A stretch of DNA of 64,000 nucleotides, taken from Epilithonimonas xixisoli. Lineage in GTDB: Bacteria; Bacteroidota; Bacteroidia; Flavobacteriales; Weeksellaceae. Position numbers and translations under genes: made by a program. The notes below the pieces were generated by a model. That model made no database searches. It was given only the letters and a program-made list of their open reading frames with translations, and was not told the DNA's origin. This document shows, piece after piece, positions 1 through 64,000 of this stretch (positions are counted from its first letter, which is position 1; each line of letters opens with the position of its first letter). Location of the stretch: assembly GCF_004365655.1 (NCBI RefSeq), contig NZ_SOEO01000003.1:372001-436000 (forward strand). Reading direction: 5' to 3'.

Positions 1-323
1 CAAAATATCTTCATTTTGCCACAAGAGATGACAAATACAATAGAATAGGACAGATTTTATTAATTCCAAAAGCTCCGAAAATATTTTTAGAGACAGGAAG
101 AAAAACCTCTGTTGGAAAACACGGCTACGATCCGAAAGTGGTACCGGAAATGAAGTCCACATTTTTCGCTTGGGGAACAGAATTTAAGAATAATCTTAAG
201 ATTGATGAATTCGAAAACGTGAATGTTTATCCTTTGGTCACAGAAATTCTTGGTTTGAAAATCGATGAAAAAATTGATGGGAATTTCAAAATTTTAAAAC
301 CCATCTTGAAACGGGAAAAATAA
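1..323 (+). CDS. Nucleotide pyrophosphatase/phosphodiesterase, C-terminal part (partial)
   Basis: Open frame entering from the left edge (reading frame starts at base 3) and stopping with TAA at 321-323, about 106 codons. The segment with KHGYDPKVVPEM followed by STFFAWG is the C-terminal metal-site region of type I phosphodiesterase/nucleotide pyrophosphatase (alkaline phosphatase superfamily) proteins; the His of HGYD is a conserved metal ligand there. Most of the enzyme, including signal peptide and nucleophile, lies outside the window. Such proteins are usually exported and cleave phosphodiester or pyrophosphate bonds of nucleotides; the substrate cannot be inferred from this fragment. 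Confidence 0.8.
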   Translation, partial: KYLHFATRDDKYNRIGQILLIPKAPKIFLETGRKTSVGKHGYDPKVVPEMKSTFFAWGTEFKNNLKIDEFENVNVYPLVTEILGLKIDEKIDGNFKILKPILKREK

Positions 324-340
324 TTTTGGAATTAAAAAAA

Positions 341-371
341 ATCCCCTAAAACCAGAATAGTTTTAAGGGGA
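341..371 (-). terminator. Hairpin, likely intrinsic terminator
   Basis: Stem built from TCCCCTAAAAC and GTTTTAAGGGGA with a one-base bulge. On the minus strand it is followed by a run of eight T. It lies just after the stop of the phosphodiesterase, so it may serve both strands. Confidence 0.55.
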
Positions 372-633
372 GATTTCGGAAGGTTTTAACACACAAATTA
401 CTTCCAATATTTCCAGTTTACAAATGATGAAAACAAACTGGATTTCTTTCTGTCAATCTTGAACTCAGTGCTCAAAATCAATTGTAATTAACACGAGGCA
501 AAGAAATAGATAATTGGTTTTTTATGCTAAAAAAAAGATGCCCAATGCGTACCCACAAACTGTAAATTATTGATTTTAAGTCCTAAATTTTTGAATAAAA
601 AATCCTGTAAATAGTTGCTAATCAAAAAAATAA

Positions 634-668
634 AAAAGGGAAACACAATTTTGTATTTCCCTTTTATT
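634..668 (-). terminator. Intrinsic terminator of the alcohol dehydrogenase gene
   Basis: Stem AAAAGGGAAA/TTTCCCTTTT with T-rich flanks on both sides, 17 bp beyond the dehydrogenase stop codon on the minus strand. Confidence 0.75.
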
Positions 669-684
669 TTTTTGAGAATTAATT

Positions 685-1746
685 TTAATCTTTTAAACTC
701 TTCATGTCAATCACAAATCTGTACTTCACATCACTTTTCAGCATTCTTTCATAAGCTTCATTGATGTCCTGCATTTTGATAATTTCGATGTCTGAAACAA
801 TATTTTTCTCGCCGCAAAAATCCAGCATTTCCTGAGTTTCTTTGATTCCGCCTATTAGCGAACCTGCGACAGAACGTCTTTTGTATATCATTGGCTTTGT
901 ACTCACGGCACTTTCAAAATCTCCGATAAATCCTACAAGAACCAAAGTTCCGTTCACCGTCAAGGTATTCATATAAGGATTGATGTCGTGCTCGTACGGA
1001 ACTGTATCGATTATCAAATCGAATTTGTTCAGAACCGATTTCATTTGGTCTTCATCCGTTGAGATAATCACATGATCTGTTCCTAAGGCTTTTGCATCTT
1101 CAGTTTTTCCTGGAGTCCTAGAAAACAATGTCACTTCTGCGCCCAAACCTTTTGCCAGCTTGATGGCCATATGCCCCAATCCGCCAAGTCCTACAACCGC
1201 TACTTTTGAGTTTTCTGTCACATTCCAATGTTTCAAAGGTGACCAAGTTGTGATTCCCGCACAAAGAAGTGGTGCCGCCGCAGCCATATCCAGATTTTCT
1301 GGTAGCCTTAGAACAAAATGCTCATCCACAATCACAGATTCTGCATAGCCACCAAATGTTCTCGTGTCCTCAAAATATTTATCTTTTCCGTTATAAGTTC
1401 CTGTAAAGCCGTTTTCGCAGAACTGTTCCAAGTCTTGCTCGCAACTGTTGCAAGTTCTGCAAGAATCTACCATACAACCTACAGCAACCAAATCGCCCAC
1501 TTTGAATGTGGAGACTTCATTCCCAACTTTCAAAATTTTCCCTACAATCTCGTGTCCAGGAACTGCTGGGTACACTGTTCCGCCCCAATCATTTCGTGCC
1601 GTGTGAAGATCCGAATGGCAAACACCACAGTAATAAATATCGATTTCAATATCCTTTGCCTGAACTTCTCTTCTCTCGATTGTTAATAGTTCCAAATCAT
1701 TTTCTGCTGCTTGCGTTCCGAAAGCTTTTATTTTTGTTGTATTCAT
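685..1746 (-). CDS. Zinc-dependent alcohol dehydrogenase (cinnamyl-alcohol/YahK type)
   Basis: 353 aa, full length for zinc-dependent medium-chain dehydrogenases. Catalytic zinc ligands Cys40 (in CGVCHSD) and His65-Glu66 (in GHE) are present; structural zinc ligands are Cys96, Cys99, Cys102 and Cys110. The NAD(P)-binding GLGGLGH follows near residue 187. The family interconverts primary alcohols and aldehydes, usually with NADPH; broad aldehyde reduction is likely but the substrate is unknown. It is monocistronic, divergent from the VanZ gene and followed by its own terminator. The first Met is the natural start because the domain begins at once. Confidence 0.9.
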   Translation of the reverse strand: MNTTKIKAFGTQAAENDLELLTIERREVQAKDIEIDIYYCGVCHSDLHTARNDWGGTVYPAVPGHEIVGKILKVGNEVSTFKVGDLVAVGCMVDSCRTCNSCEQDLEQFCENGFTGTYNGKDKYFEDTRTFGGYAESVIVDEHFVLRLPENLDMAAAAPLLCAGITTWSPLKHWNVTENSKVAVVGLGGLGHMAIKLAKGLGAEVTLFSRTPGKTEDAKALGTDHVIISTDEDQMKSVLNKFDLIIDTVPYEHDINPYMNTLTVNGTLVLVGFIGDFESAVSTKPMIYKRRSVAGSLIGGIKETQEMLDFCGEKNIVSDIEIIKMQDINEAYERMLKSDVKYRFVIDMKSLKD

Positions 1747-1796
1747 TTTTTAATTAAATTATTTTTATTGATTTTTGTACTTAATTGTTTTAATAG

Positions 1797-2231
1797 ATGC
1801 TGAAAAAATTCCTGAATCTCTACTATCCGCCACTTATCAATATATATACCATTTGGATATTGTATATGATGTTTTTTGCATACGGTAGAGATAGTATTGA
1901 CAGTAATCATTATTTTATAAATTCAATACCTTTCGAAACTATTTATCAATTAATAGTTTTTTCGGGAGAATATCCATATGAAAATTTAAGTAATATATTT
2001 GGTAACATTATTCTTTTTATGCCTTACGGATTTCTAGGTATTCTCTATCCAAAACTAAATTCTTATCGCTACTTGTTAGTAGTTTTTCTAGTAGTTATTA
2101 ATATTTTAGAGTTTTCCCAATATTATTTTAATCGAGGTTTCGCAGAATTGGACGATGTGATGCTGAATACTCTGGGAATGTCTTTAGGTTTTATCATTTA
2201 CAAAAAATGGTTTATCATTACGGACAAATAA
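1797..2231 (+). CDS. VanZ-like membrane protein
   Basis: 144 aa with about four hydrophobic segments (near residues 13-30, 67-84, 92-108 and 126-138). The patterns LFMPYGFLG and EFSQYYFNRG...DDVMLNTLG match the VanZ-like family. VanZ confers low-level teicoplanin resistance in enterococci, but most chromosomal homologues have no known function; location in the inner membrane is the safe inference. The 3' end overlaps the convergent OmpA-family gene by 14 bp. Confidence 0.82.
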   Translation: MLKKFLNLYYPPLINIYTIWILYMMFFAYGRDSIDSNHYFINSIPFETIYQLIVFSGEYPYENLSNIFGNIILFMPYGFLGILYPKLNSYRYLLVVFLVVINILEFSQYYFNRGFAELDDVMLNTLGMSLGFIIYKKWFIITDK

Positions 2232-3900
2232 CCTTCATTTCTGTTCGTCGGTTGGTTTGATGTTGAGGTTCAGTACAATCTATTCCGTTGCTGCATTTGT
2301 TCAAAAGCTGAGTTTCTCCGTATCCAATTGGTTTTAATCTAGCTTTATTGATGCTTCTGGAAACCAAATATTCCACAGCAGCATTCGCTCTGTTTTGAGA
2401 AAGTGTTTTGTTGTAATCGTCTGATGCACGCGAATCTGTGTGTGACGCCAATTCTACTTTCACGCTTGGATTATCTTTCATAAACTGAACCAATTTGTTG
2501 AGTTCGGCCTTTGCATCTTCGCGAATGAAATATTTGTCCAAATCGTAATGGATATTCTTTAGATTAATAGGTTTTCCACAAGTCGTTTCTTCCATACAAA
2601 CTTCCAGATTAAGAAAAAAAGTGTTGCTTCTGTCCACTTTTTTAGAAGTTACAGTTTCTGTTTGAGAGAAATAATTTCCTTTTTTACCGTAGATATTGTA
2701 AGTCGTATTCTTTTCCGCTTTGAAGTAGAATTTACCTTCATTATTCGTTTTAACTTCGTGATAGATTTCCGATTCATTATTTTTGATGACAATCGTAATA
2801 TCTCTCAATGGATTTTTGGAATTACAAATATTCACTTGTCCTTTCACAAAGAAAGTTTCCTTGTCTGTTGAAATTTCCTTTTTAATAGTCGAGTTTTTTA
2901 CAAACTCATCTTTATCAGCTTTGCTGGAAATCAAATCGATGTTGTAAAGACTTCCTTTGATTTCGTAATTTTCTGGTTTAATGTTTTTAAAGAAAGCCAC
3001 GCCTTGCGCATTGGTTCTGGCAAAGTAAGCCCGTTTTCCGTTTTTATAAAGCTCAATGAAAGTGTCTGGCAAAATCTGTCCCGTTTCTTTGTCCCGCGCT
3101 ATCACAGACAATCCGTAATTCGGACCCGAATCTCTCCCGGAAAACCTAAATGTAAGCCCCGCAAAAAAACCAACCGAGTGCACCTCGTGATTCAAAGCCG
3201 AAGTTCTGATTTCAGCATTGGCAGGAGCAATCGTATTTCTGTTGTCATTTGCAAGAAATGGAATGTAGCCTGTCGCATTTCCATTGCTAACCAGATCTTT
3301 TGTTTTAAAATGTTGAAGGTAATATCCACCGACATTCAACCCGATATTCTCGGAGAAAAACCAATTGAATTCCAATTCGCCTTTGCCGGAGAAAACATTT
3401 TTTTCATCATAACCTTTGTGGAAATTAAGATGGTAACTGTTGTTCCCAGCCGAAGAAATCAAAGCTGTTTCTCCACCTTTGATATTGGAGATTCCACCTT
3501 TTAATTTGAAAGTCAAACCCAGTTGGTCAGTCAAAATCCATCGGAAGTTAGGACCGATTCCGAAGAAGTATCGTTGGATTTTTTCTTCTGTCAATTTAGG
3601 ATCAGTAAGTTTTGTATTTCCTAAATATAAATTTTCTGTTGGATAAGAACTTTTTGGCGTGTTTTGCAAGTAGTCCGCATCTATTCCCACTCCAATCCAA
3701 TTGAAAAAATAATCCGCAGAAATCCCAAGGTTCAAATTCGGTTTGTAATCTATGTATTTGGTTTGATTATCGTACGATGGAAAATCCAAACCGCCCCGCA
3801 AAGATATGTTAATCTGATTGTTATCGTAAAGTGAATTTCGTAATTGTGAACTGAAAAATTGGACAAAAGAGAGCAAGAGAATGAGTAGAAGTTTTCTCAT
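2218..3900 (-). CDS. OmpA-family outer membrane protein
   Basis: 560 aa. Signal peptide at residues 1-18 (LLLILLLSFVQFFSSQ), then an N-terminal region predicted to form a beta-barrel (many short amphipathic strands to about residue 260), then an extensible surface-type segment (GLSVIARDKETGQILPDTFIELY) and a carboxypeptidase-regulatory-like segment, ending in an OmpA peptidoglycan-binding domain (NIHYDLDKYFIREDA, then ASHTDSR and QNRANAAVEYLVS). It should span the outer membrane and hold the peptidoglycan. A TAAATTTG -7 box lies on the minus strand at 3923-3930. Confidence 0.9.
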   Translation of the reverse strand: MRKLLLILLLSFVQFFSSQLRNSLYDNNQINISLRGGLDFPSYDNQTKYIDYKPNLNLGISADYFFNWIGVGIDADYLQNTPKSSYPTENLYLGNTKLTDPKLTEEKIQRYFFGIGPNFRWILTDQLGLTFKLKGGISNIKGGETALISSAGNNSYHLNFHKGYDEKNVFSGKGELEFNWFFSENIGLNVGGYYLQHFKTKDLVSNGNATGYIPFLANDNRNTIAPANAEIRTSALNHEVHSVGFFAGLTFRFSGRDSGPNYGLSVIARDKETGQILPDTFIELYKNGKRAYFARTNAQGVAFFKNIKPENYEIKGSLYNIDLISSKADKDEFVKNSTIKKEISTDKETFFVKGQVNICNSKNPLRDITIVIKNNESEIYHEVKTNNEGKFYFKAEKNTTYNIYGKKGNYFSQTETVTSKKVDRSNTFFLNLEVCMEETTCGKPINLKNIHYDLDKYFIREDAKAELNKLVQFMKDNPSVKVELASHTDSRASDDYNKTLSQNRANAAVEYLVSRSINKARLKPIGYGETQLLNKCSNGIDCTEPQHQTNRRTEMKVICP

Positions 3901-3922
3901 AATTTAGTTTTCTAGGTTATCA

Positions 3923-3930
3923 CAAATTTA
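3923..3930 (-). promoter_or_regulatory. Predicted -7 box for the OmpA-family gene
   Basis: TAAATTTG on the minus strand, an exact match to the Bacteroidota TAnnTTTG box, 22 bp upstream of the ATG; the -33 element is only weakly matched. Confidence 0.6.
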
Positions 3931-3959
3931 CAGAATTTATCAATATTTGTCCAATAAAA

Positions 3960-3984
3960 AATGCCGGCTAAAAAAACCGACATT
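3960..3984 (-). terminator. Terminator of the small T9SS protein gene
   Basis: AATGCCGG/CCGACATT hairpin (one G-U pair) with T-rich minus-strand tail, 21 bp beyond the stop at 4006. Confidence 0.6.
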
Positions 3985-4005
3985 CCTATTATTTTAAAAT
4001 CATTT

Positions 4006-4353
4006 TTATTGCTTAATGATCTGCGTAATTTTCTGTGTATTGTCATCCAAAGTATATCTCATCAGATATTTCCCAGGACGTAATTTATCAAGTCTTAGCT
4101 CAGTATTATTATTGTTGATATTATATTCAGCAACTTGAGCTCCCAAGATAGAGAAGAAAGTCACTGTTTTTATTTTCACCGAAATATTTTTCGATTTCAA
4201 TACCAAAACATCCTTAGTAGGATTAGGATAAGCAATCAAAACACCATCGTCGGTCTTTGGAGAGTTAATTGTACGTGCAGTCTGTGCCTTCATTTCTCCC
4301 GAAAATCCAACTGAAACTACCGTAAATATTATAAAGAATAGAAATTTTTTCAT
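4006..4353 (-). CDS. Small secreted protein made of little more than a T9SS type A sorting domain
   Basis: 115 aa from the preferred start at 4353; an earlier ATG at 4377 adds eight residues but would sit at the predicted transcription start of the TATATTTG box (4384-4391), so it is disfavoured. Signal peptide KKFLFFIIFTVVSVGFSGEMKAQ is followed after about 15 residues by a complete Por secretion-tail/type A sorting domain (IAYPNPTKDVLVL...LRPGKYLMRYTLDD...KITQIIKQ). T9SS exports such proteins through the outer membrane. There is essentially no cargo domain between the signals, which is unusual. The function is unknown. Confidence 0.85.
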   Translation of the reverse strand: MKKFLFFIIFTVVSVGFSGEMKAQTARTINSPKTDDGVLIAYPNPTKDVLVLKSKNISVKIKTVTFFSILGAQVAEYNINNNNTELRLDKLRPGKYLMRYTLDDNTQKITQIIKQ

Positions 4354-4383
4354 TCGCTTTAGTCTGTACTTAAACAATTACAA

Positions 4384-4391
4384 CAAATATA
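4384..4391 (-). promoter_or_regulatory. Predicted -7 box for the small T9SS protein gene
   Basis: Minus-strand TATATTTG, an exact TAnnTTTG match. Its position implies transcription starting near 4378, which decides for the start codon at 4353. Confidence 0.6.
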
Positions 4392-4437
4392 TTTTAAATA
4401 AATTAATTATGCAATAGCTTAACAATAAAAGTATAAT

Positions 4438-4445
4438 TAAATTTG
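4438..4445 (+). promoter_or_regulatory. Predicted -7 box for hemB
   Basis: TAAATTTG, 20 bp upstream of the hemB ATG; no good TTTG -33 box is visible. Confidence 0.55.
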
Positions 4446-4465
4446 CATAAATAATTTTTATCAAG

Positions 4466-5452
4466 ATGATTTCAAGAAACCGAAGACTCAGAACCAACGA
4501 TTCCATAAGAAGTCTAGTTCGTGAAACTACCCTTACAACAAACGATTTGGTGCTCCCAATGTTTGTTACAGAAGGTCATAACAAAAAAGAAGCCATTTCT
4601 TCTATGCCCGGCGTTTTTCGTCAAAGTTTGGATCTTACAGTTCAGACCATCAAGGAAAATTACAGCTTAGGAATCAAAGCTGTAAATCTTTACATGAAGG
4701 TTTCCGACAACCTGAAAGACAACACAGGAAAAGAAGCCTGGAATGAAAATGGATTGATGCAAACAGCGATCAGAACTATAAAAGACGCCATTCCGGAAGT
4801 CATCATAATGCCAGACGTAGCCTTGGATCCTTATTCAATTTACGGTCACGATGGCATTATCAAAAATGGAAAAATAGACAACGATTCCACGGTAGATGCA
4901 CTCGTAAAAATGGGAGTATCTCTAGCAGAAGCGGGCGCGGACATTCTTGCACCCAGCGATATGATGGACGGCAGAGTCCTTGCGATGCGCGAAGGATTGG
5001 AACAAAACGGATTCACAGATGTTGGGATTCTGTCCTACGCGGCCAAATATGCAAGCGCTTTCTATGGCCCGTTCAGAAGTGCTTTGGATAGCGCACCGGT
5101 TGATAATCAAGAGATTCCGGCAGATAAGAAAACTTACCAAATGGATTTTCACAATTCCCGAGAAGCCATAGATGAAGTGCTGAGAGATGTAGAAGAAGGA
5201 GCCGATATCATTATGATAAAACCCGGAATGCCTTATCTGGACATTGTTTCCAAGGTTCGCGAACTCATTACGCAGCCCATCGCCGTTTATCAAGTCAGTG
5301 GCGAATATGCGATGTTGAAAGCCGCAGCACAAAACGGATGGCTGGACAATGACAAAGTTCTCATAGAAAGCTTGACCAGCATCAAACGAGCTGGCGCCGA
5401 TATGATTTTCACCTATGCCGCTCCAGAAGTTGCAAAACTTTTGAATCGATAA
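4466..5452 (+). CDS. hemB: Delta-aminolevulinic acid dehydratase (porphobilinogen synthase)
   Basis: 328 aa, full length. Condenses two 5-aminolevulinate molecules to porphobilinogen in haem biosynthesis (cytoplasm). Schiff-base lysines are Lys194 (LSYAAKYAS) and Lys252 (MIKPGMPYL). The metal loop reads DVALDPYSIYGHDG: the three zinc-binding cysteines of the zinc-type enzyme are replaced by Ala119, Asp121 and Asp129, the pattern of magnesium-dependent enzymes such as that of Pseudomonas. No other haem gene is adjacent. A copy of repeat family A begins at its stop codon. Confidence 0.97.
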   Translation: MISRNRRLRTNDSIRSLVRETTLTTNDLVLPMFVTEGHNKKEAISSMPGVFRQSLDLTVQTIKENYSLGIKAVNLYMKVSDNLKDNTGKEAWNENGLMQTAIRTIKDAIPEVIIMPDVALDPYSIYGHDGIIKNGKIDNDSTVDALVKMGVSLAEAGADILAPSDMMDGRVLAMREGLEQNGFTDVGILSYAAKYASAFYGPFRSALDSAPVDNQEIPADKKTYQMDFHNSREAIDEVLRDVEEGADIIMIKPGMPYLDIVSKVRELITQPIAVYQVSGEYAMLKAAAQNGWLDNDKVLIESLTSIKRAGADMIFTYAAPEVAKLLNR

Positions 5453-5550
5453 ATTTTTTAGGAGCTTAATCCCGCTATCCGCTATATCTTTTTTGCCAAA
5501 GCTTTTCCCTAGCAAAAAAGGATGCCGCTACTATCGGGGCTATGGGATTT
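5451..5550 (+). repeat. Intergenic repeat family A, copy 1
   Basis: Starts at the hemB stop codon. Outer boxes are TTAGGAGCT followed by CCCGCTATCCGCT on the left, and GGATGCCGCT with GGGCTATGGGATT on the right. The boxes enclose a hairpin with arms CTTTTTTGC and GCAAAAAAG. A second, inverted copy lies at 7042-7165. Confidence 0.8.
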
Positions 5551-5634
5551 GTTATCCCAAGTGACATTTGTCAAAGTCATCGAAGAAAGTTTGGTACAAT
5601 TACTGAACCCAATAATCCATAATCAATATAAAAA

Positions 5635-6924
5635 ATGGACTTATCAAAATCAATAGATTCTGCGTACAAATCTTTTACCGAATGGAAAAAAGTGCCTTTC
5701 GCAGATCGCCAAAAATTACTGGTAAAACTAGCAGACGTTCTAGAAAAAAATAAAGAAAAGTACGCAGAAATCATTACCCTAGAGATGCACAAACCGATTT
5801 CGCAATCCATCGCAGAAATCGAAAAAAGCGCTGGGATGATCCAGTTTTATGCAAAAGCAGAAAACGTACTTCAACCAGAAAAAATCAAAACCGAGTTCGA
5901 TATCAGCGATGTGCATCACGATGCATTGGGAATCATTCTTGGGGTGATGCCGTGGAACTTTCCTTTTTGGCAGGTTTTGAGATTTGCAGTTCCCGCGATT
6001 CTGGCCGGCAACGTGATTTTGCTAAAGCACGCATCCATTTGTTTCGGAAGTGGAGATGAGATAGAAAATGCTTTTGAAAAAGCTGGATTTCCAAAATTTA
6101 TTTTTCAGAATCTGAGAATTGGGCACAGCGAAATCAAAAGTGTTTTGGAAAATCCACTGGTGCGTGGCGTAAGTTTGACTGGCAGCGAAAAAGCAGGAAG
6201 TGAGGTAGCGGCATTGGCTGGAAAAAATATCAAAAAATCTATTTTGGAATTGGGTGGAAGTGATGCTTTCATTGTCTTGGAAGATTCTGATTTTGAGAAA
6301 GCTGCAACGGAAGCGCCTTGGGCAAAATTGCAAAATACAGGACAGATTTGCAACGCTGCAAAACGTTTCATCGTGCACGAGAGAGTGGAAAAAGAGTTTG
6401 TTCCTAGATTTATCCAGGAATATAATGCTTACCAGCCAGCAGATCCAATGAAAAGTGAAACCAAACTCAGCAAGATGGCGCGTCCGGATTTGGCAGATGA
6501 GTTGGAAAGTCAATATAAAAAAGCATTGAGAAATGGGGCAGAAGTGGTTCTTGCTTTGGAACGTATTTCGGAAAGTGAATTTCGTCCCGGAATCATTTTG
6601 GTGAAAGAAGGAAATCCAATTTTGCAGGAAGAATTATTTGGACCTTTGGCCATTCTGATGATTGGAAAAAATGATGAAGAAATTCTAAAATTAGCCAATG
6701 GTATTCCATTTGGACTGGGAAATTCTGTCTGGACCAAAGATAAAAGGAGAGCTCAGTTTTTCGTTGATAATCTGGAGTCGGGGACGGTTTCTATTAATAA
6801 AGTAACGAGTTCGGATGTGCGATTGCCTTTTGGTGGCGCCAAATCTTCTGGCTATGGTGTAGAATTGTCTTTACAGGCAATCAAGGAATTCACGCAAATT
6901 AAAACGGTGGTTGGAAATATTTAA
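5635..6924 (+). CDS. NAD(P)-dependent aldehyde dehydrogenase, succinate-semialdehyde type
   Basis: 429 aa, somewhat shorter than the usual 450-480. Aldehyde dehydrogenase hallmarks are present: MPWNFPFWQ with Asn108, SLTGSEKAG, ELGGSD with general base Glu205, catalytic Cys239 in NTGQICNAAKR, and EELFGPLA. The overall pattern resembles bacterial succinate-semialdehyde dehydrogenases of the Sad/YneI branch, which oxidise succinate semialdehyde to succinate. It stands alone with a strong terminator at 6959-6997 and lies between two inverted copies of repeat A. Substrate assignment is by family resemblance only. Confidence 0.88.
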   Translation: MDLSKSIDSAYKSFTEWKKVPFADRQKLLVKLADVLEKNKEKYAEIITLEMHKPISQSIAEIEKSAGMIQFYAKAENVLQPEKIKTEFDISDVHHDALGIILGVMPWNFPFWQVLRFAVPAILAGNVILLKHASICFGSGDEIENAFEKAGFPKFIFQNLRIGHSEIKSVLENPLVRGVSLTGSEKAGSEVAALAGKNIKKSILELGGSDAFIVLEDSDFEKAATEAPWAKLQNTGQICNAAKRFIVHERVEKEFVPRFIQEYNAYQPADPMKSETKLSKMARPDLADELESQYKKALRNGAEVVLALERISESEFRPGIILVKEGNPILQEELFGPLAILMIGKNDEEILKLANGIPFGLGNSVWTKDKRRAQFFVDNLESGTVSINKVTSSDVRLPFGGAKSSGYGVELSLQAIKEFTQIKTVVGNI

Positions 6925-6958
6925 AAGCAAGATTAGAACGTTTTAAATTAAAATAGAA

Positions 6959-6997
6959 AACCCCTTCAAATTTTCAAACGTTGAAGGGGTTGTTTTT
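6959..6997 (+). terminator. Intrinsic terminator of the aldehyde dehydrogenase gene
   Basis: Perfect 11-bp stem AACCCCTTCAA/TTGAAGGGGTT followed by GTTTTTT. Confidence 0.88.
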
Positions 6998-7041
6998 TAT
7001 TTAAACTGTTGATGTTAAGAGACTAATGTCGTTTGGATGAA

Positions 7042-7165
7042 AAATCCCATAGCCCTGATAGAAGCGGCATCCTTTTTTGTTTTTATGGATCATTTTCTAT
7101 CGGATGAGAGAGCGTGGAAAAACAAAAAAAATACAGCGGATAGCGGGAAATAGCTCCTAAGAAAT
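7042..7165 (-). repeat. Intergenic repeat family A, copy 2 (inverted)
   Basis: On the minus strand it starts directly after the L,D-transpeptidase stop codon and shows the same boxes as copy 1 (TTAGGAGCT, CCCGCTATCCGCT, GGATGCCGCT, GGGCTATGGGATT). The central arms (TTTTTGTTTTT against AAAAACAAAAA) and the loop differ in sequence and length from copy 1, but still pair. Confidence 0.8.
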
Positions 7166-8206
7166 TTAATTAATATTCGTTGATGCTTCGGTTTTGCTGG
7201 CAAGTAGGGAATCTGCTTTTGCTTTTTTCTCCTGTTCCACTTGCTGGATTACCAATTCACGGTTTTCCTGTTCTTTCAGGATTTCTGCGAGCTGAGGTTC
7301 TATGATTTTATTCATCTCATCTTCCGAAATATTATTAGCTTCCGGAGAATCGAGCAGTTTTTTCCAAGGTCTGCGTTTTCCCCACGGATAATCGCCGTGC
7401 ACAATGATTGGTGTTCCTTTGGCTCTGGTGGTTTGTCCGCCTTTGTTCAAAACCCAGGTGTCAACCCACGTGTACATCCATTTGGCGTCTTCCTCCAACA
7501 TTCGGAGGCAAGAGTGCGAAGCGGGATAGCCCGGCATTGCGTACTGGTGCCAGCCAATTCCATCAAAGTTGGCGACATTTACGTTCCATCTTAGCTTCCA
7601 CTCGTCGCTCACGGTGGAGATGGCGACTTCTTTTTTCCAGTTGGCAAACATCAAACCTGTTTTGGTTTTGGTTGCTTTTTTTCCCATACTTGTGGGTCCC
7701 CATTTTACAAGATTTCCGTATTCGTAAACGCCAAATGCCTGAATGGGATACGAGAAGAATACGAATTTTTTCACATTTTCCAAGGTTGTAATATGGCCTG
7801 GAAACGGCGAGTAGATCAAGAAATTTTCTTCTATTTTGGCTGGAACTACGAGGGTGTCTGCAGCGCCAATATTGGATCTGTCAAGACGATTGAGCGCCAA
7901 AATGGTGTAAAGCGCTTTGCCGGTAAATTCTTTTTTGTTTTTTTGAGAAACTGAGTCTTGATTTTTATAAACCCAAGGAAAGTAGCCGAAATCTTTTCTC
8001 GGAATTACAACATCCGGAACTTTTGGTTTTTCTGTTTCTTCATCTTTTTTCTCTTCCTCTTTTTTGTCATCAGAACCCAGAATGTCCGTAATTGGATTGT
8101 TGCCCGAATCTGAGGATGATACAGATTCATCTTTTTTACATTGAATCAATATTAGTGAAAGTACGATGAATAAAGGAAATAACTTGAGAATTGTGTTTTT
8201 TTTCAT
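7166..8206 (-). CDS. L,D-transpeptidase (YkuD domain) lipoprotein
   Basis: 346 aa. Lipoprotein signal with lipobox LILIQC (Cys23), a low-complexity Asp/Glu/Lys linker to about residue 65, then a YkuD-type catalytic domain. Active-site residues are His220 (GWHQYAMPG), His231 and Cys233 in SHSCLRM; the usual SHGC glycine is Ser232. Such enzymes make 3-3 peptidoglycan crosslinks or attach proteins to peptidoglycan in the periplasm. The C-terminal tail of about 50 residues is charged and probably helical. The gene is monocistronic. Confidence 0.85.
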   Translation of the reverse strand: MKKNTILKLFPLFIVLSLILIQCKKDESVSSSDSGNNPITDILGSDDKKEEEKKDEETEKPKVPDVVIPRKDFGYFPWVYKNQDSVSQKNKKEFTGKALYTILALNRLDRSNIGAADTLVVPAKIEENFLIYSPFPGHITTLENVKKFVFFSYPIQAFGVYEYGNLVKWGPTSMGKKATKTKTGLMFANWKKEVAISTVSDEWKLRWNVNVANFDGIGWHQYAMPGYPASHSCLRMLEEDAKWMYTWVDTWVLNKGGQTTRAKGTPIIVHGDYPWGKRRPWKKLLDSPEANNISEDEMNKIIEPQLAEILKEQENRELVIQQVEQEKKAKADSLLASKTEASTNIN

Positions 8207-8317
8207 AGTTTTTATTTGTCGTCCAATAAATTACAAAAAGAATACCACTTTGTAATAAAAAAGATTAAAAAAGAAACAACATTCAAATGTAAAGATCCAA
8301 AGTAGAAATCTATTGGC

Positions 8318-9280
8318 TTAAGCTTTATCAAGAATATCTTTGATGATTTGCTTGGCGTGGATTCTGGAGTTTTCTATGAACCAAAGATGCGTGTCTTTTC
8401 CGCCGCAAACCACGCCTGCGAGATAGATTCCTTGTAGATTGCTTTCCATTGTTTCTTTGTTGTAGTGCGGATTCAGACATTCGCCTTTCAGATTGATTCC
8501 AATGTTTTTTAGGAATTCGAAATCGGGAAGATAGCCGGTCATTGCGAGAACAAAATCATTTTCTATTTCGTGGATTTCCTTCTTTTTGGTTTTGAAAACG
8601 ACAGATTGCTCTTTCACTTCCAAAAGCTCTGCTCCGAAAAAAGCTTTGATGCTGCCTTCTTTGATTCGATTTTCGATGTCGGGTTTTACCCAATATTTTA
8701 CACTTTTAGAAATCTCATTGCTTCGGATAATCATGGTTACATTTCCGCCTTTTCTGTAGATTTCCAGAGCTGCATCTACGGAAGAATTGCTGGAGCCAAT
8801 AACCACAACGTTTTGAAAAGCATACGGATAAGGCTCTGTGTAATAATGTTTTACTTTTGGCAAATCTTCGCCCGGAATTTCCATCAGATTGGGAATGTCA
8901 TAGAAACCTGTTGCAACGATGACATTCTTAGCAAAATAAATTTGCTTGCTAGTTTCCACTTGGAAGAAACTAGATTTCTGGATATTAATGACTTTTTCAT
9001 AGGGACGAATGTTGATTTCTTTTTGTCTCGCAATCCCCTGGTAATATTCCAACGCATCTTGCCTGCCCGGTTTTGGTTTTGTGGTGATGAAGGGGATTTC
9101 GCCAATTTCCAAACGGTCTGCAGTGGAAAAAAAAGTCATATATAAAGGATAGTTGTACAGGCTGTTTGCCACCGTTCCTTTTTCGATCACGATGTAATTT
9201 AAGTTGTTTTTCTTAGCTTCCAAAGCGCAGGCTAAGCCAATGGGACCGCCACCGATAATGAGAACGTCATATAATTCCAT
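8318..9280 (-). CDS. ypdA: YpdA-type FAD-dependent disulfide reductase (putative bacillithiol disulfide reductase)
   Basis: 320 aa flavoprotein. N-terminal dinucleotide-binding GGGPIGLAC (residues 10-18), YpdA-typical FFSTADRLEIGEIPF, second Rossmann motif VIGSSNSSVDAALE near residue 157, and C-terminal GVVCGGKDTHLWFIENSR. In Firmicutes YpdA recycles oxidised bacillithiol with NADPH; several Bacteroidota make bacillithiol, but no bacillithiol synthesis gene is in this window. A minus-strand TAATTTTG box sits only four bases from the ATG. Divergent from the lipoprotein gene at 9348. Confidence 0.85.
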   Translation of the reverse strand: MELYDVLIIGGGPIGLACALEAKKNNLNYIVIEKGTVANSLYNYPLYMTFFSTADRLEIGEIPFITTKPKPGRQDALEYYQGIARQKEINIRPYEKVINIQKSSFFQVETSKQIYFAKNVIVATGFYDIPNLMEIPGEDLPKVKHYYTEPYPYAFQNVVVIGSSNSSVDAALEIYRKGGNVTMIIRSNEISKSVKYWVKPDIENRIKEGSIKAFFGAELLEVKEQSVVFKTKKKEIHEIENDFVLAMTGYLPDFEFLKNIGINLKGECLNPHYNKETMESNLQGIYLAGVVCGGKDTHLWFIENSRIHAKQIIKDILDKA

Positions 9281-9308
9281 CTTTCAAAATTACAAAGATT
9301 TTGGATTG

Positions 9309-9316
9309 TAAATTTG
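9309..9316 (+). promoter_or_regulatory. Predicted -7 box for the 9348 lipoprotein gene
   Basis: TAAATTTG matches TAnnTTTG and lies 31 bp upstream of the ATG. Confidence 0.5.
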
Positions 9317-9347
9317 TTTATTCTAATTTATTTTCTTAAAATTAAAG

Positions 9348-9962
9348 ATGAAAAATTGGTTATTAATAGGCATATTATTTTTGATGAGTTGCACAAAATC
9401 TGATGAGAAACAAAACCATTCAGATCCACAATTATCTAAGAAAGTTGACACTAATCAAGAGCTTTCGGAAGATCAAATTGTGACCAAGCTCAATAAAGAA
9501 ATTTTGGAGATTCTTAAAAAAGAAGATTACGCAAATTTGTCCACTTACATTCATTTGGATGAAGGTTTGCGGTTTTCTATGTACAGTTTTGTTTCGGACG
9601 AGGACAAAACGTTTTCCAAATTAGATTTTGATAAATATATTAATTCTGACATCCGCTTTACCTTTGGTGAGAAGGATGGTTTGGCTGAAAAATATTCGGT
9701 TTCGTTGAAGGATTATTTTAAAAATTGGGTTTTCAAAAAAGACTTTTCAAAAGCTAAATTTAATATACAAAACTTCGAAGGACGAGGCAATACGATTAAT
9801 AATATCAAAGAAAAATATCCGAGTTCCGTGGTGGTAGAAAACTACATCAAAGGAACTGCGGAATATTCTTATATGGACTGGAACAGTCTGATTTTGATTT
9901 TCGAAAAGATAGAAGATCAATATTATCTCGTTGGAATTGCAAATAATCAATGGACTATTTAA
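9348..9962 (+). CDS. Hypothetical lipoprotein
   Basis: 204 aa. Lipobox LFLMSC with Cys15 after a short hydrophobic signal, so probably anchored in a membrane facing the periplasm. The mature part is charged and rich in Lys, Asp and Glu, with no recognised domain; the C-terminal half (TAEYSYMDWNSLILIFEKIEDQYYLVGIANNQWTI) looks like a small beta-rich fold of the kind seen in uncharacterised Bacteroidota lipoproteins. The stop is two bases from the end of the convergent lipocalin gene. Confidence 0.75.
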   Translation: MKNWLLIGILFLMSCTKSDEKQNHSDPQLSKKVDTNQELSEDQIVTKLNKEILEILKKEDYANLSTYIHLDEGLRFSMYSFVSDEDKTFSKLDFDKYINSDIRFTFGEKDGLAEKYSVSLKDYFKNWVFKKDFSKAKFNIQNFEGRGNTINNIKEKYPSSVVVENYIKGTAEYSYMDWNSLILIFEKIEDQYYLVGIANNQWTI

Positions 9963-9964
9963 AC

Positions 9965-10501
9965 TTATTGCTCTACCCAAATTAAGGTTGATGTGTCGTA
10001 ACCAACGGATTTTGCTTTCTCCAGAAATCGGGATTTGATGTCATCCAGGATGGTTTTTTCGCGGGAAAGAATCCAGAGATATTCTAGATTTTTGCCGGCG
10101 ACTAGGGCGTATTTATAATTCTCATCCAAATCGATAACATTGTAACCAGACCAAAATGGTTTGAAAAAAGACACTTTCAATCGGGCTTCGTTTTCTTCGT
10201 TCACAAATTTTGCTTCGCCCACACTTTGTTTCCATTCTTTTTCTACGTAGTCGTAACCTTTGTTATCGACTTTGATTGTGCCATCTGCATTTTTGGAATA
10301 GGTGGCTGTCACTTGGTTCATGTTTTTTTCAAAACGGTAATCAAATCTTGCAATCTCATACCATTTTCCCAAGTATTTTTCCGGTTCAAAATTCTGAACG
10401 GCACTGGCTTTTTCCGGAATGCCTGCAGAGCAGTTTTGTAAAAGGACAAGACCTAAAATTCCCAACGATACGGGAATTGCTATTTTGATGAATTTTCTCA
10501 T
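9965..10501 (-). CDS. blc: Lipocalin family lipoprotein (Blc-like)
   Basis: 178 aa. Hydrophobic N-terminus with lipobox-like LLQNC (Cys24), then a bacterial lipocalin: NFEPEKYLGKWYEIARFDYRFEKN carries the conserved GxW motif, and KYALVAGKNLEYLWILSRE is the second conserved region. Blc-type lipocalins are outer-membrane lipoproteins that bind fatty acids or lysophospholipids. No partner genes; convergent with the 9348 lipoprotein gene. Confidence 0.92.
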   Translation of the reverse strand: MRKFIKIAIPVSLGILGLVLLQNCSAGIPEKASAVQNFEPEKYLGKWYEIARFDYRFEKNMNQVTATYSKNADGTIKVDNKGYDYVEKEWKQSVGEAKFVNEENEARLKVSFFKPFWSGYNVIDLDENYKYALVAGKNLEYLWILSREKTILDDIKSRFLEKAKSVGYDTSTLIWVEQ

Positions 10502-10626
10502 TTTATCTTATTTTCTGGGTTAATTCAAAAATAATTCCATCATCTCTTAAGAATGGTTTAAAATTTAAAAAACTGATATAATAATTTGATTATTTTTACC
10601 AAAATAAAAGTTGAAATGCAAAATCA

Positions 10627-12057
10627 ATGAAACTAAAATTATTTTCTATCCTTTCTCTTGTATTGTTCAACGAAGCTTTTGCTCAGTCTGAAAGGTTTTA
10701 TGCCACCACAGATGCCAAAAGTGCCATTGCACTGAAAGAGAAATTTCCAGATGAAATTCAGATTATCAATACCAATAATCAACACGCTGCTGTCCATTTA
10801 TCCGAAAAAGCAGCGGAATATCTGCATCATAATGTCATTACGCACGGCCCTGGATATGTTTATAAATCCTCTCCGGAGGAAGCGCTTTCTGCGATAAAAG
10901 TTGCGAAAAAATCCAATAGAATTTTAGATTTTACGATCTCTCAAGATGCACTTGTAAATCAGGCGATTGGATTGGTAAACGCAGAGAATATCAAAAGCCA
11001 CATTTTGGTGATGGAAGCTTACGGAACCCGCAGACATACCACCCAACAGGCCAAGACTTCTGTACAAGATCTGAAAACAAAATGGGAAGGTTTGATTGCT
11101 ACTTCGGGAAGAACGGATGTTTCTGTGAGAATTGTAAATCACGTGGGAACGCCTATGCCTTCTTTGATTTTCACAATTAATGGAAACGTTTCTCCAAGTG
11201 AATATATCATTGTTGGCGGGCATATGGATACGATTTCCAACGCCGCTTTAGCGCCGGGTGCGGACGATGATGCTTCTGGAATTGCAACCATCACAGAGAT
11301 GATGCGCGTGCTTTTGGATATGAACTACAAACCTGCAAAAACGGTTGAGTTTATGGCATATGCAGCCGAAGAAATTGGCTTGGTTGGATCTTCGGAAATA
11401 GCTCAGGATTACGCTTCCGAGGGTAAAAATGTATTGTCATATGTTCAATTTGATATGACAAATTATAAGGGTTCCAGCAGAGATGTTTATGTATCTACAG
11501 ATGCTTATAATAGCAATGATCTCAATTTGTTTTTGATAGAATTGATGGAGCATTACAACAAAACGGGTGCTCACGCCTTCACATATGGAAGTACAATTTG
11601 TAATTATGGATGTTCCGATCACTTCAGTTGGGCGCAAAATGGTTTCGACGCAGCATTTCCTTTTGAAGCTTCTTTCTCGCAATCCAATCCTTATATTCAC
11701 AGTGCAAACGACACTTTATCACGTAGTAACAATACAGCTACGCACGCTGCAAAGTTTGCAAAGTTGGGCTTAGAATTTATTATTGAAACTGCGAAAGGTT
11801 CAGCTCTATCGATTTCCGAAACTGATAAAAGTTTGGTAGAAATTTATGTTAAAGATAAATCACTTAACTACAGATTCGGAAAAGATTCTGTGGAGAGTTT
11901 AGCGATTATTGATACCAGCGGAAGACAATTGATAGAATCGAAAAACCTTTTATCCATCGGGAAAGTTGATCTTAATAAATTGAACAAAGGTTTTTACTTA
12001 GCCGTTTTCAAAACAAAATCTGGAAAAGTCATTACTAAGAAATTTATTTTGGATTGA
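10627..12057 (+). CDS. Secreted M28 family aminopeptidase with T9SS sorting domain
   Basis: 476 aa. Signal peptide to about residue 20 (NEAFAQ), a propeptide-like region, then a zinc peptidase domain: GGHMDT (His199), GADDDASG (Asp near 214), AAEEIG (Glu248-Glu249), FDMTNY (Asp276) and the late zinc His in NPYIHSAND. This is the pattern of bacterial leucyl aminopeptidases such as that of Vibrio proteolyticus. The last 75 residues form a type A sorting domain (LNKGFYLAVFKTKSGKVITK), so it is probably exported by T9SS. Terminator at 12095-12139. Confidence 0.93.
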   Translation: MKLKLFSILSLVLFNEAFAQSERFYATTDAKSAIALKEKFPDEIQIINTNNQHAAVHLSEKAAEYLHHNVITHGPGYVYKSSPEEALSAIKVAKKSNRILDFTISQDALVNQAIGLVNAENIKSHILVMEAYGTRRHTTQQAKTSVQDLKTKWEGLIATSGRTDVSVRIVNHVGTPMPSLIFTINGNVSPSEYIIVGGHMDTISNAALAPGADDDASGIATITEMMRVLLDMNYKPAKTVEFMAYAAEEIGLVGSSEIAQDYASEGKNVLSYVQFDMTNYKGSSRDVYVSTDAYNSNDLNLFLIELMEHYNKTGAHAFTYGSTICNYGCSDHFSWAQNGFDAAFPFEASFSQSNPYIHSANDTLSRSNNTATHAAKFAKLGLEFIIETAKGSALSISETDKSLVEIYVKDKSLNYRFGKDSVESLAIIDTSGRQLIESKNLLSIGKVDLNKLNKGFYLAVFKTKSGKVITKKFILD

Positions 12058-12094
12058 TAATTTAAAACCACACAACAACAAGATTTTAAGAATA

Positions 12095-12139
12095 AAAAAA
12101 GAGCAAGTAGATTTGGATTTCTATTTGCTCTTTTATTTT
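12095..12139 (+). terminator. Intrinsic terminator of the M28 peptidase gene
   Basis: Stem AAAAGAGCAAGTAG/CTATTTGCTCTTTT with one G-U pair, followed by a T-rich run; A-rich on the other side, so it may act on both strands. Confidence 0.8.
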
Positions 12140-12176
12140 TACTGAAACAAAACGTTGTTTCTAATATTTGATTAAA

Positions 12177-12509
12177 TTAAGATTCAGGCGCCAACTCTAC
12201 GATGAGACCTTCTAATTCCATAGTTACAGGAATCTGACAGCCCAGTCGGCTGTTTGGTTTTACATTGTAAGCTTCATCCAGCATTGCTTCTTCATCGGGC
12301 AACATTTCTGGAAGCGGCACATTTTCGCTCAAAACATAGCATTGGCAAGAGGCGCACATTGCCATTCCGCCGCAGATTCCGATGGTTCCTTCCTCCGCTA
12401 ATTCGTAGGCACGTACGATTTCCATAAGGCTCATCGCCATATCTGTTGGAGCCGGAATAGAATGAGAAACCCCGTTTCTGTCTATGATTGTAATATTAAC
12501 GTCTGACAT
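12177..12509 (-). CDS. 2Fe-2S ferredoxin, adrenodoxin type
   Basis: 110 aa, typical length. Cluster ligands Cys46, Cys52, Cys55 and Cys91 follow CX5CX2C...C; Cys57 is extra. Adrenodoxin/Fdx-type ferredoxins carry electrons for iron-sulfur assembly or monooxygenases. Directly downstream of a ferredoxin-NADP reductase gene on the same strand (103-bp gap), which is a plausible electron donor. A perfect minus-strand TATATTTG box ends only four bases from the ATG, so the transcript may lack a leader. Confidence 0.92.
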   Translation of the reverse strand: MSDVNITIIDRNGVSHSIPAPTDMAMSLMEIVRAYELAEEGTIGICGGMAMCASCQCYVLSENVPLPEMLPDEEAMLDEAYNVKPNSRLGCQIPVTMELEGLIVELAPES

Positions 12510-12513
12510 ATTG

Positions 12514-12521
12514 CAAATATA
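12514..12521 (-). promoter_or_regulatory. Predicted -7 box for the ferredoxin gene
   Basis: Minus-strand TATATTTG. Normal spacing would put the transcription start at or beside the ATG at 12509. Confidence 0.55.
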
Positions 12522-12612
12522 AGAGAATAGATTTTTAGAAGATAGAAAATAAACTAAAAATTGTATTTGAAAAATTTATTGTCTATCATCTTTTCGTCCA
12601 TTATCTCTTTGT

Positions 12613-13665
12613 TTAATCAATCGCTTTTACAACCGCTTTTTCTGCTTCTTTTCTGGTTCCGTCGAAACCGTCAACGCCGCTAACTGTGGTGTATTTCAAA
12701 ACAAATTTTTTCCCCGGATTCAGTCTGTTGTAAACACTTTGAACCATCAATGTTGCTTCGTGGAAACCACAAAGAATCAATTTTAATTTTCCAGGATAAG
12801 TATTAATATCGCCAATTGCGTAGATGCCTTCGATGTTTGTTTGATAATCCAAAGCATTGTTTACTTTGATGGCATTTTTCTCGATTTCCAATCCCCAATC
12901 GGACAAAGGTCCTAATTTCGGCGTCAATCCGAACAATGGAATCAAATAATCGGTTTCGATGATGGATTTTTCGCCATTTTTCTCGATTTCGATAGCGGAC
13001 AAAGTTTCTTCGCCAATTAAGCCTGTCACTTCTGCAGGTGTGATGAGGTTGATTTTTCCTTGATGTTTCAATTCTGTTACTTTTTCTACAGAATCCAAAG
13101 CGCCTCGGAACTCATTACGTCTGTGAATCAAAGTGACTGAAGACGCTACGTCTGCCAAGAAAACCGACCAGTCCAATGCAGAATCTCCACCGCCCGCGAT
13201 TACGATTTTCTTATCGCGGAACATTTCTGGTTCTCTTACAAAGTATTCTACGCCTTTTTCCTCAAACTTATCGATGTTTGCCAATTCTGGTTTTCTTGGG
13301 TCAAAACTTCCCAGTCCACCAGCGATGGCAATGGCTTTCCCTTTTACTTGGATGCCACGGCTTGTGGTGACGATGAAATCACCTTCTTCCGTTTTTTCAT
13401 AGCTCACTGCTTTTTGGGCTAATGAAAATTGAGGTTCAAACTGTTTGATTTGTTCCATCAGGTTATCTACCAAAACACCTGCATCAACACTTGGAAATCC
13501 AGGAATGTCGAAGATTGGTTTTTTAGGATAAAGTTCTGTCAATTGCCCACCAGGCTGCGGAAGTGCATCAATCAAATGACATCTCAACTTCAACAATCCT
13601 GCTTCAAAAACTGTGAAAAGTCCCGTAGGACCTGCACCTATTATAATGATATCTGTTTCAAACAT
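12613..13665 (-). CDS. Ferredoxin-NADP(+) reductase, thioredoxin-reductase-like
   Basis: 350 aa. FAD-binding GAGPTGLFTVFEAG at residues 11-24, FAD-contacting LPQPGGQLTELYP, NADPH-binding VIAGGGDSALDW near 154, and C-terminal YAIGDINTYPGKLKLI. The length and the absence of a redox CxxC between the NADPH motifs fit type 2 ferredoxin-NADP reductases (YumC type) rather than thioredoxin reductase. Probably supplies electrons to the ferredoxin encoded next. A TAAATTTG box lies at 13687-13694. Confidence 0.9.
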   Translation of the reverse strand: MFETDIIIIGAGPTGLFTVFEAGLLKLRCHLIDALPQPGGQLTELYPKKPIFDIPGFPSVDAGVLVDNLMEQIKQFEPQFSLAQKAVSYEKTEEGDFIVTTSRGIQVKGKAIAIAGGLGSFDPRKPELANIDKFEEKGVEYFVREPEMFRDKKIVIAGGGDSALDWSVFLADVASSVTLIHRRNEFRGALDSVEKVTELKHQGKINLITPAEVTGLIGEETLSAIEIEKNGEKSIIETDYLIPLFGLTPKLGPLSDWGLEIEKNAIKVNNALDYQTNIEGIYAIGDINTYPGKLKLILCGFHEATLMVQSVYNRLNPGKKFVLKYTTVSGVDGFDGTRKEAEKAVVKAID

Positions 13666-13686
13666 TTATATAAAATTTTGGAATAG

Positions 13687-13694
13687 CAAATTTA
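13687..13694 (-). promoter_or_regulatory. Predicted -7 box for the ferredoxin reductase gene
   Basis: Minus-strand TAAATTTG, 21 bp upstream of the ATG. Confidence 0.55.
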
Positions 13695-13803
13695 ATAATA
13701 AATATAACTTTAGAATGATTCTAAAATATGATATTAATTGGATTAATAAATAAATCTGATCAAATCTTTTGTATGTCCCAAGAATAGGGATTTTGAGTAG
13801 AAA

Positions 13804-13829
13804 AAAAGTGATTCCGAAGAATCACTTTT
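13804..13829 (-). terminator. Terminator-like hairpin with UUCG tetraloop
   Basis: Perfect 11-bp stem AAAAGTGATTC/GAATCACTTTT. On the minus strand the loop is TTCG closed by C-G and the stem is followed by more T. It lies 135 bp beyond the RsmB-type gene, with a second hairpin in between. Confidence 0.7.
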
Positions 13830-13926
13830 ACTATGTTTAAAATCATATTCAGATAAAATCTTACCAAATGATAAGACATTATTATACGTTTTGTTTTAGA
13901 TTTGCCCTTTCATCATTTGTGTTTTT

Positions 13927-13961
13927 AAATCCTGATCAGTTGTTATGACTGTTCAGGATTT
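13927..13961 (-). terminator. Hairpin directly after the RsmB-type gene
   Basis: Nine-base arms AAATCCTGA/TCAGGATTT. It has eight T on the plus strand and a shorter T-run on the minus strand. It is probably the first terminator of the minus-strand methyltransferase gene, though the polarity of the T-run is better for the plus strand. Confidence 0.6.
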
Positions 13962-13964
13962 TTT

Positions 13965-15170
13965 TTATGCATTACGCTTAATAAGCGCCATATAAAACCC
14001 GTCATAGCCTTCGCTTGGCATTATTTTTTGATCTTTTACAAGCGTGAAATCCGGATTGTTGCTAAGGAACAATTTGACTTGTTCGTTGTTTTCCGAAGGC
14101 AAAATTGAACACGTTGCGTAGATCATCTGTCCACCTTTTTTTAGAATTTTGGAATAGTCTTGCAGGATTTGCTGTTGCTCGCCTTTGATTCTATCGATAA
14201 AAGCCTGATCTATTTTCCACTTGGAATCTGGATTTCTTTTCAAAACACCAAGACCCGAACACGGCGCATCTATTAATAATCTATCTGCTTTCTCGTGAAG
14301 TCTTTTGATGACTTTGTTGTCAGAAATCAATCTGGTTTCAATGTTGTGAGCGCCAGCTCTTTTGGCACGTCTTTTCAGTTCTGTAAGTTTCCATTCGTAA
14401 ATATCCAGTGCGATGATTTGACCTTTGTTTTTCATCAAAGCGGCCAAATGCAAAGTTTTTCCACCAGCTCCAGCGCACGCATCTACAACACGCATTCCTT
14501 CTTGCACGTCTAGTAATTCTCCGATTTTTTGAGAACTCGCATCCTGAACTTCGAAAAATCCGTCTTTGAAAGCTGAGGTCAAGAACACGTTTTTCTTTTC
14601 TGCCAATTGGATGGCATCAGGATAATTTTTGATGGTGAATGCCTCAACATTTTCATCATTTAAGTCAGCGATCAATTCTCTTGGCGTCGTTTTCAAAGTG
14701 TTGGCACGCAGGACTGTTGGCGCTTGCTCATTGAGAGCTAGCATTTCTCTTTCCCAGCTTTTGCCCAATTCTTTTTCCAAAGTTTCTGACAACCAATCCG
14801 GAATCGAATGTTCGATAGCTTTTGTAGGAACGGTTCCTTTTTTAAGTTTTGTAAGAATGTCAGCGACTTTGATGCCGTCGAATTCTTCAAATTTTTTGTA
14901 GTGCGTTTTGCTCCAAAGCAAGTACGCAATAATCATTTTGTAAACATTCGTAGGTTTTACGCTTTCTCCCATATAGTATTCCAAGCGTTTTTTCCAACGG
15001 ATGATGTTGTAAAAAATCTCGGAAACCACGCGTCGGTCTTCGCTTCCCCATTTTCTATGGGCTTTCAGGAGTCTTTCTATGACTTTGTCGGCGTATTTTC
15101 GGTCTTCGAAAAACGTTTCTTGAAGACAATCGTGAATTCCGATTAAAAGATTGCGGTGTATAAGTTCCAT
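13965..15170 (-). CDS. RsmB/NOP family RNA (cytosine-C5)-methyltransferase
   Basis: 401 aa. N-terminal NusB-like helical domain (residues 1 to about 130), then a SAM-dependent methyltransferase: VVDACAGAGGKTLHLAALM (motif I), LLIDAPCSGLGVLKRNPD (motif IV with catalytic-cycle Cys) and YATCSILPSENN (motif VI Cys). Two conserved cysteines in these contexts define the RNA m5C methyltransferases; RsmB modifies 16S rRNA C967. The exact target base cannot be read from the sequence. Confidence 0.9.
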   Translation of the reverse strand: MELIHRNLLIGIHDCLQETFFEDRKYADKVIERLLKAHRKWGSEDRRVVSEIFYNIIRWKKRLEYYMGESVKPTNVYKMIIAYLLWSKTHYKKFEEFDGIKVADILTKLKKGTVPTKAIEHSIPDWLSETLEKELGKSWEREMLALNEQAPTVLRANTLKTTPRELIADLNDENVEAFTIKNYPDAIQLAEKKNVFLTSAFKDGFFEVQDASSQKIGELLDVQEGMRVVDACAGAGGKTLHLAALMKNKGQIIALDIYEWKLTELKRRAKRAGAHNIETRLISDNKVIKRLHEKADRLLIDAPCSGLGVLKRNPDSKWKIDQAFIDRIKGEQQQILQDYSKILKKGGQMIYATCSILPSENNEQVKLFLSNNPDFTLVKDQKIMPSEGYDGFYMALIKRNA

Positions 15171-15195
15171 TAATTATGATAAAGTTTATTATTAA

Positions 15196-15984
15196 TTATT
15201 CTGATAGGCTCATTTTGACATTAGCCCAGTTTTCGCCTGTTTTTATTCTATAAATCTGCATATCAGATACGCCAAATCTCTTGGCTAATCTGGACATTGG
15301 TTCGCCTTTTTCCAATTTTCGTTTGATAAGAACCACTTCGTTCCGTGTGAGTTTTGCAACAATGTTGGGATCTCTTTTGGGTCTGTTGATTGTGTGTCGT
15401 ATGTAATTGGGACTCTTTTGACTTCTTTCTATGACCTCTTGTTGGGTTGCCCAACTAAGATTTTCTACACGGTTGTCCGTTTTGTTGTAGTTTTTGTGGA
15501 TAACAAATTTTTTGTTTTTGGGATCATCATTGGGAATGAACAATTCTGCAACTGCTTTGTGTACCAAAAGATGAATGTGAATAGCTCTTGTCTTCTTTTC
15601 TTCCTTACGTTGTTTGGACAGTTGGTTTAAGTTCTTTGTTATTGTTTTTTCAATCTTGGTAATTTCCTTTCGGATTTTGATAAGATCTTTTTTTGGAGTG
15701 CTTTTGCGTCTCGCTATTTTTTTGAGGTTTCTGTTTTCCTCACGTAATAGTTTGATTTTATCTTCTTGTAGTTCAAAAATTGACTGATTTTCTTCGCTTA
15801 TCGGTTTGTATTGGGTAAAACTGATAATGGGATAGCCGTCTCTCAGACTGCCATTGATGATATTGCCATCCGGATTGCTTTTGGTACAAGATTTTACTTC
15901 GCCAAAAGTGGAAAATAGCAGTTGATAATCATCATCAAAACCTTTTCCGAATTTGTAAACTTTCCAATCTTCAAGAGTCCTCAT
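15196..15984 (-). CDS. NUMOD4/HNH endonuclease-like protein with coiled coil and C-terminal HTH
   Basis: 262 aa. N-terminal NUMOD4-like start (EDWKVYKFGKGFDDDYQLLFSTFGEVKS), a lysine- and glutamate-rich region predicted as coiled coil (about 70-135), an HNH-like segment (LVHKAVAELFIPN...KFVIHKNYNKTDNRVENLSW) and a C-terminal helix-turn-helix (MSRLAKRFGVSDMQIYRIKTG). This is the layout of free-standing homing-type endonucleases of phages and bacteria, except for the inserted coiled coil. No intron, intein or phage gene surrounds it. Function unproven; a DNA-binding nicking or regulatory role is possible. Confidence 0.75.
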   Translation of the reverse strand: MRTLEDWKVYKFGKGFDDDYQLLFSTFGEVKSCTKSNPDGNIINGSLRDGYPIISFTQYKPISEENQSIFELQEDKIKLLREENRNLKKIARRKSTPKKDLIKIRKEITKIEKTITKNLNQLSKQRKEEKKTRAIHIHLLVHKAVAELFIPNDDPKNKKFVIHKNYNKTDNRVENLSWATQQEVIERSQKSPNYIRHTINRPKRDPNIVAKLTRNEVVLIKRKLEKGEPMSRLAKRFGVSDMQIYRIKTGENWANVKMSLSE

Positions 15985-16190
15985 TTTTTTTATGCAGTTT
16001 TAATTAGGGATAAAAGAATGTTGATTCTGTTTTTTATTGAGTAGTTGTTAGATTTTTTTTGGTCATAAGTATTTGCAAAGTTACTGATTTTAAAATTAAT
16101 TGTTCCCGAGATTTCTTGTCATGAGAATAGTGGTTCATTTTGATGCTCATATTAATTTAGCATTAATTTTATCAAATATGTTAAATATCA

Positions 16191-16215
16191 TTGTTTAACA
16201 ATTTTGTCAAAACAA
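16191..16215. promoter_or_regulatory. Candidate TetR operator, upstream copy
   Basis: 25-bp imperfect inverted repeat with outer arms TTGTTTAAC and GTCAAAACAA. It overlaps the -33 box (TTTG at 16203-16206). It is identical at 22 of 25 positions to a second copy exactly 50 bp downstream. Confidence 0.7.
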
Positions 16216-16233
16216 AAGTTTGATTTAAATTTG
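16203..16233 (+). promoter_or_regulatory. Bacteroidota promoter of the efflux operon
   Basis: TTTG (16203-16206), 19-bp spacer, TAAATTTG (16226-16233): an exact match to the TTTG-N19-TAnnTTTG consensus. Transcription should start near 16240, leaving a leader of about 14 nt. Confidence 0.8.
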
Positions 16234-16240
16234 CACAAAA

Positions 16241-16265
16241 TTGTTTAACAAAAATGTCAAAACAA
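16241..16265. promoter_or_regulatory. Candidate TetR operator, downstream copy over the start codon
   Basis: Second copy of the 25-bp element. It contains the predicted transcription start region and the tetR ATG (16254-16256), so the first codons of the gene are part of the repeat. Confidence 0.7.
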
Positions 16266-16847
16266 GAGAAAAAAGACCAAACACAAGAGTTAATCAAAGA
16301 AACTGCGAAGAATCTATTCTTCGTTCAGGGTAGATTTGGTGCGACTACACAAGAGATTGCGGATGAGGCTGGAGTCAACAGAACGCTCATCAACTATTAT
16401 TTCCGTTCGAGAGATAATTTGGTACAGATTGTTTTCGATGAAGCTCATAAAGTTGAAAAAGAGAAATCTGAGATTATAATGAGATCGGAACTTCCGTTCA
16501 AAGAAAAAATAACTCATTTTATCGAAGGTAGCTTGCAGACCAGTTTGCAATATCCTTATTTGGAAACTTACATTGTCTCACAGATCAACAAGGGAACTTG
16601 CCACAAAAGAGATGTGGAAAAGGAGGATTTGGAAATGTTTTATAAAGACATCAAAAAAGAGATGAATCTAGGCAACATAGAAAAAATGGAACCTATCCAA
16701 TTCATCATTAATATGATTTCACTTTTGATATTTCCGAGTGCCATTAGACCATTGTTTATGGAGAATATGATGATCGATGATAAGGAATTTGACAGATTGA
16801 TTTCTGATCGAAAAGATATCATCTTAAAAATGCTATTTAAAAATTAA
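16254..16847 (+). CDS. TetR/AcrR family transcriptional regulator
   Basis: 197 aa. N-terminal TetR DNA-binding domain (residues 8-55: TAKNLFFVQGRFGATTQEIADEAG, then VNRTLINYYFRSRDNLVQ), followed by a helical ligand domain without recognisable specificity. It is the first gene of an RND efflux operon and its promoter is bracketed by two copies of a palindromic 25-bp element, so repression of itself and of the pump until a toxic ligand binds is the natural inference. The ATG at 16254 is favoured by the promoter position. Confidence 0.93.
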   Translation: MSKQEKKDQTQELIKETAKNLFFVQGRFGATTQEIADEAGVNRTLINYYFRSRDNLVQIVFDEAHKVEKEKSEIIMRSELPFKEKITHFIEGSLQTSLQYPYLETYIVSQINKGTCHKRDVEKEDLEMFYKDIKKEMNLGNIEKMEPIQFIINMISLLIFPSAIRPLFMENMMIDDKEFDRLISDRKDIILKMLFKN

Positions 16848-16948
16848 TAAAAATATTTAATAAATATTAAAGTATTAATAAAGATGATTCGTCCGTAAGG
16901 AGTAAAGAAAAGTTACGAAAAAAATTAAAAATATAGAATTAATAAATT

Positions 16949-18301
16949 ATGAATAGAAAATTAGTGCCTGCGCAAAAGCTAAAATTAGGAATAGCGGCAG
17001 CATTTATGATTTTCGGCTCTACATCTGCTTTTGCACAGCAACAGGTGTCTTTGCAGGAAGCCATAAAGCAGGCGTTGCAAAATAAGGCAGAAGCCAAAAA
17101 GGCAGCTTTGCAGGTGAAAAAAGCAGAGTACAAAATTGCTGAAGCCAGAGCGGGCGCATTGCCACAAATCAGCGCAACTGCGGGAATTACTTATAATCCA
17201 ATCATCCAAGAATCACTTTTGGAGTTTGGCGGAGAAAGGCTGATTGCCAGAATGGGACAGCCTTGGGTGTCGCAAGCGGTGGTAACTTTGAACCAAGCTA
17301 TTTTTGACCAAAGAGTTTTCACAGGTCTGAAAGCGGCAAAATCTACCAGAGAATTTTACGTTTTGAACGCACAGCTTTCAAATGAGCAAATCATTGAGAA
17401 TGTGGCAACGGCTTATTATCAAGTTTTCGTACAAGAAGAAAATCTGAAAACGCTCAACGTAAGTTATGCTAATACAGAAAAAGTTAGAAACGTAATCAAG
17501 AGTTTGGTAGATAATGGATTGGCAAAAGGGATTGATTTGGATAGAACCAATGTTCAATTGACGAATATTAGCGCAAACAGACAACAATTGGTAAATGCCG
17601 TAGAACTTTCCAAAAATTCGTTGAAGTTTTATATGGGTGTTCCGATTGATAAGCCAATTGAATTGGAAGCTAAATCTATCGAACCAAGACCAGAATTGAT
17701 AGCGGGAAATGTAAATCTGGATGAGAGAACGGAGGTTAAAGTTTTGAACAAAAATAGAGAACTTCTTCAGTACAATTTGAAAGCGACAGAAGCGTATCTC
17801 TATCCAACTGTTGGTTTGACCGCAAATTACGGATGGGCTGGAATGGGTAAAAATTTCCCATTGACAAATGGTTTGAACAACGGCGTTCTTTGGAGCGATT
17901 ATTCAGCGATTGGTTTGAATATCAACATTCCGATTTTCACAGGTGGGGCTACGAAATCAAAAATTCAGCAAGCTGAGATTGATATTCAGGATTTGGATGT
18001 TGATATCGAAAATACACAGCTGAGCTTGAATTTGGAATACAAAAATGCCATTGAGAATATGGAAAATTCCATCATCAATATCGAAAATATGAAAGGCAAC
18101 GTAGAACTTGCTGAGAAAGTGCAGAAAGATACACAATCCAATTACCAATACGGATTGGCTACTTTGACAGAGGTTCTTGATTCTGAAAATGCTTTGACAG
18201 ATGCTAAACAGAATTACACAACGTCATTATTAGACTACAAGCAAGCTGAAATTAAATTAATTAAAGCAAAAGGAGAACTTAATACTTTACAAAATCCATA
18301 A
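16949..18301 (+). CDS. TolC family outer membrane efflux protein
   Basis: 450 aa. Signal peptide ending near residue 29 (GSTSAFAQ), then two repeated outer membrane efflux protein domains made of long alpha-helical hairpins; the repeats show NAQLSNEQIIENVATAYYQVF in the first half and LEYKNAIENMENSIINIENM in the second. It should form the outer-membrane channel of the tripartite pump encoded by the next two genes. A 7-bp stem hairpin (18316-18343) separates it from the adaptor gene. Confidence 0.93.
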   Translation: MNRKLVPAQKLKLGIAAAFMIFGSTSAFAQQQVSLQEAIKQALQNKAEAKKAALQVKKAEYKIAEARAGALPQISATAGITYNPIIQESLLEFGGERLIARMGQPWVSQAVVTLNQAIFDQRVFTGLKAAKSTREFYVLNAQLSNEQIIENVATAYYQVFVQEENLKTLNVSYANTEKVRNVIKSLVDNGLAKGIDLDRTNVQLTNISANRQQLVNAVELSKNSLKFYMGVPIDKPIELEAKSIEPRPELIAGNVNLDERTEVKVLNKNRELLQYNLKATEAYLYPTVGLTANYGWAGMGKNFPLTNGLNNGVLWSDYSAIGLNINIPIFTGGATKSKIQQAEIDIQDLDVDIENTQLSLNLEYKNAIENMENSIINIENMKGNVELAEKVQKDTQSNYQYGLATLTEVLDSENALTDAKQNYTTSLLDYKQAEIKLIKAKGELNTLQNP

Positions 18302-18315
18302 TAAACTATAAAAGA

Positions 18316-18343
18316 AATCTCATTGATTTTTATGATTGAGATT
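18316..18343 (+). other. Intra-operon hairpin between channel and adaptor genes
   Basis: AATCTCA/TGAGATT arms, 14-base loop, followed by CCTTTTG. Too weak and T-poor for a convincing terminator; it may tune downstream expression. Confidence 0.4.
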
Positions 18344-18378
18344 CCTTTTGACTATCAAAAAAATAATCAATTTTCCAA

Positions 18379-19440
18379 ATGAAAAAAACTTTAATATATA
18401 TCATCGTAGCAGCTGTTCTTATCGGTTTGGCAGCTTACAAAATTGCTGATAACAAAAAGAAGCAGGAAACTGAGGTGAAAGAAGTGGCAAAACAGGTTGA
18501 TAAAATCAATGTGAATGTTGTGACGGCTTCTAGAACTGACATTAATACAGATTATTCTGCAAACGGAACTTTCATCCCGAAACAAGAAACCAATCAGTCT
18601 GCTGATATTTCTGGTAGAGTAGTAAGCGTTTTTGTGAAAGAAGGTTCCAGAGTTGGCGCAGGTCAGGTTTTGGCAACCATCAAAAGAGATGCGATCGAAG
18701 TGGATGTGACTCAGGCTCAAAACAATTTGCAAAACGCAATTATCGACAACCAACGTTACGAAAATGCTTTCAAAACTGGTGGTGTTACGAAACAACAATT
18801 GGACAACTCTAGATTGCAGCTTAAAAATGCTCAGGCATCTTTGAGAGCGCAAGGTGTTAAAATCAATGATACAAGTGTAAGAGCGGGAATCAGCGGAACG
18901 ATTAATAAGAAAATGGTAGAGCCGGGAGCGGTTGTTGCACCAGGAACAGCATTGTTCGAAATCGTAAATATCAATTCCCTAAAACTTTCTGTTTTGGTTG
19001 ACGAAAGCCAAGTTGGAAGAATCCAGGTTGGACAAACGGTGAACATCAACGTCAATGTTTTGCCAGAAGAATCTTTCAGTGGAAGAATTACCTTCATCGC
19101 TCCGAAAAGTGATGCTTCGCTTAATTTCCCTGTTGAAATAGAAGTTCAAAACAAAGGAAATCTAAAAGCAGGTATGTACGCAACAGCTACTTTCAAAACC
19201 AACCACGGTGCGGAGACTCAAAATATGTTGACCATTCCTGCGCAAGCTTTTGCTAATGGCGTAAGTTCTGGTCAGATTTTCATCGTAGAAAACGGAACTG
19301 CAAAAATGATTACCGTAAAAACCGGAAAAGTGTATGGTGACAAAGTACAAATCATCAGCGGACTAAACGGTGGTGAGCAAGTGATTACCAGCGGACAAAT
19401 CAACCTAGACAACGGTTCAAAAATCAATATTGTAAAGTAG
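18379..19440 (+). CDS. RND efflux periplasmic adaptor subunit (membrane fusion protein)
   Basis: 353 aa. N-terminal signal/anchor segment (LIYIIVAAVLIGLAAYKI), barrel-sandwich (lipoyl-like) half motifs around QSADISGRVVSVFVKEGSRVGAGQVLATI and GISGTINKKMVEPGAVVAPGTALFEI, flanking a short alpha-hairpin, then beta-barrel and membrane-proximal domains (GLNGGEQVITSGQINL). It couples the inner-membrane pump to the TolC channel. Separated by only 7 bp from the pump gene. Confidence 0.94.
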   Translation: MKKTLIYIIVAAVLIGLAAYKIADNKKKQETEVKEVAKQVDKINVNVVTASRTDINTDYSANGTFIPKQETNQSADISGRVVSVFVKEGSRVGAGQVLATIKRDAIEVDVTQAQNNLQNAIIDNQRYENAFKTGGVTKQQLDNSRLQLKNAQASLRAQGVKINDTSVRAGISGTINKKMVEPGAVVAPGTALFEIVNINSLKLSVLVDESQVGRIQVGQTVNINVNVLPEESFSGRITFIAPKSDASLNFPVEIEVQNKGNLKAGMYATATFKTNHGAETQNMLTIPAQAFANGVSSGQIFIVENGTAKMITVKTGKVYGDKVQIISGLNGGEQVITSGQINLDNGSKINIVK

Positions 19441-19447
19441 AGTACAG

Positions 19448-22400
19448 ATGAAGTTAGCAGAAATATCCATTAAAAGACCGTCCCTTGTCATCGTATTGTT
19501 TACGATTTTGACCTTGGGAGGTTTGCTTAGTTACTCCATGATGGGGTACGAGTTGATTCCGAAATTTGAAACCAATATGGTAACGATTTCTACGGTTTAT
19601 CCCGGAGCTTCCCCTGCAGAGGTGGAAACATCGGTGACGCGTAAGATTGAAGATGCCGTTGGTTCTTTGGAAAACGTAAAAAAAGTTGAGTCATCTTCTT
19701 ACGAAAGTTTATCGGTAATTATGGTTCAGTTGAACACAGGTGCCGATGTCAATTATGCTTTGAATGATGCTCAGAGAAAGGTGAATGCAATTTTGGCAGA
19801 CCTTCCGGAAGATGCAGATCCGCCGTCACTACAGAAATTCTCATTGGATGATTTACCAATCATGACATTGAGTATTACCAGTGATAAAATGAATAATAAG
19901 GATCTCTATGATCTTTTAGATAAAAAAGTAGAACCGATCTTTTCCCGTGTAAATGGTGTGGCTCAGGTAGATCTTGTTGGTGGACAGGAGAGAGAAATCC
20001 AGGTAAGTCTGGACGAGATGAAACTGCAAGGCTACGGTCTTTCAATCGGAGATGTGCAGCAAGCGATTCTTTCTTCGAACTTAGATTTCCCAACGGGAGC
20101 TTTGAAAACGAGAACTTCAAGATCAACCATCAGACTTTCTGGGAAATACAGAGATATTGCTGAGATGAACAACCTTGTAGTATCCAACAAAAATGGAGTA
20201 CAAGTTCGTCTTTCCGATGTTGCAACAGTTTTTGATACTCAGAAAGATGTAGAAAAAGTAGCGAGATTCAATCAAAATCCTACGATTTTGATGCAGGTGA
20301 AAAAACAATCCGATGCCAATGCAGTAGCGGTTTCAGAATTGGTTCAGAAAACTATCGCTCAGGTTGAAGGTAATTACAAAGCGCAGGGCATAAAAGTAAA
20401 TATAGTAGATGACTCTACAGATTTTACATTGGATGCAGCAGATCACGTAATTTTCGATTTATTCTTAGCGATTATTTTGGTGGCAGTGGTAATGCTATTG
20501 TTCCTTCACAACATCAGAAATGCATTTATCGTAATGGTTTCGATTCCAGTATCGTTGATTGCAACGGTGATTGGAATGTATTTGATGGGATACACTTTGA
20601 ACTTGATGAGTTTATTGGGACTTTCACTCGTTGTAGGTATTCTTGTGGATGATGCAATTGTGGTATTGGAGAACGTTTACCGTCATATGGAGATGGGAAA
20701 AAGCAGAATCCGTGCAGCTTATGATGGAGCTTCGGAAATTGGATTTACAGTAACAGCAATTACCTTGGTAATCGTGGTGGTATTCTTACCAATTGCGATG
20801 AGTTCTGGTCTAGTGTCAGACATCTTAGCACAATTCTGTGTTACGGTAGTTATTGCGACAATGTTCTCATTGTTAGCATCATTTACGATCATTCCTTGGT
20901 TGTCTTCAAGATTTGGAAAATTGGTTCATTTGACTGGTAAAAATCCTTTCGAGAAATTCATCCTTTGGTTTGAAAAACAATTGGAGAAATTCACTCATTG
21001 GATCAGTGATATTCTAGAATGGGCATTGAAGTCAACATTAAGAAGAATCATGACAGTTATTGTAACCTTTGTTATTTTGATTGCTTCATTTATGTTGGTG
21101 GCATTTGGATTTATTGGAGGAGAATTCTTCCCGAAAATGGACAGAGGACAATTCCTTGTTCAGATGGAATTACCGAAAGATGCTTCTGTTGAAAAAACCA
21201 ATCAATTGACTCTTGCGGTTGAAAAATACCTTAGAGATGACAAAGATGTTGTGGATATGATTACAACGGTTGGTCAGCAGTCATCAGGTTTTGGTGGAGC
21301 TCAGGCGACTTTGTATCAATCAGAAATTCAAGTAATCTTGGTGGATAAAGCGGAACGTAACGAAAGTACAGACATCAAATCCGCTAAAATCAAGAGAGCA
21401 TTAGAAGAAAAATTCACAGGCGTTGAGTTCAAAACCGCACCAATTGGATTGATGGGAGCAGATGCTGCACCAATCGAAATGGTAGTTACCGCTCAGGACA
21501 ACGCGACGGCGAACAAAGAAGCAAACAGAATCTTAGAATTGCTTAAAAAAGTTCCCGGATCTGTGGATGCAGAATTATCAACCGACTCAGGAAATCCGGA
21601 AGTTCAGGTGAATATCGACAGAGATAAAATGTCAACTTTAGGTTTAAATCTTTCCAGTGTAGGACAAACAATGCAGACTGCATTCTCTGGAAATACAGAT
21701 GGAAAATTCAGAGCCGGAGAATATGAATATGACATCAATATTCGTTTTGGAGATGCCAACAGACAATCGATTGATGACGTTAGAAACTTAATGTTTACCA
21801 ATACAAACGGAGAACAAATCAGATTGAGTCAGTTCGCTGAGGTGAAAATGGGATCTGGACCAAGTTTGCTAGAACGTAGAGACAAAGCACCTTCTGTAAA
21901 GGTAAAATCCAAAGTGGTAGGTCGTCCCGTGGGTGATGTTGCCAACGAATGGTCTGCTCAGTTTATGGACAACGAAAAAACCAAACCAGCCGGCGTAAGC
22001 TACATCTGGAGTGGAGATATGGAAAACCAGACCGAAGGTTTCGGTACATTAGGAATTGCTTTGTTGGCGGCTATTGTATTGGTTTATTTGGTAATGGTTT
22101 CCTTGTATGACTCGTTTGTTTATCCGTTTGTGGTTTTGTTCTCGATTCCTTTGGCATTGATTGGAGTAATGGTAATTCTGGCGATCACAGGAAACTCATT
22201 GAACATCTTTACGATGCTCGGGATGATTATGTTGATTGGTTTGGTGGCGAAGAATGCGATTATGATTGTCGATTTTGCCAATATGAGAAAAGCGGCAGGA
22301 GCCAACACGCATGATGCATTGATTCAGGCCAACCACGCGCGTCTTCGTCCGATCTTGATGACGACGATTGCGATGATCTTCGGTATGATTCCGATTGCAA

Positions 22401-22636
22401 TTGCAAAAGGAGCAGGAGCCGAAATGAACAACGGTTTGGCTTGGGTAATCATCGGTGGTTTGACATCATCTTTATTCCTTACTTTGATTATCGTGCCAGT
22501 AGTTTATTCATTATTCGATTCCATGTTGAGAAGAATGGGTAAAAATGAAGTTGTAGATTATGACGCAGAAATGAAAGCAGATTATGATCACAGAGAACTA
22601 AGTGAAGATGGCTATACGCCGAAACACGTAGATTAA
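19448..22636 (+). CDS. RND efflux transporter permease (AcrB/HAE1-like)
   Basis: 1062 aa, standard length. Twelve transmembrane segments in the RND 1+5/1+5 layout with two large periplasmic loops; family signatures include PGASPAEVETSVTRKIEDAV near the N-terminus and, in TM4, VVGILVDDAIVVLENVYRHM with the paired aspartates of the proton relay. The fourth gene of the operon. Proton-driven export of hydrophobic compounds across both membranes is expected; the substrates are unknown. Its C-terminus is followed by a strong terminator. Confidence 0.96.
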   Translation: MKLAEISIKRPSLVIVLFTILTLGGLLSYSMMGYELIPKFETNMVTISTVYPGASPAEVETSVTRKIEDAVGSLENVKKVESSSYESLSVIMVQLNTGADVNYALNDAQRKVNAILADLPEDADPPSLQKFSLDDLPIMTLSITSDKMNNKDLYDLLDKKVEPIFSRVNGVAQVDLVGGQEREIQVSLDEMKLQGYGLSIGDVQQAILSSNLDFPTGALKTRTSRSTIRLSGKYRDIAEMNNLVVSNKNGVQVRLSDVATVFDTQKDVEKVARFNQNPTILMQVKKQSDANAVAVSELVQKTIAQVEGNYKAQGIKVNIVDDSTDFTLDAADHVIFDLFLAIILVAVVMLLFLHNIRNAFIVMVSIPVSLIATVIGMYLMGYTLNLMSLLGLSLVVGILVDDAIVVLENVYRHMEMGKSRIRAAYDGASEIGFTVTAITLVIVVVFLPIAMSSGLVSDILAQFCVTVVIATMFSLLASFTIIPWLSSRFGKLVHLTGKNPFEKFILWFEKQLEKFTHWISDILEWALKSTLRRIMTVIVTFVILIASFMLVAFGFIGGEFFPKMDRGQFLVQMELPKDASVEKTNQLTLAVEKYLRDDKDVVDMITTVGQQSSGFGGAQATLYQSEIQVILVDKAERNESTDIKSAKIKRALEEKFTGVEFKTAPIGLMGADAAPIEMVVTAQDNATANKEANRILELLKKVPGSVDAELSTDSGNPEVQVNIDRDKMSTLGLNLSSVGQTMQTAFSGNTDGKFRAGEYEYDINIRFGDANRQSIDDVRNLMFTNTNGEQIRLSQFAEVKMGSGPSLLERRDKAPSVKVKSKVVGRPVGDVANEWSAQFMDNEKTKPAGVSYIWSGDMENQTEGFGTLGIALLAAIVLVYLVMVSLYDSFVYPFVVLFSIPLALIGVMVILAITGNSLNIFTMLGMIMLIGLVAKNAIMIVDFANMRKAAGANTHDALIQANHARLRPILMTTIAMIFGMIPIAIAKGAGAEMNNGLAWVIIGGLTSSLFLTLIIVPVVYSLFDSMLRRMGKNEVVDYDAEMKADYDHRELSEDGYTPKHVD

Positions 22637-22653
22637 TATTTATAGTTAAGTTG

Positions 22654-22688
22654 AAAGCCGTCTCATTTTCGAATGAGGCGGCTTTTTT
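22654..22688 (+). terminator. Terminator of the RND efflux operon
   Basis: AAAGCCG(T)CTCATT/AATGAGGCGGCTTT stem with a TTCG loop and T6 tail. Confidence 0.9.
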
Positions 22689-22748
22689 GTTAGAATTTTA
22701 ATAATAATTTTATTTTTCAAAATTCTTGTCAAATGACTAAATTTAATA

Positions 22749-22756
22749 TAAATTTG
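22749..22756 (+). promoter_or_regulatory. Predicted -7 box for the cytosine methyltransferase gene
   Basis: TAAATTTG with a CTTG 20 bp upstream as an approximate -33 box. The expected start near 22763 leaves only about 7 nt before an ATG at 22770, but 25 nt before the ATG at 22788. Confidence 0.6.
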
Positions 22757-22788
22757 TAACCAATGTCTAATGTTGTACAACTTGGTTA
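22757..22788. promoter_or_regulatory. Palindromic operator-like region before the methyltransferase start
   Basis: A perfect inverted repeat TAACCAA (22757-22763)/TTGGTTA (22782-22788) encloses a perfect palindrome GTTGTACAAC (22772-22781). It lies between the -7 box and the preferred start codon: either an operator for the protein's own helix-turn-helix or an RNA hairpin that hides the start. Confidence 0.55.
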
Positions 22789-24023
22789 TGAAAGATTATT
22801 ATACGATTTCTGAAGCTGCTGAACTTTTAAATAAAAGTACAAAAACACTCAGAAGATGGGATGATGAAGGGAAATTGGTTGCCGTAAGAGAACCAATGAG
22901 TAATTATCGTGTTTATCATCGAAATGATATTCAGAATTTGTTTCCAGATTTTTTAATTGAAAATAATAGTCAACTAAACAATTATGTAAAACCAAATAAT
23001 GATTACAAAGTTCTAGAGCTTTTTGCTGGAGCAGGTGGCTTGGCAATCGGTTTAGAAAAGGCAGGCTTGAAATGTGAAGCTTTGAATGAAATAGACAAAT
23101 TCGCGTGTCAAACTTTAAGACAAAACAGACCTCATTGGAAAGTTTTTGAAGGCGATATTAAAAATTTCAGTTTTTCAGAATTTAAAAATAAAATTGATGT
23201 GGTTACTGGTGGATTTCCTTGTCAGGCATTTAGTTACGCGGGGAAAAGACTAGGTTTAGAAGATGCCAGAGGAACACTTTTTTATGAATTTGCGAGAGCT
23301 GTTCAAGAAGTTAACCCTCCAATTTGTATCGGAGAAAATGTAAAAGGTCTCATAAGCCACGAAAATGGAAATACATTGAAAGGAATGATTTCAATTTTGG
23401 ATGAAATTGGTTACAATGTTGTTCCTGTAGAGGTTTTAAAAGCTATTAACTACAAAGTTCCTCAAAAAAGAGAACGATTAATTTTGGTGGGAATTAGAAA
23501 AGATATTCAAATTAAATTTGATTATCCAAAACCATTTAATAAAATTTATAATTTAAAAGATGCTTTGAAAAAAGGAGAATTATTTGATACTGATGTTCCC
23601 ATTTCGGGCGGTGCAAAATATCCTCAAAGTAAAAAAGTAGTTTTGGATTTAGTTCCACCAAAAGGCTATTGGAGAGATTTACCTTTAGAAATTCAAAAAG
23701 AATATATGGGCGGAAGTTTCTTTTTGGGTGGAGGAAAAACAGGTATGGCGAGAAGAATTGGCTGGGATGAACCTAGTTTAACCTTGACTTGCAGCCCTGC
23801 TCAAAAACAAACTGAAAGATGTCATCCGGATGAAACCAGACCGTTTACCGTTCGTGAATATGCAAGAATACAAACTTTTCCTGATGATTGGGAATTTGCT
23901 GGTTCATTGGCTCAACAATACAAACAAATTGGAAATGCGGTTCCTGTAAATTTGGGAAGGGAAGTAGGTTATTCTATTATTAAATTTTTGAATTCATATT
24001 ACTCTTTAAAATCAAAAAGTTGA
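22788..24023 (+). CDS. DNA (cytosine-5-)-methyltransferase with N-terminal HTH
   Basis: 411 aa from the preferred ATG at 22788 (six residues more from 22770). Residues 1-55 form a MerR/excisionase-type helix-turn-helix (YTISEAAELLNKSTKTLRRWDDEGKL). The C5 methyltransferase follows: motif I LELFAGAGGLAIGLEKAG, motif IV GGFPCQAFSYAG with the catalytic Cys, motif VI ENVKG, motif VIII QKRERLILVG, and C-terminal QIGNAVPVNLG. It pairs with the convergent Eco47II-like nuclease, so it protects host DNA, probably at GGWCC or a related site (inferred from the partner). The strongly AT-rich codon use suggests acquisition by transfer. Confidence 0.93.
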   Translation: MKDYYTISEAAELLNKSTKTLRRWDDEGKLVAVREPMSNYRVYHRNDIQNLFPDFLIENNSQLNNYVKPNNDYKVLELFAGAGGLAIGLEKAGLKCEALNEIDKFACQTLRQNRPHWKVFEGDIKNFSFSEFKNKIDVVTGGFPCQAFSYAGKRLGLEDARGTLFYEFARAVQEVNPPICIGENVKGLISHENGNTLKGMISILDEIGYNVVPVEVLKAINYKVPQKRERLILVGIRKDIQIKFDYPKPFNKIYNLKDALKKGELFDTDVPISGGAKYPQSKKVVLDLVPPKGYWRDLPLEIQKEYMGGSFFLGGGKTGMARRIGWDEPSLTLTCSPAQKQTERCHPDETRPFTVREYARIQTFPDDWEFAGSLAQQYKQIGNAVPVNLGREVGYSIIKFLNSYYSLKSKS

Positions 24024-24727
24024 GAACTTTCAATTTCCTTTGAAAGTTTTTCTACTCCTACATTAATCAAATCTTGTGTGTCAATATTTGTTATTAAAAG
24101 CTGGAGATTTTCAACCAATCCATCATAAAAATCTGGAAATCCGGTAACTCGGTGCCAAAATTCTTTTCCAATAATAACCGGATGAGTTTTATCTATGAGT
24201 TTGTAATGCATACTCAATTCATCAACTTCTCCGTAAAGTACACCAACCATAAAGTCAGTATTATTAATATTTTTAAATGCTTTATTGGTTCGGGCAAGAT
24301 TGATTGTATCTGTAAATTTTTTAATTAAAGGTTTTACATCTTCAGAGTTTATAGTATTTGGTCCAGATTTGAGTTGACACCATTTTCTTCGATTGTCAAT
24401 TTTATCTAAAAATTCTATATCCATTCCTTTTATTAAAGAGCCTTCTGCAATTTTTAAATCAACAAACATATTTTGAATTCTTGTTCCGAAAGACGTATTA
24501 ATAGAGGTTCCCAAAACTCGAGGATAAAATAATGCTTTTGCAACACCAATAGCTGTGTAATCGTTTTCTAAAACCTTTGATAAATATTTGACAACAATAG
24601 GATTAATATTATAACTTTTGAGTTTTGAATGCGTATTTATAGAAGCGGTAATGTGATTTTCAAAAATATAAACTTTGAAATACTCAACAATTTCCTGAAT
24701 TAATTCTTCTTGAGTTCTGGTTTTCAT
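23999..24727 (-). CDS. Eco47II/Sau96I-family type II restriction endonuclease
   Basis: 242 aa. Contains the conserved block PRVLGTSINTSFGTRIQNMF followed by GSLIKGMDIEFLDKIDNRRKWCQLKSGPNTINSEDV; Asp103, Glu105 and Gln118-Leu-Lys120 fit a PD-(D/E)xK-like site. Later IIGKEFWHRVTGFPDFY is also typical. Eco47II cuts GGWCC and Sau96I cuts GGNCC, so one of these is likely. It overlaps the methyltransferase gene tail-to-tail by 25 bp, so the two must be transcribed towards each other. Confidence 0.88.
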   Translation of the reverse strand: MKTRTQEELIQEIVEYFKVYIFENHITASINTHSKLKSYNINPIVVKYLSKVLENDYTAIGVAKALFYPRVLGTSINTSFGTRIQNMFVDLKIAEGSLIKGMDIEFLDKIDNRRKWCQLKSGPNTINSEDVKPLIKKFTDTINLARTNKAFKNINNTDFMVGVLYGEVDELSMHYKLIDKTHPVIIGKEFWHRVTGFPDFYDGLVENLQLLITNIDTQDLINVGVEKLSKEIESSQLFDFKE

Positions 24728-24802
24728 TTTTTGAGTTATTAATAATGTTTTTGTAAATATATAGCTTATTTTTCTTTGCTTAAAACACTTTAATTACAAA
24801 AA

Positions 24803-24825
24803 ACTCCCAGAAAAAATCTGAGAGT
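24803..24825 (-). terminator. Terminator of the J-domain/KTSC gene
   Basis: Minus-strand ACTCTCAGA/TCTGGGAGT (one G-U pair) followed by TTTTT. Confidence 0.75.
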
Positions 24826-24852
24826 CTTCAAAATATTTTTAAATATCAATTC

Positions 24853-25299
24853 CTAATCTGCCATCGCTTCGCCAGATTTTCTGTAGATAAATTTCCCGTA
24901 GATATGTCTTCTCGCAAATCGGCTTGCAGAATCTGAGTTTACCATTTTGATGTAAATGTTTCTTGGAACACCGATGTATTCAAACATTTTTCCATTCAAA
25001 TGCTGAACGGTCAAAATTGATTTTTCTAAGAAAAAATCTTGGATATTAGATGTAGTAATCGTCTCCGTATATTCTTCTTTGTACTTTTCCTGCGTTTCCT
25101 CGTGGATGCTTACTAAGAAATGATAAGCTTCGATTACGGATTTGCTTTTTTCCTCAGCTTCCAATTTTCCGGCTTCATTATTTACAAATTTGTCAGGATG
25201 CGTGTCCTTCATTGTGTTTCTGTAAATGGTTTTCAGGTCTTTCAGAGTTGCAGTTTTGTCAACGCCAAGAAGCTTTCTGTGTTCGCCTATTCTTTTCAT
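24853..25299 (-). CDS. J-domain protein fused to a KTSC domain
   Basis: 148 aa. N-terminal J domain (residues 4-72) with the HPD tripeptide at 34-36 that stimulates Hsp70 ATPase, and C-terminal KTSC domain (about 95-143: LTVQHLNGKMFEYIGVPRNIYIKMVNSDSASRFARRHI). Lys-Thr-Ser-Cys-type domains are small beta folds of unknown role found in many bacteria. The combination suggests a DnaK co-chaperone with a specialised target. A TAATTTTG -7 box is at 25353-25360. The gene is monocistronic. Confidence 0.88.
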   Translation of the reverse strand: MKRIGEHRKLLGVDKTATLKDLKTIYRNTMKDTHPDKFVNNEAGKLEAEEKSKSVIEAYHFLVSIHEETQEKYKEEYTETITTSNIQDFFLEKSILTVQHLNGKMFEYIGVPRNIYIKMVNSDSASRFARRHIYGKFIYRKSGEAMAD

Positions 25300-25352
25300 A
25301 ATTAGATTTTATTGATTTGTCAAGGCGTATTGCAATGCCTATTTTCGGGGTG

Positions 25353-25360
25353 CAAAATTA
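25353..25360 (-). promoter_or_regulatory. Predicted -7 box for the J-domain/KTSC gene
   Basis: Minus-strand TAATTTTG, leaving a leader of about 47 nt. Confidence 0.5.
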
Positions 25361-25440
25361 AGCTTTTAAAATTTAAAAATCATAACTTATTCATTATTAA
25401 TTTATTTGATGAATTAAAGTTAATTTTGGAAAGGAAAAAT

Positions 25441-25941
25441 TTACTTATTGGTCAGGATTTTTTCGATAGATTCCAGGATTTCTTTTTCTACGATTTCCTC
25501 GTTCAGCGTTTCAAGCGTGTAGCTTTGTTCCTTCATTGCGGCAGTTCCTTCGCCATTTTGGAAAACGGTGTCAAGATGAATTCCGATTTTTTTGTAATAT
25601 TTGTCTGCCGTGAACATGACGTGCGGAAACTTGTTGTTGGTGTAGAAATTAGAATCTACATTTCTGGAGATTTGAAGTTTGATATTGGGTTGCGCATTGA
25701 TGCCAGTTCCGCTTTTGCTGTCTTCATTGATGGTGATTTTGCAACCAAATCCATTTTGTCGTAACATTCTCCTGAATTCCTGCATTTTTGGGTCAATCAA
25801 ATTCTTGCAAAGCGTTTTGAAACCTTCTACAAACAAGTCTTCTTCGCTTTTTTGTTTTTCCTGACTGGCTTTTAGTTTTTCCTCCTCAGATTTCAGATTG
25901 GAAAACAGAGAATTCAATTTATCAATACTTTCTTCTTTCAT
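25441..25941 (-). CDS. Hypothetical cytosolic protein
   Basis: 166 aa, no signal peptide. Residues 1-45 are charged and predicted coiled coil (KLNSLFSNLKSEEEKLKASQEKQKSEEDLF); the rest is a mixed alpha/beta segment (GCKITINEDSK...NIKLQISRNVDSNFYTNNKFPHVMFTADKYYKKIGIHLDTV) with no recognised family. A minus-strand TATATTTG box lies at 25997-26004. It neighbours the J-domain gene on the same strand, but the 141-bp gap with a separate promoter argues against one operon. Confidence 0.7.
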   Translation of the reverse strand: MKEESIDKLNSLFSNLKSEEEKLKASQEKQKSEEDLFVEGFKTLCKNLIDPKMQEFRRMLRQNGFGCKITINEDSKSGTGINAQPNIKLQISRNVDSNFYTNNKFPHVMFTADKYYKKIGIHLDTVFQNGEGTAAMKEQSYTLETLNEEIVEKEILESIEKILTNK

Positions 25942-25996
25942 TTGATGTTTGTTTTTTTAATCAAAACCAAAGCGATGATGCAAAGGTTTACTTTTT

Positions 25997-26004
25997 CAAA
26001 TATA
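25997..26004 (-). promoter_or_regulatory. Predicted -7 box for the 25441-25941 gene
   Basis: Minus-strand TATATTTG, exact TAnnTTTG match. Confidence 0.5.
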
Positions 26005-26084
26005 AAGAAAACATAAAAAAGCAAAACGGATTTTCACCCACAATTTCAAAATCTCGAATCTTTAGAAAGTGCCAAATGGAAATT

Positions 26085-26154
26085 CGATCATTAAAAGTTA
26101 AAAGATTATGTCCGAAAATCGATCATTGAAAAAAGATTATGTTAAAAAGAAAAT
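26085..26154. repeat. Tandem duplication upstream of the META gene
   Basis: Two adjacent imperfect units of about 35 bp, each beginning CGATCATT and containing AAAGATTATGT. It lies just before the predicted META-gene promoter. Confidence 0.6.
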
Positions 26155-26156
26155 CT

Positions 26157-26164
26157 TATCTTTG
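26157..26164 (+). promoter_or_regulatory. Predicted -7 box for the META lipoprotein gene
   Basis: TATCTTTG. It lies downstream of the ATG at 26108, so that upstream ATG cannot be the real start. Confidence 0.6.
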
Positions 26165-26182
26165 GAATGTAATTTTATAAAA

Positions 26183-26590
26183 ATGAAAAAACTTCTTTTA
26201 ACATCTATATTGTCCCTTACGATTGTTTCTTGTACCAGTAGAGTAGGAAATGCGTCTAAATTAGGGAAAAATCAAGCACCTGTGACAGGAACGCAATGGG
26301 TTTTGGCAGATGACATTACGAATAAGCCAACATTGCTGATTGAGCAAAACAGAATCTCTGGAAATGCAGGCTGCAACAATTATTTTTCTGATGCAGTCAT
26401 TGATACTTCGGCGGGAAATTTCTCTGCAAAAAACATAGGTTCTACCAGAAAAATTTGCAACAATATGACTTCGGAAACCAGCTACATCAGCGTTTTGCAG
26501 GAAGTGAACAAATATGTGGTGACAGAAACGACATTGGAATTGTACAAAGACAATTTGCTACTTTTGAAATTCAATAAAAAGCAAGATTAA
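26183..26590 (+). CDS. META domain lipoprotein (HslJ-like)
   Basis: 135 aa from the ATG at 26183; the frame stays open upstream to 26108, but those 25 residues precede the promoter and would bury the signal peptide. Lipobox LTIVSC (Cys17). META-domain signature: TGTQWVLADDI, RISGNAGCNNYFSDAV and KNIGSTRKICNN, as in HslJ and similar envelope proteins. Function in the family is poorly known (stress- or novobiocin-related in E. coli). Monocistronic, with a terminator at 26684-26715. Confidence 0.88.
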   Translation: MKKLLLTSILSLTIVSCTSRVGNASKLGKNQAPVTGTQWVLADDITNKPTLLIEQNRISGNAGCNNYFSDAVIDTSAGNFSAKNIGSTRKICNNMTSETSYISVLQEVNKYVVTETTLELYKDNLLLLKFNKKQD

Positions 26591-26683
26591 TTTAAATTCT
26601 TGTGAAAGCTATTCTCATATTTTCACAATTGATTTGGATGAATCCTCGATAAATTTTTTTTTGTGATCGCAAAAAAAGGCATA

Positions 26684-26715
26684 AAAAAAGGAACTCAGTG
26701 TTGAGTTCCTTTTTT
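26684..26715. terminator. Bidirectional terminator
   Basis: Perfect 14-bp stem AAAAAAGGAACTCA/TGAGTTCCTTTTTT between convergent genes, overlapping the region just after both stops. Confidence 0.9.
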
Positions 26716-26716
26716 A

Positions 26717-26959
26717 TTATTCTTCGTCTTCCTCGTCGTCGTATTTTGCAAGCTCTTCATCACACCATTTGAAGGCTTCCTCCACCACTTTTGTAGCCTC
26801 GTTTGCTACAGTTTCCTCATCATCTCCTTCCAAATCGTCCAACCATTCTACGTCCTCTTCTTCTACGTTAAGGATAAAACGTGGATACTCTGTGTGAACT
26901 ACAAAAAGATCTTCTGGAAATTCAGAATTGTCGGCTAATAAAAACTTTGGTAATTTCAT
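26717..26959 (-). CDS. Small acidic hypothetical protein
   Basis: 80 aa, very acidic: 30 Asp/Glu, ending in EELAKYDDEEDEE. No signal peptide and no known domain. Small acidic cytosolic proteins of this type recur in Flavobacteriia. It has its own TATCTTTG box (minus strand, 27009-27016) and shares a bidirectional terminator with the META gene. Function unknown. Confidence 0.75.
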   Translation of the reverse strand: MKLPKFLLADNSEFPEDLFVVHTEYPRFILNVEEEDVEWLDDLEGDDEETVANEATKVVEEAFKWCDEELAKYDDEEDEE

Positions 26960-27008
26960 ATGTAAAATATTTAATTTTAAAAATAAATCTGAGCTTTGCT
27001 CTATGGTT

Positions 27009-27016
27009 CAAAGATA
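27009..27016 (-). promoter_or_regulatory. Predicted -7 box for the small acidic protein gene
   Basis: Minus-strand TATCTTTG with a leader of about 45 nt. Confidence 0.5.
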
Positions 27017-27035
27017 GAAAAATTCCCGAAAACTA

Positions 27036-28370
27036 CTATTGATAATTATTTTTTTTGATATTGATTTTTCGCTCCACTCTTTGCTTCGTGAGCACACTCT
27101 TTTTCAGCGTGTCTTCCGCTTTGAAGGTGACGTATATCTTCGGATTTACCGTGCTGATAAGTTCAGCAGTTTGAATATCATCACCGCTGTCTTCACTTTT
27201 GAGATAGAACTTGATGGTTTCGTCTTTGATGTTTTCTTTCTCCAGATATTCTGTAATGATTTTTCGATTCTCAAGATAATCACCTTTGGATAGCCAAGTG
27301 AAAGCAAATCCCGTCATCAAACTCAAAAATGCAATCGAATAGGTCAAACTATTAAAAATCTGAAACAATTTTCTGAAAAACACCATCCAAATTCCAATAG
27401 AAAATGGCGCCAGCAAACGATAATCTATCGCATTTACCGAGTAGAAATACTGTACAAAATAGGACAAAACGATAGTGATGAATGAGATCATCAGGATGAA
27501 TTTTTCCGTCTCAGAAAGTGTGGTTTTAATGAAAATATAAACCATTGCCAAAATCGTCAAAACACCAATGCCATAGATTCCGTAATTGATGTTGCCACCG
27601 TTTGGATCTGCAATATGGATGAACGGATTAAAAGTGGTTGCCAAACCTTGATACAATTCCAAAAGCAGAGTAGGCGTTGATTTTAGCCCGATTTCTAGAA
27701 AAGTATCAACATAGTTTTCATTAAAATAATCGATGAACAAAACCTTGTACAAACCATAGAATCCCAAACCAACAATTCCCGGAATCACAAAGCTTTTCCA
27801 GTATTTTTTTCTGAAATTAAGAACCCCGAAAGCCATACTTCCCAAGCAGAAAAACAAGGCGCTGTAACGGATGTTGATGAGGAGAATTAATATTAGACTT
27901 AATGCGAAAATACCCTTCGTCGCAGAGATTTTATTTTTGATAATTTGATGCGAAATGTAGAAAAAAAGAAGTACCAAAGGCAGGGTTAAAGCCTCGCTCA
28001 TCGTGAAAGAAAAAATACTCACAAAACTGAAAAGTGCCGATACAATCAATAGTTCCCGAAAGTAAAAATTCTTCCTGTAAGAGAAAATCAACAGAACGGT
28101 GAAGGCCAAAATTCCAATCAGTTTACTGCTCCAGAAATCATCGATTCCAAAAATCGTAAAAAACTTGATGAGTAAAGGATAGCCCAGCGGCGCCGTGGTG
28201 TTGTCTATAATCGGGAAAATCTCAGATTGCCTCATATATCGTATGGAATCCGGATTCACGCGTCCTTTTTCGTTGAGAAGGAATCTCAAAACAATCATCA
28301 CGTAGGTAGCAATGATGAGAAAAATTTGCAGAATTCTCTCGTAATTTGGTTTCAGTTTTAGGGAAATCAT
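27036..28370 (-). CDS. Polytopic membrane protein, GT-C glycosyltransferase-like
   Basis: 444 aa with about ten to twelve predicted membrane helices. An acidic motif in the first periplasmic loop (NPDSIRYMRQSEIF, about residues 38-51) and a following TAPLGYPLLIKFF resemble the catalytic loop of GT-C enzymes that use polyprenyl-phosphate sugars (family 39-like). The C-terminal 70 residues are soluble. Substrate unknown; no glycan gene cluster is adjacent. Confidence 0.65.
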   Translation of the reverse strand: MISLKLKPNYERILQIFLIIATYVMIVLRFLLNEKGRVNPDSIRYMRQSEIFPIIDNTTAPLGYPLLIKFFTIFGIDDFWSSKLIGILAFTVLLIFSYRKNFYFRELLIVSALFSFVSIFSFTMSEALTLPLVLLFFYISHQIIKNKISATKGIFALSLILILLINIRYSALFFCLGSMAFGVLNFRKKYWKSFVIPGIVGLGFYGLYKVLFIDYFNENYVDTFLEIGLKSTPTLLLELYQGLATTFNPFIHIADPNGGNINYGIYGIGVLTILAMVYIFIKTTLSETEKFILMISFITIVLSYFVQYFYSVNAIDYRLLAPFSIGIWMVFFRKLFQIFNSLTYSIAFLSLMTGFAFTWLSKGDYLENRKIITEYLEKENIKDETIKFYLKSEDSGDDIQTAELISTVNPKIYVTFKAEDTLKKSVLTKQRVERKINIKKNNYQ

Positions 28371-28451
28371 AGTTTTAAAAATAAAATGTCAGAACCAAAT
28401 CTGATTCTGACAAAGTTATAAATCGTAATCCGAAATTCCGAATTTGAAAAT

Positions 28452-29024
28452 CTATTCTTTATAAAGCCGTTTTTTCTCTGCGAGATAGTAGCTTGTGTCT
28501 TTATTTATATAAGTTGAAAAAGCATTTCCGAGATTGTCAAAATATGCTTTTGGTAAAACCATTTTCTTTTTGATAGTCGGGATTTTGATTAATTCTGTTT
28601 TGTGGTTATCCCAATAATTCCATTCACCGATATAAGTATTCGTAAGAAGATTTACGCTGGATTCTCCACTTCCATCATTATTTGCCGGACCAAATTCATA
28701 ACGTTCCATTCCTATCAATCTCATTTTTCCGGTTTCTTTTTCGAATCGAAATTGATAAGCGTTGGAAGCCCGCATTTGATTAAGACTCACCCGGAAACCA
28801 TTTTTAGCTTTATAAAAAAATATTTCGCCGGAATCTTCAAATTGGTCAGACGACACTTTTTTGAATTTCTGGGATGAAAGTTGATAAACCACGGCTCCAA
28901 TTTTGGAATCTAAATAGACTTTGTCATTAATCTTATCACCATCAAAATCTGCAGAAAGTATTTTCTCCTGCGCAAAAATCAGCGTAGGAAATAGGCAAAA
29001 GAACAAATACTTTTTTGCAAACAT
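28452..29024 (-). CDS. Hypothetical periplasmic protein
   Basis: 190 aa. Cleavable signal peptide (YLFFCLFPTLIFAQ). The mature protein begins ILSADFDGDKINDKVYL, which resembles one FG-GAP/VCBS-like calcium-binding repeat; the rest has no recognised fold. The start codon is 6 bp from the 3' end of the hydroxybutyryl-CoA dehydrogenase gene on the same strand, so the two may be cotranscribed, but no shared function is apparent. Confidence 0.72.
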   Translation of the reverse strand: MFAKKYLFFCLFPTLIFAQEKILSADFDGDKINDKVYLDSKIGAVVYQLSSQKFKKVSSDQFEDSGEIFFYKAKNGFRVSLNQMRASNAYQFRFEKETGKMRLIGMERYEFGPANNDGSGESSVNLLTNTYIGEWNYWDNHKTELIKIPTIKKKMVLPKAYFDNLGNAFSTYINKDTSYYLAEKKRLYKE

Positions 29025-29030
29025 TTCAAT

Positions 29031-29921
29031 TTATTTTAAGAACATTTTCGAAACCTTCTCCGCTTTTTTACTTTCGGAATAATCGTAGAAACCTTCACCA
29101 GATTTTACACCTTTTTTGCCTGCCATTACCATATTCACAAGAAGTGGATTGGGCGCATATTTCGGATTTTTGAAACCCTCGTACATTACATTTAGGATTG
29201 CTAAGCAAACATCAAGCCCGATGAAATCTGCCAATTGCAAAGGTCCCATCGGATGCGCCATTCCTAGTTTCATCACCGTATCGATTTCCTCAACACCAGC
29301 AACGCCGTTATAAAGTGTTTCAATCGCTTCATTGATCATCGGCATCAGGATTCTATTGGCTACAAATCCGGGATAATCGTTCACTTCGGTTGGAACTTTT
29401 CCTAATTTTTTGCTCAATTCAAAAATCTCGTCAAATGTTTCTTTCGAAGTCGAGTAGCCTTTGATGATTTCTACCAGTTTCATAATCGGAACCGGATTCA
29501 TAAAGTGCATTCCAATGACTTTCTCCGGACGTTTTGTTGCAGCAGCAATTTGCGTGATAGAAATGGATGAGGTATTGGTCGCAAGAATGCAATGGGCTGG
29601 CGAAAGTTCGTCCATCTGTCCAAAGATTCTTAGTTTCAAATCCAAATTTTCTGTCGCAGCTTCTACGATGAGGTCAGCTTTTGGCGCTGCATCTTTCAAA
29701 TCCGTAAATGTTGTAATGTTTCCAAGCGTGCTGGTTTTTTCTTCCTCCGTCAGATTTCCTTTGGCGATGATTCTGTCTAGATTGGTGGTGATGGTTTTGA
29801 TCGCTCTGTCCAGATTTTCCTGTTTCACATCCACCAAACTCACTTGGAATCCACTTTGGGCAAAAGTGTGGGCAATCCCATTTCCCATAGTTCCTGCGCC
29901 TATTACAACAATGTTTTTCAT
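29031..29921 (-). CDS. hbd: 3-hydroxybutyryl-CoA dehydrogenase
   Basis: 296 aa. NAD-binding GAGTMGNGIAHTFAQSG at residues 7-23, ATNTSSISI near 115, HFMNPVPIMKLVEI with the catalytic His (about 138), and the C-terminal domain beginning DYPGFVANRILMPMINEA. Oxidises 3-hydroxybutyryl-CoA (or other 3-hydroxyacyl-CoAs) with NAD(P) in short-chain fatty acid metabolism; the length excludes the multifunctional FadB type. Confidence 0.95.
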   Translation of the reverse strand: MKNIVVIGAGTMGNGIAHTFAQSGFQVSLVDVKQENLDRAIKTITTNLDRIIAKGNLTEEEKTSTLGNITTFTDLKDAAPKADLIVEAATENLDLKLRIFGQMDELSPAHCILATNTSSISITQIAAATKRPEKVIGMHFMNPVPIMKLVEIIKGYSTSKETFDEIFELSKKLGKVPTEVNDYPGFVANRILMPMINEAIETLYNGVAGVEEIDTVMKLGMAHPMGPLQLADFIGLDVCLAILNVMYEGFKNPKYAPNPLLVNMVMAGKKGVKSGEGFYDYSESKKAEKVSKMFLK

Positions 29922-30028
29922 ATTTTAATTGTTTATCAATTACAAACCTTTCGGTTTCATTTATATAATTTTTAATTTTTTAAATATTGATTTGAAGTAA
30001 AGTCTAAAACCTAACTCTTAAAACCTAA

Positions 30029-31027
30029 TCACTCTTTCTCGAGATAATAAAGATACTCTGTCGTTTCCGAAGCTTTATGATTTCTGTTCTCTTCTTTGTC
30101 TGCCCGAAAACGTTGATACTCGGTTGTAAATATATCATATTTCCCGAATTTGGAAAGTATATCTCTAATTTCACTTTCAGGCATCAATCCCTCATTATTA
30201 TAACTTAGGAAAATATGCTGGAATTTCGCGTTTTTAATGAGCTCTTCAAAGCTTTTTGCAACTTCAACTTTGCTGCAATATTTTGATTTCTGATAATCTC
30301 GAAGTCCCGTTTTTCCTTTTGGAGAGAATTGGTCGTATTTTGCAATTGTATTTAGGAGATGATAATTAGCTCCGTATTGACGAGCGTTGTAAGGTGGATC
30401 GAGATACAGAATGTCTCCTTCGATTTTTTTGATTAATTCGTTCGCATCTTCATTATAAACCTCGTGTTTATTTTCCGTGATTTCAAAAAAAGAAGGAACG
30501 ATTTCTAATTTTTTCTGAGCCGATTTTTTGATTTGTTTGAGGAATGCGCCATAAACAGAGGCTGTATTCGCAACCTTATCCGCAGCTTCCAAAAGTGAAC
30601 AAAGCAGGAAATAGTATTGATCTTCATTGATTTTTTCAGACAATTTCCAATCTTCAATTTTCTGTCGAATGGCATCTATTTTATTTCCGTTTTCTTCCGA
30701 AAAATAAAGCCTTTCCGATTTCCCGTTTTCCGAATATTCTTCTGAAATAAAACCAGATTTTCCTTCTATCGAATTCAATTGATTAATGAAATCTTCAAAA
30801 TCGAAATTCTTATGATTTCCGATGTAATTTCGATTAAGAACATAACTGTAAAATTCAAAATCGTTGCTGATGACTTTCTTGGTTTCCGCTTTGAAATTTC
30901 GTCCGACAATTCCGGTTCCTGCGAAGAGATCGCAAAATGTTTTGCTGCTCAAGTCTTTACCAACAACTTGATAAACGCTTTGTTTGATGAAATCTGAAAG
31001 TTTGTTTTTGGAACCGATGTAATTCAT
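30029..31027 (-). CDS. D12-class adenine-N6 DNA methyltransferase
   Basis: 332 aa. SAM-binding motif I FAGTGIVG at residues 35-42 after an N-terminal NYIGSKNKL, and catalytic motif IV DPPYNARQYG at 210-219 define a Dam-like alpha-class m6A methyltransferase. The region between (about 85-190) is longer than in Dam and probably contains the target recognition domain. It starts 3 bp after the gene at 31031, which encodes a small protein with a nuclease-like motif, so a restriction-modification or defence pair is likely. The target sequence is unknown. Confidence 0.9.
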   Translation of the reverse strand: MNYIGSKNKLSDFIKQSVYQVVGKDLSSKTFCDLFAGTGIVGRNFKAETKKVISNDFEFYSYVLNRNYIGNHKNFDFEDFINQLNSIEGKSGFISEEYSENGKSERLYFSEENGNKIDAIRQKIEDWKLSEKINEDQYYFLLCSLLEAADKVANTASVYGAFLKQIKKSAQKKLEIVPSFFEITENKHEVYNEDANELIKKIEGDILYLDPPYNARQYGANYHLLNTIAKYDQFSPKGKTGLRDYQKSKYCSKVEVAKSFEELIKNAKFQHIFLSYNNEGLMPESEIRDILSKFGKYDIFTTEYQRFRADKEENRNHKASETTEYLYYLEKE

Positions 31028-31030
31028 GAA

Positions 31031-31645
31031 TTAAGCTTTGATCCAAATCAAATCTGAAAGGATCTCGTGAGATTCCAAATTTAAGGAAACTAAATTGGCT
31101 CTCGAAAAATTGCTGAGATATTCTGTGATTTTTTCTTTGATTAAAGAAAGTTCGGTCTTCAGTTTCCAATGTTCTCCATTTTTCGCATCATAAAAAATAA
31201 TGAACAACCGGTTCGCATGATGTTTTCTTCCTTGCTGACTTTGATTGTTGTAAAGCCATTCAATCAATTCTTTTTTGTGATCAACAGCATACTCAAAACT
31301 TTCCCCAAACTGTTTCGGGAAAATACTGCTTTTATGATCAAACGGAATTCCTGAAATATAAAAATCCACCGTCTTAGAAAACTGATTTTCTTCTTTGTTT
31401 ACCAAATGATTGGATGTAAAAATATATTCAACCGCTTTTGCAGACCAGAAATTCAGCCAACGATTGAAAGCATAATTTCTCAAACCTTCATCAAAATCTT
31501 TACATTGACTTTCCAAATCTTCAAAAACCTTAATCTGATAAATGAATTTCGTTTTAAAATCCCAATCATCAGACTGCTTTCTTCCCCAATTGTAAGGTAA
31601 GTTGATGCGTTTTTTGAGTTCGGATTCTAAGGATTGGAGAGTCAT
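31031..31645 (-). CDS. Candidate PD-(D/E)xK restriction endonuclease partner of the adenine methyltransferase
   Basis: 204 aa, no signal peptide, no family recognised with confidence. Residues 92-106 read TVDFYISGIPFDHKS: Asp94 followed nine residues later by Asp103-His-Lys105, which fits the D-x(n)-(D/E)xK core on a beta-hairpin. A helical N-terminal part contains RNYAFNRWLNFWSAKAVEYIF. It lies 3 bp upstream of the m6A methyltransferase gene, the arrangement of many type II systems. Nuclease activity is an inference from motif and context. Confidence 0.6.
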   Translation of the reverse strand: MTLQSLESELKKRINLPYNWGRKQSDDWDFKTKFIYQIKVFEDLESQCKDFDEGLRNYAFNRWLNFWSAKAVEYIFTSNHLVNKEENQFSKTVDFYISGIPFDHKSSIFPKQFGESFEYAVDHKKELIEWLYNNQSQQGRKHHANRLFIIFYDAKNGEHWKLKTELSLIKEKITEYLSNFSRANLVSLNLESHEILSDLIWIKA

Positions 31646-31649
31646 TCAT

Positions 31650-32072
31650 TTAATTTTTTAGAATCTTCACATAATTTTTTAATTGAATATCATTATAATT
31701 TAAAACTAAATTACTTTCGTCCAGACTCATTATTTTGTAACAAGTCCATTTGTTTAGCGATCTGTCAAAAATTTTCAATGAATCCTTATCAATTTTGAAA
31801 ACCGTTTTTCTTCCAAAACTTTCTCGATAATAATCGACATCTAAAGATTTTAAATTATAAAATATACTATTAGCTTCACAGCTGTCCTTCGAAAAAAAAT
31901 TAAATCCAAGATCATTTTTTGGAGGTAAAGGTGGCTCTTCAAATCCATCAAGAGTATAATGTGGAATGTTATAATTTGAAACAAAAATCCATTTTCCTTC
32001 AAGAACTTTTTTATTCTCTTTTTGACAAGAGAACGTAAATACTAATAATATTATTTTAATGTAATTTTTCAA
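31650..32072 (-). CDS. Hypothetical lipoprotein (lipocalin-like)
   Basis: 140 aa. Lipobox TFSC (Cys16) after a hydrophobic segment. The mature part begins VLEGKWIFVSN and contains DSLKIFDRSLNKWTCYKIMSLDES, a pattern like small lipocalin-like Bacteroidota lipoproteins that measure about 130 residues. It lies 4 bp from the putative nuclease gene on one side and 4 bp from the oxidoreductase gene on the other, so these genes could share a transcript. Confidence 0.7.
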   Translation of the reverse strand: MKNYIKIILLVFTFSCQKENKKVLEGKWIFVSNYNIPHYTLDGFEEPPLPPKNDLGFNFFSKDSCEANSIFYNLKSLDVDYYRESFGRKTVFKIDKDSLKIFDRSLNKWTCYKIMSLDESNLVLNYNDIQLKNYVKILKN

Positions 32073-32076
32073 GTAT

Positions 32077-33042
32077 TTATTTCTGTATCAACCTTACAAT
32101 CTCCAAAGCAACCTTCAAAGCCTCCGTTCCATCTTCCAAAGAAACTTGAACAGGAACATCATATGTGATAGCATTGGCAAAACTTTCCAATTCATCAAGA
32201 ATAGCATTATTTGGTTGAATATTTGGATATTCAAAAAGAATTTGGTTTTTCTCACCTTCCGCATTTTCGATGATCATATCAAAGTCAGACGGATTTTCTG
32301 GTGCAGGTTTCATTCGGATAACTTCGGATTTTTTTTCTAAGAAGTCAACAGAAACATAAGCATCTTGCTGGAAAAATCTTGATTTTCTCATTGCTTTCAT
32401 CGATATTCTTGAAGTCGTCAAATTCGCGACACAACCATTTTCAAACTCGATTCTGGCGTTGCAAATGTCCGGCGTTTTGCTCACAACAGAAACACCACTC
32501 GCATGAATCAACTTCACTTTCGACTTTACCAAACTCAACAAAATATCCAAATCGTGAATCATCAAATCCAAAACTACAGAAACATCCGTTCCTCTAGGAT
32601 TGAATTCCGCCAATCTGTGAATCTCGATGAACATTGGATTTTTAATATAATCTTTCGCACCAATAAAAGCTGGATTGTATCTTTCCACGTGACCAACTTG
32701 CGCCTTTATTCCAAATTCGTTGCATTTTTGAAGAATTTCTTCCGCCTGTTCCAAAGTTTGCGTCACAGGTTTTTCAATGAAAAAATGAATGCCTTTTTCA
32801 ATCGCCTTTATGGCGTAATCGTAGTGATAAAGCGTTGGTGTCACAATATCCAACATTTCGATTTCGTTCAAAAGTTCCTCCAAACTTTCAAAATATTTAT
32901 AACCGAATTCCGCTTCCAGTTTTCGGCCGTTTTCTGCATCTTTGTCGTGGAAACCAACGAGTTCATATTTCTCAGATTGATTCAACAATCGCAAATGGAT
33001 TTTTCCCAAATGTCCCGCGCCCACAAGTCCGGCTTTTATCAT
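32077..33042 (-). CDS. Gfo/Idh/MocA family oxidoreductase
   Basis: 321 aa. N-terminal Rossmann fold AGLVGAGHLGKIHL (residues 4-17), the family EKPVT motif (IHFFIEKPVTQTLEQAEE, Lys near 95) and a C-terminal substrate domain with DLMIHDLDILLSL. Members reduce or oxidise sugars, inositols or biliverdin-like compounds with NAD(P). The substrate is not predictable; there is a second, divergent paralogue at 33727. Confidence 0.88.
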   Translation of the reverse strand: MIKAGLVGAGHLGKIHLRLLNQSEKYELVGFHDKDAENGRKLEAEFGYKYFESLEELLNEIEMLDIVTPTLYHYDYAIKAIEKGIHFFIEKPVTQTLEQAEEILQKCNEFGIKAQVGHVERYNPAFIGAKDYIKNPMFIEIHRLAEFNPRGTDVSVVLDLMIHDLDILLSLVKSKVKLIHASGVSVVSKTPDICNARIEFENGCVANLTTSRISMKAMRKSRFFQQDAYVSVDFLEKKSEVIRMKPAPENPSDFDMIIENAEGEKNQILFEYPNIQPNNAILDELESFANAITYDVPVQVSLEDGTEALKVALEIVRLIQK

Positions 33043-33091
33043 AGCTTAATTTTCTTAAAGACGTAAATTTAAGAATTATCGCCAACCAACA

Positions 33092-33130
33092 TAAAAAAAG
33101 ACCCAGAATTTTTAAACTTTCTGAGTCTTA
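33092..33130 (-). terminator. Terminator of the toxin-antitoxin operon
   Basis: Minus-strand AAGACTCAGAA/TTCTGGGTCTT stem with a T7 tail. Confidence 0.78.
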
Positions 33131-33145
33131 TCATTTTAAATATTT

Positions 33146-33451
33146 TTAAGTATAGTCAAAGTCTGTTTCATTTTCATCTCTTCTTGCATCCCAAATTGAT
33201 AAAATGATTAACTGCGTTTCAGTTACTTCATAGAAAATCAGGTAATTGTGAACAATGCTGATTCTGGTGTTTGCATCATTTGTTGTTCTTCCGATTTTTG
33301 GATGCTGAGATAGGAGATTGATAGCTTCGGTAACTAATATGCTGAGCTTTTTGCTATAAGTTTTGGATTTTGTTTTCTTTGTCCAATAAATTAGAATTTC
33401 TTTAAGTTCAAGTTTTGCAGAATTAATCCAGACTATTTTTCGTTTAGCCAT
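33146..33451 (-). CDS. RelE/ParE family toxin
   Basis: 101 aa. ParE/RelE-type fold pattern: WINSAKLELKEILIYWTKKTKS at the start, LLSQHPKIGR in the middle and YLIFYEVTETQLIILSIWDARRDE at the end. Family members cleave mRNA at the ribosome or poison gyrase; which one cannot be said. The gene overlaps the antitoxin gene by 19 bp and follows it, the normal order for translational coupling. Confidence 0.88.
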   Translation of the reverse strand: MAKRKIVWINSAKLELKEILIYWTKKTKSKTYSKKLSILVTEAINLLSQHPKIGRTTNDANTRISIVHNYLIFYEVTETQLIILSIWDARRDENETDFDYT

Positions 33452-33675
33452 TGCTCAATCTCTTTGTTTACCTCTTCATTGCTGGATATTTCTCCATTTG
33501 CATATTCTTTTCTCGCTTCTGCAATTCTGTTTTCTTGCTGCTTTGATAATACGAAAACATCTTCATCCAGTTCAAAATCCAACAGTTTTTTGATTTCTCG
33601 TATAACCCGAATTTCTTTCAATTCGGTTATTTTATTGATAACATCTAATTTTAATTGTAATTCGGCTGAACTCAT
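33433..33675 (-). CDS. Antitoxin of the RelE/ParE pair
   Basis: 80 aa, first gene of the pair. Mostly helical with an acidic and basic mix; the C-terminus (ENRIAEARKEYANGEISSNEEVNKEIEQWLNEK) is typical of a toxin-binding tail of small antitoxins in Bacteroidota (addiction-module component type). It likely binds its own promoter (TAAATTTG on the minus strand, 33693-33700). Confidence 0.82.
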   Translation of the reverse strand: MSSAELQLKLDVINKITELKEIRVIREIKKLLDFELDEDVFVLSKQQENRIAEARKEYANGEISSNEEVNKEIEQWLNEK

Positions 33676-33692
33676 TTTGAAATTATTTATAT

Positions 33693-33700
33693 CAAATTTA
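33693..33700 (-). promoter_or_regulatory. Predicted -7 box for the toxin-antitoxin operon
   Basis: Minus-strand TAAATTTG, 17 bp before the antitoxin ATG. Confidence 0.55.
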
Positions 33701-33726
33701 CAAAAAAATTAAAAACATAAATGTTT

Positions 33727-34758
33727 TCAGTCTAAAGATATCACTTCTTCCTTCTCAGAGCTATCCTTCGCCGCTTCAATCACTTTCATCGTATGATAAG
33801 CTTGTTTCGCAGTTACAGGAACTTTTTTATCATTCACAATCGCGTCATAAAGGTCATCACAAAAGTTAAGATAATTTCCTTGAAAAGTAGGGAAGTGGAC
33901 AACTCTGTCATTGTAAACCAAAAGTCCGGTTTTCTCTTCCGGCTCCGTTCCCCAATTCTCGCGATTCGGAACTTTTCCTAATTTCAATTCATCTTCCTGA
34001 ACGTCGCCACGATGTTTTAAGAAACTTCCTTTTTTGCCGTGGAAAACATAAGCTGGCGTTGGTTCTTTGACGAAATAACTAGATTTCAATCTCACGCGTT
34101 TGTCCGAATAATAAAGCAAAATATCAAAATAATCATCAATCTGCGTATTCTCTCTCGTCCTTCTGATGTCTGCAAAAACCTTCTCAGGATAACCAAACAA
34201 AGTCAAAGCCTGGTCGATGATATGCGAACCCAAATCCATCAAAATGCTTGCGCCTGGATTTCCATTTTCCTTCCACGCTTTCGGGCTTAGTTCCGGATTG
34301 TATCTTTCAAAACGGATTTCTGCTTCCACGATTTCGCCAAGATAATCCTCATCCAAAACCTTTTTTACAGTCTTGAAATCGCTGTCATATCTTCGGTTTT
34401 GATAAACGCAGAGTTTCAGTTTTTTCTCTTTTGCAAGTTTGTGTAATTCCTCAGCTTCCTCAGAAGTTGTCGTAAAAGCTTTCTCCACCAAAGCATTTTT
34501 CCCAGCTTCCAAAACTTTCTTTGTGAATTCGAAATGTGTGTCGATTGGCGTGTTCACAACAACCAATTCCGCATCGCTCTCCAAAACGGCTTCCAACGAA
34601 TCAAAGCTCGTGACTTCCGGATAATCTTGTTGGATTAATTTTTTGCTTCGTTCATAAGCGCCCAATAATTCGTAACCTTCGTGAACTTCGAAAAACGGTG
34701 CGTGAAACAATTTCCCGGAACCGCCGTAAGCCAACAAAGCTGTTTTTATTTTTCTCAT
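33727..34758 (-). CDS. Gfo/Idh/MocA family oxidoreductase
   Basis: 343 aa. Rossmann segment ALLAYGGSGKLFHAPF near the N-terminus, the family motif as VEKAFTTTSEEAEELH (catalytic-region Lys near 93) and C-terminal substrate domain with MDLGSHIIDQALTLFG carrying the conserved His. Resembles the branch that includes YdgJ/IolW-type oxidoreductases. It is a different subfamily from the gene at 32077, with low similarity between the two. Confidence 0.88.
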   Translation of the reverse strand: MRKIKTALLAYGGSGKLFHAPFFEVHEGYELLGAYERSKKLIQQDYPEVTSFDSLEAVLESDAELVVVNTPIDTHFEFTKKVLEAGKNALVEKAFTTTSEEAEELHKLAKEKKLKLCVYQNRRYDSDFKTVKKVLDEDYLGEIVEAEIRFERYNPELSPKAWKENGNPGASILMDLGSHIIDQALTLFGYPEKVFADIRRTRENTQIDDYFDILLYYSDKRVRLKSSYFVKEPTPAYVFHGKKGSFLKHRGDVQEDELKLGKVPNRENWGTEPEEKTGLLVYNDRVVHFPTFQGNYLNFCDDLYDAIVNDKKVPVTAKQAYHTMKVIEAAKDSSEKEEVISLD

Positions 34759-34852
34759 AAAATTTTACAATTAATTTGAAATGATTTCTGTCTTGCAAAA
34801 TCGCAATAAATTTAAAATAAAACCACAAAAGTCACAGAAAATTAAAATAAAA

Positions 34853-34922
34853 TCTCGCAAAATTAAGCTGATTTTGCAGACTTAATTTTTATAAATCCGC
34901 TCAATCCGCCAAATCTGCGAGA
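34853..34922. repeat. Palindromic intergenic repeat family E, copy 1
   Basis: Ends TCTCGCA and TGCGAGA are inverted; the interior repeats GATTTTGCAGA- and CAAATCTGCGA-like words. Related to 50101-50165. Confidence 0.65.
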
Positions 34923-34973
34923 GATTTGTTATTAAACTTTAATATAGATAAGGCTTTCTCTAGATAAGGCTTA

Positions 34974-34992
34974 GAGAGCCTCAGCCTGACAT
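34974..34992. repeat. 19-bp dispersed repeat (family C), copy 1
   Basis: GAGAGCCTCAGCCTGACAT, identical to 54301-54319. Confidence 0.75.
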
Positions 34993-35092
34993 CGCTGAGA
35001 ATAAATTGTTAAAATTAGATTTGTCACTCTTAGCGGATTCGAAGACCTTCAAAACTCTAAGACTCTAAAATACTCCAACTCTCAAACCCAAA

Positions 35093-35917
35093 TTATCCCA
35101 TAATGTGAAAACCACCATCCACGTGACGGATTTCTCCAGTGATTCTCGTTTCTTTTCGGAACAGATGAACAATCTCGTGCGCCAAATCTTCAGGCAAAGC
35201 ATTTCCAAGCGGACTGATTCTGTCAGCTCTTTCCACATCTTCAATTTTCAGCGTTGCATTGCCAGCTTTGCTTCCCATATAAGGCGAAAATCTGATGGCG
35301 TTGGCGCGGATTCCGTATTCTTTTCCCAATTCATAAGCCATTTCAATCGTCAGCCTTTCGAGAGCGGCTTTTGCAATACTCATATTGATGTAAGGGAAAA
35401 ACGAAACTTTTTCTGCTGCGATATAACTCAACGAAACAATAGAAGAACCTCTCTGCAAAACGCCATTGGACAACAAAGCGTGACACAACGAAATCAATGA
35501 AAATGCCGAAACATTCATCGTATCATTGAATTCCTCAGCCGTTACTTCCAGCATTGGTTTTACAGATTTGTTTCGGATGGTTTTGTCCATCGCAATCGCG
35601 TGTAGAAATCCATTCAGCTGAATGTCTTTATTTTTCAAATCCTCAGCAAGGAATTTTAAACTTTCCGGAAGCGTCACATCCAAAGGCGCGGTGTAAACAT
35701 CATTACCCAAAACTTTCTTACAAGCCGATTCAAAATCCTCGTAGTTTTTATTGAGAAATCCAGCCGCTTTTTCCGAAAGATTGTTGTGGAAAGGTGTCAC
35801 GCCCAAACCTGTGCAAACGACTTTTCCGTTGTTTTCTAATATTTTCTCAGCGGTTTTCATCGCCAAAGAATTTTCATCTGCAATTCCCGTAATCAGGAAA
35901 GTTTGATTTTCTAACAT
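35093..35917 (-). CDS. fabI: Enoyl-[acyl-carrier-protein] reductase
   Basis: 274 aa. NAD-binding start LITGIADENSLAM (FabI-type GxxxxxSxA motif), catalytic Tyr and Lys in YINMSIAKAAL (Tyr-x6-Lys), and the C-terminal TGEIRHVDGGFHIMG. Performs the last reduction of each fatty acid elongation cycle with NADH. Its neighbour is fabH on the same strand with a gap of about 105 bp, so both initiation and elongation steps are encoded together. Confidence 0.94.
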   Translation of the reverse strand: MLENQTFLITGIADENSLAMKTAEKILENNGKVVCTGLGVTPFHNNLSEKAAGFLNKNYEDFESACKKVLGNDVYTAPLDVTLPESLKFLAEDLKNKDIQLNGFLHAIAMDKTIRNKSVKPMLEVTAEEFNDTMNVSAFSLISLCHALLSNGVLQRGSSIVSLSYIAAEKVSFFPYINMSIAKAALERLTIEMAYELGKEYGIRANAIRFSPYMGSKAGNATLKIEDVERADRISPLGNALPEDLAHEIVHLFRKETRITGEIRHVDGGFHIMG

Positions 35918-35983
35918 TTTTGTTGAGACTTTAAGATTATAGACGAATAGATTATAGACCTCATAATCTTGTCTGATTTTATT

Positions 35984-36024
35984 TTAATAATCAATTATCA
36001 TTTATCAATCATCATTTATCAATT
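35984..36024. repeat. ATCATTTATCAA-type repeat (family D), copy 1
   Basis: Tandem ATCATTTATCAAT words ending at the fabH stop codon. Similar words occur at 38489-38520 and 57044-57075, each abutting a gene end or start. Confidence 0.6.
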
Positions 36025-37021
36025 ATGCCTTATAAAGCGCAGTTCCCCAAGTCCAGCCCGAGCCAACCGCTGCGAAAAGCAAGATGTTTCCAGGTTTTAC
36101 TTTTCCACTTTTGTACGTTTCATCAAGGACGATTGGGATTGTTCCGCCAGAAGTGTTGGCGTATTTGTCCATATTCGTCATCACTTTTTCGAAAGGAATG
36201 TTTGTTTTTCTGGCCGTTTCCTGAAGAATTCTGATGCTCGGCTGATGTGGGATTACCCAATCTACATTGTCAGAAGTCATTTTGTTGGCTTCCAATATTT
36301 CGTCGATTGTTTCTGGTAAAACTCTGGTTGCAGTTTCGAAAACCTCTTTGCCGTTCATTTGGAAATAGTGAAGTTTTTGTTTCAAAGTTTCTTCCGAAGC
36401 TGGCATTTCCGAACCTCCTGCTGGAATATTAAAATGATATTTCCCCGTTCCGTCTGCGTGCAATTTGAAATCGAAAAAGCCTTTGTCTTCAGTTGTTGCA
36501 GATAACAAAATCGCACCTGCACCGTCTCCAAAGAAAACCGAATCTTTTCTTTCCCAATCCGTAATCGTCGAAAAAGTATCAGCGCCTATGACCAAAACAT
36601 TCTTGTACATTCCGGTTTCTATGAATTGGCAACCAATCGCAATCCCGTAAAGTCCGCCTGAGCAAACAGCTGAAATATCGAACGCAACGGCTTGTGGTGA
36701 ATTCATTTTTTCCTGAACGAAACACGCGGTTGAAGGCGCTTGACGATCAGGCGTAGAAGTGGCGACGATTATTAAGTCAATATTTTCCGGTTTTACATCG
36801 GTGTTTTCCAAAGCTTTTAGTCCTGCTTTGTAGGCCAAATCGCTGGTCACTTCGCCTTCTGCAATTCGGCGTTCTCTGATTCCGAGATTTTTGAAAATCC
36901 ATTCGTCGGACGAACCTACTTTTTCGAAAAAGTCATTTTTTAAAATTTTTGGTGGAACGTACGAGCCAGTTCCTTTAATGTAAGCTCTTATTTTCTGCAT
37001 AACATCCATTCGTTCATTCAA
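36023..37021 (-). CDS. fabH: 3-oxoacyl-ACP synthase III
   Basis: 332 aa. Catalytic triad Cys (DISAVCSGGLYGI), His (WVIPHQPSIRI) and Asn (YANTSGGTIPIV), the ketosynthase III signature. Condenses acetyl-CoA or branched primers with malonyl-ACP to start fatty acid synthesis. The start could also be the ATG at 37000 (MQKIRAYIKGTG), which matches family N-termini better than the longer MNERMDV version. Confidence 0.95.
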   Translation of the reverse strand: MNERMDVMQKIRAYIKGTGSYVPPKILKNDFFEKVGSSDEWIFKNLGIRERRIAEGEVTSDLAYKAGLKALENTDVKPENIDLIIVATSTPDRQAPSTACFVQEKMNSPQAVAFDISAVCSGGLYGIAIGCQFIETGMYKNVLVIGADTFSTITDWERKDSVFFGDGAGAILLSATTEDKGFFDFKLHADGTGKYHFNIPAGGSEMPASEETLKQKLHYFQMNGKEVFETATRVLPETIDEILEANKMTSDNVDWVIPHQPSIRILQETARKTNIPFEKVMTNMDKYANTSGGTIPIVLDETYKSGKVKPGNILLFAAVGSGWTWGTALYKA

Positions 37022-37190
37022 TTAATTAAAAGTTTATTTAAATATTTGGTAAAAAAACAATCAAATTTATAAAGTTTAATCTGAATTGGGATTAAATTTT
37101 TAATAAATGTTGAAAATTATGATTCTTGTTTGGATTTTAAAATTATCCTTCGGAAATTGCAAGTTATAATACAAAGAACTAACAGCAATA

Positions 37191-37841
37191 ATGAGAGATA
37201 CTTACGTTCACAAAGGGAAAAGAAAACAATTAATGGATTATCTTCATCAGAAGATTGGAATCACTGACGGTTTTGTTTTGTCTGCGATGAACGAGGTTCC
37301 AAGGCATCTTTTCATAGAAAGTGTTTTCGAGGATTATGCGTACGAAGACCGCGCTTTCCCGATTTTGGCGAAACAAACCATTTCGCATCCATCAACTGTT
37401 GCGGAACAAACCGAATTGCTTGAAGTGAATGAAGGCGAAAAAATCCTTGAAATAGGAACTGGTTGCGGTTATCAGACAGCAGTTCTTCTCCAAATGAAAG
37501 CTTTGGTTTACACGGTTGAACGACAAAAAGATTTGTATGATTTTTCTACTAAGATTTTCAGAGAATTGAATATGAGACCTAAGTTTCAAAGTTTTGGAGA
37601 CGGATTTGCGGGTTTGCCAACGTTTGCACCTTTTGACAAAGTCTTGGTAACTTGTGGAGCAGAAGTTTTGCCCACCGAATTACTGAAACAATTGAAAGTC
37701 GGAGGGAAAATGGTAATTCCACTTGGAAAAACTGATGAACAGATTCTTTACCGATTTACGAAAATTTCTGATATGCAGTTTGAGAAAGAGGAATTTGGGG
37801 TTTACAAGTTTGTTCCGATGTTGCAAAATAAATCACACTGA
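37191..37841 (+). CDS. pcm: Protein-L-isoaspartate O-methyltransferase
   Basis: 216 aa. SAM motif I ILEIGTGCGYQTAVLLQM (residues 86-103), preceded by the PCMT-typical SHPSTVAEQTELL and DRAFPI segments. Repairs isoaspartyl residues in damaged proteins with SAM. Its TGA stop shares one base with the ATG of the following small gene (37841), so translational coupling is likely. Confidence 0.93.
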   Translation: MRDTYVHKGKRKQLMDYLHQKIGITDGFVLSAMNEVPRHLFIESVFEDYAYEDRAFPILAKQTISHPSTVAEQTELLEVNEGEKILEIGTGCGYQTAVLLQMKALVYTVERQKDLYDFSTKIFRELNMRPKFQSFGDGFAGLPTFAPFDKVLVTCGAEVLPTELLKQLKVGGKMVIPLGKTDEQILYRFTKISDMQFEKEEFGVYKFVPMLQNKSH

Positions 37842-38278
37842 TGAAAATTTATAAGAGCAGAAGAGACTGGATTTATGGTTCTATATTTTTAGGAATCACT
37901 TTGATTTTTGCTGTCATTTTGGTTGTGTCTTATTTTGATAGCGACTTTTGGGATTGAATGTTGATGGTTTTTATTTTGGGAGGAATCACTGTTATATTAA
38001 TCAGTTTTTTCTTTATTAAAATTAAAATCAAAGATGAAGAACTGATAATTAGCGTCATCTATAATGTATTCAAAATCAATATTTTTAAAATCACGAAAAT
38101 CAGAATTGGCGAAACAATGTGGAGCGGTTTTCATAAATGTGGAACTGCGACGGGCGGACTGATTGTCTTTTCGAAAAATAAAAATGACCTTTACATCACA
38201 CCAGAAAATCAAGATGAATTCTTGGAGGAATTGTTGAAAATCAACAGTCATATTGTCATTGAAGATGTGAGAAAATAG
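37841..38278 (+). pseudogene. Bacterial PH-domain (bPH_4-like) membrane protein split by an in-frame TGA
   Basis: Two open frames in the same reading frame: 37841-37957 (38 aa, one membrane helix, ending DSDFWD, TGA at 37955-37957) and 37958-38278 (106 aa, starting at the ATG directly after the TGA, one membrane helix then a PH-like fold ending LYITPENQDEFLEELLKINSHIVIED). Together they make about 145 aa with two N-terminal helices and a bacterial PH domain, the usual layout of this family. The TGA could be TGG (Trp) with one base changed. Either a nonsense mutation, a sequencing error, or stop-restart translation (TGAATG). Confidence 0.75.
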
Positions 38279-38306
38279 TTGATAGTTGTTGGTTGAAAGT
38301 TGATGG
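38276..38306. repeat. AGTTGTTGGTTGA-type simple repeat
   Basis: Degenerate GTTG/GTTGA words; TAGTTGTTGGTTGA (38283-38296) recurs exactly at 52451-52464 inside the ABC-F gene. Confidence 0.55.
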
Positions 38307-38345
38307 AAATTGACTTTGGATGACAAATGTTGAACCTTGCGAAGC

Positions 38346-38474
38346 GCGCCCCAGCCTGAGTGGAGCTCTTTTTCTGTTATTGCGATTGGGAAAAGTTCAA
38401 TTTACTGAGTCACGTCGTTCGCAATGACAGAAAAAAGCGGGAACGGAGGATGGATAAAGGCGCCCAAATAATTA
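38346..38474 (-). repeat. Intergenic repeat family B, copy 1
   Basis: Box GGGAACGGAGG with CCCAAATAATTA at the right and CCTGAGTGGAGCTC at the left. The centre is a 17-bp stem (38369-38385 with 38419-38435, one G-U pair; arms begin TTTTTCTGTTATTGCGA). Confidence 0.78.
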
Positions 38475-38488
38475 AGAATAAAATTAAT

Positions 38489-38520
38489 AATCATTTATCA
38501 AATATCATTCATCATTTATG
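38489..38520. repeat. ATCATTTATCAA-type repeat (family D), copy 2
   Basis: AATCATTTATCAAATATCATTC and ATCATTTATG run into the mazG start codon (38518). Confidence 0.5.
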
Positions 38521-39288
38521 AACACACGAGAGGAAAAAATGGAGGCTTTTGGAAGGCTTCTCGATATAATGGATGATTTGCGGGAAAAATGCCCGTGGGA
38601 CAGGAAGCAGACCTTGGAAAGTTTGCGCCATCTGACTCTTGAGGAAACTTACGAATTGTCTGACGCAATCCTGAATAATGACCTTTTGGAAATCAAGAAA
38701 GAGATTGGCGATGTGCTTCTGCATTTGGTTTTCTATGCAAAAATAGGTTCTGAGAAAGAGAGTTTTGATATGGCTGATGTGATTAATTCTCTGAACGAAA
38801 AACTGATTTTCCGTCATCCGCATATTTATGGCGATGCTGTTGCGGAAGATGAAGAAGCGGTGAAGCAGAATTGGGAAAAACTGAAATTGAAAGAAGGAAA
38901 TAAGTCCGTTTTGGAAGGTGTTCCGAAGAGTTTACCGCCGATTATCAAAGCTTACAGAATTCAGGATAAAGTGAAGGGAATCGGTTTTGAATTTGATTCT
39001 GCGGAAGATGCCTGGACAAAAGTGGAGGAGGAGCTGGAGGAATTTCACGCAGAAACTGAGGCTGACAAAAAAGAGCAGGAGTTAGGCGATGTATTTTTTT
39101 CTTTGATTAATTATGCTAGGATTTCGGGCTTGAATGCTGACACAGCTTTGGAAAGAACGAATTCGAAATTCATTTCCAGATTTCAGAAAATGGAAGAGAT
39201 TGCGAAGTTGAAAAACCTTAACCTTTCCGATTTGAATCTTGAAAAAATGGATGAACTTTGGGAAGAAGCTAAGGTTTCTGAAAAATAA
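38518..39288 (+). CDS. mazG: Nucleoside triphosphate pyrophosphohydrolase
   Basis: 256 aa, double-domain MazG. First domain: CPWDRKQTLESLRHLTLEETYEL with ExxE metal ligands near residue 41; second domain: EDAWTKVEEELEEFHAE and QELGDVFFSLINYAR. MazG hydrolyses dNTPs and noncanonical NTPs to monophosphate and pyrophosphate, limiting mutagenesis and (p)ppGpp signalling. It stands alone after repeat family B. Confidence 0.95.
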   Translation: MNTREEKMEAFGRLLDIMDDLREKCPWDRKQTLESLRHLTLEETYELSDAILNNDLLEIKKEIGDVLLHLVFYAKIGSEKESFDMADVINSLNEKLIFRHPHIYGDAVAEDEEAVKQNWEKLKLKEGNKSVLEGVPKSLPPIIKAYRIQDKVKGIGFEFDSAEDAWTKVEEELEEFHAETEADKKEQELGDVFFSLINYARISGLNADTALERTNSKFISRFQKMEEIAKLKNLNLSDLNLEKMDELWEEAKVSEK

Positions 39289-39312
39289 AATTTCTTCGTT
39301 TTATTTAATTTG

Positions 39313-39320
39313 TATATTTG
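39313..39320 (+). promoter_or_regulatory. Predicted -7 box of the lemA-TPM cluster
   Basis: TATATTTG with TTTC 18 bp upstream; 31 bp before the lemA ATG. Confidence 0.6.
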
Positions 39321-39351
39321 GTTTAATTAAATTTTTAAAACACATCAAACT

Positions 39352-39951
39352 ATGAAAGGTAAAGGTTGTATTGTAGTAGCCGTAATTTTAGGATTAATAG
39401 CGTTAGTCGTTTTCTGGATAGCAGGTCGATATAATCCTATGGTTCAGGCGAATAACGACGTTCTGGAAAAATGGGCAAACGTAGAAACGGTTTATCAAAA
39501 ACGAGCGAATCTAATTCCTAACTTGGAAAGAACCGTAAAATCTTATGCTAAATTTGAACAAGAAACTCTAACACAAGTTGTAGAAGCAAGATCAAAAGCA
39601 ACTGCTGTAAATGTAGATCCTACAAATATGACAGAAGCAGATATGGCAAAATTCCAACAAGCGCAAGGTCAATTGAGTGGAGCATTAGGAAAATTGCTAA
39701 TGGTTGTAGAAAAATATCCTGATTTGAAAGCAGATCAGCAGTACATCAATTTCCAGAGAGAATACACAGCAATTGAGAACAGCATCCGTTCAGAAACTGT
39801 TTATTACAACGGTTCTGTGACAGCTTTCAACAATCTTGTGGAAACTTTCCCGGGAAATATTGTGGCCGCTTTCTTCCCAAAATTTAAAACTAAACCAACT
39901 TTCAAAGCAACAGAAGGATCAGCAAACGCACCTTCCGTTTTCTCAGAATAA
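39352..39951 (+). CDS. lemA: LemA family protein
   Basis: 199 aa. N-terminal membrane helix (VVAVILGLIALVVFWIAG), then the LemA helical domain: NDVLEKWANVETVYQKRANLIPNLERTVKSYA, with EREYTAIENSIRSETVYYNGSV later. LemA proteins sit in the inner membrane with the bulk outside; their role is unknown. Gene order lemA-TPM-TPM with overlaps implies one operon and a shared membrane complex. Confidence 0.94.
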   Translation: MKGKGCIVVAVILGLIALVVFWIAGRYNPMVQANNDVLEKWANVETVYQKRANLIPNLERTVKSYAKFEQETLTQVVEARSKATAVNVDPTNMTEADMAKFQQAQGQLSGALGKLLMVVEKYPDLKADQQYINFQREYTAIENSIRSETVYYNGSVTAFNNLVETFPGNIVAAFFPKFKTKPTFKATEGSANAPSVFSE

Positions 39952-40379
39952 TGAATCACTTTCTTACAAATACAGAGATGGCTTCCCTCGTGGAAGCCAT
40001 CAAATTAGCTGAAGACCACTCTTCCGGTGAGATTCGTGTGCACATAGATTCTACGGGTTTAGATAACTTTGCGAAAAAAGCTTTCAGTATTTTCCAATCT
40101 TTGGAAATGCACAATACCAAGGAGAGAAATGCTGTTTTGTTCTATGTGAATTTTGAACAGCATTATCTGACAATTATTGGTGACGAAGGCATTCACAAAA
40201 AAGTGAAACAATCTTTTTGGGACACGCTTCACGATGAGATCACAGCTGAATTTGCTAAAGAAAATTACCACAACGGACTGAAAGAAGCCATCATGAAAAC
40301 AGGCTTCGAACTGAAAAAATATTTCCCTTTCGAAGGGGAAAATATCAATGAACTACCAAATGATCTCAGCTTCTCTTAA
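39951..40379 (+). CDS. TPM domain protein, cytosolic/short form
   Basis: 142 aa, a TPM_phosphatase-type domain alone: IKLAEDHSSGEIRVHIDS, ERNAVLFYVNFEQHYLTIIGDEGIHKKV and FELKKYFPFEGENINELPNDLS. It overlaps lemA by one base (ATGA-type overlap at 39951) and the next gene by 32 bp. No signal peptide. In the family, TPM domains occur in plant thylakoid TLP18.3 and bacterial YgcG-like proteins. Confidence 0.9.
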   Translation: MNHFLTNTEMASLVEAIKLAEDHSSGEIRVHIDSTGLDNFAKKAFSIFQSLEMHNTKERNAVLFYVNFEQHYLTIIGDEGIHKKVKQSFWDTLHDEITAEFAKENYHNGLKEAIMKTGFELKKYFPFEGENINELPNDLSFS

Positions 40380-41160
40380 ACGATATATCTTTGCATTATT
40401 CTTAGTTTTTGGATTGTTTTCCAAAGCTCAGTTGGTGCCGGAAAAACCTGCAGTTCTGTATCCGGTTTATGATAAAGCAGGATTACTTTCGGAATCTGAA
40501 AAAGATGCGCTGAATCAAAAATTAATCAAATTCTCCGATTCTACTTCTACAGAAATCGAGGTTATTATTCTTCCAACCACAAGTGGCGAAGATGTCAATT
40601 ATCTCGCAACAATGTATGGCGAGAAATGGGGAATCGGACAAAAAGGTGTTGATAACGGTGTCGTTTTCCTGATTGCGACTGAAGACAGAACAATGTCCAT
40701 CCAACAAGGTCGTGCGGTTGAACAATATTTGACAGCTTCGGTTGCGGGTCAGATTCTGGATTATTTGGTAACGCCAAGTTTCAAAAAAGGAGAATTTTAC
40801 AACGGAATAGACCGCGGAACTTCTGCGATAATGGAAGCAGTCCAAGGGAAATTCAAACCGATTGTAAAAAAGAAAAATAGCAAAGGCGGCATCAGTATTG
40901 GCAGTATTATTCTGATTGTCATTATCATCATCATTCTAATAAGCATTATGAATGGTAACAACCGAGGAAATGATGAGGACGATGATTACACACTTTCCCG
41001 AAAAGGAAACCGACGATACCGAGGCGGATTCTTCCCTTTCCCATTCCCAGGCAGTTTCGGCGGTGGCGGATTTGGAGGCGGAAGCAGTGGAGGCGAAGGT
41101 TTCGGAGGCTTTGGCGGAGGCGGAAGTTTCGGAGGTGGAGGTGCTTCTGGTGGCTGGTAG
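40348..41160 (+). CDS. TPM domain protein with glycine-rich tail (YgcG-like)
   Basis: 270 aa. Signal peptide to about residue 27 (LFLVFGLFSKAQ), TPM domain (VYDKAGLLSESEKDALNQKL...QGRAVEQYLTASVAGQILD), a transmembrane helix (IGSIILIVIIIIILISIM) and a Gly/Phe/Ser-rich C-terminal tail. This is the standard three-part layout of LemA-associated YgcG proteins. The start ATG lies inside the preceding gene; a leader-free start nearer the signal peptide (for example M5) cannot be excluded. Confidence 0.93.
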   Translation: MNYQMISASLKRYIFALFLVFGLFSKAQLVPEKPAVLYPVYDKAGLLSESEKDALNQKLIKFSDSTSTEIEVIILPTTSGEDVNYLATMYGEKWGIGQKGVDNGVVFLIATEDRTMSIQQGRAVEQYLTASVAGQILDYLVTPSFKKGEFYNGIDRGTSAIMEAVQGKFKPIVKKKNSKGGISIGSIILIVIIIIILISIMNGNNRGNDEDDDYTLSRKGNRRYRGGFFPFPFPGSFGGGGFGGGSSGGEGFGGFGGGGSFGGGGASGGW

Positions 41161-41179
41161 ATTACATTAATAAAAATTT

Positions 41180-41213
41180 AAAGTCAAAATTCAATTGAGT
41201 TTTGACTTTTTTT
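41180..41213. terminator. Terminator of the lemA-TPM cluster
   Basis: AAAGTCAAAA/TTTTGACTTT stem with T7 tail on the plus strand; it reaches into the 3' end of the convergent 41212-41715 gene. Confidence 0.85.
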
Positions 41214-41715
41214 ATCTCCAAAAATTCCAAACTTTCCCATCAAAAACAGCAACGGATTTTGAGGTTGTATCATAACAGATCATTCCAGGATATGGACTTC
41301 TGACATTGGTTTGAGGTGAAGCAATTCTGGGTAAAACCAAAGCTTTGTCTGTTGCTTCCAAAACCAAAACGCCATTGGCAGAAGATGTATTGCTGCCGAT
41401 AATGACACCGTTCCCAACTTCGGAACTTGAGTTTTGAGCCACTTTTGACAAATCGCCGGGACTGCTCATATTGACCCAAGTATTATTTTGTCTCATCTTT
41501 ACCCGCAGGTCAGATTTATCCACTACAAAAGTGCCGTTGGCAGGACTTGCAGGCAGAGTTGTGACTGCGGAAAGGATAATTCCGTTTGTGGTTCCGGTGG
41601 CAAAATCCAAAATGGCACCTGTATTATTAGGCGACTTGCTAATGGCAACTTGTGATTGGTAATGTCCGGAAAATATGAAAATCGAAATTATTAATAAGGC
41701 TTTCTTCATAATCAA
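41212..41715 (-). CDS. Secreted hypothetical protein with a C-terminal YDT/W module
   Basis: 167 aa. Signal peptide near residues 4-21 (ALLIISIFIFSGHYQSQ). The C-terminal 60 residues (KALVLPRI, then GMICYDTTSK and FDGKVWNFW) match the end module of the neighbouring larger protein and of many flavobacterial secreted proteins. It overlaps the upstream gene by 4 bp, so translation is coupled. No known catalytic domain. Confidence 0.78.
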   Translation of the reverse strand: MIMKKALLIISIFIFSGHYQSQVAISKSPNNTGAILDFATGTTNGIILSAVTTLPASPANGTFVVDKSDLRVKMRQNNTWVNMSSPGDLSKVAQNSSSEVGNGVIIGSNTSSANGVLVLEATDKALVLPRIASPQTNVRSPYPGMICYDTTSKSVAVFDGKVWNFWR

Positions 41716-43163
41716 TCAATACAGATTCTTTGGATGCAACGCCAAATGGATCCGTTATAAAGTTTTATACAATTATCTGCTGTGTCGTAAATTAGCATTC
41801 CTTCTACTCGGTTTGCTACGGGAATGGCTGCCGCGGTCGTTCGGGTGATTACCAATCCTTTATTTTGAGATTCCAAAGCGATGAATCCGTTCGGGATGTT
41901 TTGTGGCCAATTATCAGCAGTAGAAGCTTGTGTGTTGATTCCGACTTTTGTAGCGTTGGCACTTGCGGTATTGTTGAATGGTTTGGTGCAATAGCCTCCA
42001 GGGATTGTAACGGTTACTAATGCATTGTCGCATTGTGTTCCATCGCAAATCTGATATTCAAAAGTGACCACATTGTTGGTTTGTGTATTAGGTGCTGCGG
42101 TGTAAATGATATTGTTACCGGAAACCACTGCTGTTCCCTCTGTTGGAGGTGTGAAAATGGTCAACGTCAAGGGATTTGCTGAGTTGTACAAGTCGTTGTT
42201 AAGAACGGGAATGCTGACCGATGTATTAGGATTGGTGGTGGCAAAATCATCATTAGCCAAGAAAAAAGTAAAAGACTCTTCGTTGTAAGCTAAGATTCCC
42301 GGATCACTTTGACCGTTGAAACGATATTTAAGCGTTTTCACTGAACTGTAATTGGTAGTGTTGATGCCAAAGGAATTGATGTCAACAGCAAAAAGTCGAA
42401 TGTCTCGCACGCCATTGGTGTTCCAGACTGGTGTGTTGGCTTTGATTTCATAAAAATCCATATTCCATTTTCCAACCGAAGGATTTTGTGTGTTGGATGA
42501 AAAATTGATGGTAACAATATTTCCAACCATAATGCCGTTGTTGTCTTCGAACCAGACTTCGTCAAAACCATTGGTACCAGGATCTGCTTGCTGAGTGAAA
42601 AAAAGATCAGGAGTGCCGTCGTTTATTTTTAATGGATTTAGGTTGTTTTGAAGCGTAAATTCAAATGGAGTCGTGGATGGTACGTTCGTCAATGCAGAGC
42701 CAAGTCCCATTCCTTGAATCCCTCTGTTCAATGCGGCAGATATTTTGTAATCGGGAAAAGTAAAAGGCGGTGTAAGCGCTTGATTCACATTTCCATCAAT
42801 TGCAGAAGCAAATGCAAATAAAAATGGTCCGCCGGGTCCGGAATTGGGTGCGCCTGCAGCATTTCCTGGAAACTTTACATCTTTAATAGGCAGAGATCGG
42901 AATCTTGTATTTTGAAACGCGACACCATTAGTGCTTAAAATGGAATTATTAACACCGGTAGAGTAAACCCGCGTTGTTGTGCCATTGTTATATCGGAAAG
43001 CCAAAAGCTCGCTGTCATTGTTTATGGGTACAGATGTCATCCCCGTATTCCAATAACCGTTAAAATTACTGTAAATATAATCTACCCGTTGAGAATAAAA
43101 TGAAGACCAGATTGAAGATGAAAAATAGAATAATGCGAAAAGATATTTATATTTTTGAAACAT
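41712..43163 (-). CDS. Secreted protein with Ig-like domain and C-terminal YDT/W module
   Basis: 483 aa. Signal peptide near residues 10-24. A central part holds a cadherin-like/VCBS-type repeat (FFLANDDFATTNPNTSVSIPVLNND...YQICDGTQCDNALVTVTI), and the C-terminal 75 residues carry KGLVITRT, GMLIYDTADNCIK and YNGSIWRCI, parallel to the neighbour. A strong TATATTTG box on the minus strand is at 43198-43205. Expected at the cell surface or exported; the function is unknown, adhesion or matrix is a guess. Confidence 0.75.
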   Translation of the reverse strand: MFQKYKYLFALFYFSSSIWSSFYSQRVDYIYSNFNGYWNTGMTSVPINNDSELLAFRYNNGTTTRVYSTGVNNSILSTNGVAFQNTRFRSLPIKDVKFPGNAAGAPNSGPGGPFLFAFASAIDGNVNQALTPPFTFPDYKISAALNRGIQGMGLGSALTNVPSTTPFEFTLQNNLNPLKINDGTPDLFFTQQADPGTNGFDEVWFEDNNGIMVGNIVTINFSSNTQNPSVGKWNMDFYEIKANTPVWNTNGVRDIRLFAVDINSFGINTTNYSSVKTLKYRFNGQSDPGILAYNEESFTFFLANDDFATTNPNTSVSIPVLNNDLYNSANPLTLTIFTPPTEGTAVVSGNNIIYTAAPNTQTNNVVTFEYQICDGTQCDNALVTVTIPGGYCTKPFNNTASANATKVGINTQASTADNWPQNIPNGFIALESQNKGLVITRTTAAAIPVANRVEGMLIYDTADNCIKLYNGSIWRCIQRICID

Positions 43164-43197
43164 TTGTTGTGATAACTGATTATTTTAGGTCTATGTG

Positions 43198-43205
43198 CAA
43201 ATATA
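43198..43205 (-). promoter_or_regulatory. Predicted -7 box for the two-gene secreted-protein operon
   Basis: Minus-strand TATATTTG, 35 bp upstream of the 43163 start. Confidence 0.65.
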
Positions 43206-43361
43206 ATGCAAAATGCTTGAAAATGAGTGTGAATAAGGCTTTGTTAACGTAAAATTATTTTATTGTTAATTAAATTTCAGGAAAAATAATATGATTTTCA
43301 AAGAATTAAATCTTGATATTAAAACAGAAAATCACTATATTTACGAAAATCGTATTTCTCT

Positions 43362-43886
43362 TTGAAAAAAACACTCGTACTCTTTGCGCATCCATACTTC
43401 GAACATTCTACAACCAATGTTAGATTGTTAGAATGCTATAACGAGTTTCCAAATGTCACTTTTCGAGATTTGTACGAGGATTATCCAGATTTTCATATTC
43501 AGCCATTTCGGGAACGCAAAAGAATTGTGGAGTACGATCGTTTGATTTTCCACTTTCCAATCATTTGGTTTGGATTGCCACCATTGTTGAAACTTTGGAT
43601 AGATGAGGTTTTTGATATGCGCTGGATCTCCGAAGGTGGACTCAATATTCTATCAGGAAAAGATGCGCTCATCATCACAAGCGTTGGCGGAAGCGAGAAT
43701 AATTATTCCAAAGAAGGAAAATATAAAACCAGCGCAGAAGAACTACTCACAGGACTTCGCGTTTCGCTGGACATCAATCATATCGAACTGAAAAAAACAC
43801 ATATTGTTTACAATGCAGACAATCTGGACGATCTGCAACTGGATATTTCGTGTAAACAATTATCACAAATACTGAAGGTGGAATGA
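43362..43886 (+). CDS. NAD(P)H-dependent oxidoreductase, KefF-like
   Basis: 174 aa from a TTG start at 43362; no ATG in frame is near, and KKTLVLFAHPYFEHSTTNV matches the normal beginning of the family, so TTG is accepted. Flavodoxin-like quinone reductase fold with FHFPIIWFGLPPLLKLWIDEVFD. KefF activates glutathione-gated potassium efflux channels in E. coli; here the gene overlaps the following CPA2 antiporter gene by 4 bp, which supports that pairing. Confidence 0.88.
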   Translation: MKKTLVLFAHPYFEHSTTNVRLLECYNEFPNVTFRDLYEDYPDFHIQPFRERKRIVEYDRLIFHFPIIWFGLPPLLKLWIDEVFDMRWISEGGLNILSGKDALIITSVGGSENNYSKEGKYKTSAEELLTGLRVSLDINHIELKKTHIVYNADNLDDLQLDISCKQLSQILKVE

Positions 43887-45736
43887 TGGAAAACTCAATT
43901 GCAATGACGATTCTAATTTTTCTGGGCGTTGCCATTATTATGGTACCGTTGGGGAAAAAACTGGGTTTGAGTTCCGTGATTGGTTATCTTCTCGGCGGAA
44001 TCATCATTGGTCCTTTTTGTTTGCAATTGACGGGAAAAAATGCCGAAGATATTATGCACGCTTCAGAATTGGGTGTGATAATGCTTTTGTTTTTAGTGGG
44101 TTTGGAATTGGAACCACAGAAACTTTGGCAAATCAGGAAAAGGATTCTTGGTTTGGGATTGAGTCAAATGTTACTCAGTATTGTCGGGATTTTCGTTGTT
44201 TTTTACATCGCAGGTTTTGGGCTTCAAAAATCGTTTATCATTTCGCTTTGTTTCGCAATGTCGTCCACGGCGATTGTATTGCAAACCTTGAAGGAAAAAA
44301 ACCTCTTCCGGACAGTCAGCGGAGAATCTTCCTTTTCAATATTGCTATTTCAAGATATTGCGGTGATTCCGATTTTGGCACTTTTGCCATTTCTTGCAAA
44401 GTCTCAAAAAGCCATTGCTCAGGCAGATCACGAAAAAGTTTTACTTCATTATATTCCCGAATGGTTACAGCCATTTACCGTAATTGGAGCCGTCCTGGCA
44501 TTGATTTTATTAGGTCGATACATCTTCATTCCGTTTTTAAGATTTGTCTCAAAATCCGGATTGAATGAACTATTGACTGCCGCTTCACTTTTCTTGGTGA
44601 TTGGCGTTTCAGAATTGATGATTTCCATTGGTTTGAGTCCTGCCTTGGGTGCGTTTATCGCTGGTGTAATGTTAGCAAACAGTGAGTTCCGCCACGAGTT
44701 GGAAAGTAATATAGATCCGTTCAAAGGTTTGCTTTTGGCTGTGTTTTTTGTGAGCGTTGGTGCGACAATTAACTTTGACATCATTGCTTCCAAACCGGTT
44801 TTCATTTTTTCCGCCGCATTTATAGTTTTAGCCATCAAAGCTTCTGTTTTATTCGGGATTGGAAAATATTACAAGATGAATAACGAGCAAAGTTTTTTCC
44901 TTGCATTTGCCTTGTCGCAAGTCGGTGAATTTGCATTTGTTTTGATTAATTTTTCTGCCAGTTTATTTTTAATTGATTATCAAGCCAACTCAGAATTGAT
45001 GGCAATCGTAGCAATCACGATGTGTATTTCACCACTGCTTTTGATATTCAAAGAAAAAGTTTTGGATCGTCGATTTATCAAACAAAAAACTGAAGAAAAT
45101 GTAGAACTCGGCATCATCAAACAAAGAAAAATTATCATTGTAGGATTCGGCTATTTCGGAAGTACAGTTGGGCGATTGTTGAAAGCGAACGGAATCCGTT
45201 CCACGGTTTTGGATAATGATCCAGACAGAGTGGCTTTGTTGCGCTCAAACGGCTTCAATGTTTATTACGGTGATGCTACGAAACCAGCATTGCTTCGTTC
45301 TGCCGGAATCGAAGATGCAGAATTGCTCGTTGTTTGCTTGGATGATCCGGAGAAAAATAAATTGCTCGTAGATTACGCCAAGGAAAATTATCCCAACCTA
45401 AAAATCTTCGTAAGAGCCAAAAACCGTTTGGACGCCTACGAATTTCTCAATAAAAAAGTTGATAATATCTACCGTGAAACTTTGGGAACCGCTGTAGATA
45501 TGGCAGTTGATATCCTTCAGGAAAACGGAATGCGAAAGTACACAGCCAGAAGAATGGGCAAACGATTTATGATTATCGATAAGGCGATGACCAGACGATT
45601 GGCTAAAGAAAAAGACAAAAACCTAATCACTTTTACCCTCCGAGAAACATTGGAGCGTGAAGCAGAATTGCTTGCATTGGACAGCATTTCCTTCGAGGAA
45701 AACCATTGGAGTGGCGATGAGGACGAGGATAAGTAG
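43883..45736 (+). CDS. Monovalent cation:proton antiporter (CPA2, KefB/KefC-like)
   Basis: 617 aa. About twelve membrane helices (residues 1 to about 390) with SSVIGYLLGGIIIGPF and GLSPALGAFIAGVMLANSEFRHE, followed by a cytosolic RCK/TrkA-N domain (KIIIVGFGYFGSTVGRLLKANG, GDATKPALLRSAGIEDAELLVV). Likely exports K+ or Na+ against protons, gated by ligands and by the KefF-like protein encoded before it. Repeat family B follows 8 bp after its stop. Confidence 0.94.
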   Translation: MMENSIAMTILIFLGVAIIMVPLGKKLGLSSVIGYLLGGIIIGPFCLQLTGKNAEDIMHASELGVIMLLFLVGLELEPQKLWQIRKRILGLGLSQMLLSIVGIFVVFYIAGFGLQKSFIISLCFAMSSTAIVLQTLKEKNLFRTVSGESSFSILLFQDIAVIPILALLPFLAKSQKAIAQADHEKVLLHYIPEWLQPFTVIGAVLALILLGRYIFIPFLRFVSKSGLNELLTAASLFLVIGVSELMISIGLSPALGAFIAGVMLANSEFRHELESNIDPFKGLLLAVFFVSVGATINFDIIASKPVFIFSAAFIVLAIKASVLFGIGKYYKMNNEQSFFLAFALSQVGEFAFVLINFSASLFLIDYQANSELMAIVAITMCISPLLLIFKEKVLDRRFIKQKTEENVELGIIKQRKIIIVGFGYFGSTVGRLLKANGIRSTVLDNDPDRVALLRSNGFNVYYGDATKPALLRSAGIEDAELLVVCLDDPEKNKLLVDYAKENYPNLKIFVRAKNRLDAYEFLNKKVDNIYRETLGTAVDMAVDILQENGMRKYTARRMGKRFMIIDKAMTRRLAKEKDKNLITFTLRETLEREAELLALDSISFEENHWSGDEDEDK

Positions 45737-45744
45737 AGTAATGT

Positions 45745-45861
45745 TTTGGGTAGCTTATCCGCCCTCCGTTCCCGCTATTTTTTGCCACACGTTTTCATCT
45801 TCGAAAGAAATTGATCAATTCCCAAAAAATGAGCTCCACTCAGGTCGGGCTACAGATTCCT
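45745..45861 (+). repeat. Intergenic repeat family B, copy 2
   Basis: TTTGGGTAGC...TTATCCGCCCTCCG and TTCCCGCT at the left, GAGCTCCACTCAGG and TCGGGCT at the right, after the antiporter stop codon. The central arms TTTTTTG/AAAAAAT are AT-rich with a variable loop. Confidence 0.75.
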
Positions 45862-45978
45862 CATAGAACAACATTAGTCAATAGATTGGGGTTTCGTTTA
45901 AAAATCGAATTTTCAAAAACACACTTCGATTATTCCCTCACTTTTCATTACTTTTATTCCCCAATTAATTTTTATTAA

Positions 45979-48117
45979 ATGAAGAAAATAAGAACCACTT
46001 TACTGATAACTTTTCTTGCCATCAACGCAGGGAATTTGACGATAAATGCACAGCAGAAAAAAACATCTGCAACTACAGAAAAATCTATGAACAATAATCC
46101 TTTTCTCAAAAAAAGCACCTTGCAATACCAAGCTCCGGAATTTGATAAAATCAAAGACGAGCATTTCAAACCCGCTTTTGAATTCGGTTTGAAAGAACAA
46201 TTGTCCAACATCGATAAAATCATTAATAACAAGGCGGTTCCAACTTTTGAGAACACAGTTTTGGCATTAGAAAACAGCAGTGAAATTCTGGGAAGAGCAA
46301 CCATTCTTTTCTACAACCTCACAAGCTCAAATACCAATGATGTTCTTCAAAAATTGGAGGAAGAGTTTGCACCTATTTTCGCGTCTCATTCGGATAAGAT
46401 TTATTTGAATGATAAACTTTATAACCGATTCAAAGCTGTAAAAACCGACAAGCTAGACGCAGAAAGCAAAAGATTGACAGAGTATTATCTCACCAACTTT
46501 GAACTTGCCGGAGCCAATCTATCTGCAGAGAAAAAAGATAAACTGAAGGAAATCAATCAGCAATTGGCAACTTTATCCACACAATTCAGCAACAAATTAT
46601 TGGAAGCTAGAAAGAAAGGAGCGGTTTTATTTTCTGACGTCAAAGAATTGGATGGACTTTCCGCAGACGAAATCGCCGCAGCCGCAACAGACGCAGAACA
46701 AGCTGGGCAAAAAGGAAAATATCTTTTGGCGTTGCAAAACACCACGCAACAGCCACTTTTGCAAAACTTGAAAAACAGAGCTACAAGAGAAAAACTCTTC
46801 AAAGCTTCTTGGACGAGAGCAGAAAAAGGCGACGAGAATGACACACGCGAAACGGTTGAGAAATTAGCAAAACTAAGATTGCAAAAAGCGCAACTATTCG
46901 GCAAGAAAAACTTTGCAGAATGGAGTTTGCAAGATCAAATGGCAAAAACGCCGGAAGCGGCGATGGGACTTTTGGCACAATTGGCAAAGCCTGCTGTAGA
47001 AACCGCAAAACGTGAAGCAACTGAAATTCAGGAAGTGATAGATGCGCAAAAGGGCGGTTTCAAAGTAGAACCTTGGGATTGGAATTTCTACTCTGAGCAA
47101 GTCCGAAAAGCAAAATATGATTTGGATGAAAACGAAATCAAACCTTACTTCGAAGTGACAACAGTTTTGGAAAAAGGCGTTTTCTTCGCGGCTGAGAAAT
47201 TCTATGGGATCACTTTCAAAGTAAGAAAAGATCTTCCGACTTACCATCCGGATGTTGTGGCGTACGAAGTTTTCGACAGAGACGGAAAATCTCTCGCACT
47301 TTACTATTTGGATTTCTACACGAGAAGCAACAAAAGTGGAGGCGCTTGGATGAATAATTTTGTTCCTCAATCTCATTTGCTGGGACAAAAACCAGTAATC
47401 GTGAATGTCTTCAATTACCAAAAACCTGCGCCTGGAAAACCTTCTCTGATTTCTTATGACGATGTAGAAACGATGTTCCACGAGTTTGGTCACACTTTGC
47501 ACGGTTTGTTTGCAGATCAAAAATATGTTTCGATTTCCGGAACCAACACCCCGAGAGATTTTGTTGAATTTCCTTCTCAAATCAATGAACATTTTGTGCT
47601 GGAGCCAGAGATTTTGAAAAATTATGCCTTACATTATCAAACCAAACAACCAATGCCTCAGTCTTTGATTGATAAAATCAAAAAAGCGTCAAACTTCAAC
47701 CAAGGTTATGCAACCACAGAATTGGTAGCGGCCGCAACGTTGGATATGAATTGGCACACGGTAACTTCTGACAGCCAGCTGATTCCGGTTTTGGATTTCG
47801 AAAATCAAGCTTTGAGTAAGTATGGCTTGTTGGTTCCGCAAGTTCCGCCAAGATACCACACGCCATATTTTGCACACATTTGGGGCGGTGGCTATTCGGC
47901 TGGATATTACGCTTATCTGTGGTCAGAAACTTTGGATTCTGATGCTTGGGAATGGATCAAAGCTAACGGTGGATTGACGAGAGAAAACGGTGACAGATTC
48001 AGAAAATACATTCTTTCCGTTGGGAACAGTGTAGATCTCAACAAAGCTTTTGAAGCATTTACAGGTCATAGAGCAGACATTAAACCGCTTTTGAGAAGCA
48101 GAGGTTTTATTAAATAA
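45979..48117 (+). CDS. dcp: M3 family peptidyl-dipeptidase
   Basis: 712 aa. Signal peptide (LLITFLAINAGNLTINAQ), then the M3 thimet-like domain with the zinc motif in VETMFHEFGHTLHGLF (HEFGH) and the downstream metal-ligand Glu in FVEFPSQINEH. Dcp removes dipeptides from peptide C-termini. Because of the signal peptide this copy should act in the periplasm rather than the cytosol. Followed directly by two hairpins. Confidence 0.94.
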   Translation: MKKIRTTLLITFLAINAGNLTINAQQKKTSATTEKSMNNNPFLKKSTLQYQAPEFDKIKDEHFKPAFEFGLKEQLSNIDKIINNKAVPTFENTVLALENSSEILGRATILFYNLTSSNTNDVLQKLEEEFAPIFASHSDKIYLNDKLYNRFKAVKTDKLDAESKRLTEYYLTNFELAGANLSAEKKDKLKEINQQLATLSTQFSNKLLEARKKGAVLFSDVKELDGLSADEIAAAATDAEQAGQKGKYLLALQNTTQQPLLQNLKNRATREKLFKASWTRAEKGDENDTRETVEKLAKLRLQKAQLFGKKNFAEWSLQDQMAKTPEAAMGLLAQLAKPAVETAKREATEIQEVIDAQKGGFKVEPWDWNFYSEQVRKAKYDLDENEIKPYFEVTTVLEKGVFFAAEKFYGITFKVRKDLPTYHPDVVAYEVFDRDGKSLALYYLDFYTRSNKSGGAWMNNFVPQSHLLGQKPVIVNVFNYQKPAPGKPSLISYDDVETMFHEFGHTLHGLFADQKYVSISGTNTPRDFVEFPSQINEHFVLEPEILKNYALHYQTKQPMPQSLIDKIKKASNFNQGYATTELVAAATLDMNWHTVTSDSQLIPVLDFENQALSKYGLLVPQVPPRYHTPYFAHIWGGGYSAGYYAYLWSETLDSDAWEWIKANGGLTRENGDRFRKYILSVGNSVDLNKAFEAFTGHRADIKPLLRSRGFIK

Positions 48118-48149
48118 ACTTTGTCAAAGATTTAGAACTTTGACAAAGT
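48118..48149 (+). terminator. Perfect 12-bp hairpin after dcp
   Basis: ACTTTGTCAAAG/CTTTGACAAAGT with an 8-base loop, starting at the stop codon. No T-run follows, so it may be a stabiliser or protein-binding site paired with the terminator behind it. Confidence 0.7.
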
Positions 48150-48153
48150 ATTG

Positions 48154-48185
48154 AAAAACGTTTCCAATTCGGAAGCGTTTTTTTG
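48154..48185 (+). terminator. Terminator downstream of dcp
   Basis: AAAACGTTTCC/GGAAGCGTTTT stem (one G-U pair) with T-run. An ATG at 48151 lies against this hairpin and is therefore not a credible start for the next gene. Confidence 0.8.
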
Positions 48186-48222
48186 TTTTATAAATATTAA
48201 CTTAGTAAAAACTAAATCACTT

Positions 48223-48900
48223 GTGAAAAAACTATTATTCCCTCTATTTCTGATATTGCTAATTGTCAGTTGTAATTCAAAAGATAAAAACCAAGTTGAT
48301 GAAACTGAGGTTAAAAATATCGATAAAAAGGATTCAATAATTGCTGTTGAAATCGATTCTATTCAGATTCCAAAATCGATTCTTTATAATGGGAATTTGA
48401 AAAAAGCAGTTCAATGGAAAGATGAAGTTGGAGATAATTTGGTCATTCTATCAGAGTCAGGTCCTCATAGAAATGAAAAATTCAGGCACGAGTTTGATGA
48501 CAGTGCAGACTTCGAATTGTTTGCTTATAATTTTAGTTTAGATAAAAATAATTCGCATACTTGGAAAATGTATGATTTTGTGGCGGACTGTCCAGTCGAT
48601 ATCGAAGCCGAATTTTATCCTCAATTTCCAGTAATTACAGATTTGAACAAAAATGGAATCACCGAAGTCTGGATAATGTACAAAGTCGGTTGCCACGGCG
48701 ATGTAAGCCCAGTTACTCTGAAATTGATGATTTACGAGGGCAACAAAAAATACGCAATGCGAGGCGAAAACAAAATTAAGTTTGGCGCTAATGAATATAT
48801 AGGTGGAGCATATAAATTTGATAAAACTTTCGATTCTGCGCCAACTGCATTTAAGAATTACGCCATCCAGTTGTGGGAAGAAAATATTTACAAAAAGTAA
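48223..48900 (+). CDS. Hypothetical lipoprotein (GTG start)
   Basis: 225 aa from the GTG at 48223 (VKKLLFPLFLILLIVSCNS): the lipobox LIVSC then lies at the normal distance. The longer frame from the ATG at 48151 would begin against the dcp terminator, so it is rejected. The rest is a soluble, acidic domain including PVITDLNKNGITEVWIMYKVGCHGD (weak FG-GAP-like calcium-site resemblance). Function unknown. Confidence 0.75.
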   Translation: MKKLLFPLFLILLIVSCNSKDKNQVDETEVKNIDKKDSIIAVEIDSIQIPKSILYNGNLKKAVQWKDEVGDNLVILSESGPHRNEKFRHEFDDSADFELFAYNFSLDKNNSHTWKMYDFVADCPVDIEAEFYPQFPVITDLNKNGITEVWIMYKVGCHGDVSPVTLKLMIYEGNKKYAMRGENKIKFGANEYIGGAYKFDKTFDSAPTAFKNYAIQLWEENIYKK

Positions 48901-48904
48901 AAAC

Positions 48905-48927
48905 GTCTCCAAAAAGGAAACTTTTTT
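48905..48927 (+). terminator. Terminator of the 48223 lipoprotein gene
   Basis: GTCTCC/GGAAAC hairpin with one mismatch and T7; further on, a second hairpin (CCGGAAT/ATTCCGG, 49003-49052) ends in T7. Confidence 0.65.
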
Positions 48928-49068
48928 TGTGATTTTTAAAAACCAAATTCTGAATTAATTCGTATATAAAAATAAGATTAATAGTTTCATAGTTTATTTT
49001 TTTTCCGGAATTCGGCTTTCAATTTTCATAGGCTGATGGCTGGATTCCGGATTTTTTTATTCAAATAA

Positions 49069-49106
49069 AACCTTGAGAACATTTGCTTATAAATATTCTC
49101 AAGGTC
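49069..49106 (-). terminator. Terminator of the AhpD-like gene
   Basis: ACCTTGAGAA/TTCTCAAGGT stem, T-rich minus-strand tail. Confidence 0.78.
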
Positions 49107-49128
49107 TAAAAAAAATTATCAATGAAAA

Positions 49129-49575
49129 TTAAAATTCCCCAATTTGAAGATGCGTGCTTACCGCAATTCTGTTCCAAGCATTGATGGTGACAATTGCCAT
49201 AATAATCTCAGCAATTTGCTTTTCAGAAAACACTTTGGAGGCTCTTTGATAAGTTTCGTTGCTTAGTCCGTTTTGAGCAATTTGGGTGATTTCTTCTGTC
49301 ATTTTCAGCGCGACAATTTCTTCTTCTGTAAAATGTGTTTCTGCTTCGTGCCAAGCGCTCAAGATGAAAAGTCTCTCTGCGTTTTCTCCATATTTTAAGG
49401 CATCTTTTGTATGCATTGCGAGACAATACGCACAATTGTTGATTTGCGATGCACGGATTTTGATGAGTTCTTTGATGGTTTTTGAGATTTCGGATTGAGC
49501 CAGATAAGCTTCCAATCCAAGCATAGCTTTGTAAGCGTGAGGTTCTACCGTGTTGATGTTGATGCGTTTGTCCAT
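49129..49575 (-). CDS. Carboxymuconolactone decarboxylase/AhpD-like protein
   Basis: 148 aa. CMD-domain core with IRASQINNCAYCLAMHTKDALKYGE: the CxxC plus His pattern of AhpD-type alkylhydroperoxidases. Probably a thiol-based peroxidase or related redox protein in the cytosol. Upstream on the same strand are DoxX and Crp/Fnr genes, a combination that suggests a small stress-response cluster. Confidence 0.9.
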   Translation of the reverse strand: MDKRININTVEPHAYKAMLGLEAYLAQSEISKTIKELIKIRASQINNCAYCLAMHTKDALKYGENAERLFILSAWHEAETHFTEEEIVALKMTEEITQIAQNGLSNETYQRASKVFSEKQIAEIIMAIVTINAWNRIAVSTHLQIGEF

Positions 49576-49593
49576 TTTATTGATTTTAATTGA

Positions 49594-50025
49594 TTAATGA
49601 TTGATTTTGTTATCGATGCTAAAATAATATTGATTCTGACTCGCCAGCAAAAAAGCCGAAGCACAACCTACCCAAACCGAGTAATCCAAAGGAGCTTTGA
49701 TTCCTAAAGAAATGCTCATTGATAAACCGAATATCAATAAGAGAATGCCTGTTGCAAAAGCTGTGAACTTGGTTTTGAAACCGATGATAAGAAATATTGA
49801 AAATATTATTTCTAAAGTTGTAGCGAAGTAAGCTCCGAAAATACTCAGACTTTCGGGTAAAAATGAAGTCAATTGTTTGGTGTAATTTTCAAAATTCTGC
49901 CAATTGCCCCAAGCTGAATTGTCACCCCAAAATCCAAATCTGTCTGCGACTGCAGACAACATCGTTACCGAGAGAGCCATTCGCAAGAACAGTTGTAGGA
50001 AGTGATTGGTTGTGGTGTTTTCCAT
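49594..50025 (-). CDS. DoxX family membrane protein
   Basis: 143 aa with four hydrophobic segments: about 5-24, 56-75, 80-99 and 112-128, as in DoxX/SURF4-like proteins. RMALSVTMLSAVADRFGFWG near the start is typical. DoxX proteins are inner-membrane proteins often linked to thiol or redox stress; their biochemical role is unsettled. The gene is 18 bp upstream of the AhpD-like gene on the same strand. Confidence 0.88.
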   Translation of the reverse strand: MENTTTNHFLQLFLRMALSVTMLSAVADRFGFWGDNSAWGNWQNFENYTKQLTSFLPESLSIFGAYFATTLEIIFSIFLIIGFKTKFTAFATGILLLIFGLSMSISLGIKAPLDYSVWVGCASAFLLASQNQYYFSIDNKINH

Positions 50026-50100
50026 TTCTTTGTTTTTTGATGGTACAAAGTTGGGAAATCGAAAACAGAAAAAACTTAAACTGGTTTAAGAAAGTAATTC

Positions 50101-50165
50101 TCTCGCAGATTTTGCTGATTAAAACAGATTTATACTAATCTGCAAAATTTGCCAAATCTGTGAGA
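50101..50165. repeat. Palindromic intergenic repeat family E, copy 2
   Basis: TCTCGCAGATTT at one end and AAATCTGTGAGA at the other are inverted with one G-U pair. Same words as copy 1 at 34853-34922; lies between the DoxX and Crp genes. Confidence 0.7.
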
Positions 50166-50174
50166 AACAACTTT

Positions 50175-50750
50175 TTAAGAAACGCTTTTCTTCCGAATCT
50201 CGCTAAGATATTCGGGCGTGAAACCAAGAAATGAAGCAATCAAATATTGCGGAACTCGTTGCACAAATTCAGGATATTGTTTCGCAAACGAGAAGTAAAA
50301 TTCTTCTTTGGAATAGGAAAAAATATATTTCACCCTCCGCTGATTGGACGCAAAAGCCCTGTGGTAAATGCAACGGAAATATTTTTCCATTATCGGAAAA
50401 TCATTCAGCAGTTTCTCTTGAGAATCGTGGCTGATGGCAAGAACCTCCGATTTCTCAACGGTTTGAATGCTAAAATCTGCCGGAGTTCTCCGTTCAAAAG
50501 AAAAATTATCCGTCATCCACCAGCTTTCCAGCGCGAAATCTGTGGTTTGTTCGATGCCTTTTTCATTAATGTAAAACTTTCTGAGAAGGCCTTTCAAAAC
50601 AAAATAATTCTGATGACAAACTTGCCCTTCTTCCAACAGATTCTGTTTTTTGTCAAAGGTTTTGACTTCGAAATAACCCATTATCAAAGCAAATTCCTCA
50701 TCTGTCATCGTGATGAATTTCTGTAAATTAGCTTTGAATAGTTCTGACAT
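50175..50750 (-). CDS. Crp/Fnr family transcriptional regulator
   Basis: 191 aa. N-terminal cyclic-nucleotide-binding-like domain (DKKQNLLEEGQVCHQNYFVLKGLLRKFYINEKG) and a degenerate C-terminal region YPEFVQRVPQYLIASFLGFTPEYLSEIRKK that resembles a winged HTH. It likely controls the DoxX-AhpD genes that follow on the same strand, though a palindromic repeat separates them. The ligand is unknown. Confidence 0.88.
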   Translation of the reverse strand: MSELFKANLQKFITMTDEEFALIMGYFEVKTFDKKQNLLEEGQVCHQNYFVLKGLLRKFYINEKGIEQTTDFALESWWMTDNFSFERRTPADFSIQTVEKSEVLAISHDSQEKLLNDFPIMEKYFRCIYHRAFASNQRRVKYIFSYSKEEFYFSFAKQYPEFVQRVPQYLIASFLGFTPEYLSEIRKKSVS

Positions 50751-50821
50751 AGTTTTTCTTTGAAGCTTGTAAAATTAAACAAAAAAGCAAAATGCCAATT
50801 CACATTCTGCTTTCAATTTTA

Positions 50822-51430
50822 TCACATTCTACTTAGAATCTCTTTCTTTTTGGCCTCGTAATCTTCGACGGAAATTAAATCGTTGTCCAAAAATGCTTTC
50901 AGTTTCATTAATGTTTCCATTGGATTCTCTGTTGGAGTTTCTGGCTTGGGTTCTTCTTTTTGCTCGGGTTGCGTGTTGACAGTGATTGCGCCAGAAGTTG
51001 CGCGTTTGTCTTCCAATTCTTTTTGTCGGCGAAATTCTATCATCTCTTCCTCCTTGGCTTGTGCGTATTGATACAATTTTCTCGCTTGAGATTTTGGGAT
51101 ATAGTCAATCGTTTCCACAAATCCGCTGACCGCTGTCATCTTGAAAGTTGAACCAAGAATTGCTTCGCTAATGTGACTTTCGCCAACATCTTTCCAAAGA
51201 TAATCCTGAAAATCCGTCACCAAACCAAACGATTTGGAGCGGAAAAATATGATTCTTTTATTCGTAAGAACAATAGAATCTGGCGAAATGTTGATGGCTG
51301 GTTTATTTTGAACCGCGATGTATTCTATAGATTCCCCGTTGGTTAGCAGATCATTCACCTTTTCAGCAATTTTTTCTACTGCTTTTGGATCTTGATCTTC
51401 GTTCAGGAATTTCTTTATATCGTTTATCAT
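50822..51430 (-). CDS. PH-domain and SHOCT-domain protein
   Basis: 202 aa, no signal peptide. An N-terminal bacterial PH-like domain (IEYIAVQNKPAINISPDSIVLTNKRIIFFRSK, about 37-125), a coiled Glu/Lys segment, a Pro/Glu-rich linker (about 150-170) and a C-terminal SHOCT motif (ETLMKLKAFLDNDLISVEDYEAKKKEILSRM). SHOCT domains mediate oligomerisation. Function unknown. Confidence 0.88.
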   Translation of the reverse strand: MINDIKKFLNEDQDPKAVEKIAEKVNDLLTNGESIEYIAVQNKPAINISPDSIVLTNKRIIFFRSKSFGLVTDFQDYLWKDVGESHISEAILGSTFKMTAVSGFVETIDYIPKSQARKLYQYAQAKEEEMIEFRRQKELEDKRATSGAITVNTQPEQKEEPKPETPTENPMETLMKLKAFLDNDLISVEDYEAKKKEILSRM

Positions 51431-51460
51431 TGTTTTATTTTTTTGTAATTATAAGAAAAG

Positions 51461-52123
51461 TTATTCAGTTTCTATTTTAAATATATGGATTACATCATCA
51501 GAATTGTTTTCAATAGAATCATCTAAAATTTTTTTAAACTTTATCTCGATATTTTTTAAATTAACTTTTTTATTTGTTTTGATAATTACACTAGCAGGAA
51601 AAATGTCTCCTTCAAATAAATCTTTTGATTCGATTCCTAAAAGTTTTGAAGCTTCTAGTTTAGCATCCTTCTTAGAAATGTATTTTAAATTTATAATCTC
51701 TAGAGTTTCATTCAAGTATTTTTTAAAATCATTAAGTTGACTTTGACTTATGGAGTCTAACAGAAAAAATTCATATTCGTAAACTTTCTTTTCTTGAGTT
51801 TCATACTTTACTAAAAACTCTGATTGTCTTGTAAGTGCTGGCGCAAAACTACTTACTGAAAGCTTGTCTTTGAGATTTTCGAATGTGAGATTAATTTTAG
51901 GAAATGCTTGTTTAGTTGAATCAGATAGGTTAATTATTTCATTTCTATCAAATGCAAAAACAGTTAATTTTAAACTGTCTTTATTTTGTAATAGTTCTTT
52001 AGATTTTTGGAAAATAGTAGTTTGATAAAAGTTATTTTCTATTTTTTTCCACTCGTAATTTTGAGCATTTACAAAATGGATGACTAAGGCTAATATTATT
52101 GTAAGCTTATAATGATTTTTCAT
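51461..52123 (-). CDS. Hypothetical secreted protein
   Basis: 220 aa. Signal peptide (IILALVIHFVNAQ) then a soluble, lysine-rich region with no known domain (for example YVKYETQEKKVYEYEFFLLDSISQ). Very AT-rich codon use, like other small envelope proteins here. Upstream of the PH-SHOCT gene on the same strand with a 30-bp gap. Confidence 0.7.
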   Translation of the reverse strand: MKNHYKLTIILALVIHFVNAQNYEWKKIENNFYQTTIFQKSKELLQNKDSLKLTVFAFDRNEIINLSDSTKQAFPKINLTFENLKDKLSVSSFAPALTRQSEFLVKYETQEKKVYEYEFFLLDSISQSQLNDFKKYLNETLEIINLKYISKKDAKLEASKLLGIESKDLFEGDIFPASVIIKTNKKVNLKNIEIKFKKILDDSIENNSDDVIHIFKIETE

Positions 52124-52238
52124 TTTTAAAAATATGATTTCTAAAAAGTGAAATTACGAAAACAAACCGAATTTCAGCAAACAAAAAACTGCATCAGAAT
52201 ATCCAATGCAGTTTATATTTTATTTTAAAGTTCAAATC

Positions 52239-54179
52239 TTAACTTTCGAGCTGAGTTCCCAAGAATTCCCATTCCTGCAAAGTCAAATCTAACTCTTCTT
52301 TGGTTTTGTTATAAGTTTCCAAAGTTTCTTCAGAAGGATTTTCTTTGGTAAAAGAACTTTCGAATTCCTCAATTTTCAATTCAAGTTCAGAGATTTTTTC
52401 CTCGACTTTTTTGATTTTATTCTGAATGTTCTTTTGTTCCTTACTGACAATAGTTGTTGGTTGATGGTTGTTAGTTGCTGGTTTTGATTCTTGAATCTTT
52501 TGCCTTGGTTCTTCAACCACTTCTTCCTGATGTAGTTTTGCTTTTTCTGCAGAGATTTCTCGGATGCTTTCTTTTTGTCTGTATTCCAAGTATTCATCTA
52601 TGTTTCCTAGGAATTCTTTCATTTTTCCATCACGGAATTCGAAGATTTTGTCGGATAAACCTTGCAGGAATTCACGGTCGTGAGAAATCACAATCAAGGT
52701 TCCTTCATATTTTTGAAGCGCCAACTTGATAATCTCCTTGGACTGAATATCCAAGTGATTCGTAGGCTCATCCATAATCAACGTGTTGAACGGACGAAGC
52801 AACAATTTACAAAGTGCCAGACGGTTTCTTTCACCTCCTGAAAGAACTTTGGTTTTCTTCGTCACATCTTCGCCTTGAAATAGGAAAGAACCCAAAAGGT
52901 CACGAACTCTAGGTCTGGTTTCTTCCGTTGCAGAATCTTCTGCTTCTTGAAGAACCGTTTTATCCGGCGTCAAAACTTCTTCCTGATTCTGAGCAAAATA
53001 TCCGATGCTTACGTTGTGACCAAGATTCCATTCTCCGGAATAATCGGTGATGTCGCCCGCAAGAATCTTCGCCAAAGTCGTTTTTCCTTGTCCGTTTTGT
53101 CCCAAAAGTGAGATTCTGTCGCCACGTTCGATGAAGAAATCCACGTTGTCAAAAATCTGTTTTTCGCCATAAGCTTTCCCCAGATTTTTAGCTTCGAAAA
53201 TTACTTTCCCTGGCGTTACAGAAGGCTGGAAACGAATATTGAATTTAGAAACATCTTCATTCTCAACTTCAATGCGTTCTACTTTTTCCAATTTCTTAAT
53301 TAATGACTGCGCAAACGAAGCTTTGGAAGCACTCGCACGGAATTTATTGATTAATTCTTCGGTATGTTTTATTTCTGCATCCTGATTCTTTTTCGCTTGG
53401 ATGAGTTTTTCTTTTCTGTCTTTTCTTAGCTCAAGATATTTGGAATAATTGGCTTTGTAATCATCGATTTTTCGGTTGTTAACATCAAAAGTTCTGTTGC
53501 AAGTCGAAGTCATAAACTGCTTGTCGTGACTTACCAGTAACATCGAACCTGAATAATCTTTCAGAAATTCTTCCAGCCAAATGATAGATTCCATATCCAA
53601 GTGGTTGGTCGGCTCATCCAGAAGCATCAAATCGTTTTGCTGAAGAAGCAGTTTTGCCAACTCGATTCTCATTCTCCAACCTCCGGAAAACTCGTCGGTA
53701 ATCTTATGAAAATCACTCGCTTTGAAACCCAATCCAAACAAAATTTTCTCAACATCGCCTTCCAAATTGTATGCGTCGAAATTCATCAACAAATCATTCA
53801 AATCCGTCATTCTGTTGATGAGATCTGTGTAGGCATCGCTTTCGTAGTCGGTTCTAGTTGCCAATTGGTTGTTGACTTCTTCCAATTCATCTTTCAAAGC
53901 ATTGATCTGCTCAAAAGCCTGCATCGTCTCGTCCCAAACAGTTCTTCCTTTTACGAAATCAAGATCCTGTTTTAGGAAACCGATCGTGATCTTACCTTCA
54001 GTAACCACATTGCCTTCAAAGTAATTGATTTCTCCAGAAAGTATTTTGAGAAGCGTGGATTTTCCAGCTCCGTTTTTTCCGACCAATCCAATTTTATCGC
54101 CTTTTTTGATGGTGAAGTTGGTGTCTTTGAAAAGATAATTTCCTGCGTGATGTAAGCCTAATCCCTGAACCGAAAGCAT
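52239..54179 (-). CDS. ABC-F family ATPase (translation factor type)
   Basis: 646 aa with two ABC cassettes. Walker A: GLVGKNGAGKSTLLKIL (about residue 33) and LLGQNGQGKTTLAKIL (about 358); signatures FSGGWRMRIELAKLL and LSGGERNRLALCKLL; Walker B LMLLDEPTNHLDMES and TLIMDEPTNHLDIQS. The linker between the cassettes (about 240-310) and a coiled C-terminal tail are typical. ABC-F proteins act on stalled ribosomes. The tail after the second cassette includes a short repeat-derived stretch (KPATNNHQPTTIV). A TACTTTTG box is at 54206-54213. Confidence 0.94.
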   Translation of the reverse strand: MLSVQGLGLHHAGNYLFKDTNFTIKKGDKIGLVGKNGAGKSTLLKILSGEINYFEGNVVTEGKITIGFLKQDLDFVKGRTVWDETMQAFEQINALKDELEEVNNQLATRTDYESDAYTDLINRMTDLNDLLMNFDAYNLEGDVEKILFGLGFKASDFHKITDEFSGGWRMRIELAKLLLQQNDLMLLDEPTNHLDMESIIWLEEFLKDYSGSMLLVSHDKQFMTSTCNRTFDVNNRKIDDYKANYSKYLELRKDRKEKLIQAKKNQDAEIKHTEELINKFRASASKASFAQSLIKKLEKVERIEVENEDVSKFNIRFQPSVTPGKVIFEAKNLGKAYGEKQIFDNVDFFIERGDRISLLGQNGQGKTTLAKILAGDITDYSGEWNLGHNVSIGYFAQNQEEVLTPDKTVLQEAEDSATEETRPRVRDLLGSFLFQGEDVTKKTKVLSGGERNRLALCKLLLRPFNTLIMDEPTNHLDIQSKEIIKLALQKYEGTLIVISHDREFLQGLSDKIFEFRDGKMKEFLGNIDEYLEYRQKESIREISAEKAKLHQEEVVEEPRQKIQESKPATNNHQPTTIVSKEQKNIQNKIKKVEEKISELELKIEEFESSFTKENPSEETLETYNKTKEELDLTLQEWEFLGTQLES

Positions 54180-54205
54180 TGTATTCTATATTTTATTTGA
54201 ATTTG

Positions 54206-54213
54206 CAAAAGTA
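54206..54213 (-). promoter_or_regulatory. Predicted -7 box of the ABC-F gene
   Basis: Minus-strand TACTTTTG, leaving a leader of about 20 nt. Confidence 0.5.
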
Positions 54214-54300
54214 GTGAAATATGCTGGAAGATGGAAGCTGGATGTTGGAAGTTTATATTTGCTTAATAATTAAGATGTTATTGAAAGAGTAGTTGGCTTC

Positions 54301-54319
54301 GAGAGCCTCAGCCTGACAT
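54301..54319. repeat. 19-bp dispersed repeat (family C), copy 2
   Basis: Identical to 34974-34992. Confidence 0.75.
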
Positions 54320-54372
54320 TTGTTGATTGATTATGGTCAACTTTTATTTAAAGACAAAACTTGAATTTATGC

Positions 54373-54492
54373 TGAATCCGCAGCCCGACTTGAGGGTAAA
54401 TCCTTTTTTGCTGATATTCAAGTTCTATTTAAACAAAAATCGTCGAGCAAAAAAGATTGGGAACGGAAGGCGGATAAAGCTGCCCAAATAAT
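54373..54492 (-). repeat. Intergenic repeat family B, copy 3
   Basis: GAATCCGCAGCCCGACTTGA at the left, GGGAACGGAAGGCGGATAAA and CCCAAATAATTA at the right. The centre is a stem CTTTTTTGCT/AGCAAAAAAG (54402-54411 with about 54446-54455). Confidence 0.78.
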
Positions 54493-54548
54493 TATTGTTA
54501 AAGACATCATACATCCGACTTCTGACTTCCATCATCCAAACAAATCCT

Positions 54549-54556
54549 TATCTTTG
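54549..54556 (+). promoter_or_regulatory. Predicted -7 box of the deoxyhypusine-synthase-like gene
   Basis: TATCTTTG, 17 bp before the ATG. Confidence 0.55.
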
Positions 54557-54573
54557 CAAAAATCTTAAACAAA

Positions 54574-55548
54574 ATGAGCAAACCGATTACTGAGTTCATA
54601 GAAAAATATTATTTGCATTTCAATGCTGCGGCTTTGGTAGATGCGTCCAAAGGTTATGTTGCCCACTTGAAAGATGGCGGAAAAATGATGATCACGCTTG
54701 CTGGTGCAATGTCAACGGCGGAATTGGGAAAAATTCTAGCTGAGATGATTCGTCAAGGGAAAGTGGATTTCATTTCTTGTACTGGGGCGAATCTTGAGGA
54801 AGACTTGATGAATCTTGTAGCACACACGCACTACGAGAGAGTTCCAAATTACAGAGATCTTACGCCGAAAGAAGAGTGGGATTTGCTGGAAAGAGGACTT
54901 AATAGAGTGACTGACACTTGTATTCCTGAAGAAGAAGCTTTCAGAAGACTGCAAAAACACATCTATGAAATCTGGAAAGATGCGGATTCTAAAGGAGAAA
55001 GATATTTCCCGCACGAATATATGTACAAAATGATTTTGTCAGGCGTTCTTGAGCAGTATTATGAAATCCCGAGAGAAAATTCTTGGATGATTGCTGCGGC
55101 TGAGAAAAACTTGCCAATTGTGGTGCCGGGATGGGAAGATTCTACAATGGGAAATATTTTCACGTCTTATTGTATCAAAGGAGATTTGAAGTTTTCTACA
55201 ATGAAATCCGGAATCGAATATATGGCTTATTTAGCTGATTGGTATCCGAAAAATTCTGGTGGAAAAGGTGTTGGATTCTTCCAAGTTGGAGGTGGAATTG
55301 CAGGTGATTTCCCAATCTGTGTGGTGCCGATGTTGTACCAAGATATGGAAATGCACGATATTCCGTTTTGGAGTTATTTCTGTCAGATCTCAGATTCTAC
55401 AACTTCGTACGGATCATATTCTGGAGCGGTTCCTAATGAGAAAATCACTTGGGGAAAATTGGATATCAACACACCGAAATTCATCGTGGAAAGTGACGCA
55501 ACTATTTGTGCACCATTGATGTTCAGTTATATTCTTGAGAATTCATAA
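54574..55548 (+). CDS. Deoxyhypusine synthase family protein
   Basis: 324 aa. The family scaffold is clear: LVDASKGYVAHLKDGGKMMITLAGAMSTAELG, SCTGANLEED, and SGAVPNEKITWGKLDINTPKF, which retains the WGK lysine used as the covalent intermediate in the human enzyme. The helix that reads GGGxVKHHI in eukaryotic enzymes is VGGGIAGDFPICVVP here, typical of the bacterial branch. Bacteria lack hypusinated eIF5A, so a homospermidine-synthase-like or unknown polyamine reaction is likelier. Confidence 0.88.
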   Translation: MSKPITEFIEKYYLHFNAAALVDASKGYVAHLKDGGKMMITLAGAMSTAELGKILAEMIRQGKVDFISCTGANLEEDLMNLVAHTHYERVPNYRDLTPKEEWDLLERGLNRVTDTCIPEEEAFRRLQKHIYEIWKDADSKGERYFPHEYMYKMILSGVLEQYYEIPRENSWMIAAAEKNLPIVVPGWEDSTMGNIFTSYCIKGDLKFSTMKSGIEYMAYLADWYPKNSGGKGVGFFQVGGGIAGDFPICVVPMLYQDMEMHDIPFWSYFCQISDSTTSYGSYSGAVPNEKITWGKLDINTPKFIVESDATICAPLMFSYILENS

Positions 55549-55586
55549 AGAGCTTGAAGATGGAAGTCTGAAGCTTGAAGTTATAG

Positions 55587-55617
55587 AGAAACGTTTCAAA
55601 TTTTGAAACGTTTCTTT
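55587..55617 (+). terminator. Terminator of the deoxyhypusine-synthase-like gene
   Basis: Near-perfect AGAAACGTTTCAAA/TTTGAAACGTTTCT stem with T-rich tail. Confidence 0.9.
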
Positions 55618-55663
55618 TTCTTAATCTGCCACACCAGACGGAAAAATTTCTTAAAAATTCATT

Positions 55664-56755
55664 TTGAATACGTTACAGAAAAATAAGTTCGATGCTTTAA
55701 CCGGAATGCGTGCCATTGCGGCGATTATGGTTTTTGTGTATCACAATCGAAAATATTGGCGTCACGATTTGCCTTTTGAAATGATGCGTTTCATCAGCGA
55801 ATGGCATATTGGCGTGACTGTTTTTTTTGTTTTGAGTGGATTTTTATTGGCTTATCGGTACGAAGGAAAACCTTTGGAATCCAAAAAATCTTACTTAAAA
55901 TATATTCTTCTCCGTATCGCAAGGATTTTTCCTTTGTATTGGATTTTGTTGAGTTGTTATTTTCTCGATACAGCTTATTCCAAAAATGTCAATACTTATT
56001 TTTTACAATATTCTCTTTTTTATTCTTTGTTTGACAGTTATTCCGTTTCGGGAATTGTACAAGCTTGGTCGCTTACGGTAGAGTTTTTCTTTTATGTTTT
56101 AGCACCTTTTCTATTTTTATTACTCAAGAAAAGCTGGCAGTATTGCATTCTGTTTTTAATTGGATTTTTCTTTTTAGGCTGGGGAATTGGATCCGGTCTT
56201 CACGAGTTGAATGGAAATCCGAAAGGTTTTTTATCACCTTTAAAATTTATGATTGGAAGCACATTTTTCGGTCGCAGTCTTGAGTTTTTCTTCGGAATGT
56301 TGTTGGCATATCTGATGAAAAATGAAAAAGGAATTCTATTTTTAAATAAACTCAAAAAACCAACACTTTGGGGTGGAATTTCGATTTTAGTTTTAAATGT
56401 TTGTATTGCCTTTTTCGCCAGAAACAATTTTGTACACGGCGTAGAAAGATGGGAAGGAAGATTGATTCACGAATTGTTTTTGCCCGTAGGAATTGCTGTT
56501 TTCTTTTGGGGATTGATGACAGAAAGAACGCTCGTTTCAAGATTACTTTCTTCTAAGTTTTTTATTCTTTTGGGAAATGCCTCATTTGTTTTCTATTTGA
56601 TTCATTTGAGTTATTTTAATATGAAACTGAAATCCTACGTTTATCTTCCCGATCGTAATTTCGTACTGCTTTGGATTTGTTCAATTATCATTTATCTTTT
56701 AATTGAAAAACCATTGTATGAATTGTGCAGAAAACTTATTTCTAAAATTAATTAA
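55664..56755 (+). CDS. Acyltransferase family 3 membrane protein
   Basis: 363 aa from a TTG start at 55664, which gives the usual N-terminus MNTLQKNKFDALTGMRAIAAIMVFVYHN; the frame upstream is not protein-like. About ten membrane helices. The conserved start includes RAIAAIMVFVYH (catalytic His) and GVTVFFVLSGFLLAYRY. These enzymes O-acylate cell-surface sugars or lipids. No glycan synthesis genes are adjacent, so the substrate is unknown. Confidence 0.88.
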   Translation: MNTLQKNKFDALTGMRAIAAIMVFVYHNRKYWRHDLPFEMMRFISEWHIGVTVFFVLSGFLLAYRYEGKPLESKKSYLKYILLRIARIFPLYWILLSCYFLDTAYSKNVNTYFLQYSLFYSLFDSYSVSGIVQAWSLTVEFFFYVLAPFLFLLLKKSWQYCILFLIGFFFLGWGIGSGLHELNGNPKGFLSPLKFMIGSTFFGRSLEFFFGMLLAYLMKNEKGILFLNKLKKPTLWGGISILVLNVCIAFFARNNFVHGVERWEGRLIHELFLPVGIAVFFWGLMTERTLVSRLLSSKFFILLGNASFVFYLIHLSYFNMKLKSYVYLPDRNFVLLWICSIIIYLLIEKPLYELCRKLISKIN

Positions 56756-56782
56756 ACTCTGATTTTTAGAATTTAGAATAAA

Positions 56783-56814
56783 AGAAAGCGTCCAAAAATG
56801 ATTTGAACGCTTCT
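56783..56814. terminator. Bidirectional terminator
   Basis: GAAAGCGTCCAAA/TTTGAACGCTTC hairpin (G-U and one mismatch) between the convergent acyltransferase and the 48-codon gene. Confidence 0.6.
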
Positions 56815-56838
56815 TATTTATGTTTAAAGATTGATGCT

Positions 56839-56985
56839 TTAATCTAATGAGTTTAGCAAGACTTTGTAACGATAACCGAAAATCAGTTTCTGAAATTTGT
56901 TCAGCTTTGTAAAATCTCTTTTGCTGTACTTTGGTAAAATAGCTTTGTTGATGTTATTCAGAACTCTAAAAAATGCTTTTTTCAT
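56839..56985 (-). CDS. Conserved small basic protein, 48 aa
   Basis: The frame runs from ATG at 56985 to TAA at 56839 and encodes a basic peptide beginning MKKAFFRVLNNINKAILPKY and containing LNKFQKLIFGYRYKVLLN. The pattern recurs in Chryseobacterium, where such ORFs are sometimes (probably wrongly) labelled SsrA-binding; it does not match SmpB. Net charge is strongly positive, and it is likely an RNA- or membrane-associated peptide. No conserved partner seen. Confidence 0.7.
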   Translation of the reverse strand: MKKAFFRVLNNINKAILPKYSKRDFTKLNKFQKLIFGYRYKVLLNSLD

Positions 56986-57043
56986 AACTTGAAATTTTTA
57001 AAATACTGATGATTAAAATACAAGTTTCAAGCCACGCCAAAAA

Positions 57044-57075
57044 TCATTTATCAACCATCATTTATTAATTATAAT
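57044..57075. repeat. ATCATTTATCAA-type repeat (family D), copy 3
   Basis: AATCATTTATCAACCATCATTT ends at the DUF493 gene's stop region. Confidence 0.45.
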
Positions 57076-57380
57076 TACAGCATCATCACACCTTCGATTT
57101 CTGCCACCTTTTTGTAGATTCTGATGACTTGGTCTGCGTCTAGCACAAAACAATCGATAGAAACAGAAGTGTATTTTCCTGTTGAACTTTCCTTATTAGA
57201 TAGAGTATATTTCAAATTATCGAATGCTCTTAAGATTTCCGTTATCTTTTCGGGATCACTTGTTACAATGAATTTAAAAAGATATTCTTCTGGGAAATTA
57301 TGCTGTTCTTCTAGTTTTTCTTTCAGTGATTTGTAAAATTCTTCTGGATTTGTGTGATTGGTATCTATAATATCTGCCAT
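57075..57380 (-). CDS. DUF493 (YbeD-like) family protein
   Basis: 101 aa. YbeD-type ferredoxin-like small domain: HNFPEEYLFKFIVTSDPEKITEIL, then SSTGKYTSVSIDCFVLDADQVIRIYKKVAEIEGVMML. Often encoded near lipoate or LPS genes elsewhere; no such neighbours here. A TACCTTTG box lies on the minus strand at 57428-57435, on top of the ferritin terminator. Confidence 0.9.
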   Translation of the reverse strand: MADIIDTNHTNPEEFYKSLKEKLEEQHNFPEEYLFKFIVTSDPEKITEILRAFDNLKYTLSNKESSTGKYTSVSIDCFVLDADQVIRIYKKVAEIEGVMML

Positions 57381-57404
57381 CTAATTTTAATTTTGATTAA
57401 TAAA

Positions 57405-57428
57405 AAATCTCCGCAAAAAACGGAGATC
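57405..57428 (-). terminator. Terminator of the ferritin gene
   Basis: ATCTCCG/CGGAGAT stem, loop of seven, T-run on the minus strand; the -7 box of the following gene overlaps it. Confidence 0.75.
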
Positions 57429-57453
57429 AAAGGTAATGATATTTAATTTGTTG

Positions 57454-58008
57454 TTACGAAGGATTTTCTGCCGTAGCTTCCTGTGGGAGAGAAACGTCGT
57501 CCGGAGCAGCTTCCAAAGCCTTGTCCAATGTGAAAAGTGATTCGTCGGATGCACTGTCTCCACCTGCGATTTTGAGCTTATCAATCAATTCTAATGCTAA
57601 TTTTTCTTCCTCAATTTGCTCTTTTACAAACCATTGCATGAAATTCCAGGTTGCCCAGTCTTTTTCTTCAAAAGAAAGATTGACAATGTCGTAGATTGCA
57701 GTGGTATTATCTACCTCGTGTTCAAACACTTTGTTGAAAGCGTCTGTCAGATTTTGTGGATTTTCCGGTGGAGCAGGAATGGCTTCCACTCTTGCCTCGC
57801 CACCTCTGTCTAGGATGTAGCGCATAAATTTGATCATATGATTTCGCTCTTCCTGCGCATGACGGTATAGAAAATTGGCAATCCCGCCGTAACCTTTCAC
57901 GTCTGCCCAACAACCGTAAGAAAGGAAAATTTGTGAAGCGTGAGCCTCTTTTGTCATTTGTTTTATCAATGCTTCCTGCATTCTGGCTGATAATCTGTTG
58001 GTGTTCAT
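57454..58008 (-). CDS. ftnA: Ferritin
   Basis: 184 aa. Four-helix ferritin with ferroxidase-site residues: Glu20 in TKEAHASQIFL, and YRHAQEERNHMIKFMRYI (Glu53/Glu54 and His57) plus EHEVDNTTAIYDI and WFVKEQIEEE. Stores iron as a ferric core and limits oxidative damage. The C-terminal 40 residues extend beyond the ferritin core and are Ser/Asp/Pro-rich, unusual in length. Monocistronic. Confidence 0.94.
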   Translation of the reverse strand: MNTNRLSARMQEALIKQMTKEAHASQIFLSYGCWADVKGYGGIANFLYRHAQEERNHMIKFMRYILDRGGEARVEAIPAPPENPQNLTDAFNKVFEHEVDNTTAIYDIVNLSFEEKDWATWNFMQWFVKEQIEEEKLALELIDKLKIAGGDSASDESLFTLDKALEAAPDDVSLPQEATAENPS

Positions 58009-58295
58009 ATTTCTGATATTTTGATTTATTTTTTAATTAATTGAGATTACTCAAACTGCAAATTCCTGACCAGTTATTATTAACTCATTTTGAGTAAATA
58101 AAGATTTGAATTGATGAAAATGGGCAAATAACGAGCCAAAACAGGGAATTTTTTTTATCCTTTTTTGACTTGTAAATGTTAAAATATTAATTTATAGTAT
58201 TGAATATCAATTATTTATTAATTTTTTATTTTAACTTAATTTTTTGTTAATAAATTATTTATATTCGGACTAAGAAAATAATACATAAGAATATT

Positions 58296-61115
58296 ATGAG
58301 AAAAAATTATGTGAAATTACCGATGCTGATCGCCGCAATCTATTTTGGAGGCAATTTGCATGCGCAGTCCACACAAGATACAGCTGCTGCCGAAAATAAG
58401 ATTGAGGAAGTGGTTGTGATTGGATATGGATCACAAAAGAAGGAAAATGTTACAGGAAGTATTGGAATTGTTTCTGCAAAAGATCTTGCAGATAAACCAA
58501 ATGCAAATCCACTAAGTTCTGTTCAAGGAAGATTGGCTGGGGTGAATGTTGTGAACTCTGGTACACCGGGAGGTTCTCCTCGTGTAGATATTAGAGGAAT
58601 TGGATCACTATCTGGAAACACAGTTTTTATCGTAGATGGAATGTTGACAGAGGATATCTCTTTCCTTAATCCTCAGGACATTGAGTCGATGAGTGTTTTG
58701 AAAGATCCATCCAGTTTAGCAATTTTTGGAGCAAAAGCAGCGAATGGTGCTGTGATTATCAAAACTAAAACAGGGAAAGGAAAACCAGTTTTCAATCTGA
58801 ATTCTTATTTGGGTATCAAAACCGTGACCAATGTACCTAAGATGGTAAACGGTGATCAGTACATAGAATTGTATAACGAGAGATTGATTAATGATAACAA
58901 TGGCAGTACTGCAGGATCTATAACCAAAGCAGGTTATCCTGGTAATACCGATTGGTTCAAAGAGATTTTACGTACAAGCATGATTAATTCCAATGATTTT
59001 TCAGCATCTGGAAGTTTAGGAAAACTGAATTATTATGGTAGCGTTGGTTATCTTCAAGATGAAGGTAATTTAGCTGCAGGTAGAGGAATCAATTCAGGAA
59101 GTGGATTCAATAGATTTAATACAAAATTGAACCTAAGCTATAAAGTAACAGATAACATTACAATTGGAAATAACTTTGCTTTTTCCAAAATGCGTACCGA
59201 TATAGCCCAAAACCCACTATTGGATGCTCGTAATGCACCTCCTGTTTTTGGAACAATTAACCCGGATACAGGAATGTACCAATATATTACTTTGGTAACT
59301 GTGCCCAATCCAAGAGCAAAACTGGATTTGTACCGTTCTCAAGAAAGACAAGAGAGACTATTGAATAACGTTTGGGCCGAAGTTAAGTTCTTGAAAGACT
59401 TTACTTTTAGAAGTAGCTATACAAGTGATAATTATAGCCCAAGCAAATATGAATATACTCCAACATTATTTTTTGCACCTACTGCAGATCAAAGGGATCC
59501 ACTTTTGATTACAAGAGATGTGAGACATCGCAATTATGTTTGGGATAATACAATCAACTGGAAGAAAAGTTTTGGTAGTCATAATTTAGATTTATTAGCT
59601 GGTTTTTCTAGAATTAGAGATTCTAGATCAGAAGATTACTGGTCTGCAAATAATGTAATGTATGATGGAACAAACGGATCTTTAAACATTCAAAATGGAA
59701 CAGATATAGTACATTTTGCGAATACCCAGACTGTACCAGTTGCAGTTACTCAGGATCAACAAAGAATAGAATCTTTCTTTGGTAGAATTAATTATGATTA
59801 TGCTGGAAAATATCTTTTGAACGCATCTATTCGTAGAGATGCAACTTCACAAATTTCCGTAGACAGAGCTAAGGTTTTCCCAGCTGTGAGTATAGGGTGG
59901 GTAGCTTCTAAAGAAGGATTTATGAGTAATCAAACCGTTTTTGATTTGTTGAAATTCAGAGCTAGCTGGGGTGAGTTAGGAAATCCTAAAGTGCAAAGAA
60001 GTTTCAACCAACTTGTATCCAATGTTACGGGTGTTTATTATGGTAATAATGGTTATCCGGCTGCTACTATCAATACAGTTATTGACGATACAATTGGTTG
60101 GGAAACTACAATAGGTATGGATTACGGTGTAGAAATGGCATTGTTGAATAACAAGTTGAAAATTGAAGCAACTTATTACAACAAAGAGTCAAAAGATGTA
60201 GTTTACGGTATTTTCCAAGGAACTGTATCGGGAGCTGAAAACTGGAGAAATTATGTAACTAATGCTTATTCTTTCAGAAATAAAGGTTTTGAGGTTTCTG
60301 CAAATTATAATACAAATTTAAGTGATAATGTAAAACTTGGATTTTACGGGAACTTTACATCGCTTAAAAATGAAATCACAGATGTTTATGGAGGTTCTTT
60401 CCTAGAAACTGGAGCTAGTTTATTTGGAAATTCCATTATTAGATTACAAACAGGACAAGCTGTTGGTTCTTATTATGGATATCAAGTAGATGGCGTTTTC
60501 CAAAATGATGCAGATGCTATTGCTTCTGGTCAAAACGGAGGAGCTGCTAGAGCTGGTTGGTTCAAGTTCAAAGACATGGACGGTAATGGTGTTATCGATT
60601 CTAGAGATAAAACATTCTTAGGAAGCCCAATTCCAAAAGGAACTTACGGTTTCGGATTTAATTTAAATATCCACGCTATCGATTTTGGAATTGATTTCCA
60701 AGGTGTATTTGGTAACAAGATTTACAATTACAACCGTGAGCAAAGATATGGTAACGAAAGTTGGGATCTTGATATGTATAATAACAGATGGACCGGAGCA
60801 GGAACATCGAATACAAATTCTATGATAACGTCTAACCAATTGATTATTGCTCCGAATAGCTTCTATGTAGAAGATGGTAGTTATTTCAGAATTAGAAATA
60901 TCCAAGTGGGTTACTCTTTACCAAAAAATATCGCAAATTCTTTATCTGTTAATAAACTAAGAATTTACTTAAGTGCTCAAAACCCTTGGACAAGTTTCAA
61001 GTATAACGGATTCTCTCCAGAGATTATGAACACAGACAGAGTACAGATGGGTATCGACCAAAACATTTATCCAATCTCTGCCATTTACACAATGGGTATG
61101 AACTTAACATTTTAA
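58296..61115 (+). CDS. SusC/RagA family TonB-linked outer membrane protein
   Basis: 939 aa. Signal peptide (LIAAIYFGGNLHAQ), TonB-plug region beginning EEVVVIGYGSQKKENVTGSI and VDIRGIGSLSGNTVFIVDG, then a 22-strand beta-barrel ending in YTMGMNLTF with the terminal Phe. The N-terminal carboxypeptidase-regulatory-like domain of many SusC proteins is absent (only about 20 residues precede the plug), so this is the short form. It imports oligosaccharides together with the SusD partner encoded next. Confidence 0.96.
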   Translation: MRKNYVKLPMLIAAIYFGGNLHAQSTQDTAAAENKIEEVVVIGYGSQKKENVTGSIGIVSAKDLADKPNANPLSSVQGRLAGVNVVNSGTPGGSPRVDIRGIGSLSGNTVFIVDGMLTEDISFLNPQDIESMSVLKDPSSLAIFGAKAANGAVIIKTKTGKGKPVFNLNSYLGIKTVTNVPKMVNGDQYIELYNERLINDNNGSTAGSITKAGYPGNTDWFKEILRTSMINSNDFSASGSLGKLNYYGSVGYLQDEGNLAAGRGINSGSGFNRFNTKLNLSYKVTDNITIGNNFAFSKMRTDIAQNPLLDARNAPPVFGTINPDTGMYQYITLVTVPNPRAKLDLYRSQERQERLLNNVWAEVKFLKDFTFRSSYTSDNYSPSKYEYTPTLFFAPTADQRDPLLITRDVRHRNYVWDNTINWKKSFGSHNLDLLAGFSRIRDSRSEDYWSANNVMYDGTNGSLNIQNGTDIVHFANTQTVPVAVTQDQQRIESFFGRINYDYAGKYLLNASIRRDATSQISVDRAKVFPAVSIGWVASKEGFMSNQTVFDLLKFRASWGELGNPKVQRSFNQLVSNVTGVYYGNNGYPAATINTVIDDTIGWETTIGMDYGVEMALLNNKLKIEATYYNKESKDVVYGIFQGTVSGAENWRNYVTNAYSFRNKGFEVSANYNTNLSDNVKLGFYGNFTSLKNEITDVYGGSFLETGASLFGNSIIRLQTGQAVGSYYGYQVDGVFQNDADAIASGQNGGAARAGWFKFKDMDGNGVIDSRDKTFLGSPIPKGTYGFGFNLNIHAIDFGIDFQGVFGNKIYNYNREQRYGNESWDLDMYNNRWTGAGTSNTNSMITSNQLIIAPNSFYVEDGSYFRIRNIQVGYSLPKNIANSLSVNKLRIYLSAQNPWTSFKYNGFSPEIMNTDRVQMGIDQNIYPISAIYTMGMNLTF

Positions 61116-61125
61116 TTAGAAAATC

Positions 61126-62547
61126 ATGAAAAAAATATTTTTAACATTATCTTTATTTTCACTCATAGTTAGCTGTAATGATGATTTTGTAGATATAAAA
61201 CCAGAAGGCGCTATAGAGGCTACAGATTTCTTCAAAACAGAAGAAGATGCTATGAAAGCGACTAATGCAATTTACAGTTTCCTAAGAAGTTGGGAAAATA
61301 CAGGTTTCCCTGCTCAGTATGTTTTTGGGGTGACTGGTGATGATGTGGAGAAAGGATCAAATCCTGGTGATGCATCATTCATTAATGCCTATGACAACTT
61401 CTCATTTACAATTAGTGATGATGGAGTGAACGGCTATTGGATTGGTCAATGGCAAGCAGTTGGTAGAGCCAATCAAGTTATTACCAATGTACCAAACATT
61501 GAGATGAATGCTACACTTAAAAATAGACTCATTGCAGAAGCTAAAATGCTAAGAGCTTACTTCTATTTTAATTTAGTGAGAATTTATGGCGGTGTTCCAA
61601 TTTTCGACGGATTGCAGACAAACTATAATATTCCGAGAAATTCAGCGGCAGAAGTTTATGCTTTTATCGTAAAAGATTTAACTGAAGCTTCTGAGGTTTT
61701 ACCAACTTCATATGGAGCGGCAGATTTGGGAAGAGTGACAAAAGGTGGTGCTTTAGGCCTGCTTTCAAAAGTATATCTTTATATGAAAGATTACCAAAAA
61801 GCTTATGATACGTCCAACTTAGTAATTGGAATGGGTTACAGTTTAGATCCTGATTTCAATCATTTGTTTAGACCAGCAGGAGAATTTGGTACAGAGTCTG
61901 TTTTTGAAGTTAATTGCGGATGTTCTGCTGAGTTTGGCGGTAGTCAATATGCAGAGGTTCAAGGTGTTAGAAATCAATTCGGTTGGGGCTTCTTTACGCC
62001 AACTCAAGCCTTGGAAGATGCATTTGAGCCTGGCGATATCAGAAAAGAATTCACTATTTTGAGAGAGGGTGAAACCACTCTTGAAGGTGATTTGATCAAA
62101 AAAGGAGATCCTCAAGCAGGGAATACTTGGAGTCAAAAAGTTTATGTTCCAACTTCATTAAACAATAATGCTTGTGGATATGGATCAATACAGAACTTAA
62201 GAATTCTAAGATTTGCAGATATTCTTTTGATTAATGCAGAAGCTGCAAATGAGTTAGGAAATACTGGTGTTGCAATTACAAACATTAATAAAGTAAGACT
62301 GAGAGCGAATCTTGGAGAAACTCCTGCTACTTCTCAATCCGCTTTAAGATTAGCAATCTGGCAAGAGAGAAGAGTAGAATTGGCAATGGAAATGGACAGA
62401 TTCCCGGATCTTGTAAGAACTGGTCAGGCTGAAACTTTCTTAGGGCCATTAGGATTCCAGAAAGGAAAAAATGAGCTATTCCCGATTCCATTGAATGCTA
62501 TTATTTCAAGTAATAACATTCTTACACAAAACCCTGGTTATAACTAA
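61126..62547 (+). CDS. SusD/RagB family nutrient-uptake lipoprotein
   Basis: 473 aa. Lipobox LIVSC (Cys17), then the SusD helical fold with TPR-like helices in the middle (AEVYAFIVKDLTEASEVL, GRVTKGGALGLLSKVYLYMKDYQKAYD) and the C-terminal RagB domain ending LFPIPLNAIISSNNILTQNPGYN. SusD caps the SusC transporter and binds the polysaccharide. A hairpin with a T-run (62571-62601) follows before the glycosidase gene. Confidence 0.95.
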   Translation: MKKIFLTLSLFSLIVSCNDDFVDIKPEGAIEATDFFKTEEDAMKATNAIYSFLRSWENTGFPAQYVFGVTGDDVEKGSNPGDASFINAYDNFSFTISDDGVNGYWIGQWQAVGRANQVITNVPNIEMNATLKNRLIAEAKMLRAYFYFNLVRIYGGVPIFDGLQTNYNIPRNSAAEVYAFIVKDLTEASEVLPTSYGAADLGRVTKGGALGLLSKVYLYMKDYQKAYDTSNLVIGMGYSLDPDFNHLFRPAGEFGTESVFEVNCGCSAEFGGSQYAEVQGVRNQFGWGFFTPTQALEDAFEPGDIRKEFTILREGETTLEGDLIKKGDPQAGNTWSQKVYVPTSLNNNACGYGSIQNLRILRFADILLINAEAANELGNTGVAITNINKVRLRANLGETPATSQSALRLAIWQERRVELAMEMDRFPDLVRTGQAETFLGPLGFQKGKNELFPIPLNAIISSNNILTQNPGYN

Positions 62548-62570
62548 CAGTTTTTATAACTCAGAATACT

Positions 62571-62601
62571 AAGAGGAGAGTTTTTATTCTCCTCTTTTTT
62601 T
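62571..62601 (+). terminator. Terminator-like hairpin between SusD and the glycosidase gene
   Basis: Perfect 9-bp stem AAGAGGAGA/TCTCCTCTT with T5 tail, only 25 bp before the next ATG, so there is no room for a promoter after it; it may tune, not end, transcription. Confidence 0.78.
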
Positions 62602-62625
62602 ATAAATTAATTATAATATAAAATT

Positions 62626-64000
62626 ATGAAAAGTATATTATCATTATCAATCATTTCATTATCAGTATTGTTATCTTGCAAAAATTCTCAAGTTTCAAGT
62701 TCAAGTACTGATAACAAAACAATTTCAAAAAACCTCTCAGACAATCAATTGATGGACAAAGTTCAAAGCGATGCCCTCAAGTATTTCTGGGATTTTGCAG
62801 AACCAAATTCTCTCTTGGGAAGAGAACGCTACCACGAGGACAATATTTATCCGGATAATGACAAACACGTAGTCACCACCGGAGGATCAGGTTTCGGATT
62901 GATGACGCTTTTGGTAGGAATCGATAGAAAATTCATTCCAAGAAAAGAAGCCGTAAAAAGATTGACTCACATCGCAGATTTTCTAGATAAGGCAGAACGT
63001 TTCCACGGTGCTTGGCCACATTGGATCAATGGCGAAACAGGAAAAATGACGCCGTTTGGAAAGAAAGACAATGGCGGAGATTTGGTGGAAACCGCATTTC
63101 TTGTTCAAGGGATTATTTGTGTTCGTGAATATTTCAAAGACGGAAACGAAGAAGAAAAAGCACTCGCTGCGAAAATGGACAAACTCTGGAAAGGCGTGGA
63201 GTGGAACTGGTACACAAAAGGTGGCGAGAAAGTCCTCTATTGGCATTGGTCGCCAAGTTACGGCTGGGAAATGAACTTTCCGCTCGAAGGTTACAACGAG
63301 TGTCTGATCACTTACGTTTTAGCCGCTGCATCACCAGACTATTCCATCGATTCCGAAACTTACAACAAAGGTTGGTCACGCAACGGAACCTACACAACAG
63401 ACAGAACAAAATACGGTTTACCGCTTTACGTCAAACACAATTACGCAGAAGAATTCGGTGGCCCATTATTCTGGTCTCAATACTCGTATTTAGGCTTGGA
63501 TCCAAGAGGATTGTCAGATCAATACGTAAAAAGCTACTGGGATTTGAACCGAAATCACGTCTTAATTGATTACAAATATTGCGTCGAAAACCCGCTCAAT
63601 TACAAAGGTTACTCCGAGAAATATTGGGGATTGACGGCAGGTTACACCAGAAACAAAGACGGTTCTGTAGGTTACGCCGCTCACCAACCAATGAAAGAAG
63701 ATTTGGGTGTCATTACGCCAACCGCTGCGCTCAGCTCGATGCCTTACACGCCAAAAGAATCTATGGATTTTCTAAGGTTTTTATACGAAGAAAAACCAAA
63801 TTTCATAGGAAAAGCTGGACCTTACGACGCAACTTCAATTCATTTTAATGACTGGACAACGCCTCGTTATCTCGCTATAGATCAGGGAACTATCGCCCCA
63901 ATGATCGAGAATTACCGCACAGGATTGCTCTGGAATCTCTTTATGAATGCCCCAGAAATCCGAAACGGACTCAAAAAAATCGGTTTTAAGTCCGCAGAAC
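62626..64000 (+). CDS. PF10091 glucoamylase-family glycoside hydrolase (partial)
   Basis: The frame is open from ATG 62626 to the window edge (458 codons, truncated). Lipobox LLSC (Cys18) after the signal, then GLDYFWDFAEPNS-like YFWDFAEP (residue about 54), GTGG-like TTGGSGFGLMTLLVGID, WHWSPSYGWEMNFPLEGYNECL, and GGPLFWSQYSYLGLDPRG, all typical of PF10091 enzymes. This family includes GH144 endo-beta-1,2-glucanases. As the third gene of a SusC-SusD locus it should act on the imported glucan at the cell surface or in the periplasm. Confidence 0.9.
   Translation, partial: MKSILSLSIISLSVLLSCKNSQVSSSSTDNKTISKNLSDNQLMDKVQSDALKYFWDFAEPNSLLGRERYHEDNIYPDNDKHVVTTGGSGFGLMTLLVGIDRKFIPRKEAVKRLTHIADFLDKAERFHGAWPHWINGETGKMTPFGKKDNGGDLVETAFLVQGIICVREYFKDGNEEEKALAAKMDKLWKGVEWNWYTKGGEKVLYWHWSPSYGWEMNFPLEGYNECLITYVLAAASPDYSIDSETYNKGWSRNGTYTTDRTKYGLPLYVKHNYAEEFGGPLFWSQYSYLGLDPRGLSDQYVKSYWDLNRNHVLIDYKYCVENPLNYKGYSEKYWGLTAGYTRNKDGSVGYAAHQPMKEDLGVITPTAALSSMPYTPKESMDFLRFLYEEKPNFIGKAGPYDATSIHFNDWTTPRYLAIDQGTIAPMIENYRTGLLWNLFMNAPEIRNGLKKIGFKSAE

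Follow-up and report, generated by a model that had tools for sequence, protein, structure and literature searches.

Restriction at CATG is already represented by several enzymes. In the parts of the sources drawn on here, NlaIII and FatI are named as CATG enzymes, with FatI cutting before CATG (PMC6449724), and CviAII from Chlorella virus PBCV-1 (genes A251R/A252R) is given as another (PMC7248222). The hpyIM methyltransferase is described in the portion used as recognising CATG (PMC4450513), and iceA1, the neighbour of hpyIM, is referred to as NlaIII-like in another source (PMC13340068). Type IIP enzymes, as summarised in the relevant section of a review, read palindromes, are mostly homodimers or homotetramers, and almost always come with a separate methyltransferase of the same specificity (PMC4081073).

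The window, meaning the whole stretch of 64,000 nucleotides of Epilithonimonas xixisoli DNA that was analysed, carries a pair of genes, R204 and M (Table 1), which we regard with good confidence as a two-gene type II (probably type IIP) restriction-modification system acting at CATG, with R204 as its PD-(D/E)xK nuclease.

Table 1. Positions in the window of the two genes, their junction and their proposed functional motifs
Feature	Position	Strand	Basis
R204, 204-aa putative PD-(D/E)xK restriction endonuclease	31031..31645	-	ORF, alignment, model, dN/dS
E73 codon, near the end of long helix 53-77; proposed fourth active-site residue	31427..31429	-	invariant in 29/29 aligned sequences; helix in model
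D94-x8-D103-H-K105, proposed metal-binding and catalytic motif	31331..31366	-	sequence, alignment
Gap between R204 stop and M start, 3 bp	31028..31030		sequence
M, 332-aa D12-class N6-adenine DNA methyltransferase, proposed C(m6A)TG specificity	30029..31027	-	Pfam PF02086, PADLOC PDLC03257
FAGTG, AdoMet-binding motif of M	30911..30925	-	sequence; F35, G37, T38 and G39 invariant in 9 aligned sequences
DPPY, catalytic motif of M	30389..30400	-	sequence; invariant in 9 aligned sequences

A preliminary description of this DNA had reported a 204-aa gene placed 3 bp ahead of an intact m6A methyltransferase gene, and both ORFs are present as described, on the minus strand. Each begins with ATG, and the two genes likely form one operon with the nuclease gene first. 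M matches Pfam PF02086 (MethyltransfD12; 1e-57, 252 of 253 positions covered) as well as the PADLOC model MTase_II PDLC03257 (2.3e-137), and it is the sole D12 match in the host genome. The motifs claimed earlier were located at residues 35-42 (FAGTGIVG) and 210-219 (DPPYNARQYG). By sequence, M is an adenine methyltransferase of the D12 class, complete and with its catalytic motifs intact.

R204 belongs to no family in the libraries searched. It had no match at E <= 1 in Pfam, PADLOC or NCBIfam, and the PDB yielded chance-like matches only (E >= 0.19). As a single sequence R204 gave one there, at E 0.22, which was dismissed as chance, and a PDB profile search with 29 R-family sequences returned two chance-like matches and nothing credible. 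One match in PHROGs, of unknown function and at E 0.075, was likewise dismissed as chance. None of the PADLOC nuclease models matched R204 (E <= 1) or six relatives from its family (E <= 0.01). The earlier wording, an unrecognised family outside the familiar ones, is therefore accurate for Pfam, PADLOC, NCBIfam and the PDB as searched.

The segment TVDFYISGIPFDHKS, on which the nuclease assignment had been based, is found in R204 as D94, eight residues, and then D103-H-K105. The pattern alone is weak evidence, as D-x8-[DE]-x-K arises in 730 of 5000 shuffles of R204. The alignment comprises 29 sequences, the others being 77% down to 24% identical to R204, and has just twelve invariant columns. 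E73, D94, D103 and K105 are among these, identical in 29/29 sequences and at PD-(D/E)xK positions, and the segment from D94 to K105 has a constant length throughout (29/29). Invariance of the four residues together with the fixed segment length makes the D-x8-DHK arrangement more than a chance reading. At the level of sequence, R204 carries a PD-(D/E)xK signature with an upstream acidic residue.

The core of the PD-(D/E)xK superfamily runs alpha-beta-beta-beta-alpha-beta. An AlphaFold model of R204, built on an 11-sequence alignment (mean pLDDT 91.1, pTM 0.87), has a helix at 53-77 with E73 near its end, a strand at 82-84, a hairpin at 95-97/100-108 on which D103 and K105 are located, helices at 117-122 and 124-134, and a strand at 146-152. 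The order of elements in this predicted structure fits the superfamily core. Foldseek against the PDB and a search of BFVD returned nothing at E <= 0.001. The best VIA match was a Cas4-family protein (Z 4.0, 4.7 A, 53 residues), which spans residues 21-73 of the model alone, a helical part. Matches to EcoO109I (Z 3.9, 5.4 A, 120 residues), Ecl18kI (Z 3.0) and AvaII (Z 3.0) were weak as well. Among the 50 VIA matches listed, all of them weak, we take 40 to be PD-(D/E)xK proteins, namely 24 influenza PA entries and 16 others that include EcoO109I, Ecl18kI, AvaII, Can2, Card1, McrC and CdiA toxins; the remaining 10 are other proteins. A fold family for R204 is not claimed from structure alone, Foldseek being empty and the VIA matches weak. 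The order of elements and the positions of E73, D94, D103 and K105 favour the nuclease fold suggested beforehand, and the structural matches, the best of which reached Z 4.0, do not decide it.

Both genes appear to be maintained. In ten genomes in or near the genus, the nuclease gene is full length (204 aa) in 10/10, with a median pairwise dN/dS of 0.113 (43 of 45 pairs used). For M the median in ten genomes is 0.089, and for the dehydrogenase gene next to the pair it is 0.039. The low dN/dS of R204 and M indicates that both genes have been kept functional, under purifying selection.

R204 and M are also closely linked across genomes. Across 395 sampled genomes of the order, full-length R204 was found in ten, from six genera, and M (E <= 1e-100) in the identical ten, with the two genes adjacent in every one of them. 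A plain draw would give identical sets of 10 out of 395 with a probability of 4e-20, a value that is an illustration only, because the genomes are related. G414 adds an R match of just 54 residues, a fragment interrupted by stops, and G571 holds a second M without a second R204. Homologues do stand beside methyltransferases, contrary to the refuting case named in the preliminary description: the neighbour is M in these 10/10 genomes, and relatives of R204 adjoin other methyltransferase classes.

In a search of 320 genomes of the family, R204 matches occurred in 15, comprising 13 of 23 genus members, G194 and, weakly, G124. Within the genus, M at >= 86% identity occurs in exactly these 13 and in none of the other ten. 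A 48% paralogue of M is present in G221 and G225, which lack the pair, and in G231 and G238, which have it. The distance between R204 and M is 3 to 132 bp in 12 of the 13. In G223 (L008/L126), a C5-like methyltransferase gene and a gene for a 466-aa MutH-domain nuclease lie between R204 and M (L008 6718-9388, L126 5468-8138; C5 class judged by eye), a putative restriction system enclosed by another one. In G194 the two genes are on different contigs, R204 amid purine genes and M among unrelated genes (nuclease, L033 7532-8149; methyltransferase, L058 1495-2493). M-like genes (E <= 1e-60) occur in 25/320 genomes: the 13 genus members with the pair, G221, G225, G194 and nine others that lack R204. 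These nine are G252, G308 and G309, with M at 72% identity, and six genomes of another genus, with M-like genes at 46-51%.

Within the genus, the pair is flanked by a 3-hydroxyacyl-CoA dehydrogenase gene (29031-29921 in the window) and an oxidoreductase gene (32077-33042); in G233 this was seen on the dehydrogenase side only, and in G230 the two sides are on two contigs. The same interval was inspected in 10 genomes without the pair. It is empty in three (G219, G227, G235), contains a lone 149- or 169-aa Vsr-like nuclease gene in five (G220, G221, G224, G225, G228) and another gene in G222 and G226. The G220 copy matches PADLOC Vsr at 1.6e-22, and the other four were judged by sequence; inspection by eye revealed no methyltransferase gene next to the Vsr-like gene. 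The dehydrogenase-oxidoreductase interval resembles a small hot spot of DNA-processing genes. By the oxidoreductase gene, at 33146-33675 on the minus strand, a ParE-type toxin gene (PF05016, 1.7e-08) has an 80-aa ORF upstream, and these are a probable toxin-antitoxin pair.

The target was proposed from annotation. One phage gene, at 50.6% identity to M, bears the annotation "ulcer associated adenine specific DNA methyltransferase", a label that we take to denote Helicobacter hpyIM, and the annotation of M's relatives led us to propose CATG ahead of any counting. A 400-kb sample of the host genome contains 89 CATG sites where a maximal-order Markov model predicts 976, an 11-fold depletion and the strongest among the 16 palindromic 4-mers. 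All ten NCATGN contexts are depleted there (O/E 0.03-0.13), which argues that the site is CATG itself and rejects longer sites. Among 5- and 6-mers testable by expected count, none fell below log2 -0.7 in the host genome (490 non-palindromic 5-mers, 16 N-centred palindromes, 29 palindromic and 1536 other 6-mers tested).

Other genomes with the pair gave 157 CATG seen per 1011 expected (G233), 285 per 1007 (G237) and 37 per 477 (G239, 200 kb). Those without it gave 588 per 1121 (G226, O/E 0.524), 237 per 1019 (G228) and 187 per 565 (G225, 200 kb, O/E 0.331). CATG ranks first in 4/4 samples with the pair and in 2/3 without, and G228, which lacks the pair, is lower (O/E 0.233) than G237, which has it (0.283). 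Small loci added seven more genomes with the pair (O/E 0-0.34) and four more without (0.18-0.63; L119 0.63, L120 0.55, L122 0.18, L123 0.25). L122 is from G221 and L123 from G222, both CATG-depleted though without the pair, as are G225 and G228. Depletion is stronger with the pair (one-sided Mann-Whitney p 0.0056, 11 vs 7 genus genomes), the 18 values coming from samples of 8 to 400 kb and from genomes that are related and not phylogenetically independent. This comparison left out G230 and G238 (with the pair), G219, G227 and G235 (without), L014 (O/E 0.15), the window itself (0.13, genome G000), L033 (0.27, from G194 of another genus) and the distant pairs L009-L013, whose flanks have weak CATG depletion (O/E 0.43-0.93). 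Since genomes that lack the pair are depleted too, mostly to a lesser degree, the association is not exclusive. Their depletion could stem from another CATG system, earlier or distinct, or from the locus having been gained and lost.

Two further palindromes, which follow CATG in depletion among the 4-mers of the host, were considered. GGCC (log2 -1.43 in the host) was rejected as target, its mean difference between samples with and without the pair being -0.30. GATC (log2 -1.13 in the host, difference -0.53), lower in 3/4 samples with the pair, is at best a weak second candidate. CATG is likely the target of the pair; the depletion points to one site without assigning it to R204 or to M. Searching the 23 genus genomes for ICEA gave no match, and none was obtained in control genomes either, so that this silence is no proof of absence.

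In the system as we envisage it, M would methylate CATG in host DNA at the adenine of each strand, and R204 would cut unmethylated CATG in incoming DNA, probably as a homodimer, the form that the quoted review section on type IIP enzymes leads us to expect. D94 and D103 would hold a divalent metal and K105 would activate water, with E73 assisting. We infer all of these elements, that is the cleavage, the dimer, the metal chemistry, a site shared by R204 and M, and the identity of that site as CATG.

Invariant residues, linkage and CATG depletion give computational support to the type II restriction-modification pair named in the preliminary description, and its alternative, another defence module, is not needed. 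That the pair is such a system with a target other than CATG, the depletion deriving from another CATG system, present or past, is improbable in our estimate. It would accommodate the depletion in several genus members lacking the pair, the mildly depleted surroundings of the distant pairs L009-L013 and GATC as a weak second candidate, and relatives of M at 30% identity annotated as FokI methylase illustrate that specificity can differ within this methyltransferase group. Against it, the CATG guess preceded the counting, which then placed CATG first of 16 palindromes, and the 11 vs 7 comparison (p 0.0056) favours genomes with the pair, with the reservation that these genomes are related and unequally sampled. 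The host genome moreover has one D12 match and no ICEA/NlaIII-type match, in a search that was silent in controls too.

Two other explanations concern R204 itself. The four invariant residues of R204 are those of a nuclease centre, its domain occurs with different methyltransferase classes and is fused to one, and the proposed target is depleted, which we would not expect methylation alone to bring about. All this makes it very unlikely that R204 is a non-nuclease with an accessory or regulatory role for a methyltransferase that acts alone, even though no solved nuclease strongly matches its structure, M is found without R204 in three genomes of the family, and 12 of 14 viral loci with an M relative gave no R-family match within 3 kb. 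Restriction genes often decay earlier than their methyltransferase, and R204 could in principle be a dead or decaying enzyme beside a still useful M; a Salegentibacter copy (L010) has a frameshift near its start, and the long form of the family in G905 is broken by an internal stop. With all ten R genes in and near the genus at 204 aa, their median dN/dS at 0.113 and the motif residues retained in 29/29 aligned sequences, we give this reading hardly any credence.

Relatives of R204 form a wider family with varied methyltransferase partners. A methyltransferase gene is fused, adjacent or within about 3 kb at 46 of 49 R-family places, including four (L079, L080, L081, L253) at which it was read from ORFs by eye. 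None was seen nearby at the other three: L029 (G194), L092 (a Priestia plasmid) and L254 (viral). The 49 places omit duplicates (L015/L031, the second half of G230; L251, L252, L255, L258), the G414 54-residue fragment and more distant viral proteins in L261, L263 and L265. In a sample of the phylum, an R-family match was found in 19 of 395 genomes, four of them with a D12-kind pair (G000, G239, G523 and G942, the last being L066). Seven loci (L067-L073) combine a short R204-like gene with an N6_N4-type methyltransferase instead, the neighbour being backed by Pfam in 6/7; in L072, the end of the N6_N4-type gene is set apart by a transposase-like ORF. A 277-aa form in G932 (L074) also adjoins an N6_N4-type gene.

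A longer form of about 365 aa occurs in 8 of the 19 phylum genomes, counting G897, which has both forms. For a model of a 367-aa relative (pLDDT 89.0), Foldseek against the PDB returned nothing at E <= 0.001 and the VIA matches were weak. The neighbour is a D12 methyltransferase in L075 and of the PADLOC PDLC03319 type in L076, L078 and L082; the family search added G124, whose long form likewise adjoins a PDLC03319 methyltransferase. Since genes of the PDLC03319 type also match Pfam N6_N4 in part, they perhaps represent no independent class. L077 (G888) encodes a 728-aa fusion, with a D12 methyltransferase as the N-terminal half and the nuclease domain as the C-terminal half.

The family extends to mobile and viral DNA. 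The short form is present on viral contigs with a D12 (L091) or an N6_N4 (L090) methyltransferase, and the long form on viral contig L250 with a PDLC03319-type methyltransferase. The plasmid and phage collections yielded one R204 relative only (31% identity), on the Priestia megaterium plasmid pFDU301A, and the long form was absent from the plasmid and phage collections searched. The plasmid gene (L092 4893-5615, outside Bacteroidota) is near deaminase- and kinase-like genes, with no methyltransferase found by eye within 5 kb. Fourteen viral loci (L257-L270) have M-like genes, and in 12 of these an R-family match within 3 kb is absent; the exceptions are L258, which shares its contig with L091 and has a match to R204, and L263, where the match is distant. 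Neighbouring ORFs of 283 aa in L265 and 312 aa in L261 look similar by eye and may be additional branches of the nuclease family. Among the neighbours of seven related methyltransferases from plasmids or phages there is no clear CATG partner, and one is annotated as FokI-like.

We tentatively raise the possibility, which we hold to be less probable than not at present, of an undescribed PD-(D/E)xK restriction family whose nuclease module is combined with D12, N6_N4 and a third (PDLC03319) type of methyltransferase, as separate or fused proteins, in more than one phylum (by record titles) and in viruses. Across its members the target (CATG for the short form) may stay constant as one methyltransferase replaces another. 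If this is true, independent convergence of nuclease and methyltransferase specificity could be seen, and one nuclease module with different methyltransferase classes would amount to a natural experiment on how specificities are matched.

A probable restriction enzyme family is absent from the copies of Pfam, NCBIfam, PADLOC and the PDB searched here, so that tools built on these libraries would see the methyltransferase alone. The pair would help to account for the strong CATG depletion in the genus, and, if our reading is right, DNA for these strains should be CATG-methylated or CATG-free.

The closest described systems are M.HpyI (hpyIM)/IceA1 and NlaIII, CATG type II systems that likewise consist of two genes with an adenine methyltransferase, and to which M is linked via the annotation of its relatives. 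R204 differs from the ICEA/NlaIII family (PF05315): an identity as NlaIII/IceA was rejected by sequence, as R204 has no ICEA match in Pfam at E <= 1. FatI comes from Flavobacterium aquatile, of the same order as the host, which makes it a strong candidate relative. R204 may be related to FatI, the two being likened by target and host order and not by protein sequence; among the open-licence papers listed on FatI, CviAII, CATG systems and Chryseobacterium methylomes, none settles this kinship. As to catalogued models, M belongs to PDLC03257 MTase_II and PF02086, and R204 is without a PADLOC nuclease model. The putative type II system that shares its chromosomal site in L008/L126, a MutH/Sau3AI-type nuclease with a C5 methyltransferase, differs in that its nuclease is recognised by Pfam (MutH, 4.3e-38) and its methyltransferase is, by eye, of the C5 class. 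CATG restriction itself is already known from the enzymes above, and the interest of this locus is mostly in a nuclease family missing from the libraries searched and in the variety of its methyltransferase partners.
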